Shown here one piece after another: positions 1 through 49,481 of a stretch of DNA of 49,481 bases. Every line of letters starts with the position of its first letter. The stretch's first letter is position 1. The translations under genes and the position numbers were made by a program. This DNA comes from Deltaproteobacteria bacterium (GTDB taxonomy: Bacteria; Desulfobacterota; GWC2-55-46; JADFVP01). The notes under the pieces are model-generated. The model was given only the letters and a program-made list of their open reading frames with translations. It was not told where the DNA came from and made no database searches. The stretch spans positions 1-49,481 of the forward strand of contig JAJRZX010000083.1 of assembly GCA_024275045.1 (NCBI GenBank). The letters are read 5' to 3'.

Positions 1-167
1 CAGCAGGCAAATTCAATGAACCTGCCCTTGTTTCCCCTATTGGTTTTCTTTGTCTTGTTTTCTTTTTTTAAGTTTCGTGGGTTACAGCAGGCAAATTCAA
101 TGAACCTGCCCTTGTTCCCCCTATTGGTTTTCTTTGTCTTACTTTCTTTTTTCCAAAAGAAAGTAAG
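1..167 (+). repeat. Tandem array A of the dispersed ~86-bp hairpin element (84-bp period)
   Basis: Two consecutive 84-bp units are visible (1-84 and 85-167), both starting CAGCAGGCAAATTC. Each holds a short stem GCAGG/CCTGC around the core TTCAATGAA, then the family-wide stretch TATTGGTTTTCTTTGTCTT. The second unit ends in a perfect hairpin: CTTACTTTCTTTT (138-150), loop TTCC, AAAAGAAAGTAAG (155-167). The first unit instead runs into TTTAAGTTTCG and has no hairpin. The hairpin lies 6 bp from the stop of the waaL-like gene. The window edge cuts the array, so the true copy number is unknown. An open frame through the units (16-210) is judged a by-product of the repeat, not a gene. Confidence 0.9.
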
Positions 168-173
168 GAAGGA

Positions 174-1427
174 TTACTCAGGTATTTTTTTCTCCTGCAT
201 CTCTTTATAGAGTACCACGCATAGCGCTGCGAAGAGCATCATAAGAATTCCCGCCACTTCCTCCCAGAGGCTCCAGGCGATGTTTACGAGTATATACGAG
301 ATAAGTATGCCCGTAGCCCCGTACCTTAAAAAAGCGGCTCCCTGACGCGCAGAGTCTTTTGGCAGCGGCAGTACCTTCATAAATACTGAGGCCCAGAATA
401 TTAAAAATGCGGTTAGTCCCAGTACTCCTCCCTCGAAGAGTATCTGCATAATAAGGTTATGGGCTGTTGTGCTCCCGTAGTGGTGGGTGGAGAAGAACTT
501 ATAGGTTCCCCCTTTTTTATCCCATTTTTCAAGAAAACCACTCTCTTTGGCCACGGTTGCCATTTTTTTCCAGCCATAACCATAGCCTGTTATGGGCCTC
601 TCCTTTATCATATCAGCGACGCCTGCCCAGATAAAGAACCTTCCGTTCCAGCCCCCGTATTTATCGCTTAGATATGTGCGTGGCTGCAGCAGGGTCTGGT
701 ACCTTGTGAACATGCCGGGCTCTGCCACAATGAGGGCGGTACCAAGCACAAGGCTGATGATAAACCCTGTGAGGAGGATTTTCCAGCGTCTCGCAAGCAA
801 GGTTACGGCGATAAGCGCCAGAGCAACGGCCGCGGTCTGGCCCCTGTGATTATCAAGTACGCAGAGTGTGAACTCTACAAGCAGGAGCAGGATAAGGGCC
901 CATCTTAAGGGTCTGTTCTTAACCGAGCAGTAGAGCACACCCGCCAGCAATGGGATATAAAATGTACCGTGCAGGGAGTAGCCGCTTGCGTATTTTTTTT
1001 CAGAGTACTCGATCCAGTGCAGGAGTACGGTAGGGCTGTTATATATAAGGACCAGCACGGTAAGGAGGGCGTAGCTTGCGATGAGTGTGTATAAAAGAGG
1101 TTTCAGCTCATCAAAACTCTTGTATTCGCTTATGATTACAAAGAAGATAAGGGCCTGATAAAGGACGTTTTTTCTAATAAAATTAAGGCTCTCCCAGGGG
1201 TAGGGGCCAAGAAGGGAGGTAATAAGCGTAACTGCCGCAAGCAGGCAGAAGGCCAGAACAGTCTTGTCTCTAAAATCTATATGCGAGCCTTTATGAAATA
1301 TTTTAATTACAAAGAAGGTAAATAGAGAGATAAAGGCCGTATCCCGTATGCTCGTGACGTGCGTAAAGGGGAGGGTAAAGACGTAGATAAGGAGCAGGGG
1401 TTTTATTAGGGTGTATATTCTTTCCAT
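174..1427 (-). CDS. O-antigen ligase-like membrane protein (WaaL/Wzy_C family)
   Basis: A 417-residue inner-membrane protein with about ten to twelve hydrophobic helices and a large periplasmic loop after the middle (about residues 235-330), the layout of WaaL/O-antigen polymerase proteins. The loop and following segment carry the family-type motif region around TTAHNLIMQILFEGG (about residues 325-340), where the histidine matches the conserved Wzy_C histidine. Family members transfer undecaprenyl-linked glycan to lipid A-core on the periplasmic face. The start is supported by GAGG six bases upstream. It is the last gene of the long minus-strand glycan block, 140 bp after a GT9 gene. Whether it acts as ligase or polymerase cannot be told from sequence alone. 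Confidence 0.8.
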   Translation of the reverse strand: MERIYTLIKPLLLIYVFTLPFTHVTSIRDTAFISLFTFFVIKIFHKGSHIDFRDKTVLAFCLLAAVTLITSLLGPYPWESLNFIRKNVLYQALIFFVIISEYKSFDELKPLLYTLIASYALLTVLVLIYNSPTVLLHWIEYSEKKYASGYSLHGTFYIPLLAGVLYCSVKNRPLRWALILLLLVEFTLCVLDNHRGQTAAVALALIAVTLLARRWKILLTGFIISLVLGTALIVAEPGMFTRYQTLLQPRTYLSDKYGGWNGRFFIWAGVADMIKERPITGYGYGWKKMATVAKESGFLEKWDKKGGTYKFFSTHHYGSTTAHNLIMQILFEGGVLGLTAFLIFWASVFMKVLPLPKDSARQGAAFLRYGATGILISYILVNIAWSLWEEVAGILMMLFAALCVVLYKEMQEKKIPE

Positions 1428-1567
1428 AAATCCTCGGTTATCGTCCTTATAAAAGGGCTTTTTTCACTATAAGCCCAGGCACGGCCCTTTGTGCCCTTAA
1501 ATCGTCTTGCAAGGCTTTGCCCCTGCCTAAGTGCTGCTCTACCCCTGTGCAGACCCCGCCTTGCCCC

Positions 1568-2728
1568 CTACTTGCCCTTGTCTCTGTTGCTGAGGAGCTT
1601 TTTTGCGGCAGCTATGATGGGCTCTGCCGTGAGGCTTGTTATGCACTCTCTATCACCTTTCATACATGTTGTAGCCGTCTGAAAGGTATAGGAGCATGGC
1701 GAGCAGGGCAGGTCTTTTTGTATGACGATGTTCCGAGTCCCAAGGGGGCGTTCTTCCATGGCGCAGGGCCCGGCCATATTAACTGTTGGCACGCCCATGG
1801 CAATTGCCATGTATACTGGACCGCTGTCAACGCTGATAAAGAGGTCAAAATGCGCAAGCAGAGAGGGCAGCTCTGATAAAGAGAACTTGCCCGACATATC
1901 AATGGCCTTGTTTTTCATCTCATGCATTACGCTCCCCACAGCCACGTGATCACCCAATCCTCCGATGAGGACCACATGCGCGGCACACTGCTCAATTAGT
2001 TCATCGGCTACCTCGGCGAATAACTTGGGGGAGACCTCTTTTAGTTTGTTCCTTGCGGCCGGGGCCATGCCGATGAGAAGGTCCTTTTTTTCTCCCTCCC
2101 ACATATCTACCTTTACTCCGGCCTTTTGTAGTAAGGCTCCGGATTTTTCCATGCCTTCTCCGGTGATAGCTACCTCCAGTCTTGTGGAGTCCGCGTCAAC
2201 GGGCAGGCCCAGGCCTTTTTCCAGCAGTTTGGCATAGGTCTCTGTAATGCTCCTTTTTCTGTGGTGCCGCACAACCGCGGTATTAAATAAAGAGGCCAGC
2301 CTGAAGGTGAGCCCCGCATTATCAGGCACCACGCTGAGGCGTATTGGAATGAGGGCCCAGAGCGGAACCATGGTGCTGGAGATGTTTGGTGAGAGCGCCA
2401 CGGAGAGATTAAAACCCTCGCTCCTTAAGCGGTCGGCTACGCGCAGCTTTCCTCCAAGGCCCTTAAGCTCCTTTGAGGTAACGGGTATAATCTCATCCAC
2501 ATTGGTGTTGCTCTCAAGAATGCCGCAGGCACCGGGGTCCGCAAGTACGGCGATACGAGCCGAGGGAAAGAGTTGCCTTAAAGAACGTAATACTGCCGTA
2601 CTGCAAACCATGTCACCTATCTTGGCCGTCTGTATGACAAGCACCGCATTAGGTGTCTTGCGGCGGCGCATTAATCCCGCAAGGTAGATGAGCGGATAGA
2701 TAAGTAAAGATACAAGAACGTATAACAT
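1568..2728 (-). CDS. Glycosyltransferase family 9 (heptosyltransferase-like)
   Basis: A 386-residue GT-B enzyme of the ADP-heptose:LPS heptosyltransferase family. The N-terminal Rossmann half contains TAKIGDMVCSTAVLRSL (about residues 34-50), with the GD pair typical of GT9. The C-terminal half has the donor-binding stretch VDSGPVYMAIAMGVP. An N-terminal hydrophobic helix (residues 3-19) precedes the first strand and is unusual for a cytosolic GT9; it may anchor the protein to the membrane. The tail has the four-cysteine pattern CSPC...C...C shared by every GT9 in this window. AGGAATATAAGAG precedes the ATG. Acceptor and sugar are not predictable, although context points to LPS core extension. 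Confidence 0.85.
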   Translation of the reverse strand: MLYVLVSLLIYPLIYLAGLMRRRKTPNAVLVIQTAKIGDMVCSTAVLRSLRQLFPSARIAVLADPGACGILESNTNVDEIIPVTSKELKGLGGKLRVADRLRSEGFNLSVALSPNISSTMVPLWALIPIRLSVVPDNAGLTFRLASLFNTAVVRHHRKRSITETYAKLLEKGLGLPVDADSTRLEVAITGEGMEKSGALLQKAGVKVDMWEGEKKDLLIGMAPAARNKLKEVSPKLFAEVADELIEQCAAHVVLIGGLGDHVAVGSVMHEMKNKAIDMSGKFSLSELPSLLAHFDLFISVDSGPVYMAIAMGVPTVNMAGPCAMEERPLGTRNIVIQKDLPCSPCSYTFQTATTCMKGDRECITSLTAEPIIAAAKKLLSNRDKGK

Positions 2729-2743
2729 CTCTTATATTCCTTT

Positions 2744-2832
2744 CTTACTTTCTTTTGGGAAAAAGAAAGTAAGACAAAGAAAACCAATATGGGAAAGGAG
2801 CGCAGATTTATTGAACATTACTCCTTGCCTCC
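2744..2832 (-). repeat. Single copy of the dispersed hairpin element
   Basis: Nearly fills the 110-bp gap between two co-directional LPS genes. The hairpin is CTTACTTTCTTTT (2744-2756), loop GGGA, AAAAGAAAGTAAG (2761-2773). On the minus strand the element reads GGAGGCAAGGAGTAATG, then TTCAATAAA, then CCCATATTGG and the hairpin. A 5-bp stem AGGAG/CTCCT encloses the TTCAATAAA core. The hairpin lies 15 bp upstream of the GT9 start. Confidence 0.85.
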
Positions 2833-2837
2833 CTCTC

Positions 2838-3467
2838 TCAGGGTTTTTTTGCTTTTATCAAAATTCCTGTGGCGAAATCCACATCCATAAAACGCATTAT
2901 GGGGCTTAGGAGACCTGCAAGGACCCTGTGGCCGAGCTTTTTTTTAGCAGAGACCCTTCTGATGGATATCTCGGTAAAACCGCATATGAGAAGCAGGGCC
3001 CCCAGCTCATGGTAGCGGTAAGATGTGACGTGTGTAACATCGCCGCTAAAGGCCGTGGGGTGCAGGTTGTTGGGCAGGGTGAGGATAATCGTGCCCCCCG
3101 GACTCAAGAGCCTCTCACACTCACTCAGCAGAAGCCCGCCCTCCTGCAGCGTTAGGTGCTCAATTACGTCAAGTACAAAGAGGGTATTAAAAGTGCGATG
3201 TATATCAGCGAGGCTGTGATAATCGTGTGCCACGGAGGTGTCAACGTCCATGCTCTTGTACTCTGAGATTGAAGGGGCCTTATCGCAGAGCCTGCCGACG
3301 AATTTGTCAGAGCCGCCAACATCAAGTACGCTGCCTGATACTGAGGCAAGCTCTGCGCTGATGAGCTCCCTCTTTGTTGCGTAGACAAGGGGAATTTTTC
3401 TTGTGGAAGAGTACCTGGACTTTACCTCTTCCCGTCTTTTTTTAAGATTACTCCACTCTATAACCAT
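2838..3467 (-). CDS. Class I SAM-dependent methyltransferase
   Basis: A 209-residue Rossmann methyltransferase. Motif I is SVLDVGGSDKFVG (about residues 45-58), followed by FVLDVIEHL in the motif IV area and GGTIILTLPNN in motif V. The segment DVTHVTSYRYHELGALLLICGF near residues 141-162 matches a DCSHITAVRHN segment in the methyltransferase at 4681-5313, so the two are paralogues. The ATG lies two bases after the GT4 stop, so the two are probably translationally coupled. Its place among glycosyltransferases suggests it methylates a glycan residue or terminates a chain, but the substrate is unknown. Confidence 0.8.
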   Translation of the reverse strand: MVIEWSNLKKRREEVKSRYSSTRKIPLVYATKRELISAELASVSGSVLDVGGSDKFVGRLCDKAPSISEYKSMDVDTSVAHDYHSLADIHRTFNTLFVLDVIEHLTLQEGGLLLSECERLLSPGGTIILTLPNNLHPTAFSGDVTHVTSYRYHELGALLLICGFTEISIRRVSAKKKLGHRVLAGLLSPIMRFMDVDFATGILIKAKKP

Positions 3468-3469
3468 GA

Positions 3470-4681
3470 CTAACTCTTAAAGACCTCTTGAAAAACAGCG
3501 AGTACGCCATTTACGTATCTCTCTATTGAAAAATCCTTAACTACCCTTTGCCGTCCCTCCTGCCCCATGGCAGTACGAAGCTCCGGGTTGTGTAGAAGTA
3601 TCTCTACCTGCCGGGCAAAATCCTTTGCCTCGTCTCCCTCAACAAGAAAGCCAGTTACGTCATTAAGTACAAGTTCTGCGGGCCCGGTGACGTGTGCCGC
3701 TACAACGGGTCTTTCTAAAAGCATGGCCTCTAATACTACCCGCGGCAGTCCCTCTTTTATAGAGGTTAGCATAAATACATCCATGGCCCTGATATAGGAG
3801 AGCGCATCAACTGAAAAGCCGGTGAATATTGCCTGCTCCGTAATGCCAAGCGTCTTGGCCAGACCTTTCAGCCTCTCTTCCTCGGGACCTGCACCAACCA
3901 CGAGCCCTTTTATCTTTACGCCTTTTTCTTTGAGCAGCGCTATGGTCTCAAGGCAAATATCCACGCGTTTTCGTTTTATAAGTGAACCTACCGTGCCGAT
4001 AAGAAACTCGTCTTTTTTAATCCCAAGTCCCTCTCGTACCTCTTCAGCGGTACGGGCCGCCTGCAGCGTGGGGTCTACGCCGTTATAGACAAGGCAGCAC
4101 CTCTCTGCCTGTACGCCTGCATTTATAAGGGAATCCATTACTCCTCTGGAGACACATATTACTCTCTCAACAACCCTGTTAACCTCTTCGGCCTCTGCCG
4201 CGGTTAGTCTTACCTCTACTCTTGAGTGCTGAACGCAGTGCGTGCCCGCTATGCCTGCGGCAAGCATTCCCTCCATATTGGAGCTTGGCTGGTTGTTCAT
4301 GTAAAGCATATCAAATTGCCCCTCTTTTAAGATAGAGGCAATGGCCTTTGCCGCTGGCTCTATCCTCCCGGAGAGGTCGTGAAAAGCAATAAACTTTTTG
4401 CGAAGAGAGGGCAGCGGCGCAAGGACGCCGCGTATGCTCTCTTTTATTATCTTGGAGTAAAAGCGGGGCCTTGACTCAAGGTGGATAAAATCTACGTCAA
4501 GTGCCTCAAGTTCGCGCCTTATATCCGAGCCGTCTCCCTTGCTGTAAGTTGTATAAAAGAGGGCCGAGACCTCGTACCTCTTGCGGTTAAGTCTCTTTAA
4601 TAACTCAAGGAGGCTAACCGTGCCGCCTCCCCATTCTTTTCCCGTATCAAGGACGAGTATTTTTTTCTTCTGAGTCTTCAT
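3470..4681 (-). CDS. Glycosyltransferase family 4 (GT-B)
   Basis: A 403-residue retaining GT-B enzyme. The N-terminal domain begins KILVLDTGKEWGGGTVSLLE (residues 8-27), with the acceptor-side glycine-rich loop. The C-terminal donor domain begins at KKDEFLIGTVGSLIKRKRVD (about residue 221) and has SIKEGLPRVVLEAMLLERPVV, the E-X7-E motif of GT4 enzymes. It would transfer a nucleotide-activated sugar to a growing lipid-linked or core glycan in the cytoplasm. The start ATG overlaps the upstream methyltransferase stop by one base (TAATG), and the downstream methyltransferase starts two bases after its stop. It is thus sandwiched between two related methyltransferases. Confidence 0.85.
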   Translation of the reverse strand: MKTQKKKILVLDTGKEWGGGTVSLLELLKRLNRKRYEVSALFYTTYSKGDGSDIRRELEALDVDFIHLESRPRFYSKIIKESIRGVLAPLPSLRKKFIAFHDLSGRIEPAAKAIASILKEGQFDMLYMNNQPSSNMEGMLAAGIAGTHCVQHSRVEVRLTAAEAEEVNRVVERVICVSRGVMDSLINAGVQAERCCLVYNGVDPTLQAARTAEEVREGLGIKKDEFLIGTVGSLIKRKRVDICLETIALLKEKGVKIKGLVVGAGPEEERLKGLAKTLGITEQAIFTGFSVDALSYIRAMDVFMLTSIKEGLPRVVLEAMLLERPVVAAHVTGPAELVLNDVTGFLVEGDEAKDFARQVEILLHNPELRTAMGQEGRQRVVKDFSIERYVNGVLAVFQEVFKS

Positions 4682-5313
4682 TATCCTGCCTTCCTGCCAA
4701 CCACTATGATGTGCCGTATGTAATCAAGGCGCAGCAACTTCAGCAGGGGTCTGTATACAAAGGCCCAGAAGCGGTCCTTCCACTTGGTCTTGCCGCCGCG
4801 GTATATTTCAATATCCTTAAAACCCGCTGACTGAAGGAGGTAATAGAGTACATTGTGCCGTACCGCGGTTATGTGTGAACAGTCTGTCCAGAGATTAACA
4901 GGGTGGCATACGTTGGGAGTGCTTACGATAAACCAGCCGTCTTTTACAAGCAGCTCATGCGCTTTACGGAAGAGTTCTATTATCTCATCAGGGCTTATGT
5001 GCTCGATAACCTCAAAGGATGAGATTGTCTCATAAGAGCCCTTAATATCGCCGAGCTCGTAGTAGTCGTGTTTGAGATTTTTGTCAACATCAAAACTTGA
5101 GTACTTTACATTAAGGCCCGCTTCTTTTAATTGCTTCTCAAGGAGCCGGTCATTGGCACCCATGTCAAGGAAGCGGTCTCCTTCTTTTAGCATGTTGCGA
5201 AGGAGCTCCATCTTATCTCTTATGATAGGAAATTGCAGAATATTGGGCAGCGTCTCCACGGCATGCTGCCTGCCACGTGTAAGCTCGCTCCAGAAATTTT
5301 CGTTATTTGTCAT
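4681..5313 (-). CDS. Class I SAM-dependent methyltransferase
   Basis: A 210-residue methyltransferase. Motif I is DRFLDMGANDRLLE (about residues 47-60), then FEVIEHISPDEI and DGWFIVSTPNVCHPVN. The DCSHITAVRHN segment marks it as a paralogue of the gene at 2838-3467. The C-terminus (DRFWAFVYRPLLKLLRLDYI) has amphipathic and hydrophobic character and could touch the membrane. It overlaps the upstream CgeB-like gene by 4 bp and the downstream GT4 by 1 bp, so it is firmly inside the operon. A glycan or glycolipid substrate is inferred from context only. Confidence 0.8.
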   Translation of the reverse strand: MTNNENFWSELTRGRQHAVETLPNILQFPIIRDKMELLRNMLKEGDRFLDMGANDRLLEKQLKEAGLNVKYSSFDVDKNLKHDYYELGDIKGSYETISSFEVIEHISPDEIIELFRKAHELLVKDGWFIVSTPNVCHPVNLWTDCSHITAVRHNVLYYLLQSAGFKDIEIYRGGKTKWKDRFWAFVYRPLLKLLRLDYIRHIIVVGRKAG

Positions 5314-6503
5314 AACCTGTTCTCTCCCCTGCGGCCCGTATTTTTGTCCTCCCCACTATCTCCGCTATCCCCTGCGGCCGCAGAAAGGGCTTCATATGTT
5401 TTTATAAGTTTATCCACAATATCATCGTAAGAAAAATTTTCCCTTACCTTTTTAAGGCCGGCTGCGGCTATCTTCTCTCTGAGAGTTTTATCCTTTAGGA
5501 GCCTCTTTAATTGTATGCCAAAGTCAGCCAGGTCTTTATACGATACCACATCTACACCGGGAGTTACCAGAGAGGCGAGGTCCGCCGAGTCGTCGGTAAG
5601 CAAACAACTCCCGCAGGCCGCAACTTCAAGGACGCGCATGGTTACGCCTGTACGTTTTTTTCCCTGCCCAAGACCCCAGTGAGTATGATTTATCACCACG
5701 CGGCTCTCGTTATAGAGCTGTACCAGGTCAGTGCCCCAGATGGAGTCTCCCTCTGCTATTCCCTTTGCACTGAGTTTATCCTTCCATTTTGGGCCGTACA
5801 AGGCACCGTTTGAAGAGACCTCAATGGCTTTTTCAATGAACTTCTGCCGTCCCTCAGACCATCCTCCCACAAAGGACCAGTCGTATTTTTTGGTAAGGTC
5901 AAGGGGGCGAAAGACATTTGTATCAACGCTGTGATGGATGTGCCCTGTGTTTTTAAGCCCCTGCTCTTGTGCAAGCTTCACGGCCGAGGGGTGGAGAAAG
6001 AAGTAGTGGTCAAAAGAAGGGGCCTCCCTCAGGCCCTCGCCTGCTCCCTCTTCCCGTTCTATCCACCAGCCAAAGAGCGTGCATCTGCGCCGAATCTCCT
6101 CAAGGGTGCTTGGCAGATAGGGATACCCTCTTATGATAAGCACAAGTTCGGGACGGTAGGCATTTACTTCCTCAAGGAGTTTCCTGTTGCGGTAGCGCAG
6201 TTGGCACAGGGGGTGGTCCTCAAAGAGAAATTTACTTTTCGGTATAATACGGAAGTTATGTGCCGTCTTGTTTATGGGACGAATGACATAACGGTCGAAC
6301 CAGTTATTGGAGTCAGAGAAAAAACCGCGTGCCTCAATGCCGCGGCCTCGAAAGGCCCTCTCAAGATACTCTATAATTGGGGGACGGGAAAAGTATACGA
6401 TTAAGACCTTTTTTAGTGCTTTACCTGAGGCAGAGAAGAGGTCTTTTCCCGATGGCCCGTCGCCTATCATATTGCCCTTGCAGGGGCCGATGGTATTGGT
6501 CAT
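5310..6503 (-). CDS. CgeB-like glycosyltransferase (GT-B)
   Basis: A 397-residue protein resembling the CgeB/spore-maturation-type glycosyltransferases. It begins with KKVLIVYFSRPPIIEYLERA (about residues 31-50), contains the C-terminal VTMRVLEVAACGSCLLTDD segment (about residues 290-308) typical of the family's donor domain, and ends in helices containing FSYDDIVDKLIKTYEAL. In Gram-negative bacteria such proteins occur in LPS and glycan loci. The last 25 residues are charged and low-complexity (SGDSGEDKNTGRRGEN). It overlaps both neighbours by 4 bp. The sugar transferred is unknown. Confidence 0.7.
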   Translation of the reverse strand: MTNTIGPCKGNMIGDGPSGKDLFSASGKALKKVLIVYFSRPPIIEYLERAFRGRGIEARGFFSDSNNWFDRYVIRPINKTAHNFRIIPKSKFLFEDHPLCQLRYRNRKLLEEVNAYRPELVLIIRGYPYLPSTLEEIRRRCTLFGWWIEREEGAGEGLREAPSFDHYFFLHPSAVKLAQEQGLKNTGHIHHSVDTNVFRPLDLTKKYDWSFVGGWSEGRQKFIEKAIEVSSNGALYGPKWKDKLSAKGIAEGDSIWGTDLVQLYNESRVVINHTHWGLGQGKKRTGVTMRVLEVAACGSCLLTDDSADLASLVTPGVDVVSYKDLADFGIQLKRLLKDKTLREKIAAAGLKKVRENFSYDDIVDKLIKTYEALSAAAGDSGDSGEDKNTGRRGENRL

Positions 6504-7675
6504 GTTTTTATCACGTTCTTTTCAGCGGCTTTTTTTACACTCAGTATATCCATTAGAGCGCTGTAAACCTCTTCTACGGAAATCTGCTCCATGCACTCCT
6601 GATAGGTGCATTTTTTACTGAGGCAGGGATGACAGGTCTTTGGTTTTTTAATTATGCGGTGAAGCCCGGTATCCGTAAGAGGCCCGGTTTTGGTTGGTTC
6701 GCTTACGGCATAAAGAGCCACCGTGGGGGTATTTAGCGCATAGGCAATGTGCATGGGGCCGGTATCGCCTGTGACAAAGGCACTGAGCTTGCCGATAAGG
6801 GCCGCGCTCTCGGGAAGGCTCAGTCTGCCTGCGGCGATAACTGCCATCTTTACTCCCTTGCTCTTTTTATTCCCGGTGTTTATATTCTCTGCGATTTTGC
6901 GGCAGAGCGCGGCCTCTTCGGGCGAGCCCGTGAGTACAAATCTTACCTCCGGCCTTGCCTTTTGTATGCTTTCGGCAAGTGCTGTAAAGCGCTCCGGAAA
7001 CCACTGTCTGCTAAGCGTTGAGGCCCCTGGATTAAGACCTACGAGCACCTTGTCAGCGCCGAGATTTTCTCTCTCCATAAAGGTCTTTAATGGCGCATCA
7101 TAACATTTATCAAGGGGAAGCTCCATCTGCAGGCCTTGCGCTTGACAGCCTATGAGGGCCGCTGTTTCAAGGCGCGCCTCTATGCCGTGGCCAAGGTCCG
7201 CCCATGTGAGTACAGGAGTTTGGTTGGAGAGTAGAAAGTTGAACCTGCTGGCATTGGGTAGTTTTACGATAAACCGTGGACCTGCGAGATAACAGAGAGG
7301 CGTTATCTGCGGCTCGTTGCCGTGGAGGATAAGGGCGATATCAAAGGAGTATTTTTTTAGCTCACTTACAGTGGAGATAAATTTTTTCCAGCCGCCGCAG
7401 TAAGGCACTACTCCGTCTATGTGAGGGTTGTTTTTAAAGAGCTCCATATTGCTTTTATTAAAGAGGGCAATAATGCGTGCCTTGGGGTAAGCAAAGCGCA
7501 CCGCACGTATGGCGGGCGTAGATAATAATGTATCGCCAATGGCGGTTGAGGAGACGATGAGAATATTTTTGACGGAGCTTTTGTTTACGGCCTCAAGCCC
7601 GTGCTCCCTGCGGTCGCGCCACGCCATTATCCTTAAGGCATAATATACAATATCTGCCACAGGGCGAATCTTCAT
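6500..7675 (-). CDS. Glycosyltransferase family 9 (heptosyltransferase-like)
   Basis: A GT9 enzyme of 391 residues when started at 7675. A longer frame reaches 7753 but would overlap the deacetylase by 79 bp. The ATG at 7675 overlaps the deacetylase stop by one base (TGATG) and gives the N-terminus MKIRPVADIVYYALR. The GT9 signature is STAIGDTLLSTPAIRAV near residue 43, and the donor loop is VTGDTGPMHIAYALNTP. The tail CHPCLSKKC...C repeats the four-cysteine pattern of the other GT9 enzymes here. It overlaps the downstream CgeB-like gene by 4 bp. A heptose or another LPS core sugar is the likely donor. Confidence 0.85.
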   Translation of the reverse strand: MKIRPVADIVYYALRIMAWRDRREHGLEAVNKSSVKNILIVSSTAIGDTLLSTPAIRAVRFAYPKARIIALFNKSNMELFKNNPHIDGVVPYCGGWKKFISTVSELKKYSFDIALILHGNEPQITPLCYLAGPRFIVKLPNASRFNFLLSNQTPVLTWADLGHGIEARLETAALIGCQAQGLQMELPLDKCYDAPLKTFMERENLGADKVLVGLNPGASTLSRQWFPERFTALAESIQKARPEVRFVLTGSPEEAALCRKIAENINTGNKKSKGVKMAVIAAGRLSLPESAALIGKLSAFVTGDTGPMHIAYALNTPTVALYAVSEPTKTGPLTDTGLHRIIKKPKTCHPCLSKKCTYQECMEQISVEEVYSALMDILSVKKAAEKNVIKT

Positions 7676-8481
7676 CAGTCCTTGCCTTTTATACCAAGGT
7701 ATAGACGAGCGAGCATGGGGTTTGTGTAGATGGAGAGTCTCTTTCGTACCCACCGCGGCCCTTCCTTAACGACTATACGGCTGATAAACATGGGATCGGA
7801 TTCCCTGCTGATAACGCCGCGTTCTGTAGTAAAGCATCCTTTATAGCCAGTTTTTTTTGCTACCTTTACCGCCGTCTCGCTAAACCGGCCCCGCGGCCAG
7901 CAGAGGTGCTGACACGGTGTCTTCAGTTCTTCTTCAAGTCTTTTTTTCGAGTCGCCGAGCTCGCGCTGAAGTTCTTTCTCGTTCAGTGAGTCGCACTCCG
8001 CGTGAGAAAGCGTATGGGAGGCAAACTCTACAAGCCCGCTCTCTTGCATGGTCCTTGCCATATCCCAGTTTATCACCGCGTGACTAAAAGCCCCTTTTGC
8101 GATAAGTGTCTTGGCCTCGCTGTGTGTTGGCGGGTTTTTTGTAAATGTCTCGAGTTCCTTTTTATTAATGGGCGCGGCGCTTGCCCCATCGAGCCAACCT
8201 GTTACGGCAAAGATAACGGCCTGTAGATTATATTTTTGTAATAGCGGAAAGGCGTAGACAAAGTTATCGAGATAAGCATCGTCAAAGGTGATGACCACGC
8301 ATTTATCTCTGTACTTAAAAGACCCGTCCATAAAACCATGGAGCTCGCCAAGGCACAGGGTTCTGTAGCCTCCATCCTTTATGGATTTCAGGTGAGCCTC
8401 AAAGTCTTCAGGGGTTACGGTTATCATGTCTCCCTTATTAGGGTTTACATGATGGTACATAAGTACGGGTATTATTGCCAA
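7675..8481 (-). CDS. Polysaccharide deacetylase (NodB/CE4 family)
   Basis: A 268-residue CE4-type deacetylase. It opens with IPVLMYHHVNPNKGD (residues 4-18). The catalytic and metal motif is VVITFDDAYLDNF (about residues 62-74), the second metal motif is ASHTLSHAE (about residues 154-162), and WPRGRFSETAV holds the later family arginine/proline region. No signal peptide is visible, so it may act in the cytoplasm, or at the membrane on a lipid-linked sugar such as an N-acetylhexosamine. A copy of the dispersed hairpin element lies just upstream; the downstream GT9 start overlaps its stop codon. Confidence 0.85.
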   Translation of the reverse strand: MAIIPVLMYHHVNPNKGDMITVTPEDFEAHLKSIKDGGYRTLCLGELHGFMDGSFKYRDKCVVITFDDAYLDNFVYAFPLLQKYNLQAVIFAVTGWLDGASAAPINKKELETFTKNPPTHSEAKTLIAKGAFSHAVINWDMARTMQESGLVEFASHTLSHAECDSLNEKELQRELGDSKKRLEEELKTPCQHLCWPRGRFSETAVKVAKKTGYKGCFTTERGVISRESDPMFISRIVVKEGPRWVRKRLSIYTNPMLARLYLGIKGKD

Positions 8482-8505
8482 GTTTTGTTACTCCCGTGTT
8501 TCGTT

Positions 8506-8591
8506 GGAGGCCATAGTTTTGTTCAACAAACCGAACTTTATTCCCATCCCGGTTTTCTTTGCTTACTTTCTTTTTTCCAAAAGAAAGTAAG
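8506..8591 (+). repeat. Single copy of the dispersed hairpin element
   Basis: Lies in the gap between a GT4 gene and the deacetylase gene, both on the minus strand. It begins GGAGGCCATAG, has the core TTTGTTCAACAAA (6-bp arms), then TTCCCATCCCGG, TTTTCTTTG and the hairpin CTTACTTTCTTTT (8562-8574), loop TTCC, AAAAGAAAGTAAG (8579-8591). The hairpin ends 3 bp from the GT4 stop codon. Its length of 86 bp equals the period of the tandem arrays to within 2 bp. Confidence 0.85.
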
Positions 8592-8594
8592 GGG

Positions 8595-9692
8595 TTATTT
8601 TTTCTTTTTAGCAAGGGTGCTGTAGAGCCCGTAGAGTTTTTCCACCATTCTCGTAGTGGAGAAATCAGCCTCTACAAGTTTTCTGCCTTCAGCGCCCATG
8701 GATTCACAGAGGTCCCGGTCTTTAAGGAGTTTTATAATAGCTTCTCCAAGCTCCTCGGCGTTATCTGGTTTTACAAGGAGTCCTGTTATGCCGTCTTTTA
8801 CCACCTCGGGCACACCACCGACGCGTGTGGAGATGACGGCCCGTCTCATGGCCGAGGCCTCAAGTATGGATGTGCCCAGCGCCTCTTGAAATGTAGGCAG
8901 CACAAAGAGGTCTATGCCCTTTAGTACGGTCTCTACGTCTTTACGAAGTCCCAGAAGTCTCACGTTTTTGGATAAACCAAGCTTTTTTATTTGGGCTTTT
9001 ATGTTATCAGTCTGCGGCCCGTCGCCGGCAAAGACAAAGATGGCCTCAGGCACTTCTTTTAGTACGGCAGGTATGGCTTCGAGGAGCACGTGGTGGCCTT
9101 TTTTTCTTCTGAGTATTGCTATTGTTCCTACAATGGGTGCGTCTGCTGGTAAGCCTTCGGCCTCTCTAAAGTTATCAGGCGTTGTATGGGGGTTAAAGCG
9201 CGTGAGGTTTATGCCCGTTGGTATGGAGAGAACCTGTCTGCTTCTAATGCCCCGCTCCTGGACAAGGTATTTTCTAACGTAATCGCTTACCGTAACAACT
9301 CTGTGCGGTATCATTGAGTATGTGGATTTTGATGTAATGGGCAGGGCGAGGTGGCGAGTGCGCACAACCACGGGCCGCCGCGTGGAGAGGCGTGCGGCTA
9401 TGCCCGCGAGAAAGCTGTCTGTTCCGCTATGGGTTACAACAACATCAACGCGCTCTTGTTTTATAAGCCCTGTGATAAAACGGATCGCGCTTATATCGTG
9501 TGATGCCCTGAGCCTGTGGGTACGCGTCTCAATACCTGCCTTTTGCGCGCGCTCACGGAGCTTGCTCTCAGGACGGCAGAGGATTATGACTCGCGCGTCA
9601 AAGGTTTTTTTCAGACCATCACACTCATGGAGCGTGCGGTTTTCCTGTCCGCCCCACCCTGATGAGCTCTCTGTATGAAGTATGGTGAGCAT
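8595..9692 (-). CDS. Glycosyltransferase family 4 (GT-B)
   Basis: A 365-residue GT4 enzyme beginning LTILHTESSSGWGGQENRTL (residues 2-21), the acceptor loop of this family. The middle has SIPTGINLTRFNPH (about residues 155-168), and the donor domain carries GTIAILRRKKGHHVLLEA and PTFQEALGTSILEASAMRRAV with the E-X7-E pair. It probably transfers a hexose or related sugar during LPS core assembly at the cytoplasmic face. It sits 33 bp downstream of a GT9 gene and is followed by the hairpin element, which could end or modulate the transcript before the deacetylase. Confidence 0.85.
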   Translation of the reverse strand: MLTILHTESSSGWGGQENRTLHECDGLKKTFDARVIILCRPESKLRERAQKAGIETRTHRLRASHDISAIRFITGLIKQERVDVVVTHSGTDSFLAGIAARLSTRRPVVVRTRHLALPITSKSTYSMIPHRVVTVSDYVRKYLVQERGIRSRQVLSIPTGINLTRFNPHTTPDNFREAEGLPADAPIVGTIAILRRKKGHHVLLEAIPAVLKEVPEAIFVFAGDGPQTDNIKAQIKKLGLSKNVRLLGLRKDVETVLKGIDLFVLPTFQEALGTSILEASAMRRAVISTRVGGVPEVVKDGITGLLVKPDNAEELGEAIIKLLKDRDLCESMGAEGRKLVEADFSTTRMVEKLYGLYSTLAKKKK

Positions 9693-9725
9693 GGTTTTTT
9701 AGTATTAATCCGTTATTGTAAAAAA

Positions 9726-10910
9726 TTATTGTTCTGTATATGCAGCGGCTTCTCTGCCGTATTTAATTGTGTATTCATCGAGAATTTTTTCAATAAGTTT
9801 TTGGTCAAGCTCATCAAGGCACTCGCTTTTTTTGCTTCCATTGCAGCCGTCTTTTCCGCATGGCACGCAGTCACGTGTATCCTGAATTACAGTATTGGTG
9901 CCAAAAGACTGCACCCCATTGCGCTTTTTATATGGCGTAAACAAGGTATTGGCGGAGTTGGAAGAGAGGCTTTTTACGGCCTCGTTATCCCAGGGGCCCC
10001 AGTCAAAGGCCCCGCTTGGCCCGAATAGCGCCACGACAGGAGTGCCTACTGCGGCGGCTATGTGCATGGGCGCGGAGTCAACACCAAAAAAAAATGCCGC
10101 ACGTTTGGAGAGTACGCCAAGCCCCTTGAGGCTGAGGTTCCCAGAGAGAAGAATCATTGGTCTTTTCATAAGGTCAGCGATCTCTTTTAAGAGCGCCGCC
10201 TCACGTCTCTCGGGCCCTGATGTTAAAACTACCTGAAGTCCGCTCTCTGCGATATGATCAAGGATAGAGGCCATTAAGAAGCTCTGCGGGCACTTGAATA
10301 ACCACCGCGATACAGGGTGCACGTGTACAAAAGGTTTTTTAATACCCTTGTTGATAGATGTTCCTAAAACCTTATCTACTGCGGCTTCGTCCTCTGAGTC
10401 AATAAAAAAATCCACGGTAAGGTCTCTTGTATCTATGCCAAAAGGTCTTAGTACCGCGAGGTTACTTAAGACCGTATGGGTCATGGCAGCAGGGCCCGGG
10501 GATTTATGTGTGTACAGGTATCTCTTGCCCTTAAACCCCTTTCCTTCGGGGTCCGGGCCGAGGCGGTATTTTGCGCCAGTTGCAAAACCTGTGAGCGCGG
10601 CCCTGTCTCCGCCTGTTAGATCAACGGTCATATCAAACCCCTTTGCACGAAGGTTCTTCATAAAACCCAGCCCGCCCCGCACCTTGTCTCCAAGGCCCTG
10701 CTTTTTTTCTTTTCTCTTAAGGACGATAACCTCGTCTACGAGGGGGTTTTTTGTAAGCATATCTTCTGTGCCCGGGTTCACGAGCACTGCGAGGTGCGCT
10801 TTTGGAAAGGTCTCCTTCAAGGCCCTCAAGGCAGGCACGGTGAGCAGCACGTCGCCGATGTTGCGAAGTTTTATTACAAGTATCTTTTTAACGTCAGTAA
10901 AATCCCTCAC
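9726..10910 (-). CDS. Glycosyltransferase family 9, heptosyltransferase III (WaaQ)-like
   Basis: A 394-residue GT9 enzyme. The N-terminus KKILVIKLRNIGDVLLTVPA (residues 8-27) and VLVNPGTEDMLTKNPLVDEV match the WaaQ-type branch. The donor loop is FGVDSAPMHIAAAVGTP followed by VALFGPSGAFDWGPW. Between residues about 335 and 375 it carries CVPCGKDGCNGSKKSEC, a cysteine-rich tail. Known WaaQ adds a side-branch heptose to the inner core. It overlaps the upstream GT2 by 4 bp. Assignment to WaaQ rather than another GT9 branch is by resemblance of the N-terminus only. Confidence 0.8.
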   Translation of the reverse strand: MRDFTDVKKILVIKLRNIGDVLLTVPALRALKETFPKAHLAVLVNPGTEDMLTKNPLVDEVIVLKRKEKKQGLGDKVRGGLGFMKNLRAKGFDMTVDLTGGDRAALTGFATGAKYRLGPDPEGKGFKGKRYLYTHKSPGPAAMTHTVLSNLAVLRPFGIDTRDLTVDFFIDSEDEAAVDKVLGTSINKGIKKPFVHVHPVSRWLFKCPQSFLMASILDHIAESGLQVVLTSGPERREAALLKEIADLMKRPMILLSGNLSLKGLGVLSKRAAFFFGVDSAPMHIAAAVGTPVVALFGPSGAFDWGPWDNEAVKSLSSNSANTLFTPYKKRNGVQSFGTNTVIQDTRDCVPCGKDGCNGSKKSECLDELDQKLIEKILDEYTIKYGREAAAYTEQ

Positions 10911-11674
10911 CCCTCTTGCACCCCCCGGTCCTGCTCACTTATAATTTGTCTGAGTTTTGCATATTTTCTGTATGTGTAACGGGCGTAAAGCATTGATAAC
11001 GTAAGACCCGTGCTGCCTTCAAGAAAACCTTTTCGCAGAACAAACATCTTTACAAAGGTGAATAGAGGGCGAAGAAGTAAATCAGTCGCGCCTGCTCTGC
11101 GGCCCTCTTTGTGCATCTCTTCTGCCGCAAGACAAGAGTACCGCTCCATCCTCTTAAGGTAATCCTCAACCCCGCTGTAAGTCCTGTGAATGAGCGGAGT
11201 AGTAAGACGCCCTGTTGGACCCTCTACAACTACGGCCTCGTGAACAGCCCTCTCGGAAAACCTGCCCGCGTCTTTTCTGTAAAGGCGCAGGTTCAGGTCC
11301 GGGTACCAGCCGCAGTGACGTATCCACTTATCACCAAAATAATTCTTTCGTGGAACATAATACCCGAGCACACTGCCGCCGGCAAGGACGCGGGTTATCT
11401 CTTCGCCAAGCCCCGGGGCGGCCCGTTCATCTGCGTCTATATTGAATATCCATTGATTTTTTGCCCGTGACTGACAGAGGTTCTTCTGAGCGCCGAAACC
11501 AAGCCACTTGTCTGTATAAACCCTGGCCCCGTAGGAGCGGCAGATGGCAACCGTCTCATCCGTGCTATTGGAGTCAGATACGATTATCTCATCGGCCCAC
11601 TTCAGGCTCGCGAGACACTCGCCGATATTGGCCTCCTCGTTAAGGGTGATTATGGTTACGCTTACCTTTTCCAT
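10907..11674 (-). CDS. Glycosyltransferase family 2, WaaE/KdtX-like LPS core enzyme
   Basis: A 255-residue inverting GT-A enzyme. It begins VSVTIITLNEEANIGECLAS (residues 4-23), with the nucleotide-binding SDSNSTDETVAI and the metal motif FNIDADERAAPGL (about residues 76-88). This set, including DKWLGFGAQKNL, is typical of WaaE/KdtX-type core glucosyltransferases that act on heptose I. The C-terminus has a short hydrophobic stretch (LFTFVKMFVLRKGFLEGSTG). It is the first gene of a long co-directional glycan block and overlaps the downstream GT9 by 4 bp. AAGG lies just upstream of the ATG. Confidence 0.85.
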   Translation of the reverse strand: MEKVSVTIITLNEEANIGECLASLKWADEIIVSDSNSTDETVAICRSYGARVYTDKWLGFGAQKNLCQSRAKNQWIFNIDADERAAPGLGEEITRVLAGGSVLGYYVPRKNYFGDKWIRHCGWYPDLNLRLYRKDAGRFSERAVHEAVVVEGPTGRLTTPLIHRTYSGVEDYLKRMERYSCLAAEEMHKEGRRAGATDLLLRPLFTFVKMFVLRKGFLEGSTGLTLSMLYARYTYRKYAKLRQIISEQDRGVQEG

Positions 11675-11800
11675 GGACCTTATTGAGGGGTATGGTTCTG
11701 AGGCCTAACCCCTCTGCGTGAACCCCAATGCGCGCGAAAGGGATTGTTAGAGAGATAGGGGAAGGAAGTGGTTATCTTCAGACCAGAGCGGCGTGCTTTC

Positions 11801-11980
11801 TTATTCGCCGCTTTTAATCGTCTCAGCCTCATCAACGAGCATTACAGGGATACCGTCTTTGATGGGGTATACAAGGGCACAATGCGCACAGATAAGACCA
11901 TCATTGTTTTTGTTAACCGTTACCTCACCCTTACACTCCGGGCAGGCAAGTATCTCAAGCAACTCCTTGTCAATGGCCAT
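11801..11980 (-). CDS. Trm112-family small zinc protein (YcaR-like)
   Basis: A 59-residue protein reading MAIDKELLEILACPECKGEV at the start, then LICAHCALVYPI and KDGIPVMLVDEAE. The two CxxC pairs (residues 13-16 and 31-34) form the zinc ribbon of the Trm112/UPF0434 family, and DGIPVML is the family's C-terminal strand. In bacteria these proteins often sit in LPS or lipid A gene clusters, as here, but their role there is unclear. A strong ribosome site, GGAGG, lies 5 bases before the ATG. The hairpin element array ends 18 bp upstream of the start, so the array fills its leader region. Confidence 0.9.
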   Translation of the reverse strand: MAIDKELLEILACPECKGEVTVNKNNDGLICAHCALVYPIKDGIPVMLVDEAETIKSGE

Positions 11981-11998
11981 AGAATCCTCCGGAAGTTC

Positions 11999-12385
11999 CT
12001 TACTTTCTTTTGGAAAAAAGAAAGTAAGATAAAGAAAACCAATATGGGAACAAAATTATATCTGCCTGCAAAACATATGCTTCCAACCAAACTTAAGACG
12101 AAAAAAGAAACCAAGATAAAGAAAACCAATATGGGAACAAAATTATATCTGCCTGCAAAACATACGCTTTCAGCCAAACTTAAGACGAAAAAAGAAACCA
12201 AGATAAAGAAAACCAATATGGGAACAAAATTATATCTGCCTGCAAAACATATGCTTCCAACCAAACTTAAGACGAAAAAAGAAACCAAGATAAAGAAAAT
12301 TAATATGGGAACAAAATCATCTCTACCTGCAAAACATATGCTTCCAACCAAACTTAAGGCAAAAAAAGAAAGGGGCAATGAACGC
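11999..12385 (-). repeat. Tandem array B of the dispersed hairpin element (87-bp period)
   Basis: Four near-identical 87-bp repeats; equivalent points (AAGAT) fall at 12026, 12113, 12200 and 12287. The end nearest the Trm112 gene has the perfect hairpin CTTACTTTCTTTT (11999-12011), loop GGAA, AAAAGAAAGTAAG (12016-12028). The other unit boundaries lack the right arm and, read on the minus strand, run CTTGGTTTCTTTTTTCGTC then TTAAGTTTGG. The locus-specific part (GCAGGCAGATATAA on the minus strand) differs from arrays A and C. The most distal unit has diverged (TTAATATGGG, ATCATCTCTACC). Both strands stay open across the array because 87 is a multiple of three; no gene is called here. Confidence 0.9.
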
Positions 12386-12450
12386 ATTACCGCTTAAATG
12401 ATTCCAACCGCAAACTCAGCAGCTATTTAAAAACATCTTATATTAACATG

Positions 12451-12483
12451 AAAAAAAGGGTATTACCGCAAAAAAATAACCCC
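12451..12483 (-). terminator. Probable intrinsic terminator after the flippase-like gene
   Basis: On the minus strand, GGGTTAT and ATACCC form a stem with one bulge, followed directly by seven T residues (plus strand AAAAAAA at 12451-12457). It starts about 20 bp past the stop of the gene at 12505, in the right place to end that transcript. The rest of 12386-12504 shows nothing else. Confidence 0.6.
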
Positions 12484-12504
12484 TCAACAGCCAAACCCCC
12501 GGCA

Positions 12505-13467
12505 TCAGCTGTCCTCGGGAATCTCCCTGGCATGACCGCCCATCTTGATAAAGGCCACTCCGCCTATCATGCTTACTACTACCATAACAGCGTACCAGAT
12601 AAGAGATAAGGAAAGCGCCTGCCCCTTTGTGGCCCCTACCATGGTAAAGAGGTAGACAAAGGCCCCTTCACGGATGCCGAGCCCGCCAAGAGATATGGGC
12701 AGCATGGTGATAACCGTGGCAATGGGGATGAAAAAGAAGAAGTAGGCAAGGGACACCTCAATGCCGAGGTTGCGGGCAAGTATGTAGTACCCGATAATAA
12801 CGCCTGCCTGCACGATAAAGGACAGGAGCAGTATCTTTATGATGATGTCTTTGTGTCCTTTGTACCCCATGAGGGTCTTGTAAAGTGTGTCTATTTTGTG
12901 GTTAATGCCGTAAAAGTGTATGCGCGCCATTATGTTCATGGCCCAGCTGTGAAGCGACCCAACCCAGATGACGAGGCTTGCCGCTGTGTAACCGCCTATG
13001 AGAAGAATTAAAAAACCCGGCAGGGCCGTGCCGTGTATATGGCCGTAACCCGTTACCAGAGCAATGGTGGTGATGATGATAAGTGCGGAGAACCCGGAGT
13101 ACCTGTCCATGAATATGGAGGCCACGCTTACGCCGCCTTTTTTAGATTCCTTGTACAGGTAAAGTCCTTTTATAATATCGCCTCCCACCATGGTGGGGAG
13201 AAAGTTATTGAAGAACATGCCTATAAAATATATGGCCAAAAGCTTTATGTATGGCACTTCCACGTCTTTTTTCAGGATAATGGACCAGCGGTAGGCGGAG
13301 ATGGCCTGCAGACAGACAAAAAAGACGGCCACGAATATAATGACATAGGGGCTTACTGTCCTGAGGTCGTGGAAAAACATCTTCAGGTCCATGTTTCTGA
13401 AGAGAAAGTAAAGTATGCCGCCGCTTACGATGAACTTAATAAGCGTGGTAAGGACTTTTTTTGTCAT
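12505..13467 (-). CDS. Flippase-like membrane protein (lysylphosphatidylglycerol synthase TM-region family, UPF0104)
   Basis: A 320-residue integral membrane protein with about eight hydrophobic helices. Family marks are YFIGMFFNNFLPTMVGGDII (residues 80-99), MDRYSGFSALIII and the later LPISLGGLGIREGAFVYLF (about residues 255-273). Proteins of this type (PF03706) resemble the flippase half of MprF and often sit beside GT2 and ArnT-like genes in cell-envelope loci. It overlaps the upstream GT2 gene by 4 bp, suggesting the pair acts on the same lipid-linked sugar. The substrate is unknown. Confidence 0.8.
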   Translation of the reverse strand: MTKKVLTTLIKFIVSGGILYFLFRNMDLKMFFHDLRTVSPYVIIFVAVFFVCLQAISAYRWSIILKKDVEVPYIKLLAIYFIGMFFNNFLPTMVGGDIIKGLYLYKESKKGGVSVASIFMDRYSGFSALIIITTIALVTGYGHIHGTALPGFLILLIGGYTAASLVIWVGSLHSWAMNIMARIHFYGINHKIDTLYKTLMGYKGHKDIIIKILLLSFIVQAGVIIGYYILARNLGIEVSLAYFFFFIPIATVITMLPISLGGLGIREGAFVYLFTMVGATKGQALSLSLIWYAVMVVVSMIGGVAFIKMGGHAREIPEDS

Positions 13468-14423
13468 CTGCCAAGGACCTTTTTAACGAAAAATATGGGT
13501 TTATGCTGAGACTCGTGGTAAACACGGGCAAGCATCTCGCCAAGCAGCCCCATTACTATAAGCTGAACACCCAGTATTATGCAGAGTATGGCAAGGAGCA
13601 GCAAAGGGCGGCCCCCGATGTCGTTACCGAATATAAGTTTACTTGCCGCAAGGTATACGGAGAAGGCACCGCCAATGAAACCCAGTACAAGGCCCAGCGG
13701 CCCGAATGCCTGTATGGGGCGTGTGGAAAAACTCTGAAGAAATTTCACGGTTATAAGGTCAAGGAGCACTCGGAAGGTGCGGGAAATTCCGTACTTGGAT
13801 TTACCGAACTTTCTCTCGTGATGGGTAGTCTCCACCTCGGTAATGCTGGCCCCTACCCAGCTTGCCATTGCAGGGATAAAGCGGTGCATCTCGCCGTAGA
13901 GGCGTACGTTTTTTATGACCTCGCTGCGATAAGCCTTTAGCGTGCAGCCGTAGTCATGAAGGTGAACGCCTGTTACCCAGGAGATGAGCCTGTTCGCAAC
14001 TATGGATGGAAGCCGCCGTGAGATAAAGGGGTCTTTTCTATCTTTTCTCCACCCGCTTACAATATCAAAGTCTTTTATCTTCTCAAGCATATTGGGTATA
14101 TCCACAGGGTCGTTCTGCAGGTCCCCGTCCATGGTAATGATTACATCGCCGGTTGCGTACTCAATGCCCGCTGCCATGGCCGCGGTCTGCCCAAAGTTGC
14201 GGCGAAAGGATACTACCACTACCTTATCGTCCTTACTCTGAATTCCTTCAAGTACGGAGAATGTGCTGTCTTTACTTCCGTCATCAACAAAGACCATCTC
14301 GTACTCTCGGCCTGTGCTGTCCATGACTTTTTTTATGGCCTCGTATAGGAGTGTTACGTTTTTTTCTTCCTCATATACGGGTACTACTATGGATACGGAA
14401 TCTGCATTATTATCTTTTTTCAA
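13464..14423 (-). CDS. Polyprenyl-phosphate glycosyltransferase, GT2 (ArnC/GtrB-like)
   Basis: A 319-residue membrane-attached GT2. The catalytic domain has SIVVPVYEEEKNV (about residues 11-23), FVDDGSKDST, and ITMDGDLQNDPVDIP (about residues 95-109). Two C-terminal helices (about residues 235-258 and 270-292) match DPMS/ArnC/GtrB enzymes that load a sugar onto undecaprenyl phosphate. The start is a TTG with AGAGGA four bases upstream; no ATG fits better. It overlaps the flippase-like gene by 4 bp, and an ArnT-like GT39 lies upstream. Together they form a plausible make, flip and transfer route for one sugar. Confidence 0.85.
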   Translation of the reverse strand: MKKDNNADSVSIVVPVYEEEKNVTLLYEAIKKVMDSTGREYEMVFVDDGSKDSTFSVLEGIQSKDDKVVVVSFRRNFGQTAAMAAGIEYATGDVIITMDGDLQNDPVDIPNMLEKIKDFDIVSGWRKDRKDPFISRRLPSIVANRLISWVTGVHLHDYGCTLKAYRSEVIKNVRLYGEMHRFIPAMASWVGASITEVETTHHERKFGKSKYGISRTFRVLLDLITVKFLQSFSTRPIQAFGPLGLVLGFIGGAFSVYLAASKLIFGNDIGGRPLLLLAILCIILGVQLIVMGLLGEMLARVYHESQHKPIFFVKKVLGR

Positions 14424-14558
14424 GGTGTCCTCTTTTAATAATCACGCCCCGTGACCTGAATCGGGCAGGGGTTTTTATCTCTGTATCTTTGTAAGGGCGA
14501 GAGTGTTCTTGTATGGTTTTTTCCGGGTTTCTCCCTCTCAATTTACCGGTATCTTATC

Positions 14559-16139
14559 TTAGAATTTTTGCGTCTCACCATCTTCTCTGGCCGGCGCGGC
14601 GAATCCTTTAAAGCCGTAACACCTGAAGATGGAAAACTCTTTCAGGAGCCTCCCTTTGTAATATATAGGAAAACGCTCTTTTTTGCACTCTCTAAAGGCC
14701 GCCCCCGTACGCGGCGTAAGTCCGGCGTTGCCGCCCTTTACATATATGGCGTCGTGGCCTTTTAGCGCGGCAAAACCCGGCCACAGATCATACTGGTTCA
14801 TCCTTCTCGAGCCTGTGTTCACGTTATAGGCAGCGGGCTGGCCTCTGGTGTAAAAAGCAAGCTCGCTTGTTATCTGATAGGTGTTGCTCATGATGAAGAT
14901 TTTTTCGCCGCCGGAGTCGTGCTCTGCTTCTGCCTCCATCTCTTCTTTTACATCGCTTACCTTGTCTCCAAGCTTCTGCCAGGAAGTAACCCTGTTAAAG
15001 GGCGGCCCCCAGAGAATTTTTGGAGCCAGTGGCTCGAGGAGCCAGGGGCAATAAGCGATAACCGTACCCACCGTGCCCATGAGTACGGTGAGTACTCCCA
15101 GAACAGCAAGGGTCTTTTTTACCCTGCTGCCGCGAGGTCTGCTTTTTTTGTATGCCTCTTGAAATACCCACACAGCTGCGGGCAGCGCCGTAACATAAGC
15201 GGCGATGGCCCAGTTGGCCTGCACCTTACCATGAAACCCCGCGAAAAGGAAAAAGAAAAACACAAAGGCAGAGGCAAAGAAACAAAAGAGATGGGCTGTG
15301 GAGCGTCCGCCAAAACCCTTGCGCCCGCATCGGTATATACCGTATACAAAACCCGCGAATATAAGTGGCGTAAAGAGCCCTGCCTGTGATGCGATAAAAT
15401 CAAGGGGTTCCTTTATGGAGAAACCACCGCTGCCCACATGGGCCTGACCCAGTGTGTGGCGAAAGGTTACGCCCTTATTGGCAAAGTTCCAGATAAAGAC
15501 AGGGAGCGATACTATGGTGGTAATAATACCGGCTACATATGGGCCGGGGCTCAGCAACAGCCGTCTCTGCTCTTTGCCTGAGAGCAGGAAGAGCAGGAGC
15601 GTGGGGTAGATAAGTACCATGGTGTATTTACTTAAAAAACCAAGGCCCGCCAGAAGCCCTGCCACGTACCAGTGGATCATTTTCTGGCTCTTCAGGGCCC
15701 GCATGAAGAAAAAGACCGTGCCTGCCCAGAAAAATATAAATGGCACGTCTGTTGTCATTAATATGGAGCCAACAGAGAGCAGCGGAGTTATGGTGGAGAG
15801 CAGGGCAGCGTAAAAACCCGTTTTTTCTTCCCCCGTGATCTCACATCCGATGAGATACATAAAGTACGAGCCTCCTGCGGCAAAGACTACGGCCCCGGCC
15901 CTTACGGCAAAGGCGGTGCTGCCGAGTAAAGCGGTAAAAAAGGCGATGATATAGGCAACCCCGGGGCCTTTGCTGTAGTAACTCAGCGATAGGTGACGCG
16001 ACCACTCCCAGTAATGGGCCTCGTCCGGGGAGAGGTCAAAGGGGGTGTAAAGCAGATAAATGAGGCGCAGGATTGAGATGGCCGCAAGGATTAAGATGAG
16101 GTTTTGATTGTAATAACGCGTTTTTCTCTGGTTTTTCAA
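14559..16139 (-). CDS. GT39 family glycosyltransferase (ArnT-like)
   Basis: A 526-residue polytopic membrane protein. The first periplasmic loop has DLSPDEAHYWEWSRHLSLSY (residues 36-55), with the DE pair typical of GT39/PMT/ArnT enzymes, and SKGPGVAYI follows. About ten or more hydrophobic helices come next, then a periplasmic C-terminal domain (about residues 370-526). Members move a sugar from a polyprenyl phosphate donor to lipid A, core or protein on the periplasmic side. It overlaps the PAP2 gene by 4 bp. The gap of 135 bp to the GT2 gene downstream shows no gene. The likely donor is the lipid made by that GT2. Confidence 0.8.
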   Translation of the reverse strand: MKNQRKTRYYNQNLILILAAISILRLIYLLYTPFDLSPDEAHYWEWSRHLSLSYYSKGPGVAYIIAFFTALLGSTAFAVRAGAVVFAAGGSYFMYLIGCEITGEEKTGFYAALLSTITPLLSVGSILMTTDVPFIFFWAGTVFFFMRALKSQKMIHWYVAGLLAGLGFLSKYTMVLIYPTLLLFLLSGKEQRRLLLSPGPYVAGIITTIVSLPVFIWNFANKGVTFRHTLGQAHVGSGGFSIKEPLDFIASQAGLFTPLIFAGFVYGIYRCGRKGFGGRSTAHLFCFFASAFVFFFFLFAGFHGKVQANWAIAAYVTALPAAVWVFQEAYKKSRPRGSRVKKTLAVLGVLTVLMGTVGTVIAYCPWLLEPLAPKILWGPPFNRVTSWQKLGDKVSDVKEEMEAEAEHDSGGEKIFIMSNTYQITSELAFYTRGQPAAYNVNTGSRRMNQYDLWPGFAALKGHDAIYVKGGNAGLTPRTGAAFRECKKERFPIYYKGRLLKEFSIFRCYGFKGFAAPAREDGETQKF

Positions 16140-16690
16140 TGTTTAACGGCCTTTTTTATGGCTTTTAAGCCTTTTTTATCTGCAAAATGCCATGCCGTGG
16201 CGATAATGGCCCCGATAATGGCCCCGCCTATTACGTCCAGCGGGTAGTGTACGCCCACATAGACCCTTGAGTAGGCAACGAGCGATGCGCCTAATAGGAA
16301 AAAAGGCGTATATTTTCTGTACCTGAGGCTTAAAAGCACTAACGCAGCAAAAATATTGGTGGCGTGCCCTGATGGAAATGAGTACGAGCCGCCGCATCCC
16401 GTAAGGACTCTTGCCCCTTCAATCACGTGACAGGGGCGCACTCGCATAAAGACGTCTTTTAGAAGTGAGGCCATAAAGTCGCTTGATATGATAGTTATAA
16501 TAAGAAGCACAGTGAGGCGTATCTCGGCCTTTTTGTGTCTGTAAACTACAAGAATGAGAAGTATGACCGCAGGCGCCAGCAGATGGCTCTTATCAGTAAT
16601 AAAGGGCATGATTACGTCAAGAACGGATGAGGAGAGAGTGCTGTTTATCACCATGAATAATGCGGTGTCTATGTGTGAGAGCCATTGCAT
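16136..16690 (-). CDS. PAP2-family phosphatase
   Basis: A 184-residue membrane phosphatase with all three PAP2 motifs: KDVFMRVRP (about residues 78-86), SYSFPSGHATN (about residues 102-112) and SRVYVGVHYPLDVIGG (about residues 141-156). Five to six hydrophobic helices are present. Its place between waaC and an ArnT-like gene suggests action on lipid A phosphate (LpxE-like) or on undecaprenyl pyrophosphate; sequence alone does not decide. The ATG overlaps the waaC stop by one base (TGATG), so translation is probably coupled. Confidence 0.85.
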   Translation of the reverse strand: MQWLSHIDTALFMVINSTLSSSVLDVIMPFITDKSHLLAPAVILLILVVYRHKKAEIRLTVLLIITIISSDFMASLLKDVFMRVRPCHVIEGARVLTGCGGSYSFPSGHATNIFAALVLLSLRYRKYTPFFLLGASLVAYSRVYVGVHYPLDVIGGAIIGAIIATAWHFADKKGLKAIKKAVKH

Positions 16691-17895
16691 CAGTGCTGCC
16701 TCCGCATACTTGCAGCGACCTCTGCCGCCTTGGTGGTTTGGGCCTGCGGGACGGGCAGCGAAAGGCCAAGCCTCTCTACGGCCTCCACGACCTCTGCCAC
16801 CTCTATCTCAGTCATACATCTGGGGTTAGAGCATTTTTTTCTAAAGCAGGGGCTGCACGAGAGCCCCTTTCGCACCACCCTGTGAGCGCTGCCAATGGGC
16901 CCAGTGCGCCACGGGGCCGTAGGGCCAAATAAGGCCACCACGGGCAGCCCTGCTGCAACGGCTATGTGCATGGGCCCTGAGTCCAGTGTTACGCAGAACC
17001 TTGCCAGCCTCATAAGTGCGGCAAGACCACGTAAATCCACTGTACCCGCAAGGTTGTGGGCGCGCGGCCCAATGCCTTTTTTTATCCTCTCGGCGGCCCC
17101 TTTATCCTCTTCGCTCCCCACGATAACGGCCTCAAGTCCGTATTTTTTCGTTATTATCCTGCCAAGCTCCATAAACTTCTCATCAACCCAGAGTTTTTTC
17201 TTCCACCTTGCACGAGGAACAATGATAAAAAAGGGGTTTTCTGTTTCTTCAGCCCTCTCGGCCTCCTCAACTCCACCTGCCATCAGCCCCATGGGGGAGA
17301 GTATCTCTCTGATATGGCTGAGGTTTTCTTCTCCCATGTGCAGGGGAAAGGCCACATCCTCTTCCTCGGCCTCAGCTGCGGCGGCATGGGAACCCTCTTC
17401 GTTCATGGCCGCCTGCACAAGGTCAATGTAGCGAAGCACTGCGTGCCTCTCAGGGTCATATGCAGGGGCCTTTTCGCTAAGGGCAAGGGTGCTGAGCTCG
17501 CGTGCGTTGGCAAAACCTATAACTCGCCTGCCGCGTGCCGCAAGAGCCCAGAGCGCGCTCTTGAATAACCCCTGAAAATCCATGACAAGGTCGTAGCGCC
17601 TTGCCGCGAGCCGCCTTGCGGTGCGCAGATTACCGAGGCTGTCACGGGTCCAGCCGTGTTTTTTTACAATAATCAGGTTATCTATCAAGGGGTTGTTCCT
17701 TAGCACCGATGATGAGGGCTCCTCTACGAGCCAATCTATCTCACAGGCACCGTACCCCTTCTCTCCATACCCTCTCCCACTGCCAGACCCCATCTTCACC
17801 CCCCGTCTCTCAAGGGAGTTCCTGAGGGCCCGCAGGGCGGGCAGCGTCTGCACCACGTCGCCGATGGAGGATAGTTTTATTATGAGGATTCTCAT
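16690..17895 (-). CDS. waaC: Lipopolysaccharide heptosyltransferase I
   Basis: A 401-residue GT9. The start MRILIIKLSSIGDVVQTLPA and the segment DLVMDFQGLFKSALWAL are characteristic of WaaC, which adds the first heptose to Kdo2-lipid A. The donor loop is TLDSGPMHIAVAAGLP, followed by ALFGPTAPWRTGPIG. The tail CSPCFRKKCSNPRC has four cysteines. It is longer than usual because of a glycine-rich insert at residues 32-50 (GVKMGSGSGRGYGEKGYG) just before the CEIDWLVEE strand, and an acidic/alanine insert near residue 170 (AAAAEAEEED). It overlaps gmhB by 4 bp and the PAP2 gene by 1 bp. Confidence 0.9.
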   Translation of the reverse strand: MRILIIKLSSIGDVVQTLPALRALRNSLERRGVKMGSGSGRGYGEKGYGACEIDWLVEEPSSSVLRNNPLIDNLIIVKKHGWTRDSLGNLRTARRLAARRYDLVMDFQGLFKSALWALAARGRRVIGFANARELSTLALSEKAPAYDPERHAVLRYIDLVQAAMNEEGSHAAAAEAEEEDVAFPLHMGEENLSHIREILSPMGLMAGGVEEAERAEETENPFFIIVPRARWKKKLWVDEKFMELGRIITKKYGLEAVIVGSEEDKGAAERIKKGIGPRAHNLAGTVDLRGLAALMRLARFCVTLDSGPMHIAVAAGLPVVALFGPTAPWRTGPIGSAHRVVRKGLSCSPCFRKKCSNPRCMTEIEVAEVVEAVERLGLSLPVPQAQTTKAAEVAASMRRQH

Positions 17896-18533
17896 GGTTG
17901 TCCTTTATAAGTGCCAAGAGGGCCCTCGGAAGAGAGTATCCACTCCACGGCATCAGAGAGGTCTTCGGCTACAAAGGCCAGGTCCGATAACCCCCTTCCG
18001 TCCCCGCCAAACCCTGAGAGGCCGCGGCTTCCGCCTGTTCCCTGCCTTATCTCTTCAAGGGCCAGCGCACCGTAACCCGTAAGCACAAGCACGGACTTCA
18101 TACCTGCCTCTCTGCCAAGCTCCATATCAGAGACCTTATCGCCTATTATTACTGATTTTGAGAGCTCTATACTGTGCTCTTGTGCCGCCTCTTCGATGAG
18201 TCCTGTTGCGGGTTTTCTGCAGAGGCACTTATCCTCAGGAAGATGCGGACAGTAGTAGAGCCCGTCTATATGTGCCCCTTCTGCGAGAAGCAGGTCATCG
18301 AGGCGTTTATTTACGGTCTTAAGCTCTGCCTCTCCATAATACCCCCTGCCGATCCCCGATTGATTTGTGATGACAATTACAGGGATACTCAGCTCATTTA
18401 GTTTTTTTATGGCCACGGCTGCTCCGGGTATTAATACCACATCATCGGGGCTGCCGATATAACCCTTATCATCATTAATGGTGCCGTCCCGGTCAAGAAA
18501 TACGGCGGGCGCCGGAATTTTTTTGTGGATCAT
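17892..18533 (-). CDS. gmhB: D-glycero-beta-D-manno-heptose 1,7-bisphosphate 7-phosphatase
   Basis: A 213-residue HAD phosphatase. It has FLDRDGTIN (residues 12-20) with the nucleophile Asp, TNQSGIGRGYY (residues 56-66), the zinc site C95-P-H97 and C103-L-C105, and GDKVSDMELG (about residues 131-140). GmhB removes the 7-phosphate in ADP-heptose synthesis. A glycine-rich stretch (about residues 165-182) near the C-terminus is absent from typical GmhB and recalls the insert in the adjacent waaC. It overlaps waaF and waaC by 4 bp on each side, forming a waaF-gmhB-waaC operon. Confidence 0.92.
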   Translation of the reverse strand: MIHKKIPAPAVFLDRDGTINDDKGYIGSPDDVVLIPGAAVAIKKLNELSIPVIVITNQSGIGRGYYGEAELKTVNKRLDDLLLAEGAHIDGLYYCPHLPEDKCLCRKPATGLIEEAAQEHSIELSKSVIIGDKVSDMELGREAGMKSVLVLTGYGALALEEIRQGTGGSRGLSGFGGDGRGLSDLAFVAEDLSDAVEWILSSEGPLGTYKGQP

Positions 18534-19585
18534 GACCTTGCCTCTTTGTTTTTTAAGTCCATGGCAGCCCTTACCACCTCATCTACGGTGATGGCGGTCA
18601 AACATTTCATATGCCCAGGTTTGCATACTCTATCGAAACAGGGACTGCACTCTGTTTGTTTAATGATAACACGGCTCTTTACACCTCTTGGGCCTGTAAG
18701 CGCGGGGTCTGTGGAGCCGAATACGGCTACTGTGGATTTACTCAGCGCCGAGGCCATGTGCATGGCCCCTGAGTCGTTTGTAATAAAGAGGTCAAGTCTC
18801 GTGAGCAGCGCCATACACCCGGAAAGCGTAGTTTTACCTGCAAGGTTCACTACCCCGGGGATTTTTTTTCTTACAAGCGCAGAGACCTGCTCCGCCGCTC
18901 CCGCGTCTCCCGGGCCGCCAAATATTAGCGGCACAGCGCCGAGTCTCTCTGATAACTGTATCAGCGTCTCAGCAAACCTCTCGGCAGGCCACATCTTTGC
19001 CGGCCCGTAACTTGCCCCCGGCGCTGCCCCTATAAGAGGCGTATGGTCAAGGCCATGTTCACTTAGAAAAGATTTGGCTTTTTTAAGCTCATCTGCACCT
19101 ACGTAGAGCTCTGGCATCGGTTTTGCCGCACTGGTTTTGCCGCCGAGTGTCTTGATAATATTGAGATAATATTCTACATGGTGCAGCCTTCGGACCTCAT
19201 CCGTAAAAGGCACGGCCTCTGTAAGGAGCCCTGAACGCATGTCCCTGCCATAACCCACCCGTGCGGGGATGCCGGATAAAAAAGAGATAAACGCCGCGTC
19301 AAAGGCGTTCTGAAAGAGGACGGCAAGGTTAAAGTCCCCGGCCCGTAATGTTTTTGATAACCTGAACCTGCCGCGAAGCCCTCTGTGGTCTTCGCTGTAT
19401 TCGATAATATCAGTGACAGCGGGGTTGGTCTCATAGATGGGTATAACCACCTTTTTCGCCAGTATTGATATTTCCGCGTTGCCGCAAAGTTCATGAAGGG
19501 CAGCTAATGCCGGCAGCGTCATAACAGCGTCGCCCACCCAGTTGGGCACGCGTACGAGTATTTTTTTAATTGCCCGGCTCTTCAT
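18530..19585 (-). CDS. waaF: Lipopolysaccharide heptosyltransferase II
   Basis: A 351-residue GT9. ILVRVPNWVGDAVMTLPALA (residues 10-29) and GAAPGASYGPAKMWPAERFA (about residues 183-202) are diagnostic for WaaF, which adds the second inner-core heptose. The donor loop ITNDSGAMHMASALSKS is intact, and the tail CSPCFDRVCKPGHMKC has four cysteines. It is the first gene of the waaF-gmhB-waaC-PAP2-ArnT-like operon, with AAGGAAG about 13 bases upstream of the ATG. The 196-bp region upstream is shared with the divergent rqcH gene. Confidence 0.93.
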   Translation of the reverse strand: MKSRAIKKILVRVPNWVGDAVMTLPALAALHELCGNAEISILAKKVVIPIYETNPAVTDIIEYSEDHRGLRGRFRLSKTLRAGDFNLAVLFQNAFDAAFISFLSGIPARVGYGRDMRSGLLTEAVPFTDEVRRLHHVEYYLNIIKTLGGKTSAAKPMPELYVGADELKKAKSFLSEHGLDHTPLIGAAPGASYGPAKMWPAERFAETLIQLSERLGAVPLIFGGPGDAGAAEQVSALVRKKIPGVVNLAGKTTLSGCMALLTRLDLFITNDSGAMHMASALSKSTVAVFGSTDPALTGPRGVKSRVIIKQTECSPCFDRVCKPGHMKCLTAITVDEVVRAAMDLKNKEARS

Positions 19586-19765
19586 TTTGTTAAAAACTTC
19601 CTTTTGCCCTTTCCCACGGCGGCTTGGCCGGGGCTTTTAGAAAATAATCAAATATTATATTATAAATATCCAATACATAAAACCTTTTTTAAGGGCACCA
19701 CTCTCATGCACCTTACAGGAGAGGGTTATTATGGAAGTATTGAGGGAAATATAAGGGTTTTTTAT

Positions 19766-19782
19766 GCTATATTGATGAATTA
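19766..19782 (+). promoter_or_regulatory. Extended -10 promoter of rqcH, possibly leaderless
   Basis: TGCTATATT (19765-19773) matches an extended -10 (TGn plus TATATT) and predicts a start point near 19780, only one or two bases before the rqcH ATG at 19782. No Shine-Dalgarno sequence is visible upstream of that ATG. Together these suggest a leaderless or near-leaderless mRNA. The rest of the divergent region 19586-19764 is AT-rich with no other clear signal. Confidence 0.4.
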
Positions 19783-21254
19783 TGAGAGCTGATTTAATAG
19801 AAAAGGTAGTTGAAGAGCTAAAAGAGGCCATTACAGGCGGCATTGTCTCGCACGTCTCGCAGCCAGAGCCGCGCTCTATTGTGCTGCGTGTATTTCGCCG
19901 TGGCAAGACCCTCACCTTGCTCTTAAACGCCAACCCCCCAAATGAGAGGCTGCACCTTACGCAAAAGAAGCTGCCCAACCCCATGAGGCCGCCTCGTTTC
20001 TGCGCCCTGCTCCGCAGCCGTATAGGCAGTGCCCTTATAAGGGAGGTGCGAAAGGTGTCTGGCGAGCGCATTGTGGAGATTGCACTTGATAAAGGGTGGA
20101 AAGATGATGAGGGAGGCGAGGGCAGTACGTATAAATATCGCCTTAGGGTGGAGCTTACGGGCAGGTCAGCTAATATTATCCTCCTTAGTGAAGAGGGGGT
20201 GGTGGTGGACGCCCTGCGGCACTTTCGTCCTGAAGTCAGCCCTCGGGCCGTGATGCCGGGTATGGTACTTACGGAGTTGCCTGCGCGGGACGAGTCCGTG
20301 CATGAGAGAGGTGCGGGAGAGGCTCTGCCTGAAAAGGGTGAGGATGAGTCGTGGAACGAGTTTACGGAGTCTTATTACAGGGAAGTAACAGGCGACGAGG
20401 GTATGGACGCATACAAGAGGGAGCTTAAGAGAGTAATCGAGAAGGCCGTAAAAAAAGCGAAGAAGCTGATTACAAACCTTCAAAGTGATACAGAAAAGGC
20501 CGAGGCCAATGTGGGATCTCATCACCTTGGTGAGTTGATACTGCCTAATATGGGAAGCATCAGGCGCGGGGCCGCCGAGGCCCTTTTAATGGATTATACC
20601 GCTACTCCGCCAGCAGAGGTAAGGGTGCAACTTGATAAAAAAATCGGGCCCAGGGAGAACGCCGAAGTTTATTTTAAAAAATCTAAAAAGGCGAAGCGCG
20701 CTATTGTGATTCTTGCGAGGCGAACACCTGAGTGTGAGGCGGAATTAGAGTATTTACAGAGCCTTGGATATGACCTTCAGAACTGCGAGACCCTTGAAGA
20801 ACTGACGGAGTTGGAAGGGGCCCTTATAAAGGGTAGGTATATGCGGAGGCAGGAGGGCAGGGAAAAGGGCGAGACGAGAAAGGCCGCGGCAAGCCCCGTA
20901 AGAAAGTTAAAATCCAGCGAGGGGATTTTAATGCTCCTTGGTAAAAACGCCCGTGGTAATGACCAGATTGTAACAAAAGAATCTTCAAAGGGTGACTTCT
21001 GGCTGCACGCCAAGGACGTAGCGGGCTCTCATGTCTTGATAAAGACAGGCGGGCGGGCAATAGTCGATTATTCGGCAACCCTACGCGAGGCTGCGTCCCT
21101 GGCGGCCTGGCACTCAAAGGCGCGTAGTGAGAAAAAGGCCGAGGTTTTGTATACGGATGTGAAACATGTAACTAAACCAGCGCACGCGAAACCCGGGCAG
21201 GTGCTGGTGCGGGAGTTTAAGGTGATTTTGGTGGAGCCGGGGGAGCGTGGGTAG
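19782..21254 (+). CDS. rqcH: NFACT protein, RqcH/Rqc2 homologue
   Basis: A 490-residue NFACT-family protein. The N-terminal NFACT-N domain runs to about residue 200 and includes NPMRPPRFCALLRSRIGSAL (residues 66-85) and SGERIVEIAL. A charged helical part (about residues 210-300, rich in K and E) fits the coiled-coil region. The NFACT-R domain near the C-terminus reads NARGNDQIVTKESSKGDFWL then HAKDVAGSHVLIKT. RqcH binds stalled 50S subunits and recruits tRNA-Ala to add C-terminal alanine tails. At 490 residues it is somewhat shorter than the usual 550-570. It stands alone, divergent from waaF and convergent with the restriction remnant. Confidence 0.85.
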   Translation: MRADLIEKVVEELKEAITGGIVSHVSQPEPRSIVLRVFRRGKTLTLLLNANPPNERLHLTQKKLPNPMRPPRFCALLRSRIGSALIREVRKVSGERIVEIALDKGWKDDEGGEGSTYKYRLRVELTGRSANIILLSEEGVVVDALRHFRPEVSPRAVMPGMVLTELPARDESVHERGAGEALPEKGEDESWNEFTESYYREVTGDEGMDAYKRELKRVIEKAVKKAKKLITNLQSDTEKAEANVGSHHLGELILPNMGSIRRGAAEALLMDYTATPPAEVRVQLDKKIGPRENAEVYFKKSKKAKRAIVILARRTPECEAELEYLQSLGYDLQNCETLEELTELEGALIKGRYMRRQEGREKGETRKAAASPVRKLKSSEGILMLLGKNARGNDQIVTKESSKGDFWLHAKDVAGSHVLIKTGGRAIVDYSATLREAASLAAWHSKARSEKKAEVLYTDVKHVTKPAHAKPGQVLVREFKVILVEPGERG

Positions 21255-21256
21255 TG

Positions 21257-21281
21257 GTAGGGTGGGCTGTGCCCACCCTAC
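21257..21281. terminator. Palindromic stem between convergent genes
   Basis: A perfect 11-bp stem, GTAGGGTGGGC, loop TGT, GCCCACCCTAC, lies 3 bp after the rqcH stop and 16 bp from the endonuclease remnant's stop. There is no long T-run on either side. A related palindrome (GGTGGGC/GCCCACC) at 23548-23564 flanks the far side of the restriction-modification and radical SAM segment. Confidence 0.55.
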
Positions 21282-21296
21282 AAGCCTTAATTAGAA

Positions 21297-21656
21297 TCAG
21301 GCCTCTTCAACACGGTTGTTGAAGTTGTTACCGAAAGACGGCCCAATATGGGATTTAAACTCAATGCTTGCCAGCAGTTCGCCGTCTGCAACTACAACAA
21401 GGTCCCAATCTTTAGTAGCCCTGAAGTATCCAGGCAGCATGGTCTTCTTTGTGAAAATCGTATGCTCGGGCAACCCCGCGTCTTCAAGTATTGAAGCAAG
21501 TAGATGTATGAAGCCATCGAGTTGCGCTCCGCCAGTAACAGTGCTTCGGTTGCCCGCATCTCTTATGCCGCTAACTGCGCCCTGGTTCTTGTCTTGAGCA
21601 AGGCGGGTGTTCCAAAAATGTTCTATTGCTTGCGCTACTTTTTCTGAATAATCCAT
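21297..21656 (-). pseudogene. Truncated type II restriction endonuclease, PaeR7I/XhoI-like
   Basis: Only 119 residues remain of a family that is about 240-250 residues long. The N-terminus MDYSEKVAQAIEHFWNTRLA and the block GNRSTVTGGAQLDGF resemble PaeR7I. The catalytic-type segment WDLVVVADGELLASIEFKSH and GPSFGNNFNNRVEEA are present, after which a TGA follows at once. Only 42 bp separate this stop from the rqcH stop, so the C-terminal half is missing by deletion, not by frameshift. It starts one base after the methyltransferase stop. It is probably inactive, although the EFK catalytic pair survives. PaeR7I/XhoI enzymes cut CTCGAG. Confidence 0.75.
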
Positions 21657-21657
21657 G

Positions 21658-22638
21658 TTACTTCTGTTTGATTGTTGTTTTGATTTCAGCATGGGAAAAA
21701 AGCGTCGCAACTGATTTGTGGATACGCTTTTGGGCCAGTTCAAAATACTGTGGGTCAAGTTCAACACCGATACTATTTCTACCCCACTTTGCGGCGGCCA
21801 CCGTAGTGGTGCCTGAACCCATGAAGGGGTCAAGCACAGTATCTCCTGCAAAGCTGAACATCCTGATGAGCCGCTGTGCTAATTCTTCGGGGTACGGCGC
21901 AGGATGCTCACGAGTGGACGCTCCTGTCACTGCGGACCAGATAGACTGAAACCATTGCTTGTGATTTTCTTCTGATATGATGGAGAGTAGGCGTGCGGAG
22001 ATGGACGGCTTGCGGTAGCCGCCATGCTTACGCTCCATCAAGATGAACTCAATATCGTTCTTAATAACCGCATTGGGCTCATAGGGCTTTCCGAGAAAGC
22101 CACCGCCCTTTCCCGAAGCCTCGAAAACGGCGTTGGCGATCTTGTGCCAGATAATGGGCGCGAGGTTGTCATACCCGATCTTTCTGCAACGCTCCTGAAT
22201 GGACGCGTGCAGGGGTACTACCGTATGCCTGCCATTGTTCTTGCGTCTGGCACGACATACATCACCTACCACGCAGACCAACCTGCCGCCGGGAACCAGC
22301 GCACGGTAACAGTGTCTCCAGACTTTATCTAACTCATCCAGAAAATTTTCATAGTCCTTAATCTCCCCGAGTTGGTCTTCATGGTCACGGTACTTTTTTA
22401 ATGTCCAATATGGGGGTGACGTAACCACAAGGTGAACCGATTCATCAGGGACAAATGAGAGATTTCGAGCATCGGCCTGAAAGAGTTCGTGCGCGGTGGG
22501 TTCTTCTTGAACCGCCGTCTCTATCTCTTGTATAAGCTTCTTATCTTTGGCTATGCGAGGAATATCCGTCTGGGGATTTTCCAATGTAGATGCCAAGTTA
22601 AAGCAGGCAGATTCATTTTTTATCTTTCTTTGTTCCAT
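21658..22638 (-). CDS. Beta-class DNA methyltransferase (SPPYW type) of the same restriction-modification remnant
   Basis: A 326-residue DNA methyltransferase. The catalytic motif VVTSPPYWTLKKY (about residues 77-89) comes before the SAM-binding DPFMGSGTTTVAAAKWG (about residues 285-301), the order of the beta class; SPPYW is most common in N4-cytosine enzymes but also occurs in N6-adenine ones. A target-recognition stretch lies between. The ATG at 22638 has GAGG a few bases upstream; an in-frame GTG at 22659 would extend it by seven residues into sequence that looks like the neighbouring radical SAM gene. It appears intact and is now effectively an orphan. Expected target, by partner family, is CTCGAG. 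Confidence 0.85.
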   Translation of the reverse strand: MEQRKIKNESACFNLASTLENPQTDIPRIAKDKKLIQEIETAVQEEPTAHELFQADARNLSFVPDESVHLVVTSPPYWTLKKYRDHEDQLGEIKDYENFLDELDKVWRHCYRALVPGGRLVCVVGDVCRARRKNNGRHTVVPLHASIQERCRKIGYDNLAPIIWHKIANAVFEASGKGGGFLGKPYEPNAVIKNDIEFILMERKHGGYRKPSISARLLSIISEENHKQWFQSIWSAVTGASTREHPAPYPEELAQRLIRMFSFAGDTVLDPFMGSGTTTVAAAKWGRNSIGVELDPQYFELAQKRIHKSVATLFSHAEIKTTIKQK

Positions 22639-22705
22639 TAGTCCTCTCTGTTTCCTCACCCTTTCCGCCTACCTCAAGGAGCGCTACGGTCAAAAAATCT
22701 AGAAA

Positions 22706-23542
22706 GTGGCCCTTGATGCGGGGCTTACCTGTCCTAACCGTGACGGTTCCTTGTCCCAAGGCGGGTGTCTGTACTGCAACCCCGATTCCCTTAAACCAAA
22801 AGACCCCGTAAGCGTTACGGACATTCGTGGTCAGCTTGAGGACGGCATCGCACGGATGAGGGTGCGTCACACCGCCGAAAAATTCATCGCATACTTTCAG
22901 TCCAATACAAGCACCTATGCCCCTGCTCCAACGCTTGAAAAGATATACTCCGCGGCCATTGCCCACGAAGACGTCCTTGGCCTTGCCGTTTCCACGCGGC
23001 CAGATTGCCTTGGGGAGGATGTCCTCGACCTCTTGTCAAGTATAGGGAAGTCAAAAGATATCTGGGTGGAGCTTGGGTTGCAGTCCGCTAATGACAAGAC
23101 GCTTAAAGAGATGAACCGCGGCCACATGGTCGCGTACTTTGCTACTGCCATGCGTGCATGCAACGCGCGGAATATCCCTGTCTGCGCCCATGTCATCTTA
23201 GGGCTGACCGGTGAGGATGAGGCGGATATGTTAAAGACTATGGAGTTTCTTTCAGGGCTTGGCGTGTGGGGCGTAAAATTTCATCAGCTCCAGATAATGA
23301 GAGACACGCCTCTACACGAATTGTATAAAAGAGGTGGTATTAAAACCCTTGGCCTTGAAGAGTATACATGGCTCGTGATAAGATACCTTGACGCTCTGCC
23401 GCCTGATGTGGTGGTGCACAGGCTCTGCGCTGATACGCCTGATTCTTTTCTTGTGGCGCCGCAGTGGGGGCTGAATAAATTTATGATCTTAGAGAGAATC
23501 ACAAGGGGAGTGGCCGAGAAGAGGCGTCTTGCAGGAGTGTAA
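22706..23542 (+). CDS. YhcC-like radical SAM protein with a disrupted 5' end
   Basis: A 278-residue frame starting at GTG 22706. It contains the iron-sulphur motif CPNRDGSLSQGGCLYC (about residues 9-24), ELGLQSANDKTLKEMNRGH and the C-terminal segment VVVHRLCADTPDSFLVAPQW of the TIGR01212/YhcC family. In this family, about 20-25 residues precede VALDAG. The matching residues are encoded just upstream in frame (LTLSAYLKERYGQKI, about 22655-22699), but they are cut off by TAG at 22700-22702, where an aromatic codon is expected. Homology upstream of about 22655 ends where the divergent methyltransferase begins. Either the gene restarts at the weak GTG, or it is a pseudogene. Confidence 0.75.
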   Translation: MALDAGLTCPNRDGSLSQGGCLYCNPDSLKPKDPVSVTDIRGQLEDGIARMRVRHTAEKFIAYFQSNTSTYAPAPTLEKIYSAAIAHEDVLGLAVSTRPDCLGEDVLDLLSSIGKSKDIWVELGLQSANDKTLKEMNRGHMVAYFATAMRACNARNIPVCAHVILGLTGEDEADMLKTMEFLSGLGVWGVKFHQLQIMRDTPLHELYKRGGIKTLGLEEYTWLVIRYLDALPPDVVVHRLCADTPDSFLVAPQWGLNKFMILERITRGVAEKRRLAGV

Positions 23543-23547
23543 AGATT

Positions 23548-23575
23548 GGTGGGCAGAGCCCACCTGCTTTCTTTT
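23548..23575 (+). terminator. Intrinsic terminator after the radical SAM gene
   Basis: GGTGGGC (23548-23554), loop AGA, GCCCACC (23558-23564), then a T-rich run TGCTTTCTTTTTT. It begins 5 bp after the stop codon. The T-run merges with the start of the tandem repeat array. Confidence 0.65.
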
Positions 23576-23843
23576 TTCCAGATTTCATCGGACAGGGCGG
23601 TACGTACAATGAGATTAACCTCGTCCCCATACTGGTTTTCTTTATCTTGGTTTCTTTTTTCTTAAGTTTCACCGGACACGGGGGCACGTACAATGAGATT
23701 AACCTCGTCCCCGTATTGGTTTTCTTTATCTTGGTTTCTTTTTTCTTAAGTTTCACCGGACACGGGGGCACGTACAATGAGATTAACCTCGTCCCCGTAT
23801 TGGTTTTCTTTATCTTACTTTCTTTTTTCCAAAAGAAAGTAAG
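23567..23843 (+). repeat. Tandem array C of the dispersed hairpin element (84-bp period)
   Basis: Three units with equivalent TCGTCCCC points at 23621, 23705 and 23789, giving an exact 84-bp period. The locus-specific part is ACGTACAATGAGATTAACC, bounded by GGGG and CCCC. Internal boundaries read CTTGGTTTCTTTTTT then CTTAAGTTTCACC, with no hairpin. The final unit ends in CTTACTTTCTTTT (23814-23826), loop TTCC, AAAAGAAAGTAAG (23831-23843), 41 bp upstream of the aminopeptidase start. The first unit is variant (CATCGGACAGGGCGG). Open frames across it on both strands are repeat by-products. Confidence 0.9.
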
Positions 23844-23884
23844 GGCAGTAATGTATTAATGATTTTTTAAAAAAAGGAGAACAG

Positions 23885-24955
23885 ATGGCAGATCCGCGCG
23901 TTAAGAAACTTGCCTCAATACTTGTAAATCATTCTCTTGGCGTTAAGAAGGGAGATAAGGTTCTTATTACCGCTTCAAGCGAGTTGGCAAAACCCTTAGT
24001 ACTTGAGGTCTATAGAGAGGTAATGAAAAAGGGCGGCGAGCCCCTTCTGAACATTGGTTTTGAGGAGACGGCGGAGATATACTACAAAAACGCCACGGAC
24101 GCGCAGTTAAAATCATTTCCAAAGATAGCGGCCTATCAGGCCAAGAACATCGACTGCGTGGTGAATATCCGCGCCTCGGTGAATAAAAAAGCCCTCTCCA
24201 ATGTAGACCCAACGCGCCTTGCCATGCGCAGTAAAGTCATGAGCCCAATAAGTAATATTATCGTAAATACAAAGCGCTGGATACTCTGCAACTACCCCAC
24301 CAACGCTCTTGCTCAGGAAGCTGATATGAGCCTTGAGGAGTACGAGAAATTCCTCTTTGGGGCAACGAATATTGATTGGAACAAGGTGAAAAAAGAGGAG
24401 TTGAAGCTGCAAAAGGCCCTTGATAAGGCAAGTGTGGTGCATATAAAGGGCAAGGACACGGATCTGACACTGGGGATAAAGGGCAGAAAATCCATACCCT
24501 GCTACGGTAACTATAATATGCCTGACGGCGAGGTCTTCATGAGTCCCATTGAGAACTCGGCGGAGGGGCACATATTTTACGAGATGCCCGCCATATATCA
24601 GGGCCGTGAGGTAACGGGCGTGAGGCTTCGCTTTAAGGCGGGAAAGGTAGTGGAGGCAAGCGCCGATAAGAACGAAAAATTCCTCATCACCATGCTTGAC
24701 ACTGATAAGGGCGCGCGCTTTTTAGGTGAGCTTGGCGTGGGCGTAAACTACGGCATTAAGAAGTTCACAAGCGATATACTCTTTGATGAGAAGATAGGCG
24801 GCACAGTGCATCTTGCCGTTGGCAGGTCTTATGAGGAGGCGGGGGGCAAGAACAAGTCGGCCATACACTGGGATATGATAAAAGACCTTAGAAAGGGCGG
24901 CACCCTCTCCCTTGACGGAAAGGTCATACAGAAGAACGGAAAGTTTTGTCTATAA
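23885..24955 (+). CDS. M29-family metallo-aminopeptidase (AmpS-like)
   Basis: A 356-residue peptidase family M29 protein. The N-terminal domain begins VKKLASILVNHSLGVKKGDK (residues 5-24). The metal-binding C-terminal half has PIENSAEGHIFYEMP (glutamate ligand region), FLGELGVGVNY and SAIHWDMIKDLR, whose His-x-Asp is the family's last ligand pair. It is a cytosolic, broad-specificity aminopeptidase using zinc or cobalt. AAAGGAG sits 6 bases before the ATG. It is followed 3 bp later by a TMTC-like gene. Its upstream region is filled by repeat array C. Confidence 0.88.
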   Translation: MADPRVKKLASILVNHSLGVKKGDKVLITASSELAKPLVLEVYREVMKKGGEPLLNIGFEETAEIYYKNATDAQLKSFPKIAAYQAKNIDCVVNIRASVNKKALSNVDPTRLAMRSKVMSPISNIIVNTKRWILCNYPTNALAQEADMSLEEYEKFLFGATNIDWNKVKKEELKLQKALDKASVVHIKGKDTDLTLGIKGRKSIPCYGNYNMPDGEVFMSPIENSAEGHIFYEMPAIYQGREVTGVRLRFKAGKVVEASADKNEKFLITMLDTDKGARFLGELGVGVNYGIKKFTSDILFDEKIGGTVHLAVGRSYEEAGGKNKSAIHWDMIKDLRKGGTLSLDGKVIQKNGKFCL

Positions 24956-24958
24956 GGC

Positions 24959-26845
24959 GTGAAAAATCAGAGATACATATACGGGTTGGCGGGCGGGGCC
25001 ATTATTACGGCCCTTGCCGTGATTATATATCATAATGCCCTTTTTAATGGTTTTGTCTCTGACGACGGTTTTCAGATACTGCAAAACCCATGGATAAAAG
25101 ATTTACGTTTTATCCCGGGCATCTTCGGACACTCACTCTCGGGCTTTTCCGCCCATAGCTTTCAGCAGGCGACATATCGGCCCTTGATGTACACGGCCTT
25201 TACCATTGAGCACCTCTTCTTCGGCCTTAACCCCGTTGGCTGGCATCTGGTAAATATCCTTGTGCACGGCGCTAACGGGGTGCTGGTTTTTCTTATCTCA
25301 ATCTCATTACTAAGATATTTTGGCGCAGGGGGAAAAGCGGCCAGGGGCAAAGAGGACGTGCAAAAGCCCTTTACCCCTCTTGTCATATGGCTTACGGCCC
25401 TTACAGCGGGTGCGCTTTTTGTATCTCACCCCGCGGGCAGCGAGCCTGTCTCATGGGTCTCGGCGCTGCCGGAGCTGTCCTTTACATTCTTAATCCTGCT
25501 GGCCTTTTACCTTCATGTCTCTTCTGATAAAAGGGGCGGTGAGTCCGGGGAGACCGGAGTATCTTTTGCCGGGCTTGTCCTTGGTCCCGTGCTTTTTTTT
25601 ATGGCACTGCTCTTTAAGGAGACGGCAGTAGTGCTGCCGGTTCTGCTCTTTAGTTATGATATTATTTCCCGTCGGGGTAAGGGGATAGGGGCGGTTATAA
25701 ACAAAAGGGCGGTGCTGATTTACAGCGGTTACCCGCTGGCCTTTGCAGCCTATATGGTGCTGCGCATCCTTGCCCTTGGTCACCTTACGCCTGATACCAA
25801 TCTAAACGCCTACCTCGGGGGCGGGGGGCTGCTCCTTAACGCGGCTGCTGGGTTTTACAAGGCTGCGGGCATGCTTTTTTGGCCAATAGGGATTTATCCT
25901 TTTCAGATATTCAAGGCACTTGGCTCACCCTTTGAGGCACAGGCAATTTTAATCCTCTCCTTTACCGCGGTCTTTTTCATTGTCTTGTTTTTCCTCAGAA
26001 AAAAGCTCCATACCATTGTGCTTATGGCCATTGTTATTATGGTGCTTCCTGTGCTGCCTGCCCTGTATACGCCGGTGATAACGCGTTTTGATTTTGCACC
26101 GCGTTATGTTTATCTCTCAAGTGCCGGGTATGCGCTTTTTACGGCTTTTGTACTTCGATGGCTCTTTTATGCGGGGCCTTTGCGGGGAACCTTATCCTTT
26201 AAGGGGGCTGCCGCGGTATTATCGTGGGCCTTGATAATACTCTGCGCCTTTGCCAGCGCCGGAAAGTCCCGTGACTGGGAAAGTAATCTCACTCTTGCGC
26301 GGGCCGCCTTAAGGGGCTCGGCGGATAACTACTTTGCCCTCTACCAGATAGGTAACGCCGAGGCAGAGCGCGGTGCTTACAGTGAGGCGATTAAAGAGTA
26401 TAAGGAGGCCATAGGCATAATAGAGAGGCAGGAGCACCCGGATATGCAGACCATGCGCCACTCACTTGCCGGGCTTGGGGGTGCCTATGCGGCCCTTGGC
26501 CGTGTGGATGATGCCACAGGGGCATATGAGAGACTTCTCAGGTTTTACCCTGATAACGCCGCTGTAAACTATCAGCTTGGGTATATATATCAGGAAAGGG
26601 GCGGGTGCGAGAAGGCCCTTTACTATTACGGCCGCGCCTTTGTCAACTTTACAAGCGCAAAGGATAAGAAAGATACACTTCTTAACATGGGCAACTGCTA
26701 CGCAAGGCTCACTCTCTATACACGGGCCCTGGAGTCCTACAGAGAGGCCCTTGGTATAGCGCCCGGGGATGGGGCGGTGATAAAAAACATGGAGACCGTG
26801 AAAAGGCTCATTCGTCAGTCTTTATACAATGGCGGTAAGCCTTAA
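24959..26845 (+). CDS. TMTC-like membrane protein with C-terminal TPR repeats
   Basis: A 628-residue protein. The start is a GTG, 3 bp after the aminopeptidase stop, followed by a hydrophobic helix. NALFNGFVSDDGFQILQNPW (residues 23-42) carries the acidic pair seen in the first loop of TMTC/GT39-type proteins, and YRPLMYTAF and GWHLVNILVHG follow. About ten helices reach to residue 435. From about residue 450 to 620 there are three to four TPR units (ALYQIGNAEAERGAYSEAIK, GLGGAYAALGRVDDATGAYE, NYQLGYIYQERGGCEKALYY, NMGNCYARLTLYTRALESYR). Family members are suspected periplasmic-side glycosyltransferases; the substrate is unknown. A TPR-less relative lies at 44147-45628. Confidence 0.75.
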   Translation: MKNQRYIYGLAGGAIITALAVIIYHNALFNGFVSDDGFQILQNPWIKDLRFIPGIFGHSLSGFSAHSFQQATYRPLMYTAFTIEHLFFGLNPVGWHLVNILVHGANGVLVFLISISLLRYFGAGGKAARGKEDVQKPFTPLVIWLTALTAGALFVSHPAGSEPVSWVSALPELSFTFLILLAFYLHVSSDKRGGESGETGVSFAGLVLGPVLFFMALLFKETAVVLPVLLFSYDIISRRGKGIGAVINKRAVLIYSGYPLAFAAYMVLRILALGHLTPDTNLNAYLGGGGLLLNAAAGFYKAAGMLFWPIGIYPFQIFKALGSPFEAQAILILSFTAVFFIVLFFLRKKLHTIVLMAIVIMVLPVLPALYTPVITRFDFAPRYVYLSSAGYALFTAFVLRWLFYAGPLRGTLSFKGAAAVLSWALIILCAFASAGKSRDWESNLTLARAALRGSADNYFALYQIGNAEAERGAYSEAIKEYKEAIGIIERQEHPDMQTMRHSLAGLGGAYAALGRVDDATGAYERLLRFYPDNAAVNYQLGYIYQERGGCEKALYYYGRAFVNFTSAKDKKDTLLNMGNCYARLTLYTRALESYREALGIAPGDGAVIKNMETVKRLIRQSLYNGGKP

Positions 26846-26890
26846 AAACCTTGACAGCACTGGCTGAAGTGGTTATTGTGTAAGACGAAT

Positions 26891-26919
26891 TTCGGACTGA
26901 AGTTGTCCTGTGATATACT
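26891..26919 (+). promoter_or_regulatory. Possible sigma-70 promoter for gmhA
   Basis: TTCGGA (26891-26896), 17-bp spacer, TATACT (26914-26919) with an upstream TG making an extended -10. It lies about 43 bp before the gmhA ATG. The -35 match is weak; the -10 is good. Confidence 0.4.
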
Positions 26920-26961
26920 GTTGCGGCGTCCTGCCGAGTTAGGGAGAATTCTTAAAAAAAT

Positions 26962-27543
26962 ATGGAAACCAATCTTATAAGCAAGTCCTTTCTGGAGAGC
27001 ATTCAGGTCAAGAAGGAATTTTTTAATGCCGAAAACATCGCCCTTGTAGAGCGCTCTGCTCTGGAGATAGTGGCTTCTTTTAAGGCAGGTGGTAAACTTA
27101 TTACCGCAGGTAACGGCGGCTCTGCCGCTGATGCCCAGCACATGGCCGCGGAGCTTGTAAACCGCTTTGAGATAGAGCGGCCTCCGCTACCTGCCCTTGC
27201 CATTACTACTGATACCTCCAATATAACGAGTATTGGCAATGATTACTCCTTTGACGAGGTTTTTTCCAAGCAGATACGCGCCCTTGGCAAAGAAAAAGAC
27301 GTTTTTCTGGCCATCTCAACAAGCGGGGCCTCGCCTAATATTACAAAGGCCGCGGACGCTGCACGGGCCATGGGTATAAAAGTCATAGCTCTTACGGGCA
27401 AGGGCGGAGGCGAGCTGGCTGCACGGGCGGATATTGTCATTAACGTAGAGGCGAAGCGGACGTGCCGTGTGCAGGAAGTTCATATTACCGTCATCCATAT
27501 ACTCTGCGAGATTATAGACTGCATGCTCTTTAAGAACGTCTAA
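26962..27543 (+). CDS. gmhA: Sedoheptulose 7-phosphate isomerase
   Basis: A 193-residue SIS-fold protein. ITAGNGGSAADAQHMAAELV (about residues 47-66), LAISTSGASPNITKAADAA and VQEVHITVIHILCEIID (about residues 170-186) are the GmhA substrate and zinc sites. It converts sedoheptulose 7-phosphate to D-glycero-D-manno-heptose 7-phosphate, the first step toward ADP-heptose. It is 7.4 kb away from waaF-gmhB-waaC and is transcribed separately. GGGAG lies upstream of the ATG at a longer than usual distance. Confidence 0.93.
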   Translation: METNLISKSFLESIQVKKEFFNAENIALVERSALEIVASFKAGGKLITAGNGGSAADAQHMAAELVNRFEIERPPLPALAITTDTSNITSIGNDYSFDEVFSKQIRALGKEKDVFLAISTSGASPNITKAADAARAMGIKVIALTGKGGGELAARADIVINVEAKRTCRVQEVHITVIHILCEIIDCMLFKNV

Positions 27544-27665
27544 TCAATGTTCCGGCGTTGCCTTGAAAGTGTTATCCTCAAAGCAACCTTTTAAGGACAG
27601 GGGCTGCTTATTCCATTGCTCCCCGGTGTGCATGGAGCATATTATTAATTAAAATTTAAAGTGAT

Positions 27666-28610
27666 ATGAAATTCAAACCATTATCATCGCGCGGCCTTAA
27701 GACCTATTCCATAAAAGGGCGAAAGAGTAAGGTCTCTGTTGGAGACTTTGCCACGCCCTTTACGGCGGGGGCTACTTTTGCTGACTTTATGGGTTCTCTT
27801 CCCCAGATACTTGGGGCAAAGCACTTAAAGGACGTTGCCGGGGCCGTTGTAGCGGCAGCTCGCTCCGAGTCTACCGTAGCCGTTGGCATGGGCGCCCATG
27901 TCCTGAAGGTTGGGCTGGGGCCTCTGCTCATAGACCTTATGGAGCGGGGAGTTATACAATCTCTTGCCCTTAACGGGGCGGGCATTGTCCATGATTTTGA
28001 GATAGCCTATGCCGGGTGTACCTCAGAGGACGTAGACGCCGAGATTGGCGCCGGGGCCTTTGGCATGGCTAAAGAGACAGGCTCCATACTTAACAGGGCC
28101 ATTAAAAAAGGTGGGGACAAGGGCATAGGCCGCGCTGTTGGCGAGCTTATCGCAAACTCCAGGTACCCCAACAAAGACAAGAGCGTACTTGCAGCCTGCG
28201 TAAAGAACGATATACCATGCACCGTGCATGTTGCCCTTGGCACGGATATTCTGCACATACACCCGCAGATGGACGGGGCGGCAACGGGGCGTGCGGCTAT
28301 GGTGGATTTTAAGATATTCGCCTCTGTTGTCTCTTCTCTTGAGAGAGGGGTTTACCTGAATATCGGTTCTGCGGTTATCATGCCAGAGGTCTTTTTAAAG
28401 GCCCTGACGCTTGCGAGAAACCTTGGATATGACGTAAAGAATTTCACCACTGTGAATATGGATTTTATCCAGCACTACAGGCCGCTAACAAATGTGGTGC
28501 GTAGACCCACCATGGGCAGCGGCCGTGGTTACAGCCTCACGGGTCATCACGAGATAATGGTACCGTTATTATTTGCTGCAATTATTGAGGGCCTCGAAGA
28601 AGAGGGTTAG
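27666..28610 (+). CDS. Deoxyhypusine synthase-like protein of unknown function
   Basis: A 314-residue protein whose N-terminal two thirds resemble the NAD-binding fold of deoxyhypusine synthase: GMGAHVLKVGLGPLLIDLME (about residues 75-94), SLALNGAGIVHDFEIAYAG and GAGAFGMAKETG. The C-terminal part has HVALGTDILHIHPQMDG, which is not a DHS signature, and I see no counterpart of the catalytic-lysine motif. True deoxyhypusine synthesis is therefore unlikely, and bacteria generally lack eIF5A. It follows gmhA by 122 bp with no visible terminator. No strong ribosome site is seen. Function unknown; an NAD-dependent or sugar-metabolic role would be a guess. Confidence 0.5.
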   Translation: MKFKPLSSRGLKTYSIKGRKSKVSVGDFATPFTAGATFADFMGSLPQILGAKHLKDVAGAVVAAARSESTVAVGMGAHVLKVGLGPLLIDLMERGVIQSLALNGAGIVHDFEIAYAGCTSEDVDAEIGAGAFGMAKETGSILNRAIKKGGDKGIGRAVGELIANSRYPNKDKSVLAACVKNDIPCTVHVALGTDILHIHPQMDGAATGRAAMVDFKIFASVVSSLERGVYLNIGSAVIMPEVFLKALTLARNLGYDVKNFTTVNMDFIQHYRPLTNVVRRPTMGSGRGYSLTGHHEIMVPLLFAAIIEGLEEEG

Positions 28611-28629
28611 TTTAATACAAGGTATCGCG

Positions 28630-28716
28630 GGGCGCATGGTGCAGGTTAAGAGTCTGTAGGCTCCGTCCCATATTGGTTTTCTTTGTCTCACTTTCTTTTT
28701 TCCAAAAGAAAGTGAG
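28630..28716 (+). repeat. Single copy of the dispersed hairpin element with a compensatory stem change
   Basis: CCCATATTGG then TTTTCTTTGT leads into the hairpin CTCACTTTCTTTT (28687-28699), loop TTCC, AAAAGAAAGTGAG (28704-28716). Compared with the other five copies, both arms differ at one paired position (T-A to C-G), so the stem remains perfect. The upstream 50 bp match the other copies only loosely, so the left border is approximate. The right arm runs into AGGAGG, which is the argH ribosome site. Confidence 0.8.
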
Positions 28717-28733
28717 GAGGATTGTATATTTTT

Positions 28734-30137
28734 ATGAAGAAACAAAAGTCATGGTCCGGCCGTTTTGCAAAGGCCGCGAATAAGCTAAGCGAGGAGTTTA
28801 ACGCCTCCATTGGTTTTGACGTGCGGTTATTTGCTCATGATATCCGCGGCTCCATAGCTCATGCCACGGTGCTTTGCGATGCCGGGATTATTACAAAGCA
28901 GGAGAGTAAAAAGATTATCACCGGCCTTAAGAAGGTGGAGTCTCAGCTTGCGCGCGGCATCTTTACCCCGGGTGCTGAGTGTGAGGACATACACATGGCC
29001 GTTGAGTCCCGCCTTGCAGAGCTCATCGGTGCCCTTGCCGGCAAGCTCCATACGGGCAGGTCTCGTAACGATCAGGTGGCCCTTGATATAAGGCTTTACC
29101 TGAGAGACGAGATAAAGAGTATTTTAAGCGCTCTTAATAAATTCAAGGGTGCGCTTCTTACTCTTGCCGAGGCTAATATAGATGTAATTATGCCGGGTTA
29201 CACGCATCTGCAGAGGGCCCAGCCCGTGCTTCTTGCCCATCATTTATTGGCCTACTACGAGATGTTTTGCCGCGATACTTCGCGCCTGACGGATTGTCTC
29301 GCGCGTTTTGACGAGATGCCCCTTGGAGCCGGTGCTCTTGCCGGGAGCCCGTATAAGCTTGACAGGAAACTTGCGGCCAGGCTCCTGGGTTTTTCCCGTG
29401 TTACGGCGAACAGCATGGACAGCGTAAGCGACCGTGATTTTGCCATTGAGTTTCTATCGGCGGCCTCTGTAATGGTCCTGCATTTTTCACGGCTTTCCGA
29501 GGAGCTGGTACTCTGGTCCAGTCAGGAGTTCGCCTTTGTGGAGATAGCCGAGGAGTTCAGCACAGGCTCGTCCATTATGCCGCAGAAAAAGAACCATGAT
29601 ATCGCAGAGCTTACGCGCGGTAAGACCGGGCGCGTTTACGGTAACCTTATGAGCCTGCTTACCCTTATGAAGGGTCTGCCCCTTGCATATAATAAAGACA
29701 TGCAGGAGGATAAGGAGCCCTTATTTGATACCGTGGATACACTGCGGGCCATACTCGATGTCTACGCTCCCATGATGGAGAGCCTGAGGTTTAATGGAGC
29801 CACAACTCTTACGGCCACGAAAAAGGGTTTTTTAAATGCCACTGATGCCGCTGATTACCTTGTGAACAAGGGCCTTCCCTTTCGCGAGGCCCACAGGGTA
29901 GTGGGGCGTGTGGTGCGGCTCTGTATTGATAAGGGGGTGGATCTTGAGGGACTGACCATGAAGGAGTGGAGGGTTTTTTCTCCTCTATTTGGTGTGGATA
30001 TAAAGGAGGCCATCTCTATAGAAAAATCCCTGAAGAGCAGGCGCATCGCCGGAGGCACAGCCCCGGGTAATGTGCTTAAGGCCCTTAAGAAGGCCAAAAA
30101 AGAACTCGCCCTTGAGGCGAAGAAGGTTGTCTTATGA
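28734..30137 (+). CDS. argH: Argininosuccinate lyase
   Basis: A 467-residue member of the fumarase/aspartase superfamily. The signature GSSIMPQKKNHDIAEL (about residues 280-295) holds the catalytic serine loop, and HTGRSRNDQVALDIRLYLRD (about residues 105-124) is the ASL substrate block. It cleaves argininosuccinate to arginine and fumarate. The start chosen is ATG 28734 (MKKQKSWSGRF); an in-frame TTG at 28722 is too close to AGGAGG (28715-28720). The spacing of 13 bases from AGGAGG to the ATG is long. The hairpin element ends 17 bp upstream and could affect access to the ribosome site. Confidence 0.93.
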   Translation: MKKQKSWSGRFAKAANKLSEEFNASIGFDVRLFAHDIRGSIAHATVLCDAGIITKQESKKIITGLKKVESQLARGIFTPGAECEDIHMAVESRLAELIGALAGKLHTGRSRNDQVALDIRLYLRDEIKSILSALNKFKGALLTLAEANIDVIMPGYTHLQRAQPVLLAHHLLAYYEMFCRDTSRLTDCLARFDEMPLGAGALAGSPYKLDRKLAARLLGFSRVTANSMDSVSDRDFAIEFLSAASVMVLHFSRLSEELVLWSSQEFAFVEIAEEFSTGSSIMPQKKNHDIAELTRGKTGRVYGNLMSLLTLMKGLPLAYNKDMQEDKEPLFDTVDTLRAILDVYAPMMESLRFNGATTLTATKKGFLNATDAADYLVNKGLPFREAHRVVGRVVRLCIDKGVDLEGLTMKEWRVFSPLFGVDIKEAISIEKSLKSRRIAGGTAPGNVLKALKKAKKELALEAKKVVL

Positions 30138-30331
30138 AGATAATGAGGCAGATAGCATTTATGCTTTTAATCCCCGTACTTGGTTTTGTCTTGCTCGCGG
30201 GTTGCGGCAAAAAAGCCCCACCGCTGCCTCCGCTGCCCCCTGAACAAGGTGCGGCCATAGAGCATCAAGGGGCCTGGCAGGGCGGTGCCGGGATTAAGGC
30301 GGGCCCATTTATAAGAGCCGAGCAGAGCTGA
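30134..30331 (+). CDS. Small LptM-like lipoprotein
   Basis: A 65-residue lipoprotein. An N-terminal signal (MKIMRQIAFMLLIPVLGFVL) ends in LAGC, a lipobox with Cys at residue 23, followed by GKKAPPLPPLPPEQ. Short lipoproteins with GCGxKxPPxxP just before lysA are the LptM (YifL) family, which in E. coli helps LptD mature. It overlaps argH by 4 bp and is followed 30 bp later by lysA, the usual position. The remaining 40 residues are unconserved in appearance. Confidence 0.75.
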   Translation: MKIMRQIAFMLLIPVLGFVLLAGCGKKAPPLPPLPPEQGAAIEHQGAWQGGAGIKAGPFIRAEQS

Positions 30332-30361
30332 AAGCAACTAAAATAATAAGGGAAGCATTAG

Positions 30362-31648
30362 ATGGATTATTTTTCCTATAGAAAAAATAAGCTTTATGCC
30401 GAGGGCCTCTCTGTGGAACGCCTTGCCGATGAGCTTGGCACGCCGCTTTATATCTACAGTGAGCGAACCCTTAAGAGGCATTTTAAGGTCTTTGACTCAG
30501 CCTTTAAGAAGGTGCCTCACCTTGTCTGTTACTCCATTAAGGCCAACTCCAATATCGCCGTAGTTAATACCTTTGTGAACGAGGGCAGCGGTTTTGATAT
30601 TGTATCAGGCGGAGAGCTGTACCGAGCCATGAAGGCCGGGGCCCATCCCTCGTCAATAGTTTTTTCAGGCGTTGGCAAGACCGCCGAGGAGATGGGGTGC
30701 GCCATAAGAGAGGGCATACTCTTATTTAACGTAGAGAGCGGCGAGGAGCTTCGCCAACTCGATGCTGTGGCAGGAAGGCTGGGTAAAAAAGCCTCATTTG
30801 CCATAAGGGTAAACCCTGATGTAGACCCCAAGACCCATCCCTATATATCAACAGGGCTTAAGAAAAACAAGTTTGGCATTGCCCGGGAGGAGGCCATAAA
30901 AGAGTATGTGTACGCCAAGAATAACCTTACCAACCTTATCCCCCTTGGCATTGATACGCATATCGGCTCGCAGCTCACTCAGGTTGGCCCCTTTGTGGAT
31001 GCCCTGAAAAAGACGAAAAGGCTCGTACGCACCCTTCGTAAAGAGGGTATTGATATTAAGTATCTTGATGTTGGCGGTGGTCTCGGTATTACCTATGAGG
31101 GTGAGAAACCCCCGGCACCGGATAAGTACGCAAAGGCCGTTATAAGAGAGACCGCGGGGCTTGACGTAACCCTTATATTCGAGCCCGGGCGTGTGCTTGT
31201 GGGCAACGCCGGCATACTTGTAACACGTGTGCTTTATACAAAAAAGACGCCACAGAAGAATTTTATCATCGTAGACGCGGGGATGAACGATTTGCTGCGC
31301 CCCGGTCTTTACGGCTCGTACCATGCCATTGAGCCTGTGCAAAGAGGCAGGGGAGGCGCCGTGATAACCGCCGATGTAGTTGGCCCCATATGCGAGACAG
31401 GTGATTTTATCGCTCGCGACAGAGAGATGGAAGAGGCCGTTGGCGGAGATTTGCTGGCGGTAAAGAGCGCCGGGGCCTATGGATACACCATGTCAAGCAA
31501 CTACAACAGCCGTCTTCGCGCTGCCGAGGTTATGGTGCGGGGGCGTGAGTATTTTGTCATAAAAAAACGGGAGAGCTACGCGGACCTTGTTCGCGGCGAG
31601 GTAATTCCGCCGGTAAAGACCGCGGTTAAGAGCAAAAAGCGCGGTTAA
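30362..31648 (+). CDS. lysA: Diaminopimelate decarboxylase
   Basis: A 428-residue PLP enzyme of the alanine racemase-like fold. The PLP lysine is in CYSIKANSN (K60). The glycine-rich phosphate loop is KYLDVGGGLGITYEGE, followed by EPGRVLVGNAG, and GPICETGDFIARDREM holds the active-site cysteine. It makes L-lysine from meso-DAP. It is the first of a lysA-dapF-dapA-dapB run on the plus strand. GGGAAG lies about 7 bases before the ATG. Confidence 0.95.
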   Translation: MDYFSYRKNKLYAEGLSVERLADELGTPLYIYSERTLKRHFKVFDSAFKKVPHLVCYSIKANSNIAVVNTFVNEGSGFDIVSGGELYRAMKAGAHPSSIVFSGVGKTAEEMGCAIREGILLFNVESGEELRQLDAVAGRLGKKASFAIRVNPDVDPKTHPYISTGLKKNKFGIAREEAIKEYVYAKNNLTNLIPLGIDTHIGSQLTQVGPFVDALKKTKRLVRTLRKEGIDIKYLDVGGGLGITYEGEKPPAPDKYAKAVIRETAGLDVTLIFEPGRVLVGNAGILVTRVLYTKKTPQKNFIIVDAGMNDLLRPGLYGSYHAIEPVQRGRGGAVITADVVGPICETGDFIARDREMEEAVGGDLLAVKSAGAYGYTMSSNYNSRLRAAEVMVRGREYFVIKKRESYADLVRGEVIPPVKTAVKSKKRG

Positions 31649-31712
31649 GCACAAGATAGGGGCGTAGAAAAGAGTAAAAAAAGCCCCATGCAGCAGGAGT
31701 ACATATAAGACA

Positions 31713-32549
31713 ATGAAAATATCCTTTACCAAGATGCACGGGTTGGGAAATGATTTTATTCTCATAGACGCGAGGGGAAAGCGCCCTGTTAAGGGGCTCC
31801 CTGCCATTATGAGAAAGGTCTCTCCTCGAAGGACTGCCATTGGTTTTGATCAGGCCCTCGTACTTCGCGACTCCGAGTCAGGCGACTTTGCCATGGATAT
31901 ATATAACGGCGACGGCAGCAAGGTGGAGATGTGCGGTAACGGCATACGGTGCCTTGCGGCTTATATATGGAAGAGAGGGCTCTCGCGTAAAAAGACCCTT
32001 GCCATTGAGACCATGGCCGGTATTATCAGGCCCGAGAAGGTGAAGGGATGGAAAGACAAGGGCCTTGTACGGGTGGATATGGGGCTGCCGGTATTTGAGG
32101 GTAGAGACATCCCCGTATCCATGGAGGGCCCTGTTCGCGATGTTCCGTTAAAGGTACATGGGAGGACCCTTAACGTAACGTGCCTGTCCATGGGTAACCC
32201 GCATTGTGTTATATTCGTAGATGATGTGGATAACTTTGATATAGCGAAATATGGTCCCGTGCTTGAGAGGCATGTGTTTTTTCCGAGGCGCGTGAATGTG
32301 GAGTTTGTAGAGGTGCTCTCAAAGAGGCGGCTGAAGATGCGTGTCTGGGAAAGGGGCGCCGGCGAGACCTTTGCCTGCGGCACCGGGGCATCGGCATCCG
32401 GTGTGGCGGCGCGGTGCAAGGGGTTTACGGAGAGGCGCGTTACCGTGTTATTAAAGGGCGGCCCTCTGCAGATAGAGTGGAGCGAGGGCGAGCATGTATT
32501 TATGTCAGGCCCCACGGAAGAGGTGTACAGCGGGGTGGTGGAAGTTTAA
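31713..32549 (+). CDS. dapF: Diaminopimelate epimerase
   Basis: A 278-residue PLP-independent epimerase. Both catalytic cysteines are present: C74 in VEMCGNGIRC and C222 in ETFACGTGAS. The N-terminal block ISFTKMHGLGNDFILID is standard. It converts LL-DAP to meso-DAP for peptidoglycan and lysine. It is 64 bp downstream of lysA and 116 bp upstream of dapA. Confidence 0.95.
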   Translation: MKISFTKMHGLGNDFILIDARGKRPVKGLPAIMRKVSPRRTAIGFDQALVLRDSESGDFAMDIYNGDGSKVEMCGNGIRCLAAYIWKRGLSRKKTLAIETMAGIIRPEKVKGWKDKGLVRVDMGLPVFEGRDIPVSMEGPVRDVPLKVHGRTLNVTCLSMGNPHCVIFVDDVDNFDIAKYGPVLERHVFFPRRVNVEFVEVLSKRRLKMRVWERGAGETFACGTGASASGVAARCKGFTERRVTVLLKGGPLQIEWSEGEHVFMSGPTEEVYSGVVEV

Positions 32550-32665
32550 TTCTACTCAGCCGCGTGTTTGTGATATATTTAAAAAGTTCATGTTAATACC
32601 GCTGTTAAAGGCGGTTTGGCAGCAAAGGCCATGTAAGGCCGGATTAATGCAAGGAGATAGTTTAC

Positions 32666-33550
32666 ATGTTAAAAGGAGCTTTTACGGCCCTTGTCACCCC
32701 CTTTAAAGAGGGTGTGCTTGATGAGAGTGCCTTTACTCAACTGGTGAAGTCTCAGATAGAGGGCGGCGTGCAGGGCCTTGTGCCATGCGGTACTACAGGC
32801 GAGTCCGCTACCCTTACTCACGAGGAGCATAACAGGGTTATAGACCTTGCAATAGAGGCGGCAGGGGGGCGAGTGCCGGTTATCGCAGGTACGGGTTCCA
32901 ACTCAACGGCAGAGACCATCAGGCTGACCCGTCATGCCGAGGATGCCGGGGCGCAGGCGGCTCTGCTTATTACCCCTTATTACAACAAGCCTTCTCAGGC
33001 CGGGCTTTTCGCCCATTACAGGGCCGTCTCAGAGGCCGTGAGTATTCCCCTTGTACTTTACAACGTACCCGGTAGAACAGGGGTGAACATGACCCCTGAT
33101 ACAGTGGCGCGCCTCTCTGAGCTGAAGAACATAGTGGGCATAAAAGAGGCCAGCGGAGACCTTGCGCAGGTAAGCCGCGTAATAGAGTTATGTATAGATG
33201 ATTTTTACGTGCTCTCAGGGGATGACTTTACAACTCTGCCCCTCTTAAGCCTTGGCGGCTGCGGTGTAATCTCAGTCACATCAAACATAGTTCCCGCCGA
33301 TGTATCCTCCATGGTGGGTAAATTTCTCTCAGGTGATATAGACGGAGCGCGCGTTATACACTACAAGCTCTCACCGCTTAACCGCGCCATGTTTCTTGAG
33401 ACCAATCCTGTGCCCGCAAAGACGGCGCTCGCCATGCTCGGTCTTATTGAGGAAGAGCTGAGACTGCCCCTTGTACGGCTAAGCGGCGCCAATAGAGAGA
33501 AGCTGCTGCACGCGTTAAAATGTTACGGCCTGGCCGTAAAAGGCATTTAA
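32666..33550 (+). CDS. dapA: 4-hydroxy-tetrahydrodipicolinate synthase
   Basis: A 294-residue TIM-barrel aldolase. The Schiff-base lysine is K160 in IVGIKEASGD, the catalytic tyrosine lies in LVLYNVPGRTG, and the pyruvate loop is CGTTGESATL (residues 41-50). It condenses pyruvate with aspartate semialdehyde. AAGGAGATAG precedes the ATG, a strong ribosome site. It is followed by dapB. Confidence 0.95.
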   Translation: MLKGAFTALVTPFKEGVLDESAFTQLVKSQIEGGVQGLVPCGTTGESATLTHEEHNRVIDLAIEAAGGRVPVIAGTGSNSTAETIRLTRHAEDAGAQAALLITPYYNKPSQAGLFAHYRAVSEAVSIPLVLYNVPGRTGVNMTPDTVARLSELKNIVGIKEASGDLAQVSRVIELCIDDFYVLSGDDFTTLPLLSLGGCGVISVTSNIVPADVSSMVGKFLSGDIDGARVIHYKLSPLNRAMFLETNPVPAKTALAMLGLIEEELRLPLVRLSGANREKLLHALKCYGLAVKGI

Positions 33551-33632
33551 GGATTTTTTAATACAACACTGAATATAAGCGAGCTCTGTAGAGGTTTATA
33601 TTATGAGAGCTTGGGGTAAGGGAGGTAAAACA

Positions 33633-34439
33633 ATGCTTTACGCCGCTGTAACCGGTGCCGGCGGCAGGATGGGCACCGCCATCATAAAGGCCATAAAGGA
33701 GAGTGATTCCATTACTCTTGCCGGAGCGCTTGAACGTGAGGACTCGCCGCTCCTTGGTAAAGACGCCGGAGAGGCCGCTGCCTGCGGTACCCTTGGGGTA
33801 GAGGTTACATCGGATAGAGACGCTGCCTTTAAGGACGCTGCCGTTATAATAGACTTTACCAACCCCGAGGCATCTCTTAAGACCCTGGAGGCCGCTTCAT
33901 CGGCAGGCAAGGCCGTTGTGCTGGGCACCACGGGTTTTTCTCATACTCAGCGCGATAAGGTACACGAGATAGGCGAGAAAATACGGCTTGTAATGGCCCC
34001 CAATATGAGCGTAGGGGTAAATCTGCTCTGGAAGATAGTCGCTGATATCGCCCCTGTGCTTGGTGCGGATTATGATATTGAGATAATCGAGAGCCACCAC
34101 AGGCATAAAAAAGACGCTCCATCAGGCACGGCCCTGCATATAGCCGAGGTAGCGGCGGCCGGGCTTAAGAGAGACCTTGACAAGGTGGCGGTTTACGAGA
34201 GAAAGGGCATTATCGGCGAGAGAAGCCGCGAAGAGATAGGCATACAGAGCATACGCGCAGGGGATATTGTGGGTGATCATACTATTCTCTTTGCCGGCCC
34301 CGGTGAGAGGCTTGAGGTGACGCACAAGGCCTCATCAAGAGAGACATTTGCCCACGGCGCACTTGTGGCGGCCCTGTGGGTAAGTTCAAGGCCTGCCGGA
34401 TTATATGATATGCAGGATGTGCTGGGGCTGAAGAATTAA
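33633..34439 (+). CDS. dapB: 4-hydroxy-tetrahydrodipicolinate reductase
   Basis: A 268-residue reductase. The nucleotide-binding loop AVTGAGGRMGTAI starts at residue 5, and the signature IESHHRHKKDAPSGTALHI is intact. The start is placed at 33633, where GGGAGG lies 6 bases upstream. An in-frame ATG at 33603 would add ten residues (MRAWGKGGKT) that include the ribosome site and are not homologous. It is followed by the DsbC-like gene after 43 bp. Confidence 0.95.
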   Translation: MLYAAVTGAGGRMGTAIIKAIKESDSITLAGALEREDSPLLGKDAGEAAACGTLGVEVTSDRDAAFKDAAVIIDFTNPEASLKTLEAASSAGKAVVLGTTGFSHTQRDKVHEIGEKIRLVMAPNMSVGVNLLWKIVADIAPVLGADYDIEIIESHHRHKKDAPSGTALHIAEVAAAGLKRDLDKVAVYERKGIIGERSREEIGIQSIRAGDIVGDHTILFAGPGERLEVTHKASSRETFAHGALVAALWVSSRPAGLYDMQDVLGLKN

Positions 34440-34482
34440 ATTATAACTACAGGACTAAACCATAACGAATAAGGAGCAGAAG

Positions 34483-35265
34483 ATGTCCAGAATTTTTATA
34501 TCTATGGTGTTTTTTATAAGTTTTTTATCCATAAGCGTCTTTTCCATAGATGCCGGCGCTTTTCAGGGTCAGGGCTGTGCAGGCGAGTGCGCGGATTGTC
34601 ATACCCTTGATAAGGCCGAGGCCTCGAAGCTTCTTAAGACAAAGTCTTTTAACGCCAAGATTACCGATATAAAGAGTGCGCCTGTTAAGGGGCTGTGGCA
34701 GGTTGAGATAACCCGTGACGGCAAACACTTTAAGGTATATGTGGATTTTGCCAAAAAGTACCTGATGCAGAACGTAAGTTTTATGTCCATTGATAAGATA
34801 GGCAAGCGTCCGGAGCTTAAGAAGGTGGTCTTCAAGGATATCCCCCTTGATGAGGCCATTGTATTTGGAGACCCAAAGGCAAAGATAAAGGTAATAGTCT
34901 TTGACGACCCCAAGTGTCCTTATTGCGCTAAGCTGCATAAGGAGATAAAAAAGATAATAAAAGAGAGAAAAGATATTGCCTTTTATATCAAGCTCTTCCC
35001 TCTGCCCATACATCCTGATGCCTACGGCATAAGTAAATCCATAGTATGCGCGCGCTCTGCTTCCATGCTTGACGATGCATTTGCCGGCAAGGTACCGCCT
35101 CCGGCTCCTGCCTCATGCAAGACCGATGAGATAGATAACAACTTGAAACTTGGCGATAAGCTTGGCATACACGGCACGCCGGGGATAATATTCCCGGACG
35201 GCAGGTTACTGCCTGGATATGTGCCTGCCAAGGTTCTGCTGGAGATGATAGATAAGAAGCAGTAA
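34483..35265 (+). CDS. Periplasmic DsbC-like thioredoxin-fold protein with an N-terminal CXXCH motif
   Basis: A 260-residue exported protein. A signal peptide (residues 1-26) is followed by GCAGECADCHTL, where C36-A-D-C39-H40 matches a c-type heme-binding CXXCH. Residues 45-125 resemble the DsbC/DsbG dimerisation region. The thioredoxin domain has the active site DDPKCPYCAKLH (C146-P-Y-C149) and the cis-proline segment IHGTPGIIFPDG. Two further cysteines (SIVCAR, PASCKTD) match the second disulfide of DsbC. It would isomerise disulfides in periplasmic proteins, perhaps supporting cytochrome c assembly. Whether the CXXCH binds heme is unknown; it could be a second redox pair. It ends 5 bp from the convergent tRNA gene. 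Confidence 0.8.
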   Translation: MSRIFISMVFFISFLSISVFSIDAGAFQGQGCAGECADCHTLDKAEASKLLKTKSFNAKITDIKSAPVKGLWQVEITRDGKHFKVYVDFAKKYLMQNVSFMSIDKIGKRPELKKVVFKDIPLDEAIVFGDPKAKIKVIVFDDPKCPYCAKLHKEIKKIIKERKDIAFYIKLFPLPIHPDAYGISKSIVCARSASMLDDAFAGKVPPPAPASCKTDEIDNNLKLGDKLGIHGTPGIIFPDGRLLPGYVPAKVLLEMIDKKQ

Positions 35266-35270
35266 AAAAA

Positions 35271-35345
35271 TGGAGCCGGCGGGGAGAGTCGAACTCCCGA
35301 CCTACTGATTACGAATCAGTTGCTCTTCCACTGAGCTACGCCGGC
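35271..35345 (-). tRNA. tRNA-Thr (anticodon CGT)
   Basis: On the minus strand the acceptor arm GCCGGCG pairs with CGCCGGC. The anticodon stem ACTGA/TCAGT encloses TTCGTAA, giving anticodon CGT, and the T arm is GGGAGTTCGACTCTCCC. The CCA end is encoded (plus-strand TGG at 35271-35273). It is convergent with the DsbC-like gene. Confidence 0.96.
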
Positions 35346-35380
35346 GCATTTTATTGGGATGATGATTGTGGGATTAATTC

Positions 35381-35421
35381 TCAGGGCCTTTTGGGTTAGT
35401 ACGGGCCGGGCCCTGATTTTT
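35381..35421 (+). terminator. Terminator-like hairpin
   Basis: TCAGGGCC (35381-35388) pairs with GGCCCTGA (35409-35416), followed by TTTTT (35417-35421). The loop is long (20 bases). It could end read-through from the dap-dsbC transcript past the tRNA gene. The remaining 200 bp up to the GGDEF gene show no other clear feature. Confidence 0.5.
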
Positions 35422-35618
35422 GTAAGAGAATGGCTGTTTTCATACTCAGACTATACTTATCATAAGGCATAGTAAAAAACAGGTCAAGGGTAAGTTGAGC
35501 GGGGTATGCACTTTTTTCATAGCTGAGAGCCCCGGGGTGTTCCTGCTCTCATCAATCTTTAATTTAGCCGGGAGTATATTGTAGTCAGGGTTTTTTAACG
35601 GCTAAGGCGATAGATATC

Positions 35619-37070
35619 GTGGTTAATCATGTAGAGAGTACAGACAACAAAAAGATTCTTATCTTTGAAGAACCATCTTCTCCGAGCGCGGTTTATACTG
35701 AGGCGCTGCGGAGCAATGGCTTTAATCCAAGGGTAAGCTCAGAGCCTGATAAGGGCCTTAAGATAATCTCCTCCTGGCATCCCTCTCTTGTTCTTCTTAA
35801 TCTCTACAGCGTAGACAGTAAGACTATTCAACTCTTGAGAGAGATAAGACAAATGCATACAACAAGACGACCGTCAATCATGGTAATCTCTGACAATCAA
35901 GGTGAGGACAACCTTGATACCATGCTTGCCGAGGGCGCTGATGATGTTATCACTCACTCTGTAAGCGGAGAGGAGCTGTGTTCCAGGGTAAAGCAGCGGT
36001 TGAAGAAAACAGGGGATGTAAAACACTTTAAGACTGATAAGGACAACCTCCACTCTCTTCTGGAGATAACGAGCGCCATTACCACAAGCCTTAACCCAAG
36101 CGAGGTATTTAAGACCATAGTCACAAGGGTGGCCGAGGCCACAGGCGCAGAGCGCTGCTCCATCGTCCTTGTTACCAAGACCGAGGGTTATGTCCTTGCC
36201 TCTCACGATGCCCCGGGGCTGAAAGACCAGAAGATAGACCTTGCGAAGTATCCCGAGATAACCGAGGCAATAAAGACAAAAGACCCCATGATAGTAGAGG
36301 ATATTGCCACGAGTCCGCTGATGGACGGTGTTAAGGACTCTGTGCAGGGGCTGGAGGGGCAGAGCCTTCTGCTTGTGCCTGTTGTCTTTAACGATACTGT
36401 GCTTGGGACCTTGTTTTTAAGGACAAAAAAAGAGTCCGGTGGATTTACAGAGGAGGAGGTGGACTTTTGCAGGATAGTAGCCAACTCGTCTTTTCACGCC
36501 ATAAAGAACGCCCAGGTATTTCAGAAACTTACTGAAGAGAACAGCTATCTGCAAGAGGCGGCCATCAGGGACCAGCTCACGGGCCTGTATAATCACAACC
36601 ATTTTTATCTCCGCCTTGACGAAGACTTTATGCGTGCCACTCGGTACCGCACCCCGCTCTCTCTTATTATGATGGACATAGACAACTTTAAGTCCATAAA
36701 CGATACCTATGGTCACAGGACAGGTGATATTGTCCTGAAAGAGCTTGCTATTATGGTTAAGGATACGGTGCGTAAATCCGATCTTGTTGCCCGTTACGGC
36801 GGTGAGGAGTTTGCCATTATTCTGCCCCATACGGCCCTTGAGGGCGCGGCAGGAGAGGCCGAGCGTCTGAGGAAGATAATCGAGGGGTACAAGTTCAGGG
36901 AGCTGTCCCATGACATGAGTGTAACCATGAGCCTCGGGGTTGCGGCTTTTCCCGATAAGGCAAGAGAGATAGCGTCCAGCGGAGATCTTGTCTCCAAGGC
37001 CGATGAGGCCCTTTACGCGGCCAAGCACGGCGGCAGAAACCGCACCGTGGTACATGGCCGGGATGATTGA
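35619..37070 (+). CDS. Diguanylate cyclase: degenerate receiver, GAF, GGDEF
   Basis: A 483-residue signalling protein. Residues 10-130 look like a response-regulator receiver, but the phosphoacceptor aspartate is Asn61 (LVLLNLYS) and the conserved lysine is His113 (DVITHSVS), so it is probably not phosphorylated. A GAF domain spans about 145-300. The GGDEF domain (about 315-480) has RDQLTGLYNHNHFYLRL, MMDIDNFKSIND and ARYGGEEFAII (GGEEF, active form), with an intact inhibitory site R385-K-S-D388 five residues upstream. It should make c-di-GMP under product feedback, gated by a ligand at the GAF domain. The start is GTG; a clear ribosome site is not seen. Confidence 0.85.
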   Translation: MVNHVESTDNKKILIFEEPSSPSAVYTEALRSNGFNPRVSSEPDKGLKIISSWHPSLVLLNLYSVDSKTIQLLREIRQMHTTRRPSIMVISDNQGEDNLDTMLAEGADDVITHSVSGEELCSRVKQRLKKTGDVKHFKTDKDNLHSLLEITSAITTSLNPSEVFKTIVTRVAEATGAERCSIVLVTKTEGYVLASHDAPGLKDQKIDLAKYPEITEAIKTKDPMIVEDIATSPLMDGVKDSVQGLEGQSLLLVPVVFNDTVLGTLFLRTKKESGGFTEEEVDFCRIVANSSFHAIKNAQVFQKLTEENSYLQEAAIRDQLTGLYNHNHFYLRLDEDFMRATRYRTPLSLIMMDIDNFKSINDTYGHRTGDIVLKELAIMVKDTVRKSDLVARYGGEEFAIILPHTALEGAAGEAERLRKIIEGYKFRELSHDMSVTMSLGVAAFPDKAREIASSGDLVSKADEALYAAKHGGRNRTVVHGRDD

Positions 37071-37132
37071 GTCCTCTGTATAAGATGTAGTTTTTTCGTT
37101 ATCATACCTGCCTGCCTCTCAGTTTTTATCTG

Positions 37133-37430
37133 CCTCAGATTTTCAAGCAAACATAAGAGGGGGGGCAAACCCCAAGAGCAGAAGATTTTTCAAACCTTAT
37201 TACGATGGTCTACCTTTGATGTATTAAAATCCCTCAGATTTTCAAGCAAACATAAGAGGGGTGCAAACCCCATGAGCAGAAGATTTTTCAAACCTTATTA
37301 CGATGGTCTACCTTTGATGTATTAAAATCCCTCAGATTTTCAAGCAAACATAAGAGGGGTGCAAACCCCATGAGCAGAAGATTTTTAAAACCTTATTGTA
37401 ACTGTCTGCCTTTGATGGCTTAAAACCCTC
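37133..37430 (-). repeat. Tandem array D: ~98-bp repeats downstream of thiC
   Basis: Three copies of a 98-99 bp unit start at 37133, 37232 and 37330 (each CCTCAGATTTTCAAGC). Each holds a hairpin GGGG-TGCAAA-CCCC followed by GAGCAGAAGATTTTT and ACCTTATTACGATGG. Copy 1 is variant (GGGGGGGCAAACCCC) and copy 3 decays at its right end. Related sequence lies downstream of thiS (41040-41252). The family does not resemble the CTTACTTTC hairpin element. Region 37071-37132 shows nothing else. Confidence 0.85.
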
Positions 37431-37448
37431 TGATTTTAAGTCCAACGT

Positions 37449-37467
37449 AAAAGGGGATTTATCCCCC
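37449..37467 (-). terminator. Intrinsic terminator overlapping the thiC stop codon
   Basis: On the minus strand GGGG-ATAAAT-CCCC-TTTT; the TAA inside the loop is the thiC stop codon (37459-37461). The hairpin thus includes the last two codons of thiC. An identical GGGGATAAATCCCCTTTT follows thiS. Confidence 0.75.
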
Positions 37468-38724
37468 TACTTTGATGGCGCAGAGGTTTGAGCACATGGA
37501 GCATACGTCTCCGTCTTCAGGGGGTACTGAGTCACGGAGGCGTTTTGCTTTTTCGGGGTTTATGGCCAGTTGTATCTGCGTATCCCAGTCCAGGGCTTTT
37601 CTTGCCCGTGAGAGTTTATTGTCCTCCTTCATAAAGTCCCTGTTTTTCGCGATATCTCCAGCGTGTGCGGCTATGCGCGATGCGATGACTCCCTCTCTCA
37701 CGTCATCTACTCCGGGCAGGCTCAGGTGTTCCGTTGGGGTTACATAACAGAGAAAATCCGCACCTGCCTTTGCGGCTATGGCCCCGCCGATGGCCGAGGT
37801 TATGTGGTCGTACCCCGGTGCGATATCTGTTACGAGTGGGCCAAGGACATAAAAGGGCGCGCCGTCGCAGAGTTGTTTTTGAAGGATTATATTGGCCTCT
37901 ATCTGGTCGATGGGTACGTGTCCGGGCCCCTCTATCATGACCTGTACGCCTTCTGCGCGAGCCCTTCTACAGAGTTCTCCCAGGGTAATAAGCTCTTCTA
38001 TCTGCGCCCTGTCCGTGGCGTCGTGCAGGCACCCCGGGCGGAGCCCGTCTCCGAGGCTGAGTATAACATCGTATTTTTTGGCTATTTTTATCAGGCGGTC
38101 ATAACCCTCATATAGGGGGTTTTCCTTTTTATTCTGTCTCATCCACTCGGCGGTAAGGGCTCCGCCTCTGCTTACGATGCCCATGATGCGGTCCTCGCCC
38201 TTTATTCTCTCAAGGGCACGGAGGTTTACGCCTGAGTGTACGGTCATGAAATCCACACCCTCTTCTGCCTGGGCCTCGATTACATCAAAGAGGGCCTCTC
38301 CCTCGAGCTCTATAAAACTTTTACCCTTTAGCGCACCTTCTACCGCGGCCTGATACAGGGGCACCGTGCCGATGGGTACGCTTGATTCATCAAGAATGGC
38401 TTTGCGGATGGCCACAAGGTCTCCGCCTGTGGACAGGTCCATCACAGCATCGGCCCCGGCGTCAATGGCTGCGTGGAGTTTTGCCATCTCCTCGGTAATA
38501 TCTGCCTTATCGCCTGAGGTGCCTATGTTGGCGTTTACCTTTGTCTTGAGGTGTTTGCCAACGGCCATGGCGGTGGTGCCTTTTCGGTTGGTGTTTTTTA
38601 TAACTACGGTAACCCCTTCCTCAACATCTGTGCGCAGGTCCTCTGCGCTGCGGGGTTCGTTTTTAGCGGCCTCTTTCATCTCTTTGGTTACGAGGCCCTT
38701 ACGGGCCTCTACGAGCTGTGTCAT
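37459..38724 (-). CDS. thiC: Phosphomethylpyrimidine synthase
   Basis: A 421-residue radical SAM-type ThiC of the short form. It has MDLSTGGDLVAIRKAIL, FMTVHSGVNLRAL, SRGGALTAEWM and LGDGLRPGCLHDATDRAQ. The C-terminal cluster motif is CSMCSNLC (about residues 409-416), the CX2CX3C variant seen in short ThiC proteins in place of CX2CX4C. It converts AIR to HMP phosphate using SAM and a [4Fe-4S] cluster. It lies 22 bp downstream of thiE and ends the thiamine operon at a terminator. Confidence 0.93.
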   Translation of the reverse strand: MTQLVEARKGLVTKEMKEAAKNEPRSAEDLRTDVEEGVTVVIKNTNRKGTTAMAVGKHLKTKVNANIGTSGDKADITEEMAKLHAAIDAGADAVMDLSTGGDLVAIRKAILDESSVPIGTVPLYQAAVEGALKGKSFIELEGEALFDVIEAQAEEGVDFMTVHSGVNLRALERIKGEDRIMGIVSRGGALTAEWMRQNKKENPLYEGYDRLIKIAKKYDVILSLGDGLRPGCLHDATDRAQIEELITLGELCRRARAEGVQVMIEGPGHVPIDQIEANIILQKQLCDGAPFYVLGPLVTDIAPGYDHITSAIGGAIAAKAGADFLCYVTPTEHLSLPGVDDVREGVIASRIAAHAGDIAKNRDFMKEDNKLSRARKALDWDTQIQLAINPEKAKRLRDSVPPEDGDVCSMCSNLCAIKVGG

Positions 38725-38746
38725 GACTACTCCTCAAGGCTTAAGG

Positions 38747-39412
38747 TTATAATGCCTTTCTACTCTTATTATTATCATAGTATATAAGTTCATCTCTTAG
38801 CTCTCTTGCGCTTTTTTCTATCTCATGAGAGGCGAGTATGGCGGAGATTAGGGCTATTCCCGCGGCACCTGCCTCCATTACCTCTGCAATATTTTTATAC
38901 TTAATCCCTCCAAGGGCGTATACGGGAATTTTTAATTTTTTTACTGCACTGGCAAGTGGTTTTATACCTATGGGTTCTCCATAAGGGGCCTTGCTCGGGG
39001 TATGGTATATGGGGCTGAGGGTTACGTAGTCCGCGCCCTCTGCCTCGGCTTTTACTGCATGGGCAGGGTCGTGCGTGGAGACCCCTATAATGGCTTTGTC
39101 TCCAAGGAGCGCGCGGGCATCACGTGGCGAGAAGGCCGTTTCAGGCAGATGTACCCCGTGGGCAGAGGCGAGTTTTGCGATATCCACTCTCTCGTTTATT
39201 ATAAGGGCTGCATTAAATTTATCTGTGAGTTTTTTAAGCTCATGGGCAAGGCCGAGTACCTGCCGTGCGTTTAGTGTTTTTTCTCTTAGCTGAATGGCAT
39301 CAACGCCGCCTCGAAGGGCTTTTTCTGCTGCCTGTAAAAAAGTTTTTTCATCGGCAAAGAGTTTTAAGTCGGTAATGAGCATAAGCCTGCCGGGCATTCT
39401 CCGGTTAAGCAT
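38747..39412 (-). CDS. thiE: Thiamine phosphate synthase
   Basis: A 221-residue TIM-barrel enzyme. GVDAIQLREKTLNARQVLGL (about residues 35-54) and YVTLSPIYHTPSKAPYG (about residues 130-146) are the pyrophosphate-binding and thiazole-side motifs. ALGGIKYKNIAEVMEAGAAG follows. It joins HMP-PP and thiazole phosphate. The start overlaps the lgt stop by 8 bp, so thiE is probably translated by coupling to lgt. A second in-frame ATG five codons later is possible. Confidence 0.92.
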   Translation of the reverse strand: MLNRRMPGRLMLITDLKLFADEKTFLQAAEKALRGGVDAIQLREKTLNARQVLGLAHELKKLTDKFNAALIINERVDIAKLASAHGVHLPETAFSPRDARALLGDKAIIGVSTHDPAHAVKAEAEGADYVTLSPIYHTPSKAPYGEPIGIKPLASAVKKLKIPVYALGGIKYKNIAEVMEAGAAGIALISAILASHEIEKSARELRDELIYYDNNKSRKAL

Positions 39413-40217
39413 GGCTGCGCCTTTTTTTCATTTGTTTCGCAGTCTGAGCCTCGGGCTCCCACAATCTTTTCTGTATTATTATGGCCATTGCGATGATAAA
39501 GAGCGAGATGCTTACAAGCTGAGCTGCCCGCCACTGGCCGAACATAAGGCTGTCGGCCCTGAACCACTCCACAAAACACCTTATTACCGAGTACATGGCC
39601 ACGTAGGCGGCGAAGATAAAACCGCGTTTATGTTCACGGCGGCGCAGCACCAGCCAGATAAATAGAAAAATACTTACGTTGAGCAGCAGTTCGTAGAGCA
39701 TTACCGGATGAATGGGGATGCCCGGGAATTGCCTTCCCGCTACGCTCTCAGGTGAGAAGACCAGACCCCATGGCAGCGTAGTGGGTACGCCGTGGGCGTC
39801 GCCGTTCATGAAGTTACCGAATCTGCCAAATGCCTGGCCCAGTATAAGGGCAGGGGCCACGCAGTCTGAGAGTCGCCAGAAAGAGACCTTTTTTTTACGC
39901 AGATATATCCACGCCACTGCTATGCCCCCGGCGATACCTCCGTGTATGGCAAGCCCTCCGTGCCAGATGGCGGGTATCTCTGATGGCACGCTCATGTAGT
40001 AGCCGAAGTTAAAGAGCACGTAGTATAGGCGCGCACCGACAATACCACCGATTACTGTCCAGAGTATGAAGTTAGAGACCTGGTCATCAGTAAGGGCGAT
40101 TTGTTTACGGCGGATCTCGCTCCTTATGATACGCGTGCCCACGATAATGGCCACAACGTACATGAGTCCGTAGAAGCGCAGCTCAATGGGGCCGTATGAG
40201 AAGAGTATTGGGTGCAA
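39405..40217 (-). CDS. lgt: Phosphatidylglycerol:prolipoprotein diacylglyceryl transferase
   Basis: A 270-residue inner-membrane enzyme with seven hydrophobic helices. The essential segments are IWHGGLAIHGGIAGG (about residues 83-97) and GQAFGRFGNFMNGDAHGVPT (about residues 127-146), the Lgt signature. It attaches diacylglycerol to lipobox cysteines. Its place between thiG and thiE puts an essential lipoprotein gene inside the thiamine operon. The gap from thiG is 27 bp and it overlaps thiE by 8 bp. It may have its own promoter. Confidence 0.95.
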   Translation of the reverse strand: MHPILFSYGPIELRFYGLMYVVAIIVGTRIIRSEIRRKQIALTDDQVSNFILWTVIGGIVGARLYYVLFNFGYYMSVPSEIPAIWHGGLAIHGGIAGGIAVAWIYLRKKKVSFWRLSDCVAPALILGQAFGRFGNFMNGDAHGVPTTLPWGLVFSPESVAGRQFPGIPIHPVMLYELLLNVSIFLFIWLVLRRREHKRGFIFAAYVAMYSVIRCFVEWFRADSLMFGQWRAAQLVSISLFIIAMAIIIQKRLWEPEAQTAKQMKKRRSHA

Positions 40218-40244
40218 GTCTTAGTCCTTTTTGCTCATGGTCTC

Positions 40245-41015
40245 TTATGCTATCAGTCCATCTATGGGGCTTGATGCCGAGGCGTAGAGTTTTTTCGGTA
40301 TGCGCCCCGCGCGGTATGCAAGCCTGCCCGCGGTAGTGGCAAGCCCCATTGCGCGCGCCATTGCCAGCGGGTCCTTGGCGCATGCGATGCCTGTATTCAT
40401 AAGTATGCCGTCACACCCAAGCTCCATTGCAAGGGCAGCGTCAGACGCCGTACCAACTCCGGCGTCTACGATAATGGGCACACCTGCGCCCTCGATTATT
40501 ATTCTGATATTATATGGGTTTCTTATGCCCAGTCCGCTTCCTATGGGAGCGGCAAGGGGCATGACAGCGGCGGCTCCGGCCTCTTCAAGCTTTCGCGCCA
40601 TAATGGGGTCGTCATTTGTATAGGCCAGAACCTTGAAACCCTCTTTAACAAGGATTTTCGTAGCCTCAAGGGATGCCTCGTTATCAGGAAAAAGCGTCTT
40701 CTCGTCTCCCATGACCTCGAGTTTTACGAGATCCGTCTCCAGTGCCTCTCTTGCCAGCCGTGCCGTTCGAAGCGCGTCATCTATGGTATAACAACCGGCG
40801 GTATTTGGCAGGAGCGTATATTTTTTCGTATCAATATACTCAAGCAAAGAGCCCTCGCCTCCTGTGAGATCTATGCGCCGCACGGCTACGGTAACCACCT
40901 CTGTACCCGATGCGTCAAGTGCCTCTCTCATGAGTTCATTTGTGCTGTACTTACCTGTTCCCACCATAAGGCGGGATTTAAACTCATGCCCCGCTATTTT
41001 TAATGTATCACTCAT
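40245..41015 (-). CDS. thiG: Thiazole synthase
   Basis: A 256-residue TIM-barrel protein. [20 protein letters not shown] (residues 15-34), [19 protein letters not shown] (with the Schiff-base lysine region), and [16 protein letters not shown] are ThiG motifs. It builds the thiazole from DXP, ThiS thiocarboxylate and dehydroglycine. AAAGGAG lies upstream of the ATG at 6-8 bases. It is separated from thiS by 255 bp of repeats and a terminator, so it may rely on read-through or its own promoter. Confidence 0.94.
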
Positions 41016-41039
41016 ATGTATACTCCTTTTTTTTGAATG

Positions 41040-41252
41040 AAAAATTCAGTACCGCCAAAACCTGGTAACGCCAATATAGAGGGGATTTATTATCCCGGAG
41101 CAGAAGATGTATTTTGCGCCGTACTGCTAATGGCCTTCGTATTTCAAGCAAATATGGAAGGGGCGCAAACCCCCAAAGGTGAAGATGTATGAGGCGCTCT
41201 CGTAAATATTTACTTTGATATGTTTAAAAACCCCTGATGTTCAAGTAAACGT
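41040..41252 (-). repeat. Diverged copies of the ~98-bp repeat downstream of thiS
   Basis: This 213-bp stretch between thiS and thiG holds at least two decayed units of the array D family: GAGCAGAAGATGTAT (41098), TTTCAAGCAAATATGG (41142), GGGGCGCAAACCCC (41160-41173) and GTTCAAGTAAACG (41239). Hairpins GGGGATTTATTATCCC and GGGGCGCAAACCCC are kept while the spacers drift. No gene is visible in it. Confidence 0.75.
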
Positions 41253-41270
41253 AAAAGGGGATTTATCCCC
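41253..41270 (-). terminator. Intrinsic terminator immediately after thiS
   Basis: GGGGATAAATCCCC then TTTT on the minus strand starts at the base after the thiS TAA. It is the same sequence as the thiC terminator. If efficient, it would split thiH-thiS from thiG-lgt-thiE-thiC. Confidence 0.7.
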
Positions 41271-41471
41271 TTATCCTCCGCCAACCATGGTGATTATTTC
41301 GATGACATCCCCTTCTCTGATAATATGTGTTCCGTGGCCTGCGCGGGGGATAATCTCTCTGTTTATCTCCACGGCCGTACCGCGTCTCTGTATGTCGAGC
41401 TCAGTGAGGAGGCTCTGCAGGGTGATGTTTTCCTTAACTTCTCTGGTGTGCCCGTTTATCGTAACTTCCAT
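41271..41471 (-). CDS. thiS: Sulfur carrier protein ThiS
   Basis: A 66-residue ubiquitin-like protein. It starts MEVTINGHTREVKENITLQS, has AVEINREIIPR in the middle and ends IITMVGGG, with the C-terminal glycines needed for adenylation and thiocarboxylate formation. One extra Gly follows the usual GG, or the alignment is simply shifted by one. It lies 14 bp downstream of the HydG-like gene and upstream of thiG. No thiF is in the window. Confidence 0.9.
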   Translation of the reverse strand: MEVTINGHTREVKENITLQSLLTELDIQRRGTAVEINREIIPRAGHGTHIIREGDVIEIITMVGGG

Positions 41472-41485
41472 TTTTACCTTTTATC

Positions 41486-42886
41486 CTAAAAATATATATC
41501 TCTTTTTCCATTATCAATCTCATGGAGTTTTTTTATAACATCTTTTTTCATGGCCGGGTCTTTTATCTCGGCAAGACATTTTTGTATCACCTCTTCAAGG
41601 GGCGCCTTTAATGTATCGTCTCTGTGGTCGGCGATAAATTCCTTTATGGTAAGTGCGGCGTTGGCGCTGCAGTTTTTTCCCATCTTGCCTGCCCCTGTTA
41701 TATTGGTGAAAGCCGCGCCCGTGCGTCCTCTGCGGTAACAGGTGGTGCAGAGGCTTGGGATAAAACCCTCAACCGCGATGGAGCGCATGACTTCGCCAAG
41801 GCCACGGTGGTCGGCGGTATCGAACTGCGTGGTCCCTGTTTTCTCTTCTTTTACCTCAGGTTCTATTGTCTCTGTATCGGGTCTTTCCGTATAACCTCCG
41901 GGGTCTGTGCGTGAGGCCGCGCTGAGCTGGCTTGCCCCGATATGCAGGAGGGTTTTTCTAAGGGCAGCGGACTCTCTTGTTGATACTACCACCCCTGCCG
42001 TGGGTACGGAGAGGCGGAAGACGGCCACTATTTTTTTAAGCTCCTCATCTCCTACCTCAAAGGGCACCTCCGAGAGGTGCGCACCTTCTGCGTGGCGCAG
42101 CCTTGGTATGGATAGCGTATGCGCGTGGGCTCCGTACTTGTGGTACAGGTATGCGGAGTGAGCGATAGTAGCGAGGCAATCGAACTTGTAATCATACAAC
42201 CCAAGGAGCGGGCCTATGCCAAGGTCGTGAAAGCCCGCTGATACGGCCCTGTCCATAACCGTTAGGCGGTAATCAAAGTCGCTCTTTGCGCCAAATGGGT
42301 GCATCTTAGCGTATGTCTCTCGGTGGTATGTCTCCTGAAAAGCCTGAAAAACCCCGACTCCCGCTTCTTTCAGTGCCCTTAACTCGGCTACCCCAACAGG
42401 CGGTGCGTTAAGGTGGACTATCCTCATATCAGTCTCTGCGTAGACGGCTTTTACGCAGGAAATTATGTAATCAACTCCCCAGCGCGGGTCTTCTCCTGTT
42501 ACAAGGAGCACTCGCTTAAAGCCCATATCCGTAAGCGCGCGTGCCTCGGTTACAACCTCGGCAGGTGTGAGGGCCTTTCTCGGCGTCTTGTCCTCCGCGT
42601 TTCTAAAGCCGCAGTACAGGCAGCCGTTAACGCAGTAATTGGATAGGTAAAGCGGGGCAAAGAGGACCACTCTTTTACCGAATACGCGCTCTTTCACCTC
42701 TGCGGCCTTTTTGTATAGTTCGCCTAGCAGGTCTTTGGCCCGGGTATTAAGGAGCAGAGCGGCAGCCTCTAAGGTGAGGCCCTCTGCCGGGTTGGAGCTC
42801 TCTATGCTTTGCAAGACCTCTCTAAAGTCCTTTTTTGTCGTAGGGCCTGAGGCCGTAAGTGTGGTTATTTTTTTGAAATCCAGCAT
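41486..42886 (-). CDS. HydG-type radical SAM tyrosine lyase in the thiH position
   Basis: A 466-residue radical SAM enzyme starting at 42886 (MLDFKKITTLT), with GGGCGGA upstream. The radical SAM motif is CVNGCLYC (about residues 84-91). The C-terminal domain has CTTC followed after 22 residues by C (LCTTCYRRGRTGAAFTN then KMGKNCSANAALT), exactly the CX2CX22C of HydG, which in HydG holds the auxiliary cluster that turns dehydroglycine into CO and cyanide. ThiH proteins are about 370-380 residues and lack this. Yet the gene sits behind a TPP riboswitch and before thiS and thiG, so it probably supplies dehydroglycine for thiazole. The frame extends to 42964, but that part overlaps the terminator hairpin. 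Confidence 0.85.
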   Translation of the reverse strand: MLDFKKITTLTASGPTTKKDFREVLQSIESSNPAEGLTLEAAALLLNTRAKDLLGELYKKAAEVKERVFGKRVVLFAPLYLSNYCVNGCLYCGFRNAEDKTPRKALTPAEVVTEARALTDMGFKRVLLVTGEDPRWGVDYIISCVKAVYAETDMRIVHLNAPPVGVAELRALKEAGVGVFQAFQETYHRETYAKMHPFGAKSDFDYRLTVMDRAVSAGFHDLGIGPLLGLYDYKFDCLATIAHSAYLYHKYGAHAHTLSIPRLRHAEGAHLSEVPFEVGDEELKKIVAVFRLSVPTAGVVVSTRESAALRKTLLHIGASQLSAASRTDPGGYTERPDTETIEPEVKEEKTGTTQFDTADHRGLGEVMRSIAVEGFIPSLCTTCYRRGRTGAAFTNITGAGKMGKNCSANAALTIKEFIADHRDDTLKAPLEEVIQKCLAEIKDPAMKKDVIKKLHEIDNGKRDIYF

Positions 42887-42918
42887 TTTTCCGCCCTGCT
42901 TTAAAAAATCTGATAAAT

Positions 42919-42950
42919 AAAAAAAGGCCAACCCTTCTGTAAGGGCGGCC
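42919..42950 (-). terminator. Riboswitch expression platform: intrinsic terminator
   Basis: On the minus strand GGCC-GCCCTT, loop ACAG, AAGGGTT-GGCC, then seven T residues. It lies between the TPP aptamer and the HydG-like start codon, the position of a classic transcription-attenuation platform. TPP binding would favour this hairpin and switch the operon off. Confidence 0.85.
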
Positions 42951-43002
42951 TGATAACGAGTCACGGGAGGGGTCTTAACTATCCACGTGATTTTTTGAAC
43001 CG

Positions 43003-43103
43003 AGTCCGCTTCCCTACGCTGGCATTATCCAGATCAGGTATCATTAGGGTCTTCTCCCGCCTTTTGGTGGAGAACTCTCAGCCTCTGCGGCTCCCCTGCG
43101 TTA
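43003..43103 (-). ncRNA. TPP riboswitch (thi box)
   Basis: On the minus strand the conserved blocks appear in order: GCAGGGGAGCC, GGCTGAGAG, a variable P3 stem (GTTCTCCACC/GGCGGGAGAAG), GACCCTAATGATACCTGATC, TGGATAATGCCAGCGTAGGG and AAGCG. CTGAGA and CCTGATCTGG bind the pyrimidine and pyrophosphate parts of TPP. Pairing CCAG/CTGG is intact. It heads the thiH-thiS-thiG-lgt-thiE-thiC genes. Confidence 0.96.
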
Positions 43104-43126
43104 TGATACGACATTTGTATAATTTA

Positions 43127-43155
43127 AACGTATCAGAGGGTCTGGTCTTAGTCAA
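43127..43155 (-). promoter_or_regulatory. Likely promoter of the thiamine operon
   Basis: TTGACT (minus strand, 43155-43150), 17-bp spacer, TGA-TACGTT (extended -10, 43132-43127). The predicted start point near 43120 is about 17 bases before the aptamer. The -10 hexamer is weak; the -35 is good. Confidence 0.5.
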
Positions 43156-43159
43156 GGTT

Positions 43160-43472
43160 TTACTCGTCGGCGCCGTGCGTAGAGCGGGGGTGTGGAGCAA
43201 AGAGCGCTACAGGCAGCTGTATCTGCTTTCCGTGGTGTTGAGTGATGATTTTTTTAAGGTTGCTCTATGAATTATTCTCGTAGTGGTGATTCCCCGGGAA
43301 TTTACGTGTGTGGGTGCGGGGTGCAGACTGAACTCGAGTTTGCAGGTAAACCTTGAGATGGTATTGCGTGAGTGCGGTTCTTACCGGGCCGGGGTTGTTA
43401 AGATACCGTTAGGGCTGATTCAATTACTACAGTGCCGATTGAAAGGTATGTCTTTTAATCTGCCCGGAGGGC
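43160..43472. other. 313-bp region with no supported gene
   Basis: This stretch lies between the thiamine promoter and the ANTAR regulator's stop. A short frame starting ATGAATTATTCTCG (43267) encodes 29 residues including CGCGVQTELEF, and an overlapping frame runs 43283-43480. Neither has a ribosome site or recognisable family, and they disagree in frame. A decayed zinc-ribbon gene is possible but not supported. One CTCGAG site lies at 43332-43337. Confidence 0.5.
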
Positions 43473-44075
43473 TTAGATGATGTTGCTTGCGGAGATTATG
43501 GACTCTGCCACGTCGCGCATTTTTTTATTTTCTTTCTGAGAGTAGCGCTGCAGCACCTTAAATGCATCGTCCTCTGTAATGGTGCAGCGTTTCATGAGAA
43601 TGCCCTTGGCTCTTTCGATGAGTTTGCGCGTCTCCATGGCCTCTTTCAGGTTATTAACCTCGTTTTTGAGGCCCTGAAATTCTTTGAAGCGGGAGAGGGC
43701 CACACGTATGGCCGGGTCGAGTTGTTTTTTCGTGACAGGTTTAAGCAGATATGCGAAGACACCTGCGTCTACGACTTTTTCAGGTATCTCGCTTGAGGAT
43801 ATACCGGTTATAAGGATGATAGGCACGGGTTTTTTGGCGCTAATGGCTTTTGCGGCCTCTACACCATCCATCTCGGGCATCTTAATGTCCATGATGATAA
43901 GGCCGGGGTCGAGCTTTTCCGTAAGCTCCACGGCCTCACGTCCGTTGGCTACGGAGCCCACAACTGAGTATCCCAAAAGTTCGAGTTGGCCCGCTAAAAA
44001 AGCCCTCGTCTTTTCGTTATCCTCGGCTATGAGAACTCTCTGTTTTCTTGTCGTATCGTCTGCTTTTGCCATCAT
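43473..44075 (-). CDS. Response regulator with ANTAR RNA-binding output domain
   Basis: A 200-residue protein. The receiver has LIAEDNEKTRAF (residues 15-26), phosphoacceptor D63 in IIMDIKMPEMDG, and LLKPVTKKQLD with the conserved lysine. The C-terminal ANTAR domain (about residues 140-196) reads RKLIERAKGILMKRC then ITEDDAFKVLQRYSQKENKK, as in AmiR/NasR-type antiterminators that bind paired hexaloop hairpins in leader RNA. Start at 44075 is favoured by AAGG six bases upstream. No ANTAR target is obvious nearby. The upstream palindrome may control its own expression. Confidence 0.92.
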   Translation of the reverse strand: MMAKADDTTRKQRVLIAEDNEKTRAFLAGQLELLGYSVVGSVANGREAVELTEKLDPGLIIMDIKMPEMDGVEAAKAISAKKPVPIILITGISSSEIPEKVVDAGVFAYLLKPVTKKQLDPAIRVALSRFKEFQGLKNEVNNLKEAMETRKLIERAKGILMKRCTITEDDAFKVLQRYSQKENKKMRDVAESIISASNII

Positions 44076-44085
44076 GACAAACCTT

Positions 44086-44139
44086 ATAATCGTCAACGAT
44101 TATTTATATAGCATAATATATAAGTTACTTGAAAGTCAA
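44086..44139 (-). promoter_or_regulatory. Promoter with an 18-bp palindrome at the start point
   Basis: TTGACT (44139-44134), 18-bp spacer, TATGCT (44115-44110) on the minus strand predict a start near 44103. Exactly there lies a perfect palindrome, ATAATCGT-TG-ACGATTAT (44103-44086), followed by AAGG and the ATG. It could be a repressor operator or a 5' mRNA hairpin next to the ribosome site. Confidence 0.5.
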
Positions 44140-44146
44140 CGTATTT

Positions 44147-45628
44147 TTAACGGGTAGGGCGGACAGAGGGGGGCTTGCGCCTGATAAGGATTTTTTCCAG
44201 AATAAGTATAAGAATGACGGCATAACCCAGAGAGGCAAGATAGAGACGGTGCTCGAATATAACGTCTATAATGGGGATAAAAGTGGACGTAGGCGAGAGT
44301 ATGAGAAAAAACCAGATGATAAAAAAGGAGATACATCTGCCTGAAGGGCTTTTTTTATAGAGGGAGCGCAGATAGAGGAAGAGAGCCAGCGCCAAGAGAC
44401 TGAGATGGATGATAATAGAGATAATAGGCGGCGGCAGGGGTATGGTGAGACGGGTGCCTTTGTTTGGTTTAGGCCGCTTCCAGAGCCCCTTTGAGAGTGG
44501 AAAATCATAATCAACATTCTGATTTATGGGCAGGATAAGGAGGGAGTAGTAATAAAGCAGGACATTGGCCTCAGTTAAAAAGTACTGGTACGGCGTGGTG
44601 GTGGGAACGCCGAAACCTGCCGTTGGAAAACTCTGAAGGGGCGGTAAATCAGCGAACTCGTCTACAGGTGCTTTGGTTGCAGGTCCCGGTGCCGTGGTTT
44701 GCGTCTCTGCTCCTGCTGCTGCCGATGTTTGCGGCTGTGCCGGGGCGGCAGGCGCAGGCTCTGATGCGGGTGTTGTAAGTTTTACTGTTGCCGTTGCAAG
44801 GGCTGTTTCTCTGCTTATATCGCTAAAACCCCCAAGGGGCATTACCGTGGTTATGGTGAAATATATTAAGAGTGCGAATAGACCTGCGTAAAGGGGCCAT
44901 TTTTTAAGGATTCTTATTGGCATCCCAAAGCTCATGAAGTAAATATCGTATAAAAGAACAAGGGCCGGCAGGGTAATGGCGATTTCCTTGGAGTAAAAAG
45001 CGGCTATATAGGCAGCGGGTACAATGGCGTAGTAAATATATTTTTTTAAGGGTAAGGCTGTTTTTGCGGCCTTTACAAAACATATAAGGGCCAGGAGGGT
45101 GAAGAGGGCAGAGAGGGTCTCCATTCTCTGTACTATATAAGTAACGGCCTGTGTCTGTACGGGGTGGAGCGAGAAGAGCGCGGCCATTAAGAGTGATAAG
45201 AGCCTTGCCCTTGGCAGGGTAAACCCTGCTAGTACCAGGGTGCCTGTTAGCAGTATGTAAACAAGTACGGTGTTAATGATGTGTATTGCGATGTTTACCA
45301 GGTGATAACCCGCTGTCTCAGTGCCGCCTATGGCGTAGTTAATGGCAAAGGTTGCGGTGGTGAGTCCGCGTTTGCCCGTGAGTATTGCCGGTAGGTTGGC
45401 AAGGTCTCTGATGATTGGGGTCTTGGTAATCCAGATTGTATCATCAAACTGCAGGGCCCCGTGTATGGTCTTGGAGTAGGCCAGTAATATGAGCAGGGAG
45501 AGGCCAAGCAGGGATAAGGGGGCTGCCCATTGCTTTGAAAAAAATCTATCCACAAGGCAGGTACTGTACTGAGGGGTCTCCCCCCGGCACCCCTGCTTGG
45601 CGGCAAGAGGGTCTGGTGAGAGGCTCAA
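44147..45628 (-). CDS. TMTC-like polytopic membrane protein without TPR repeats
   Basis: A 493-residue membrane protein. After an N-terminal cytoplasmic stretch of 30 residues comes a helix and the loop YSKTIHGALQFDDTIWITKT (residues 51-70), with the Asp pair of the TMTC/GT39-like group, then GYHLVNIAIHIINT. It is a relative of the protein at 24959-26845 but lacks TPR units. Residues 279-325 form an Ala/Pro/Thr-rich linker (TTPASEPAPAAPAQPQTSAA), which is unusual inside such a protein. The start is TTG, overlapping the DUF2304 gene stop (TTGA). It is probably a polyprenyl-sugar-dependent glycosyltransferase together with the GT2 two genes upstream. Confidence 0.7.
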   Translation of the reverse strand: MSLSPDPLAAKQGCRGETPQYSTCLVDRFFSKQWAAPLSLLGLSLLILLAYSKTIHGALQFDDTIWITKTPIIRDLANLPAILTGKRGLTTATFAINYAIGGTETAGYHLVNIAIHIINTVLVYILLTGTLVLAGFTLPRARLLSLLMAALFSLHPVQTQAVTYIVQRMETLSALFTLLALICFVKAAKTALPLKKYIYYAIVPAAYIAAFYSKEIAITLPALVLLYDIYFMSFGMPIRILKKWPLYAGLFALLIYFTITTVMPLGGFSDISRETALATATVKLTTPASEPAPAAPAQPQTSAAAGAETQTTAPGPATKAPVDEFADLPPLQSFPTAGFGVPTTTPYQYFLTEANVLLYYYSLLILPINQNVDYDFPLSKGLWKRPKPNKGTRLTIPLPPPIISIIIHLSLLALALFLYLRSLYKKSPSGRCISFFIIWFFLILSPTSTFIPIIDVIFEHRLYLASLGYAVILILILEKILIRRKPPSVRPTR

Positions 45629-46011
45629 GTTGATTTATCTCCCTTGTCTTTGCCTGATACCGGTGGAAGGAGCCCTGCCTCTTTCAGCGCGTTTTTAAGG
45701 AGCGCTATCTCCTGAATAAGGACCTTATTCTTATCATGAAAGATGGAGATGACTACTGAAAAATGCAGTATTATGAGCATGATAAATAGAAATGCCACGA
45801 GAAAGAGCAGTGACGGGGCGTAAGATACGCCAAGGTAGCCTGCGATGGTATCAAGGAGGCGTTTTTTAAGCGCCAGCACCAGTATGGCAAGGGCCGAGGC
45901 CAGCCAGAGCACAGAGTACTTTTCTTTAAGCAGCCCGCGTCTCACAAAATCCACGACAAAGATAAAGAGAACAACGGCCCCGACTATGGCGAGTATCTGG
46001 TATAGATACAT
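45625..46011 (-). CDS. DUF2304 membrane protein
   Basis: A 128-residue protein with three hydrophobic helices (about residues 4-24, 35-50 and 66-92), the short YSVLWLASALAILVLALKKR block between, and a charged C-terminal helix (KNKVLIQEIALLKNALKEAG). This is the DUF2304 pattern. Such genes commonly neighbour dolichol-phosphate-mannose-synthase-like GT2 genes, as here, and may assist or anchor the enzyme. It follows the GT2 by 31 bp and overlaps the TMTC-like gene by 4 bp. Biochemical role unknown. Confidence 0.75.
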   Translation of the reverse strand: MYLYQILAIVGAVVLFIFVVDFVRRGLLKEKYSVLWLASALAILVLALKKRLLDTIAGYLGVSYAPSLLFLVAFLFIMLIILHFSVVISIFHDKNKVLIQEIALLKNALKEAGLLPPVSGKDKGDKST

Positions 46012-46042
46012 ATACTTTAACTCCGCTTAATGGGAAGGGTCT

Positions 46043-46753
46043 CTAATCCAGCTTTTTCATAAGGTCTATAAAGATGGCGAGCAGGACCTTTACCATGTAG
46101 TAGATGCTCCTCAGAGGGGTGATTGAGGAGCGTCCCCCGGTCCTCGGACTCATCTGCACAGGGGCCTCTTTAATAGAGTAGCCTTTTTTGTGCAGCAGGA
46201 CAAGGGCCTCTACCTCTGGGTAGTCATCAGGGTAATGGCTGCTGAAGAACTCTATACACCTTCTCCCTGATGCCCGAAACCCCGAAGTGGTGTCTGTAAC
46301 CTTCTCGCCTATTATTATTGATACAAGGTGTGAGAATACGGCCATGCCTGCGCCGCGGGCCATGGAGGGTCTGTACCCGCTCTTTGAGACAAAGCGCGAG
46401 CCCACTACCATGTCGGCATCTGTTTTTTGCAGTACATCAATAAGGTCTTGAATCTGCGAGGCAGGGTGCTGACCGTCGCCGTCTACCTGTACGGCGATAT
46501 CAAAACCGCAGGCAGCGGCATACTTAAAACCCGTCTGCATGGTCGCGCCTATGCCCATATTTAATAGATGCGAGAGCACCGTAACGTCGTGCAGTTCGGC
46601 AAGCTCCCCGGTACGGTCCCAGGAGCCGTCATTTACCACTGCGATATGGGCATTGGGCTGATGTGTCTTTACGGCCCGAATGACCCCGGTGATATTAGCC
46701 TCTTCGTTAAAGGCAGGTATTATTATAAGGATTTTTGGTTTTGATTCACTCAT
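46043..46753 (-). CDS. GT2 family glycosyltransferase (polyprenyl-phosphate sugar synthase-like)
   Basis: A 236-residue soluble-domain GT2. It begins ILIIIPAFNEEANITGVIRA (about residues 8-27), with VVNDGSWDRT and VQVDGDGQHPASQI (DxD metal site) and SRFVSKSGYRPSMARG. It resembles dolichol-P-mannose synthases without C-terminal helices. The start is 46753; upstream reading to 46867 would translate through tRNA-Leu sequence. It heads a three-gene unit with DUF2304 and a TMTC-like protein, which could make and use one lipid-linked sugar. Confidence 0.85.
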   Translation of the reverse strand: MSESKPKILIIIPAFNEEANITGVIRAVKTHQPNAHIAVVNDGSWDRTGELAELHDVTVLSHLLNMGIGATMQTGFKYAAACGFDIAVQVDGDGQHPASQIQDLIDVLQKTDADMVVGSRFVSKSGYRPSMARGAGMAVFSHLVSIIIGEKVTDTTSGFRASGRRCIEFFSSHYPDDYPEVEALVLLHKKGYSIKEAPVQMSPRTGGRSSITPLRSIYYMVKVLLAIFIDLMKKLD

Positions 46754-46823
46754 GTCCGGTCTTTTCTTAAGGGCGTGGCCCGCGAGGGCTAAGTGGGCAG
46801 GGAGGCTCCCCTGCCGCTGAAGG

Positions 46824-46910
46824 TGGTGCCGAAGGGGGGACTCGAACCCCCATGGGCCAGAGCCCACTAGAACCTGAATCTAGCGCGTCTACCAATTCCG
46901 CCACTTCGGC
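46824..46910 (-). tRNA. tRNA-Leu (anticodon CAG)
   Basis: On the minus strand the acceptor GCCGAAG pairs with CTTCGGC. The D arm is GCGGAATTGGTAGACGC, the anticodon stem CTAGA/TCTAG encloses TTCAGGT (anticodon CAG), and there is a long class II variable arm (TGGGCTCTGGCCCA). The T arm is GGGGGTTCGAGTCCCCC and CCA is encoded. Confidence 0.96.
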
Positions 46911-47218
46911 AGGTAAGGATAATCAGAAAAGACCCGCTCTTGGCGGAGATAAAAAACCTTGAGCCACGCGGTCTTTCAGTATATATTTAAGTTTATGGAG
47001 TATTCTTGCCCTTTTCTCGTACTGCCGTGAGTCGAGTGCGGCGTTGACAGTAACAGCCGCCTCTGTTCTCCCGGCCCCTTTGAAACAAAACCGGAATTTC
47101 CATGTAAAGATTCTGGCAACAGGGGGAGCGGGGTTAGAATACTCTTGCAGATACAACCCATTATCAATAAAAAATATTCGCACAGCAAGGTGTGTAAGTC
47201 AAGGAGGTTTTATTAAAG
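46911..47218 (+). other. 308-bp intergenic region, no gene seen
   Basis: Separates tRNA-Leu (minus) from the Dabb gene (plus). Frames here are short and lack ribosome sites. AAGGAGG at 47200-47206 serves the Dabb gene, 11-12 bases before its ATG. A TTGACA at 47044 has no matching -10, so no promoter is called with confidence. Confidence 0.6.
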
Positions 47219-47515
47219 ATGGTTATACACATAGTATTATTCAAGCTTAAAGAGAGAAGTGAAGATAATCTCAAGGAGTGCCTGGGGCTGCTCAGCGGCC
47301 TCATGGGCAAGGTTCCCTCCCTCAGAGCCCTTACCGTTGGTGAGGACGTGGTAAAGGCAGAGAGGTCCTATGATGTAGGTATTATCGCGGGTTTTGACGA
47401 TCTTGAGGGGCTTGAGAGCTACAGAAGCCACCCCGAGCACGTTACAGCGGCCAAACGTCTCAATGAGCTGAGTGAGTCAATAGTAGCCCTGGATATGGAG
47501 GAGCATGGAAGTTGA
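47219..47515 (+). CDS. Dabb (stress-responsive A/B barrel) domain protein
   Basis: A 98-residue dimeric alpha-beta barrel domain protein. VIHIVLFKLKERSEDNLKEC (residues 2-21), the SYDVGIIAGFDDLEGLESYR segment (about residues 50-69) and HPEHVTAAKRL are the Dabb pattern. Function in bacteria is unclear. It is followed directly, with a 4-bp overlap, by the RNase R gene, suggesting a shared transcript. Confidence 0.85.
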   Translation: MVIHIVLFKLKERSEDNLKECLGLLSGLMGKVPSLRALTVGEDVVKAERSYDVGIIAGFDDLEGLESYRSHPEHVTAAKRLNELSESIVALDMEEHGS

Positions 47516-49481
47516 GTAAATGTAAAGATATCTCAGACAGCGCAGTAGTTGGGTTTATGGAGCAGATGAATGAGAAGCTCTCCAAACCCGTATCAATGAG
47601 CGAGCTTCTAAAGGTATTCTGCGTGCCTGCGGAGAGAAAGTCAAAGTTCAAGGCCCGTATAAACCGTATGCTCTCCGAGGGAGTGCTTGTAACTGTGCGC
47701 GGGGGCAGGTATGGCCTTGCCTCAAGGATGAACCTTGTTACAGGCACGCTTCAGTGTCATGCCGATGGTTTTGGTTTTGTTATTCTCGATATAAAGAAGA
47801 ACAAAGGCGAGGCAGAGACAGATGTCTTTATCGGGCGCAGACGTTTTGCCGGGGCCATGCACGGGGATACGGTTGTGGCGCGCGTAGAAGGGGTTAAGGA
47901 AGGCGGCAAACGCGAGGGCCGTATCATAAGGGTCTTGCAGAGGGCCAATAAGACCCTTGTGGGCAGGCTGCATAGAGAGGCGAATATATGCGAGCTTGTG
48001 CCTTCTGAGGAGAGAATAATAGACAGGATAATCATACCCGCCGGGTGTGATGGTAAAGCCGCAGACGGTATAATGGTGGAGGTTGAGATTACAAAGTGGC
48101 CCTCAAAGCACTCCTCTGCCGCGGGGCGCGTAGTAGAGATACTTGGCCGTCCTGACGACCCTGATGTAGAGGCCGCTATAATCCTTAAAAAATACGGGCT
48201 CTCCGCAACCTTTCCGCGTTCTGTTATGGAGGAGGCCGAGAGCGCGGCCGCTACCGTGGAGCAGACCGAGGCCGAGGGGCGCAGGGATCTGCGTGACCGC
48301 TCCACTGTTACCATTGACGGTGAGACGGCAAAGGATTTTGACGACGCCGTAGGCATAGAGAGAACCGCCGGGGGCGGATACCGTCTCTTTGTCTCCATAG
48401 CCGATGTGAGCCATTATGTGCGCGAGGGCACCCAGCTTGACAATGAGGCAAAACGGCGCGGCACAAGCGTTTACTTTCCCGACCGCTGCGTGCCCATGCT
48501 GCCAGAGGCCCTCTCAAACGGCATATGCAGCCTGCGCCCCGATGAGGACAGGCTTACCATGACAGCGGAGATTGAGTTTAACGCAAAGGGCTCTGTTGCT
48601 GAGAGTAAGTTCTATAAGAGCGTTATCAGGAGCAAGAGGCGCCTTACGTACACAGAGGTGAAGAACGCCCTTGAGGGAGATGCGGCGGGAGAAGATAAAT
48701 CCGATAAATCCACGGCAGGGCTCCTTGATGACCTTTTGCTCATGAGAGAGTTGGCGGAAAAACTCACGAAAAAACGCGTTGCCATGGGCAGCATAGATTT
48801 TGACCTTCCCGAGCCGCAGATTATTATAGATATCAACGGCCGCGTAGAGGACATTGTGCGCTCTGAGCGCAATATCGCCCACAGGATAGTAGAGGAGTTC
48901 ATGCTCGCGGCAAACAGGTGTGTTGCCGAGGAGTTTCGAAAGGGCAAGCTGCCTTTTCTGTACCGAGTCCATGATGTGCCTGATGAAGAGAGCATAGAGT
49001 CATTCAGGGAGTTTATCGCTGAGTTCGGGCTTACGCTTGAGAAAGATGCCCGTGGCAAGCCCTGTTTTACCGGGGTTCTTGCCGCGGTAGAGGGTCGGCC
49101 CGAGGCAAAACTCATCACTCATATGCTGCTTCGCTCCATGAAGCAGGCCGTTTACAGCGACAGGCTTGCAGGGCACTTTGGCCTGGGCTTTCGCGACTAC
49201 ACGCATTTTACCTCCCCTATCAGGCGGTACCCCGACCTTGTGGTGCACAGGCTCCTGAAACTTCTCATAGCAGGCAAATACACAGAGCATGAGCAGGGCA
49301 GAGCAGCTGCGGCTCTACCGGAGATAGCAGCCCTTTCTTCAGCGCGGGAACGCAAGGCCATGGAGGCGGAGCGTGAGGTCGTGGACCTTAAGAAGGTTCA
49401 GTTCATGCAGGATAAGGTGGGCGAGGAGTACGCGGGCATAGTCTCGTGCGTGACGAGTTTCGGTGTTTTCGTAGAGCTTGA
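47512..49481 (+). CDS. rnr: Ribonuclease R (5' part; cut by window end)
   Basis: An open frame of 656 codons that runs off the window. The start chosen is TTG 47512, overlapping the Dabb stop (TTGA), with GGAGGAG 8 bases upstream; ATG 47557 is the main alternative. Residues about 15-75 form a winged-helix domain (SMSELLKVFCVPAERKSKFK), followed by cold-shock domains (TGTLQCHADGFGFVILD). The RNB catalytic domain has DGETAKDFDDAVGIE, with the Asp cluster, and SIADVSHYVREGTQLDNEA. The final residues, YAGIVSCVTSFGVFVEL, begin the S1 domain. It degrades structured RNA 3' to 5'. The S1 end and basic tail are missing only because of the window edge. Confidence 0.93.
   Translation, partial: MSKCKDISDSAVVGFMEQMNEKLSKPVSMSELLKVFCVPAERKSKFKARINRMLSEGVLVTVRGGRYGLASRMNLVTGTLQCHADGFGFVILDIKKNKGEAETDVFIGRRRFAGAMHGDTVVARVEGVKEGGKREGRIIRVLQRANKTLVGRLHREANICELVPSEERIIDRIIIPAGCDGKAADGIMVEVEITKWPSKHSSAAGRVVEILGRPDDPDVEAAIILKKYGLSATFPRSVMEEAESAAATVEQTEAEGRRDLRDRSTVTIDGETAKDFDDAVGIERTAGGGYRLFVSIADVSHYVREGTQLDNEAKRRGTSVYFPDRCVPMLPEALSNGICSLRPDEDRLTMTAEIEFNAKGSVAESKFYKSVIRSKRRLTYTEVKNALEGDAAGEDKSDKSTAGLLDDLLLMRELAEKLTKKRVAMGSIDFDLPEPQIIIDINGRVEDIVRSERNIAHRIVEEFMLAANRCVAEEFRKGKLPFLYRVHDVPDEESIESFREFIAEFGLTLEKDARGKPCFTGVLAAVEGRPEAKLITHMLLRSMKQAVYSDRLAGHFGLGFRDYTHFTSPIRRYPDLVVHRLLKLLIAGKYTEHEQGRAAAALPEIAALSSARERKAMEAEREVVDLKKVQFMQDKVGEEYAGIVSCVTSFGVFVEL

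Follow-up and report, generated by a model that had tools for sequence, protein, structure and literature searches.

The thiamine operon described here, from a Deltaproteobacteria bacterium, carries in the position of thiH a tyrosine lyase of the HydG lineage. Judged from its sequence, its genomic context and its relatives, this protein is probably (at about 0.8) a HydG-derived 2-iminoacetate synthase that feeds ThiG in the place of ThiH and retains a remodelled auxiliary iron–sulfur site. HydG and ThiH both split tyrosine into p-cresol and dehydroglycine; HydG turns dehydroglycine into CO and cyanide at the auxiliary iron, whereas ThiH hands it to ThiG. The fold and the first half-reaction are known, and what would be new is the pairing of the HydG auxiliary site with thiazole synthesis.

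The DNA derives from assembly GCA_024275045.1 (2.28 Mb, completeness 99.2%), and the window, by which we mean the whole stretch of 49,481 nucleotides analysed, covers positions 1–49,481 of contig JAJRZX010000083.1. An earlier reading made without database searches, hereafter the sequence-only reading, had placed the gene at 41486–42886 with a product of 466 residues, and translation showed both to be right. The strand, which that reading had not given, is minus: across this interval the plus strand has 12 stops, and the minus strand yields the 466-aa protein. The two cysteine motifs it had claimed, CX3CX2C and the C-terminal CX2CX22C of HydG, were found at C85, C89 and C92 and at C380, C383 and C406. 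The protein scores 406 bits with the NCBIfam HydG model TIGR03955, above the cut-off of 312, and 312 bits with the ThiH model TIGR02351, below the cut-off of 380; it is present in a single copy in the genome. The features of the locus are listed below, all on the minus strand and in the order of transcription, with the HydG-like proteins of thiamine context referred to as the thi clade.

42993–43107, minus strand: TPP riboswitch aptamer (Rfam RF00059, 58.7 bits against a gathering score of 54.3)
about 42925–42951, minus strand: intrinsic terminator hairpin, AGGCCGCCCTT-ACAG-AAGGGTTGGCCT, followed by a T-run (-16.8 kcal/mol, z = -3.9)
41486–42886, minus strand: tyrosine lyase of the HydG lineage (466 aa), in the place of thiH
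42611–42634, minus strand: radical SAM motif CX3CX2C, CVNGCLYC (C85-X3-C89-X2-C92), in 54/54 aligned thi-clade members
42413–42421, minus strand: signature residues I156 and H158 of the clade (81/81 HydG have R and N)
42350–42352, minus strand: clade signature V179 (T in 81/81 HydG)
42119–42121, minus strand: H256, aligned with H265 of Thermoanaerobacter HydG (54/54 thi clade, 81/81 HydG, 0/10 ThiH)
41669–41749, minus strand: auxiliary cluster motif CX2CX22C (C380-X2-C383-X22-C406), in 54/54 of the thi clade
41271–41471, minus strand: thiS, sulfur carrier with a C-terminal GGG (TIGR01683, 76.6 bits against 37.45)
40245–41015, minus strand: thiG, thiazole synthase (PF05690, 369 bits)
39405–40217, minus strand: lgt, encoding prolipoprotein diacylglyceryl transferase, inside the thiamine operon (TIGR00544, 224.5 bits against 118.9)
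38747–39412, minus strand: thiE, thiamine phosphate synthase (TIGR00693, 185 bits against 145)
37459–38724, minus strand: thiC, phosphomethylpyrimidine synthase (NF009895, 636.5 bits against 410)

From 5′ to 3′ the operon therefore reads TPP riboswitch, terminator, hydG-like gene, thiS, thiG, lgt, thiE and thiC. A riboswitch followed by a terminator hairpin and then by the gene is the classical layout for a TPP-controlled transcription switch, and the hairpin is likely to be the expression platform of the riboswitch. Both the riboswitch upstream of the hydG-like gene and the thiS and thiG genes downstream of it had been recognised from the letters alone, and the matches to RF00059 (at 43107–42993), TIGR01683 and PF05690 agree with that assignment. 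A HydG-like relative is found in 54 of 59 related genomes, fragments counted, and the gene order from hydG-like to thiC is kept in nearly all of them where the contig shows it. The arrangement recurs in about 50 related genomes across the order and the class, and so is not a matter of chance. The TPP riboswitch lies directly upstream in all ten class loci tested. Outside the class, thiamine-context members occur in Moorella mulderi (L091), in Nitrospirota MAGs (L086, L099), in a MAG titled Deferribacteres (L107) and in others; six of seven such loci have a TPP riboswitch, and the seventh, L086, adjoins a thiF bearing an N-terminal ThiS-like domain. As a separate observation, lgt stands between thiG and thiE throughout the class but not in the clade members examined outside it. 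Upstream of the operon and in the same orientation, a response regulator with an RNA-binding ANTAR domain is encoded at 43473–44096 on the minus strand, a position kept in most of the order.

Profile searches of the Deltaproteobacteria bacterium genome found no HydA, no HypD and no [NiFe] large subunit (PF00374), and no HydE or HydF over the cut-off anywhere in it; each of these searches gave an over-cut-off match in at least one control genome. The sequence-only reading had noted the lack of hydE and hydF in the window, which holds and extends to the whole genome, and the genome search it had proposed for hydA, hydE, hydF and a second thiH returned nothing over the cut-off. Among the 59 related genomes, none has HydA, and none has a canonical ThiH or a ThiO over the cut-off. 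ThiO, a glycine oxidase and an unrelated flavoenzyme, is the enzyme that would provide ThiG with dehydroglycine in aerobes. With neither ThiH nor ThiO over the cut-off, the HydG-like protein is the sole tyrosine lyase of the genome and, as far as the searches for HydG, ThiH and ThiO show, its one visible anaerobic source of dehydroglycine.

The residue comparison rests on an alignment of 54 thi-clade, 81 HydG and 10 ThiH proteins. The thi-clade proteins share a mean pairwise identity of 57% (minimum 42%), and despite this divergence the SAM cysteines, C380, C383, C406 and H256 are kept in all 54. Loss of the auxiliary ligands, which the sequence-only reading had named as an outcome that would refute it, was not seen on careful alignment. 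H265 of Thermoanaerobacter HydG (PDB 4WCX), with which H256 aligns, reportedly binds the fifth iron (Dinis and colleagues, 2015). Three positions fixed in all 81 HydG proteins, R165, N167 and T188 in Ti numbering, are I, H and V in the window protein: position 156 is I in 52/54 of the thi clade, position 158 is H in 54/54 and position 179 is V in 52/54. The tyrosine site is conserved throughout the clade, with T303, R304, R310, S322 and S325 in 54/54 members; these are the counterparts of T299, R300, R306, S318 and S321 of Thermosinus ThiH, whose tyrosine-binding roles are given in PMC9046217. The same paper served to verify the numbering of TcThiH and TiHydG: F81, E133 and F192 of TiHydG fall into place when 4wcx chain numbers are shifted by 14, so that H279 of the chain corresponds to H265. 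The position of the carboxylate-binding E158 of ThiH is N160 in 54/54 of the thi clade. Two candidate markers were set aside. The additional histidine H254, found in most members of the class to which the window belongs, is absent from basal members and was dropped as a clade marker. A Glu or Asp at position 128 of Thermosinus ThiH, published as conserved in HydG, is present in 26/81 HydG and in none of the thi clade, and therefore does not separate the groups.

The AF2 model of the protein (pLDDT 85.9) superposes on HydG (4wcx) with a TM-score of 0.91 and on ThiH (7pd1) with 0.69, both normalised to the query. It places residues 156–160 on strand 3, residues 177–181 on strand 4 and residue 256 at the start of strand 6, and by this strand topology 156, 158, 179 and 256 would line the barrel interior on the way from the tyrosine site to the auxiliary one. 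With HydG (TIGR03955; PDB 4WCX, 4RTB) the protein shares, besides this fold, its length, the SAM motif, CX2CX22C, the H265-equivalent histidine, the channel residues F81 and F192 and the asparagine at the ThiH E158 position. It differs from HydG in its place in a TPP-controlled thiamine operon without HydA, HydE or HydF, in its own clade, and in R156I, N158H and T179V. With ThiH (TIGR02351; PDB 7PD1) it shares the operon position, the expected product and the tyrosine-binding residues, but ThiH has about 370 aa, lacks the auxiliary domain and its cysteines, and has I or V at the H256 position.

The contrast between I-H-V and R-N-T, first drawn from one group of loci, was then tried on another 19 that a phylum search had supplied (L207–L225). 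Twelve of these carry H158 (eleven as IHV, one as MHV), with thi genes adjacent in 11 and a contig end in the remaining one. The other seven are of the RNT type; none has thi genes and three lie beside hydE or hydF. The signature followed gene context without exception in these loci, and residue 158, His or Asn, split the two contexts in every sequence examined.

The phylogeny with HydG and ThiH that the sequence-only reading had called for sets the thiamine-context proteins apart from both. In a careful tree of 79 proteins, built without NosL, the HydG-like proteins sampled from thiamine operons, 30 in number, all group in a single clade (100/98), which adjoins Bacillota HydG from hyd operons (96/97), and short ThiH forms a clade of its own (100/100), separate from thi-HydG. 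There is thus good support for a close kinship of the thiamine-context proteins, distinct from hydrogenase HydG. The sequence-only reading had named placement in an already described HydG-like ThiH clade as an outcome that would refute it; no such clade was found in the open-licence PMC literature. The thi clade might also be an evolutionary intermediate: an enzyme of thiazole synthesis that already had the auxiliary cluster would be the older form, from which HydG, short ThiH or both were derived. This proposal concerns descent and is compatible with the function suggested above. An AU test does not reject a group of ThiH and the thi-HydG clade (p = 0.28), a result compatible with either direction of descent, and a quick tree rooted on NosL nests ThiH among the thiamine-context proteins. 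However, NosL was dropped as an outgroup, since its great branch length (9 changes per column) made the root unreliable, and both NosL and ThiH are very long branches whose placement is weak; given that the careful tree sets ThiH apart and the thi clade beside Bacillota HydG, we consider an intermediate unlikely.

In the mechanism that we propose, the radical SAM cluster would split tyrosine into p-cresol and dehydroglycine, and the latter would go to ThiG, where it would be joined with the sulfur of ThiS-thiocarboxylate and with deoxyxylulose phosphate to form the thiazole. The auxiliary [4Fe-4S] site of HydG would still be assembled, with the path to it and its surroundings remodelled by the changes of R156 to I, N158 to H and T179 to V. 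The remodelled channel may limit or redirect passage to the auxiliary iron, and dehydroglycine would mostly be spared from breakdown to CO and cyanide.

The sequence-only reading had left two options: a HydG-like enzyme adopted for thiazole synthesis with its auxiliary site kept, or one enzyme serving both pathways. The first is supported by the phylogeny, the conserved operon, the lack of ThiH and ThiO, and the full conservation of the ligands across a multi-phylum clade. The second, in which the protein would provide dehydroglycine for ThiG as well as CO and cyanide on iron for a hydrogenase, would account for the retention of the auxiliary-cluster ligands and the dangler histidine. It is nonetheless very improbable, as the gene is under a TPP riboswitch and the genome, without HydA, HypD, a [NiFe] large subunit, or HydE or HydF over the cut-off, has no known acceptor of CO or cyanide; for [FeFe]- and [NiFe]-hydrogenases, the searches speak against such dual use in this genome. 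Moreover, six relatives, and Moorella mulderi likewise, hold the thi-operon gene together with a separate, true HydG beside HydE. Harder still to credit is an ordinary HydG that has only come to lie in the operon, for example by a local rearrangement. The NCBI HydG model does accept the protein, but the placement is conserved in about 50 genomes and in other phyla, there is neither a hydrogenase nor another ThiH, and the clade signature occurs in 0/81 HydG.

The four metal ligands may be invariant because they support the structure, because the site holds dehydroglycine or because it carries out new chemistry; their retention could equally mean that the HydG reaction itself is retained. In a narrower version of our explanation, the auxiliary cluster would be a relic with a structural role only, the C-terminal domain steadying the fold and the enzyme working as a short ThiH does. 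ThiH functions without this domain, and the outer part of it (417–459) is poorly conserved, with a mean majority residue of 49%. On the other hand, residues 376–416, which surround the cluster, match true HydG in their degree of conservation, H256, which is in the barrel and not in the domain, is also invariant, and the positions that would line the channel by strand topology took fixed new residues and did not drift. On balance the structural version is a doubtful but live possibility. Somewhat less likely again is that the site, once remodelled, catalyses a distinct step in making the thiazole. H158, joined by H254 in most of the class, would then be new ligands of an iron near H256, and rather than break dehydroglycine down to CO and cyanide the site would hold or channel it, or handle sulfur.

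Our searches also revealed true HydG beside HydE in 7 of the 59 relatives (G018, G025, G034, G037, G041, G049 and G052), at the following loci.

L041–L047: HydG–HydE loci, on G049:C118, G025:C130, G037:C49, G018:C9, G034:C152, G041:C106 and G052:C195
L047, 8228–14442; L043, 1198–9793; L042, 1254–6247: example spans of HydG–HydE loci

All seven HydE proteins start with a HypC motif, confirmed as Pfam HupF_HypC in the four scanned; similar HypC–HydE fusions were seen by sequence motif in a Nitrospirae MAG (L093) and a Margulisiibacteriota MAG (L108). HydA and HypD are missing from all seven genomes, and HypD is present in 45/52 of the other relatives. At three loci, L042, L043 and L047, structural genes of a [NiFe] hydrogenase adjoin the pair (PF00374, PF01058), the PF00374 protein of L043 being of the selenocysteine type, and at L043 and L047 there is also a Pfam-confirmed HycI protease. 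A [NiFe] large subunit adjoining a C-terminal HydG fragment in a genome without HypD (G023:C158:6570–7908) is probably an eighth case. These loci suggest that HydE and HydG stand in for HypD and its partners in the maturation of a [NiFe]-hydrogenase. Such a role would be relevant to where the CO comes from under anaerobic conditions, and is possibly more novel than the thi-HydG finding. In-frame TGA codons, one or two per gene, in the [NiFe] large subunits of L236, L237 and L239–L243 likely encode selenocysteine. Elsewhere, HydG-like proteins of Bacteroidales, Lentisphaeraceae, Spirochaetales and Delongbacteria MAGs (L102, L106, L129, L144, L145, L158, L160) have T to A at 303 and S to D at 322, both tyrosine-phenol-binding positions, changes that suggest an altered substrate.

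With regard to the family, two supposedly separate tyrosine lyase roles appear to be filled from one lineage, and the thi clade, present in a large group of anaerobes devoid of [FeFe]-hydrogenase, offers a natural test of the role of the HydG auxiliary cluster where hydrogenase is absent. The thi-clade proteins look misannotated, because the standard NCBI HydG model accepts them; for the same reason, gene counts for [FeFe]-hydrogenase maturation are probably too high, and reconstructions of the thiamine pathway are likely to report a missing thiH. The question is open to direct test in genomes with both paralogues, among them that of Moorella mulderi, which is in culture.
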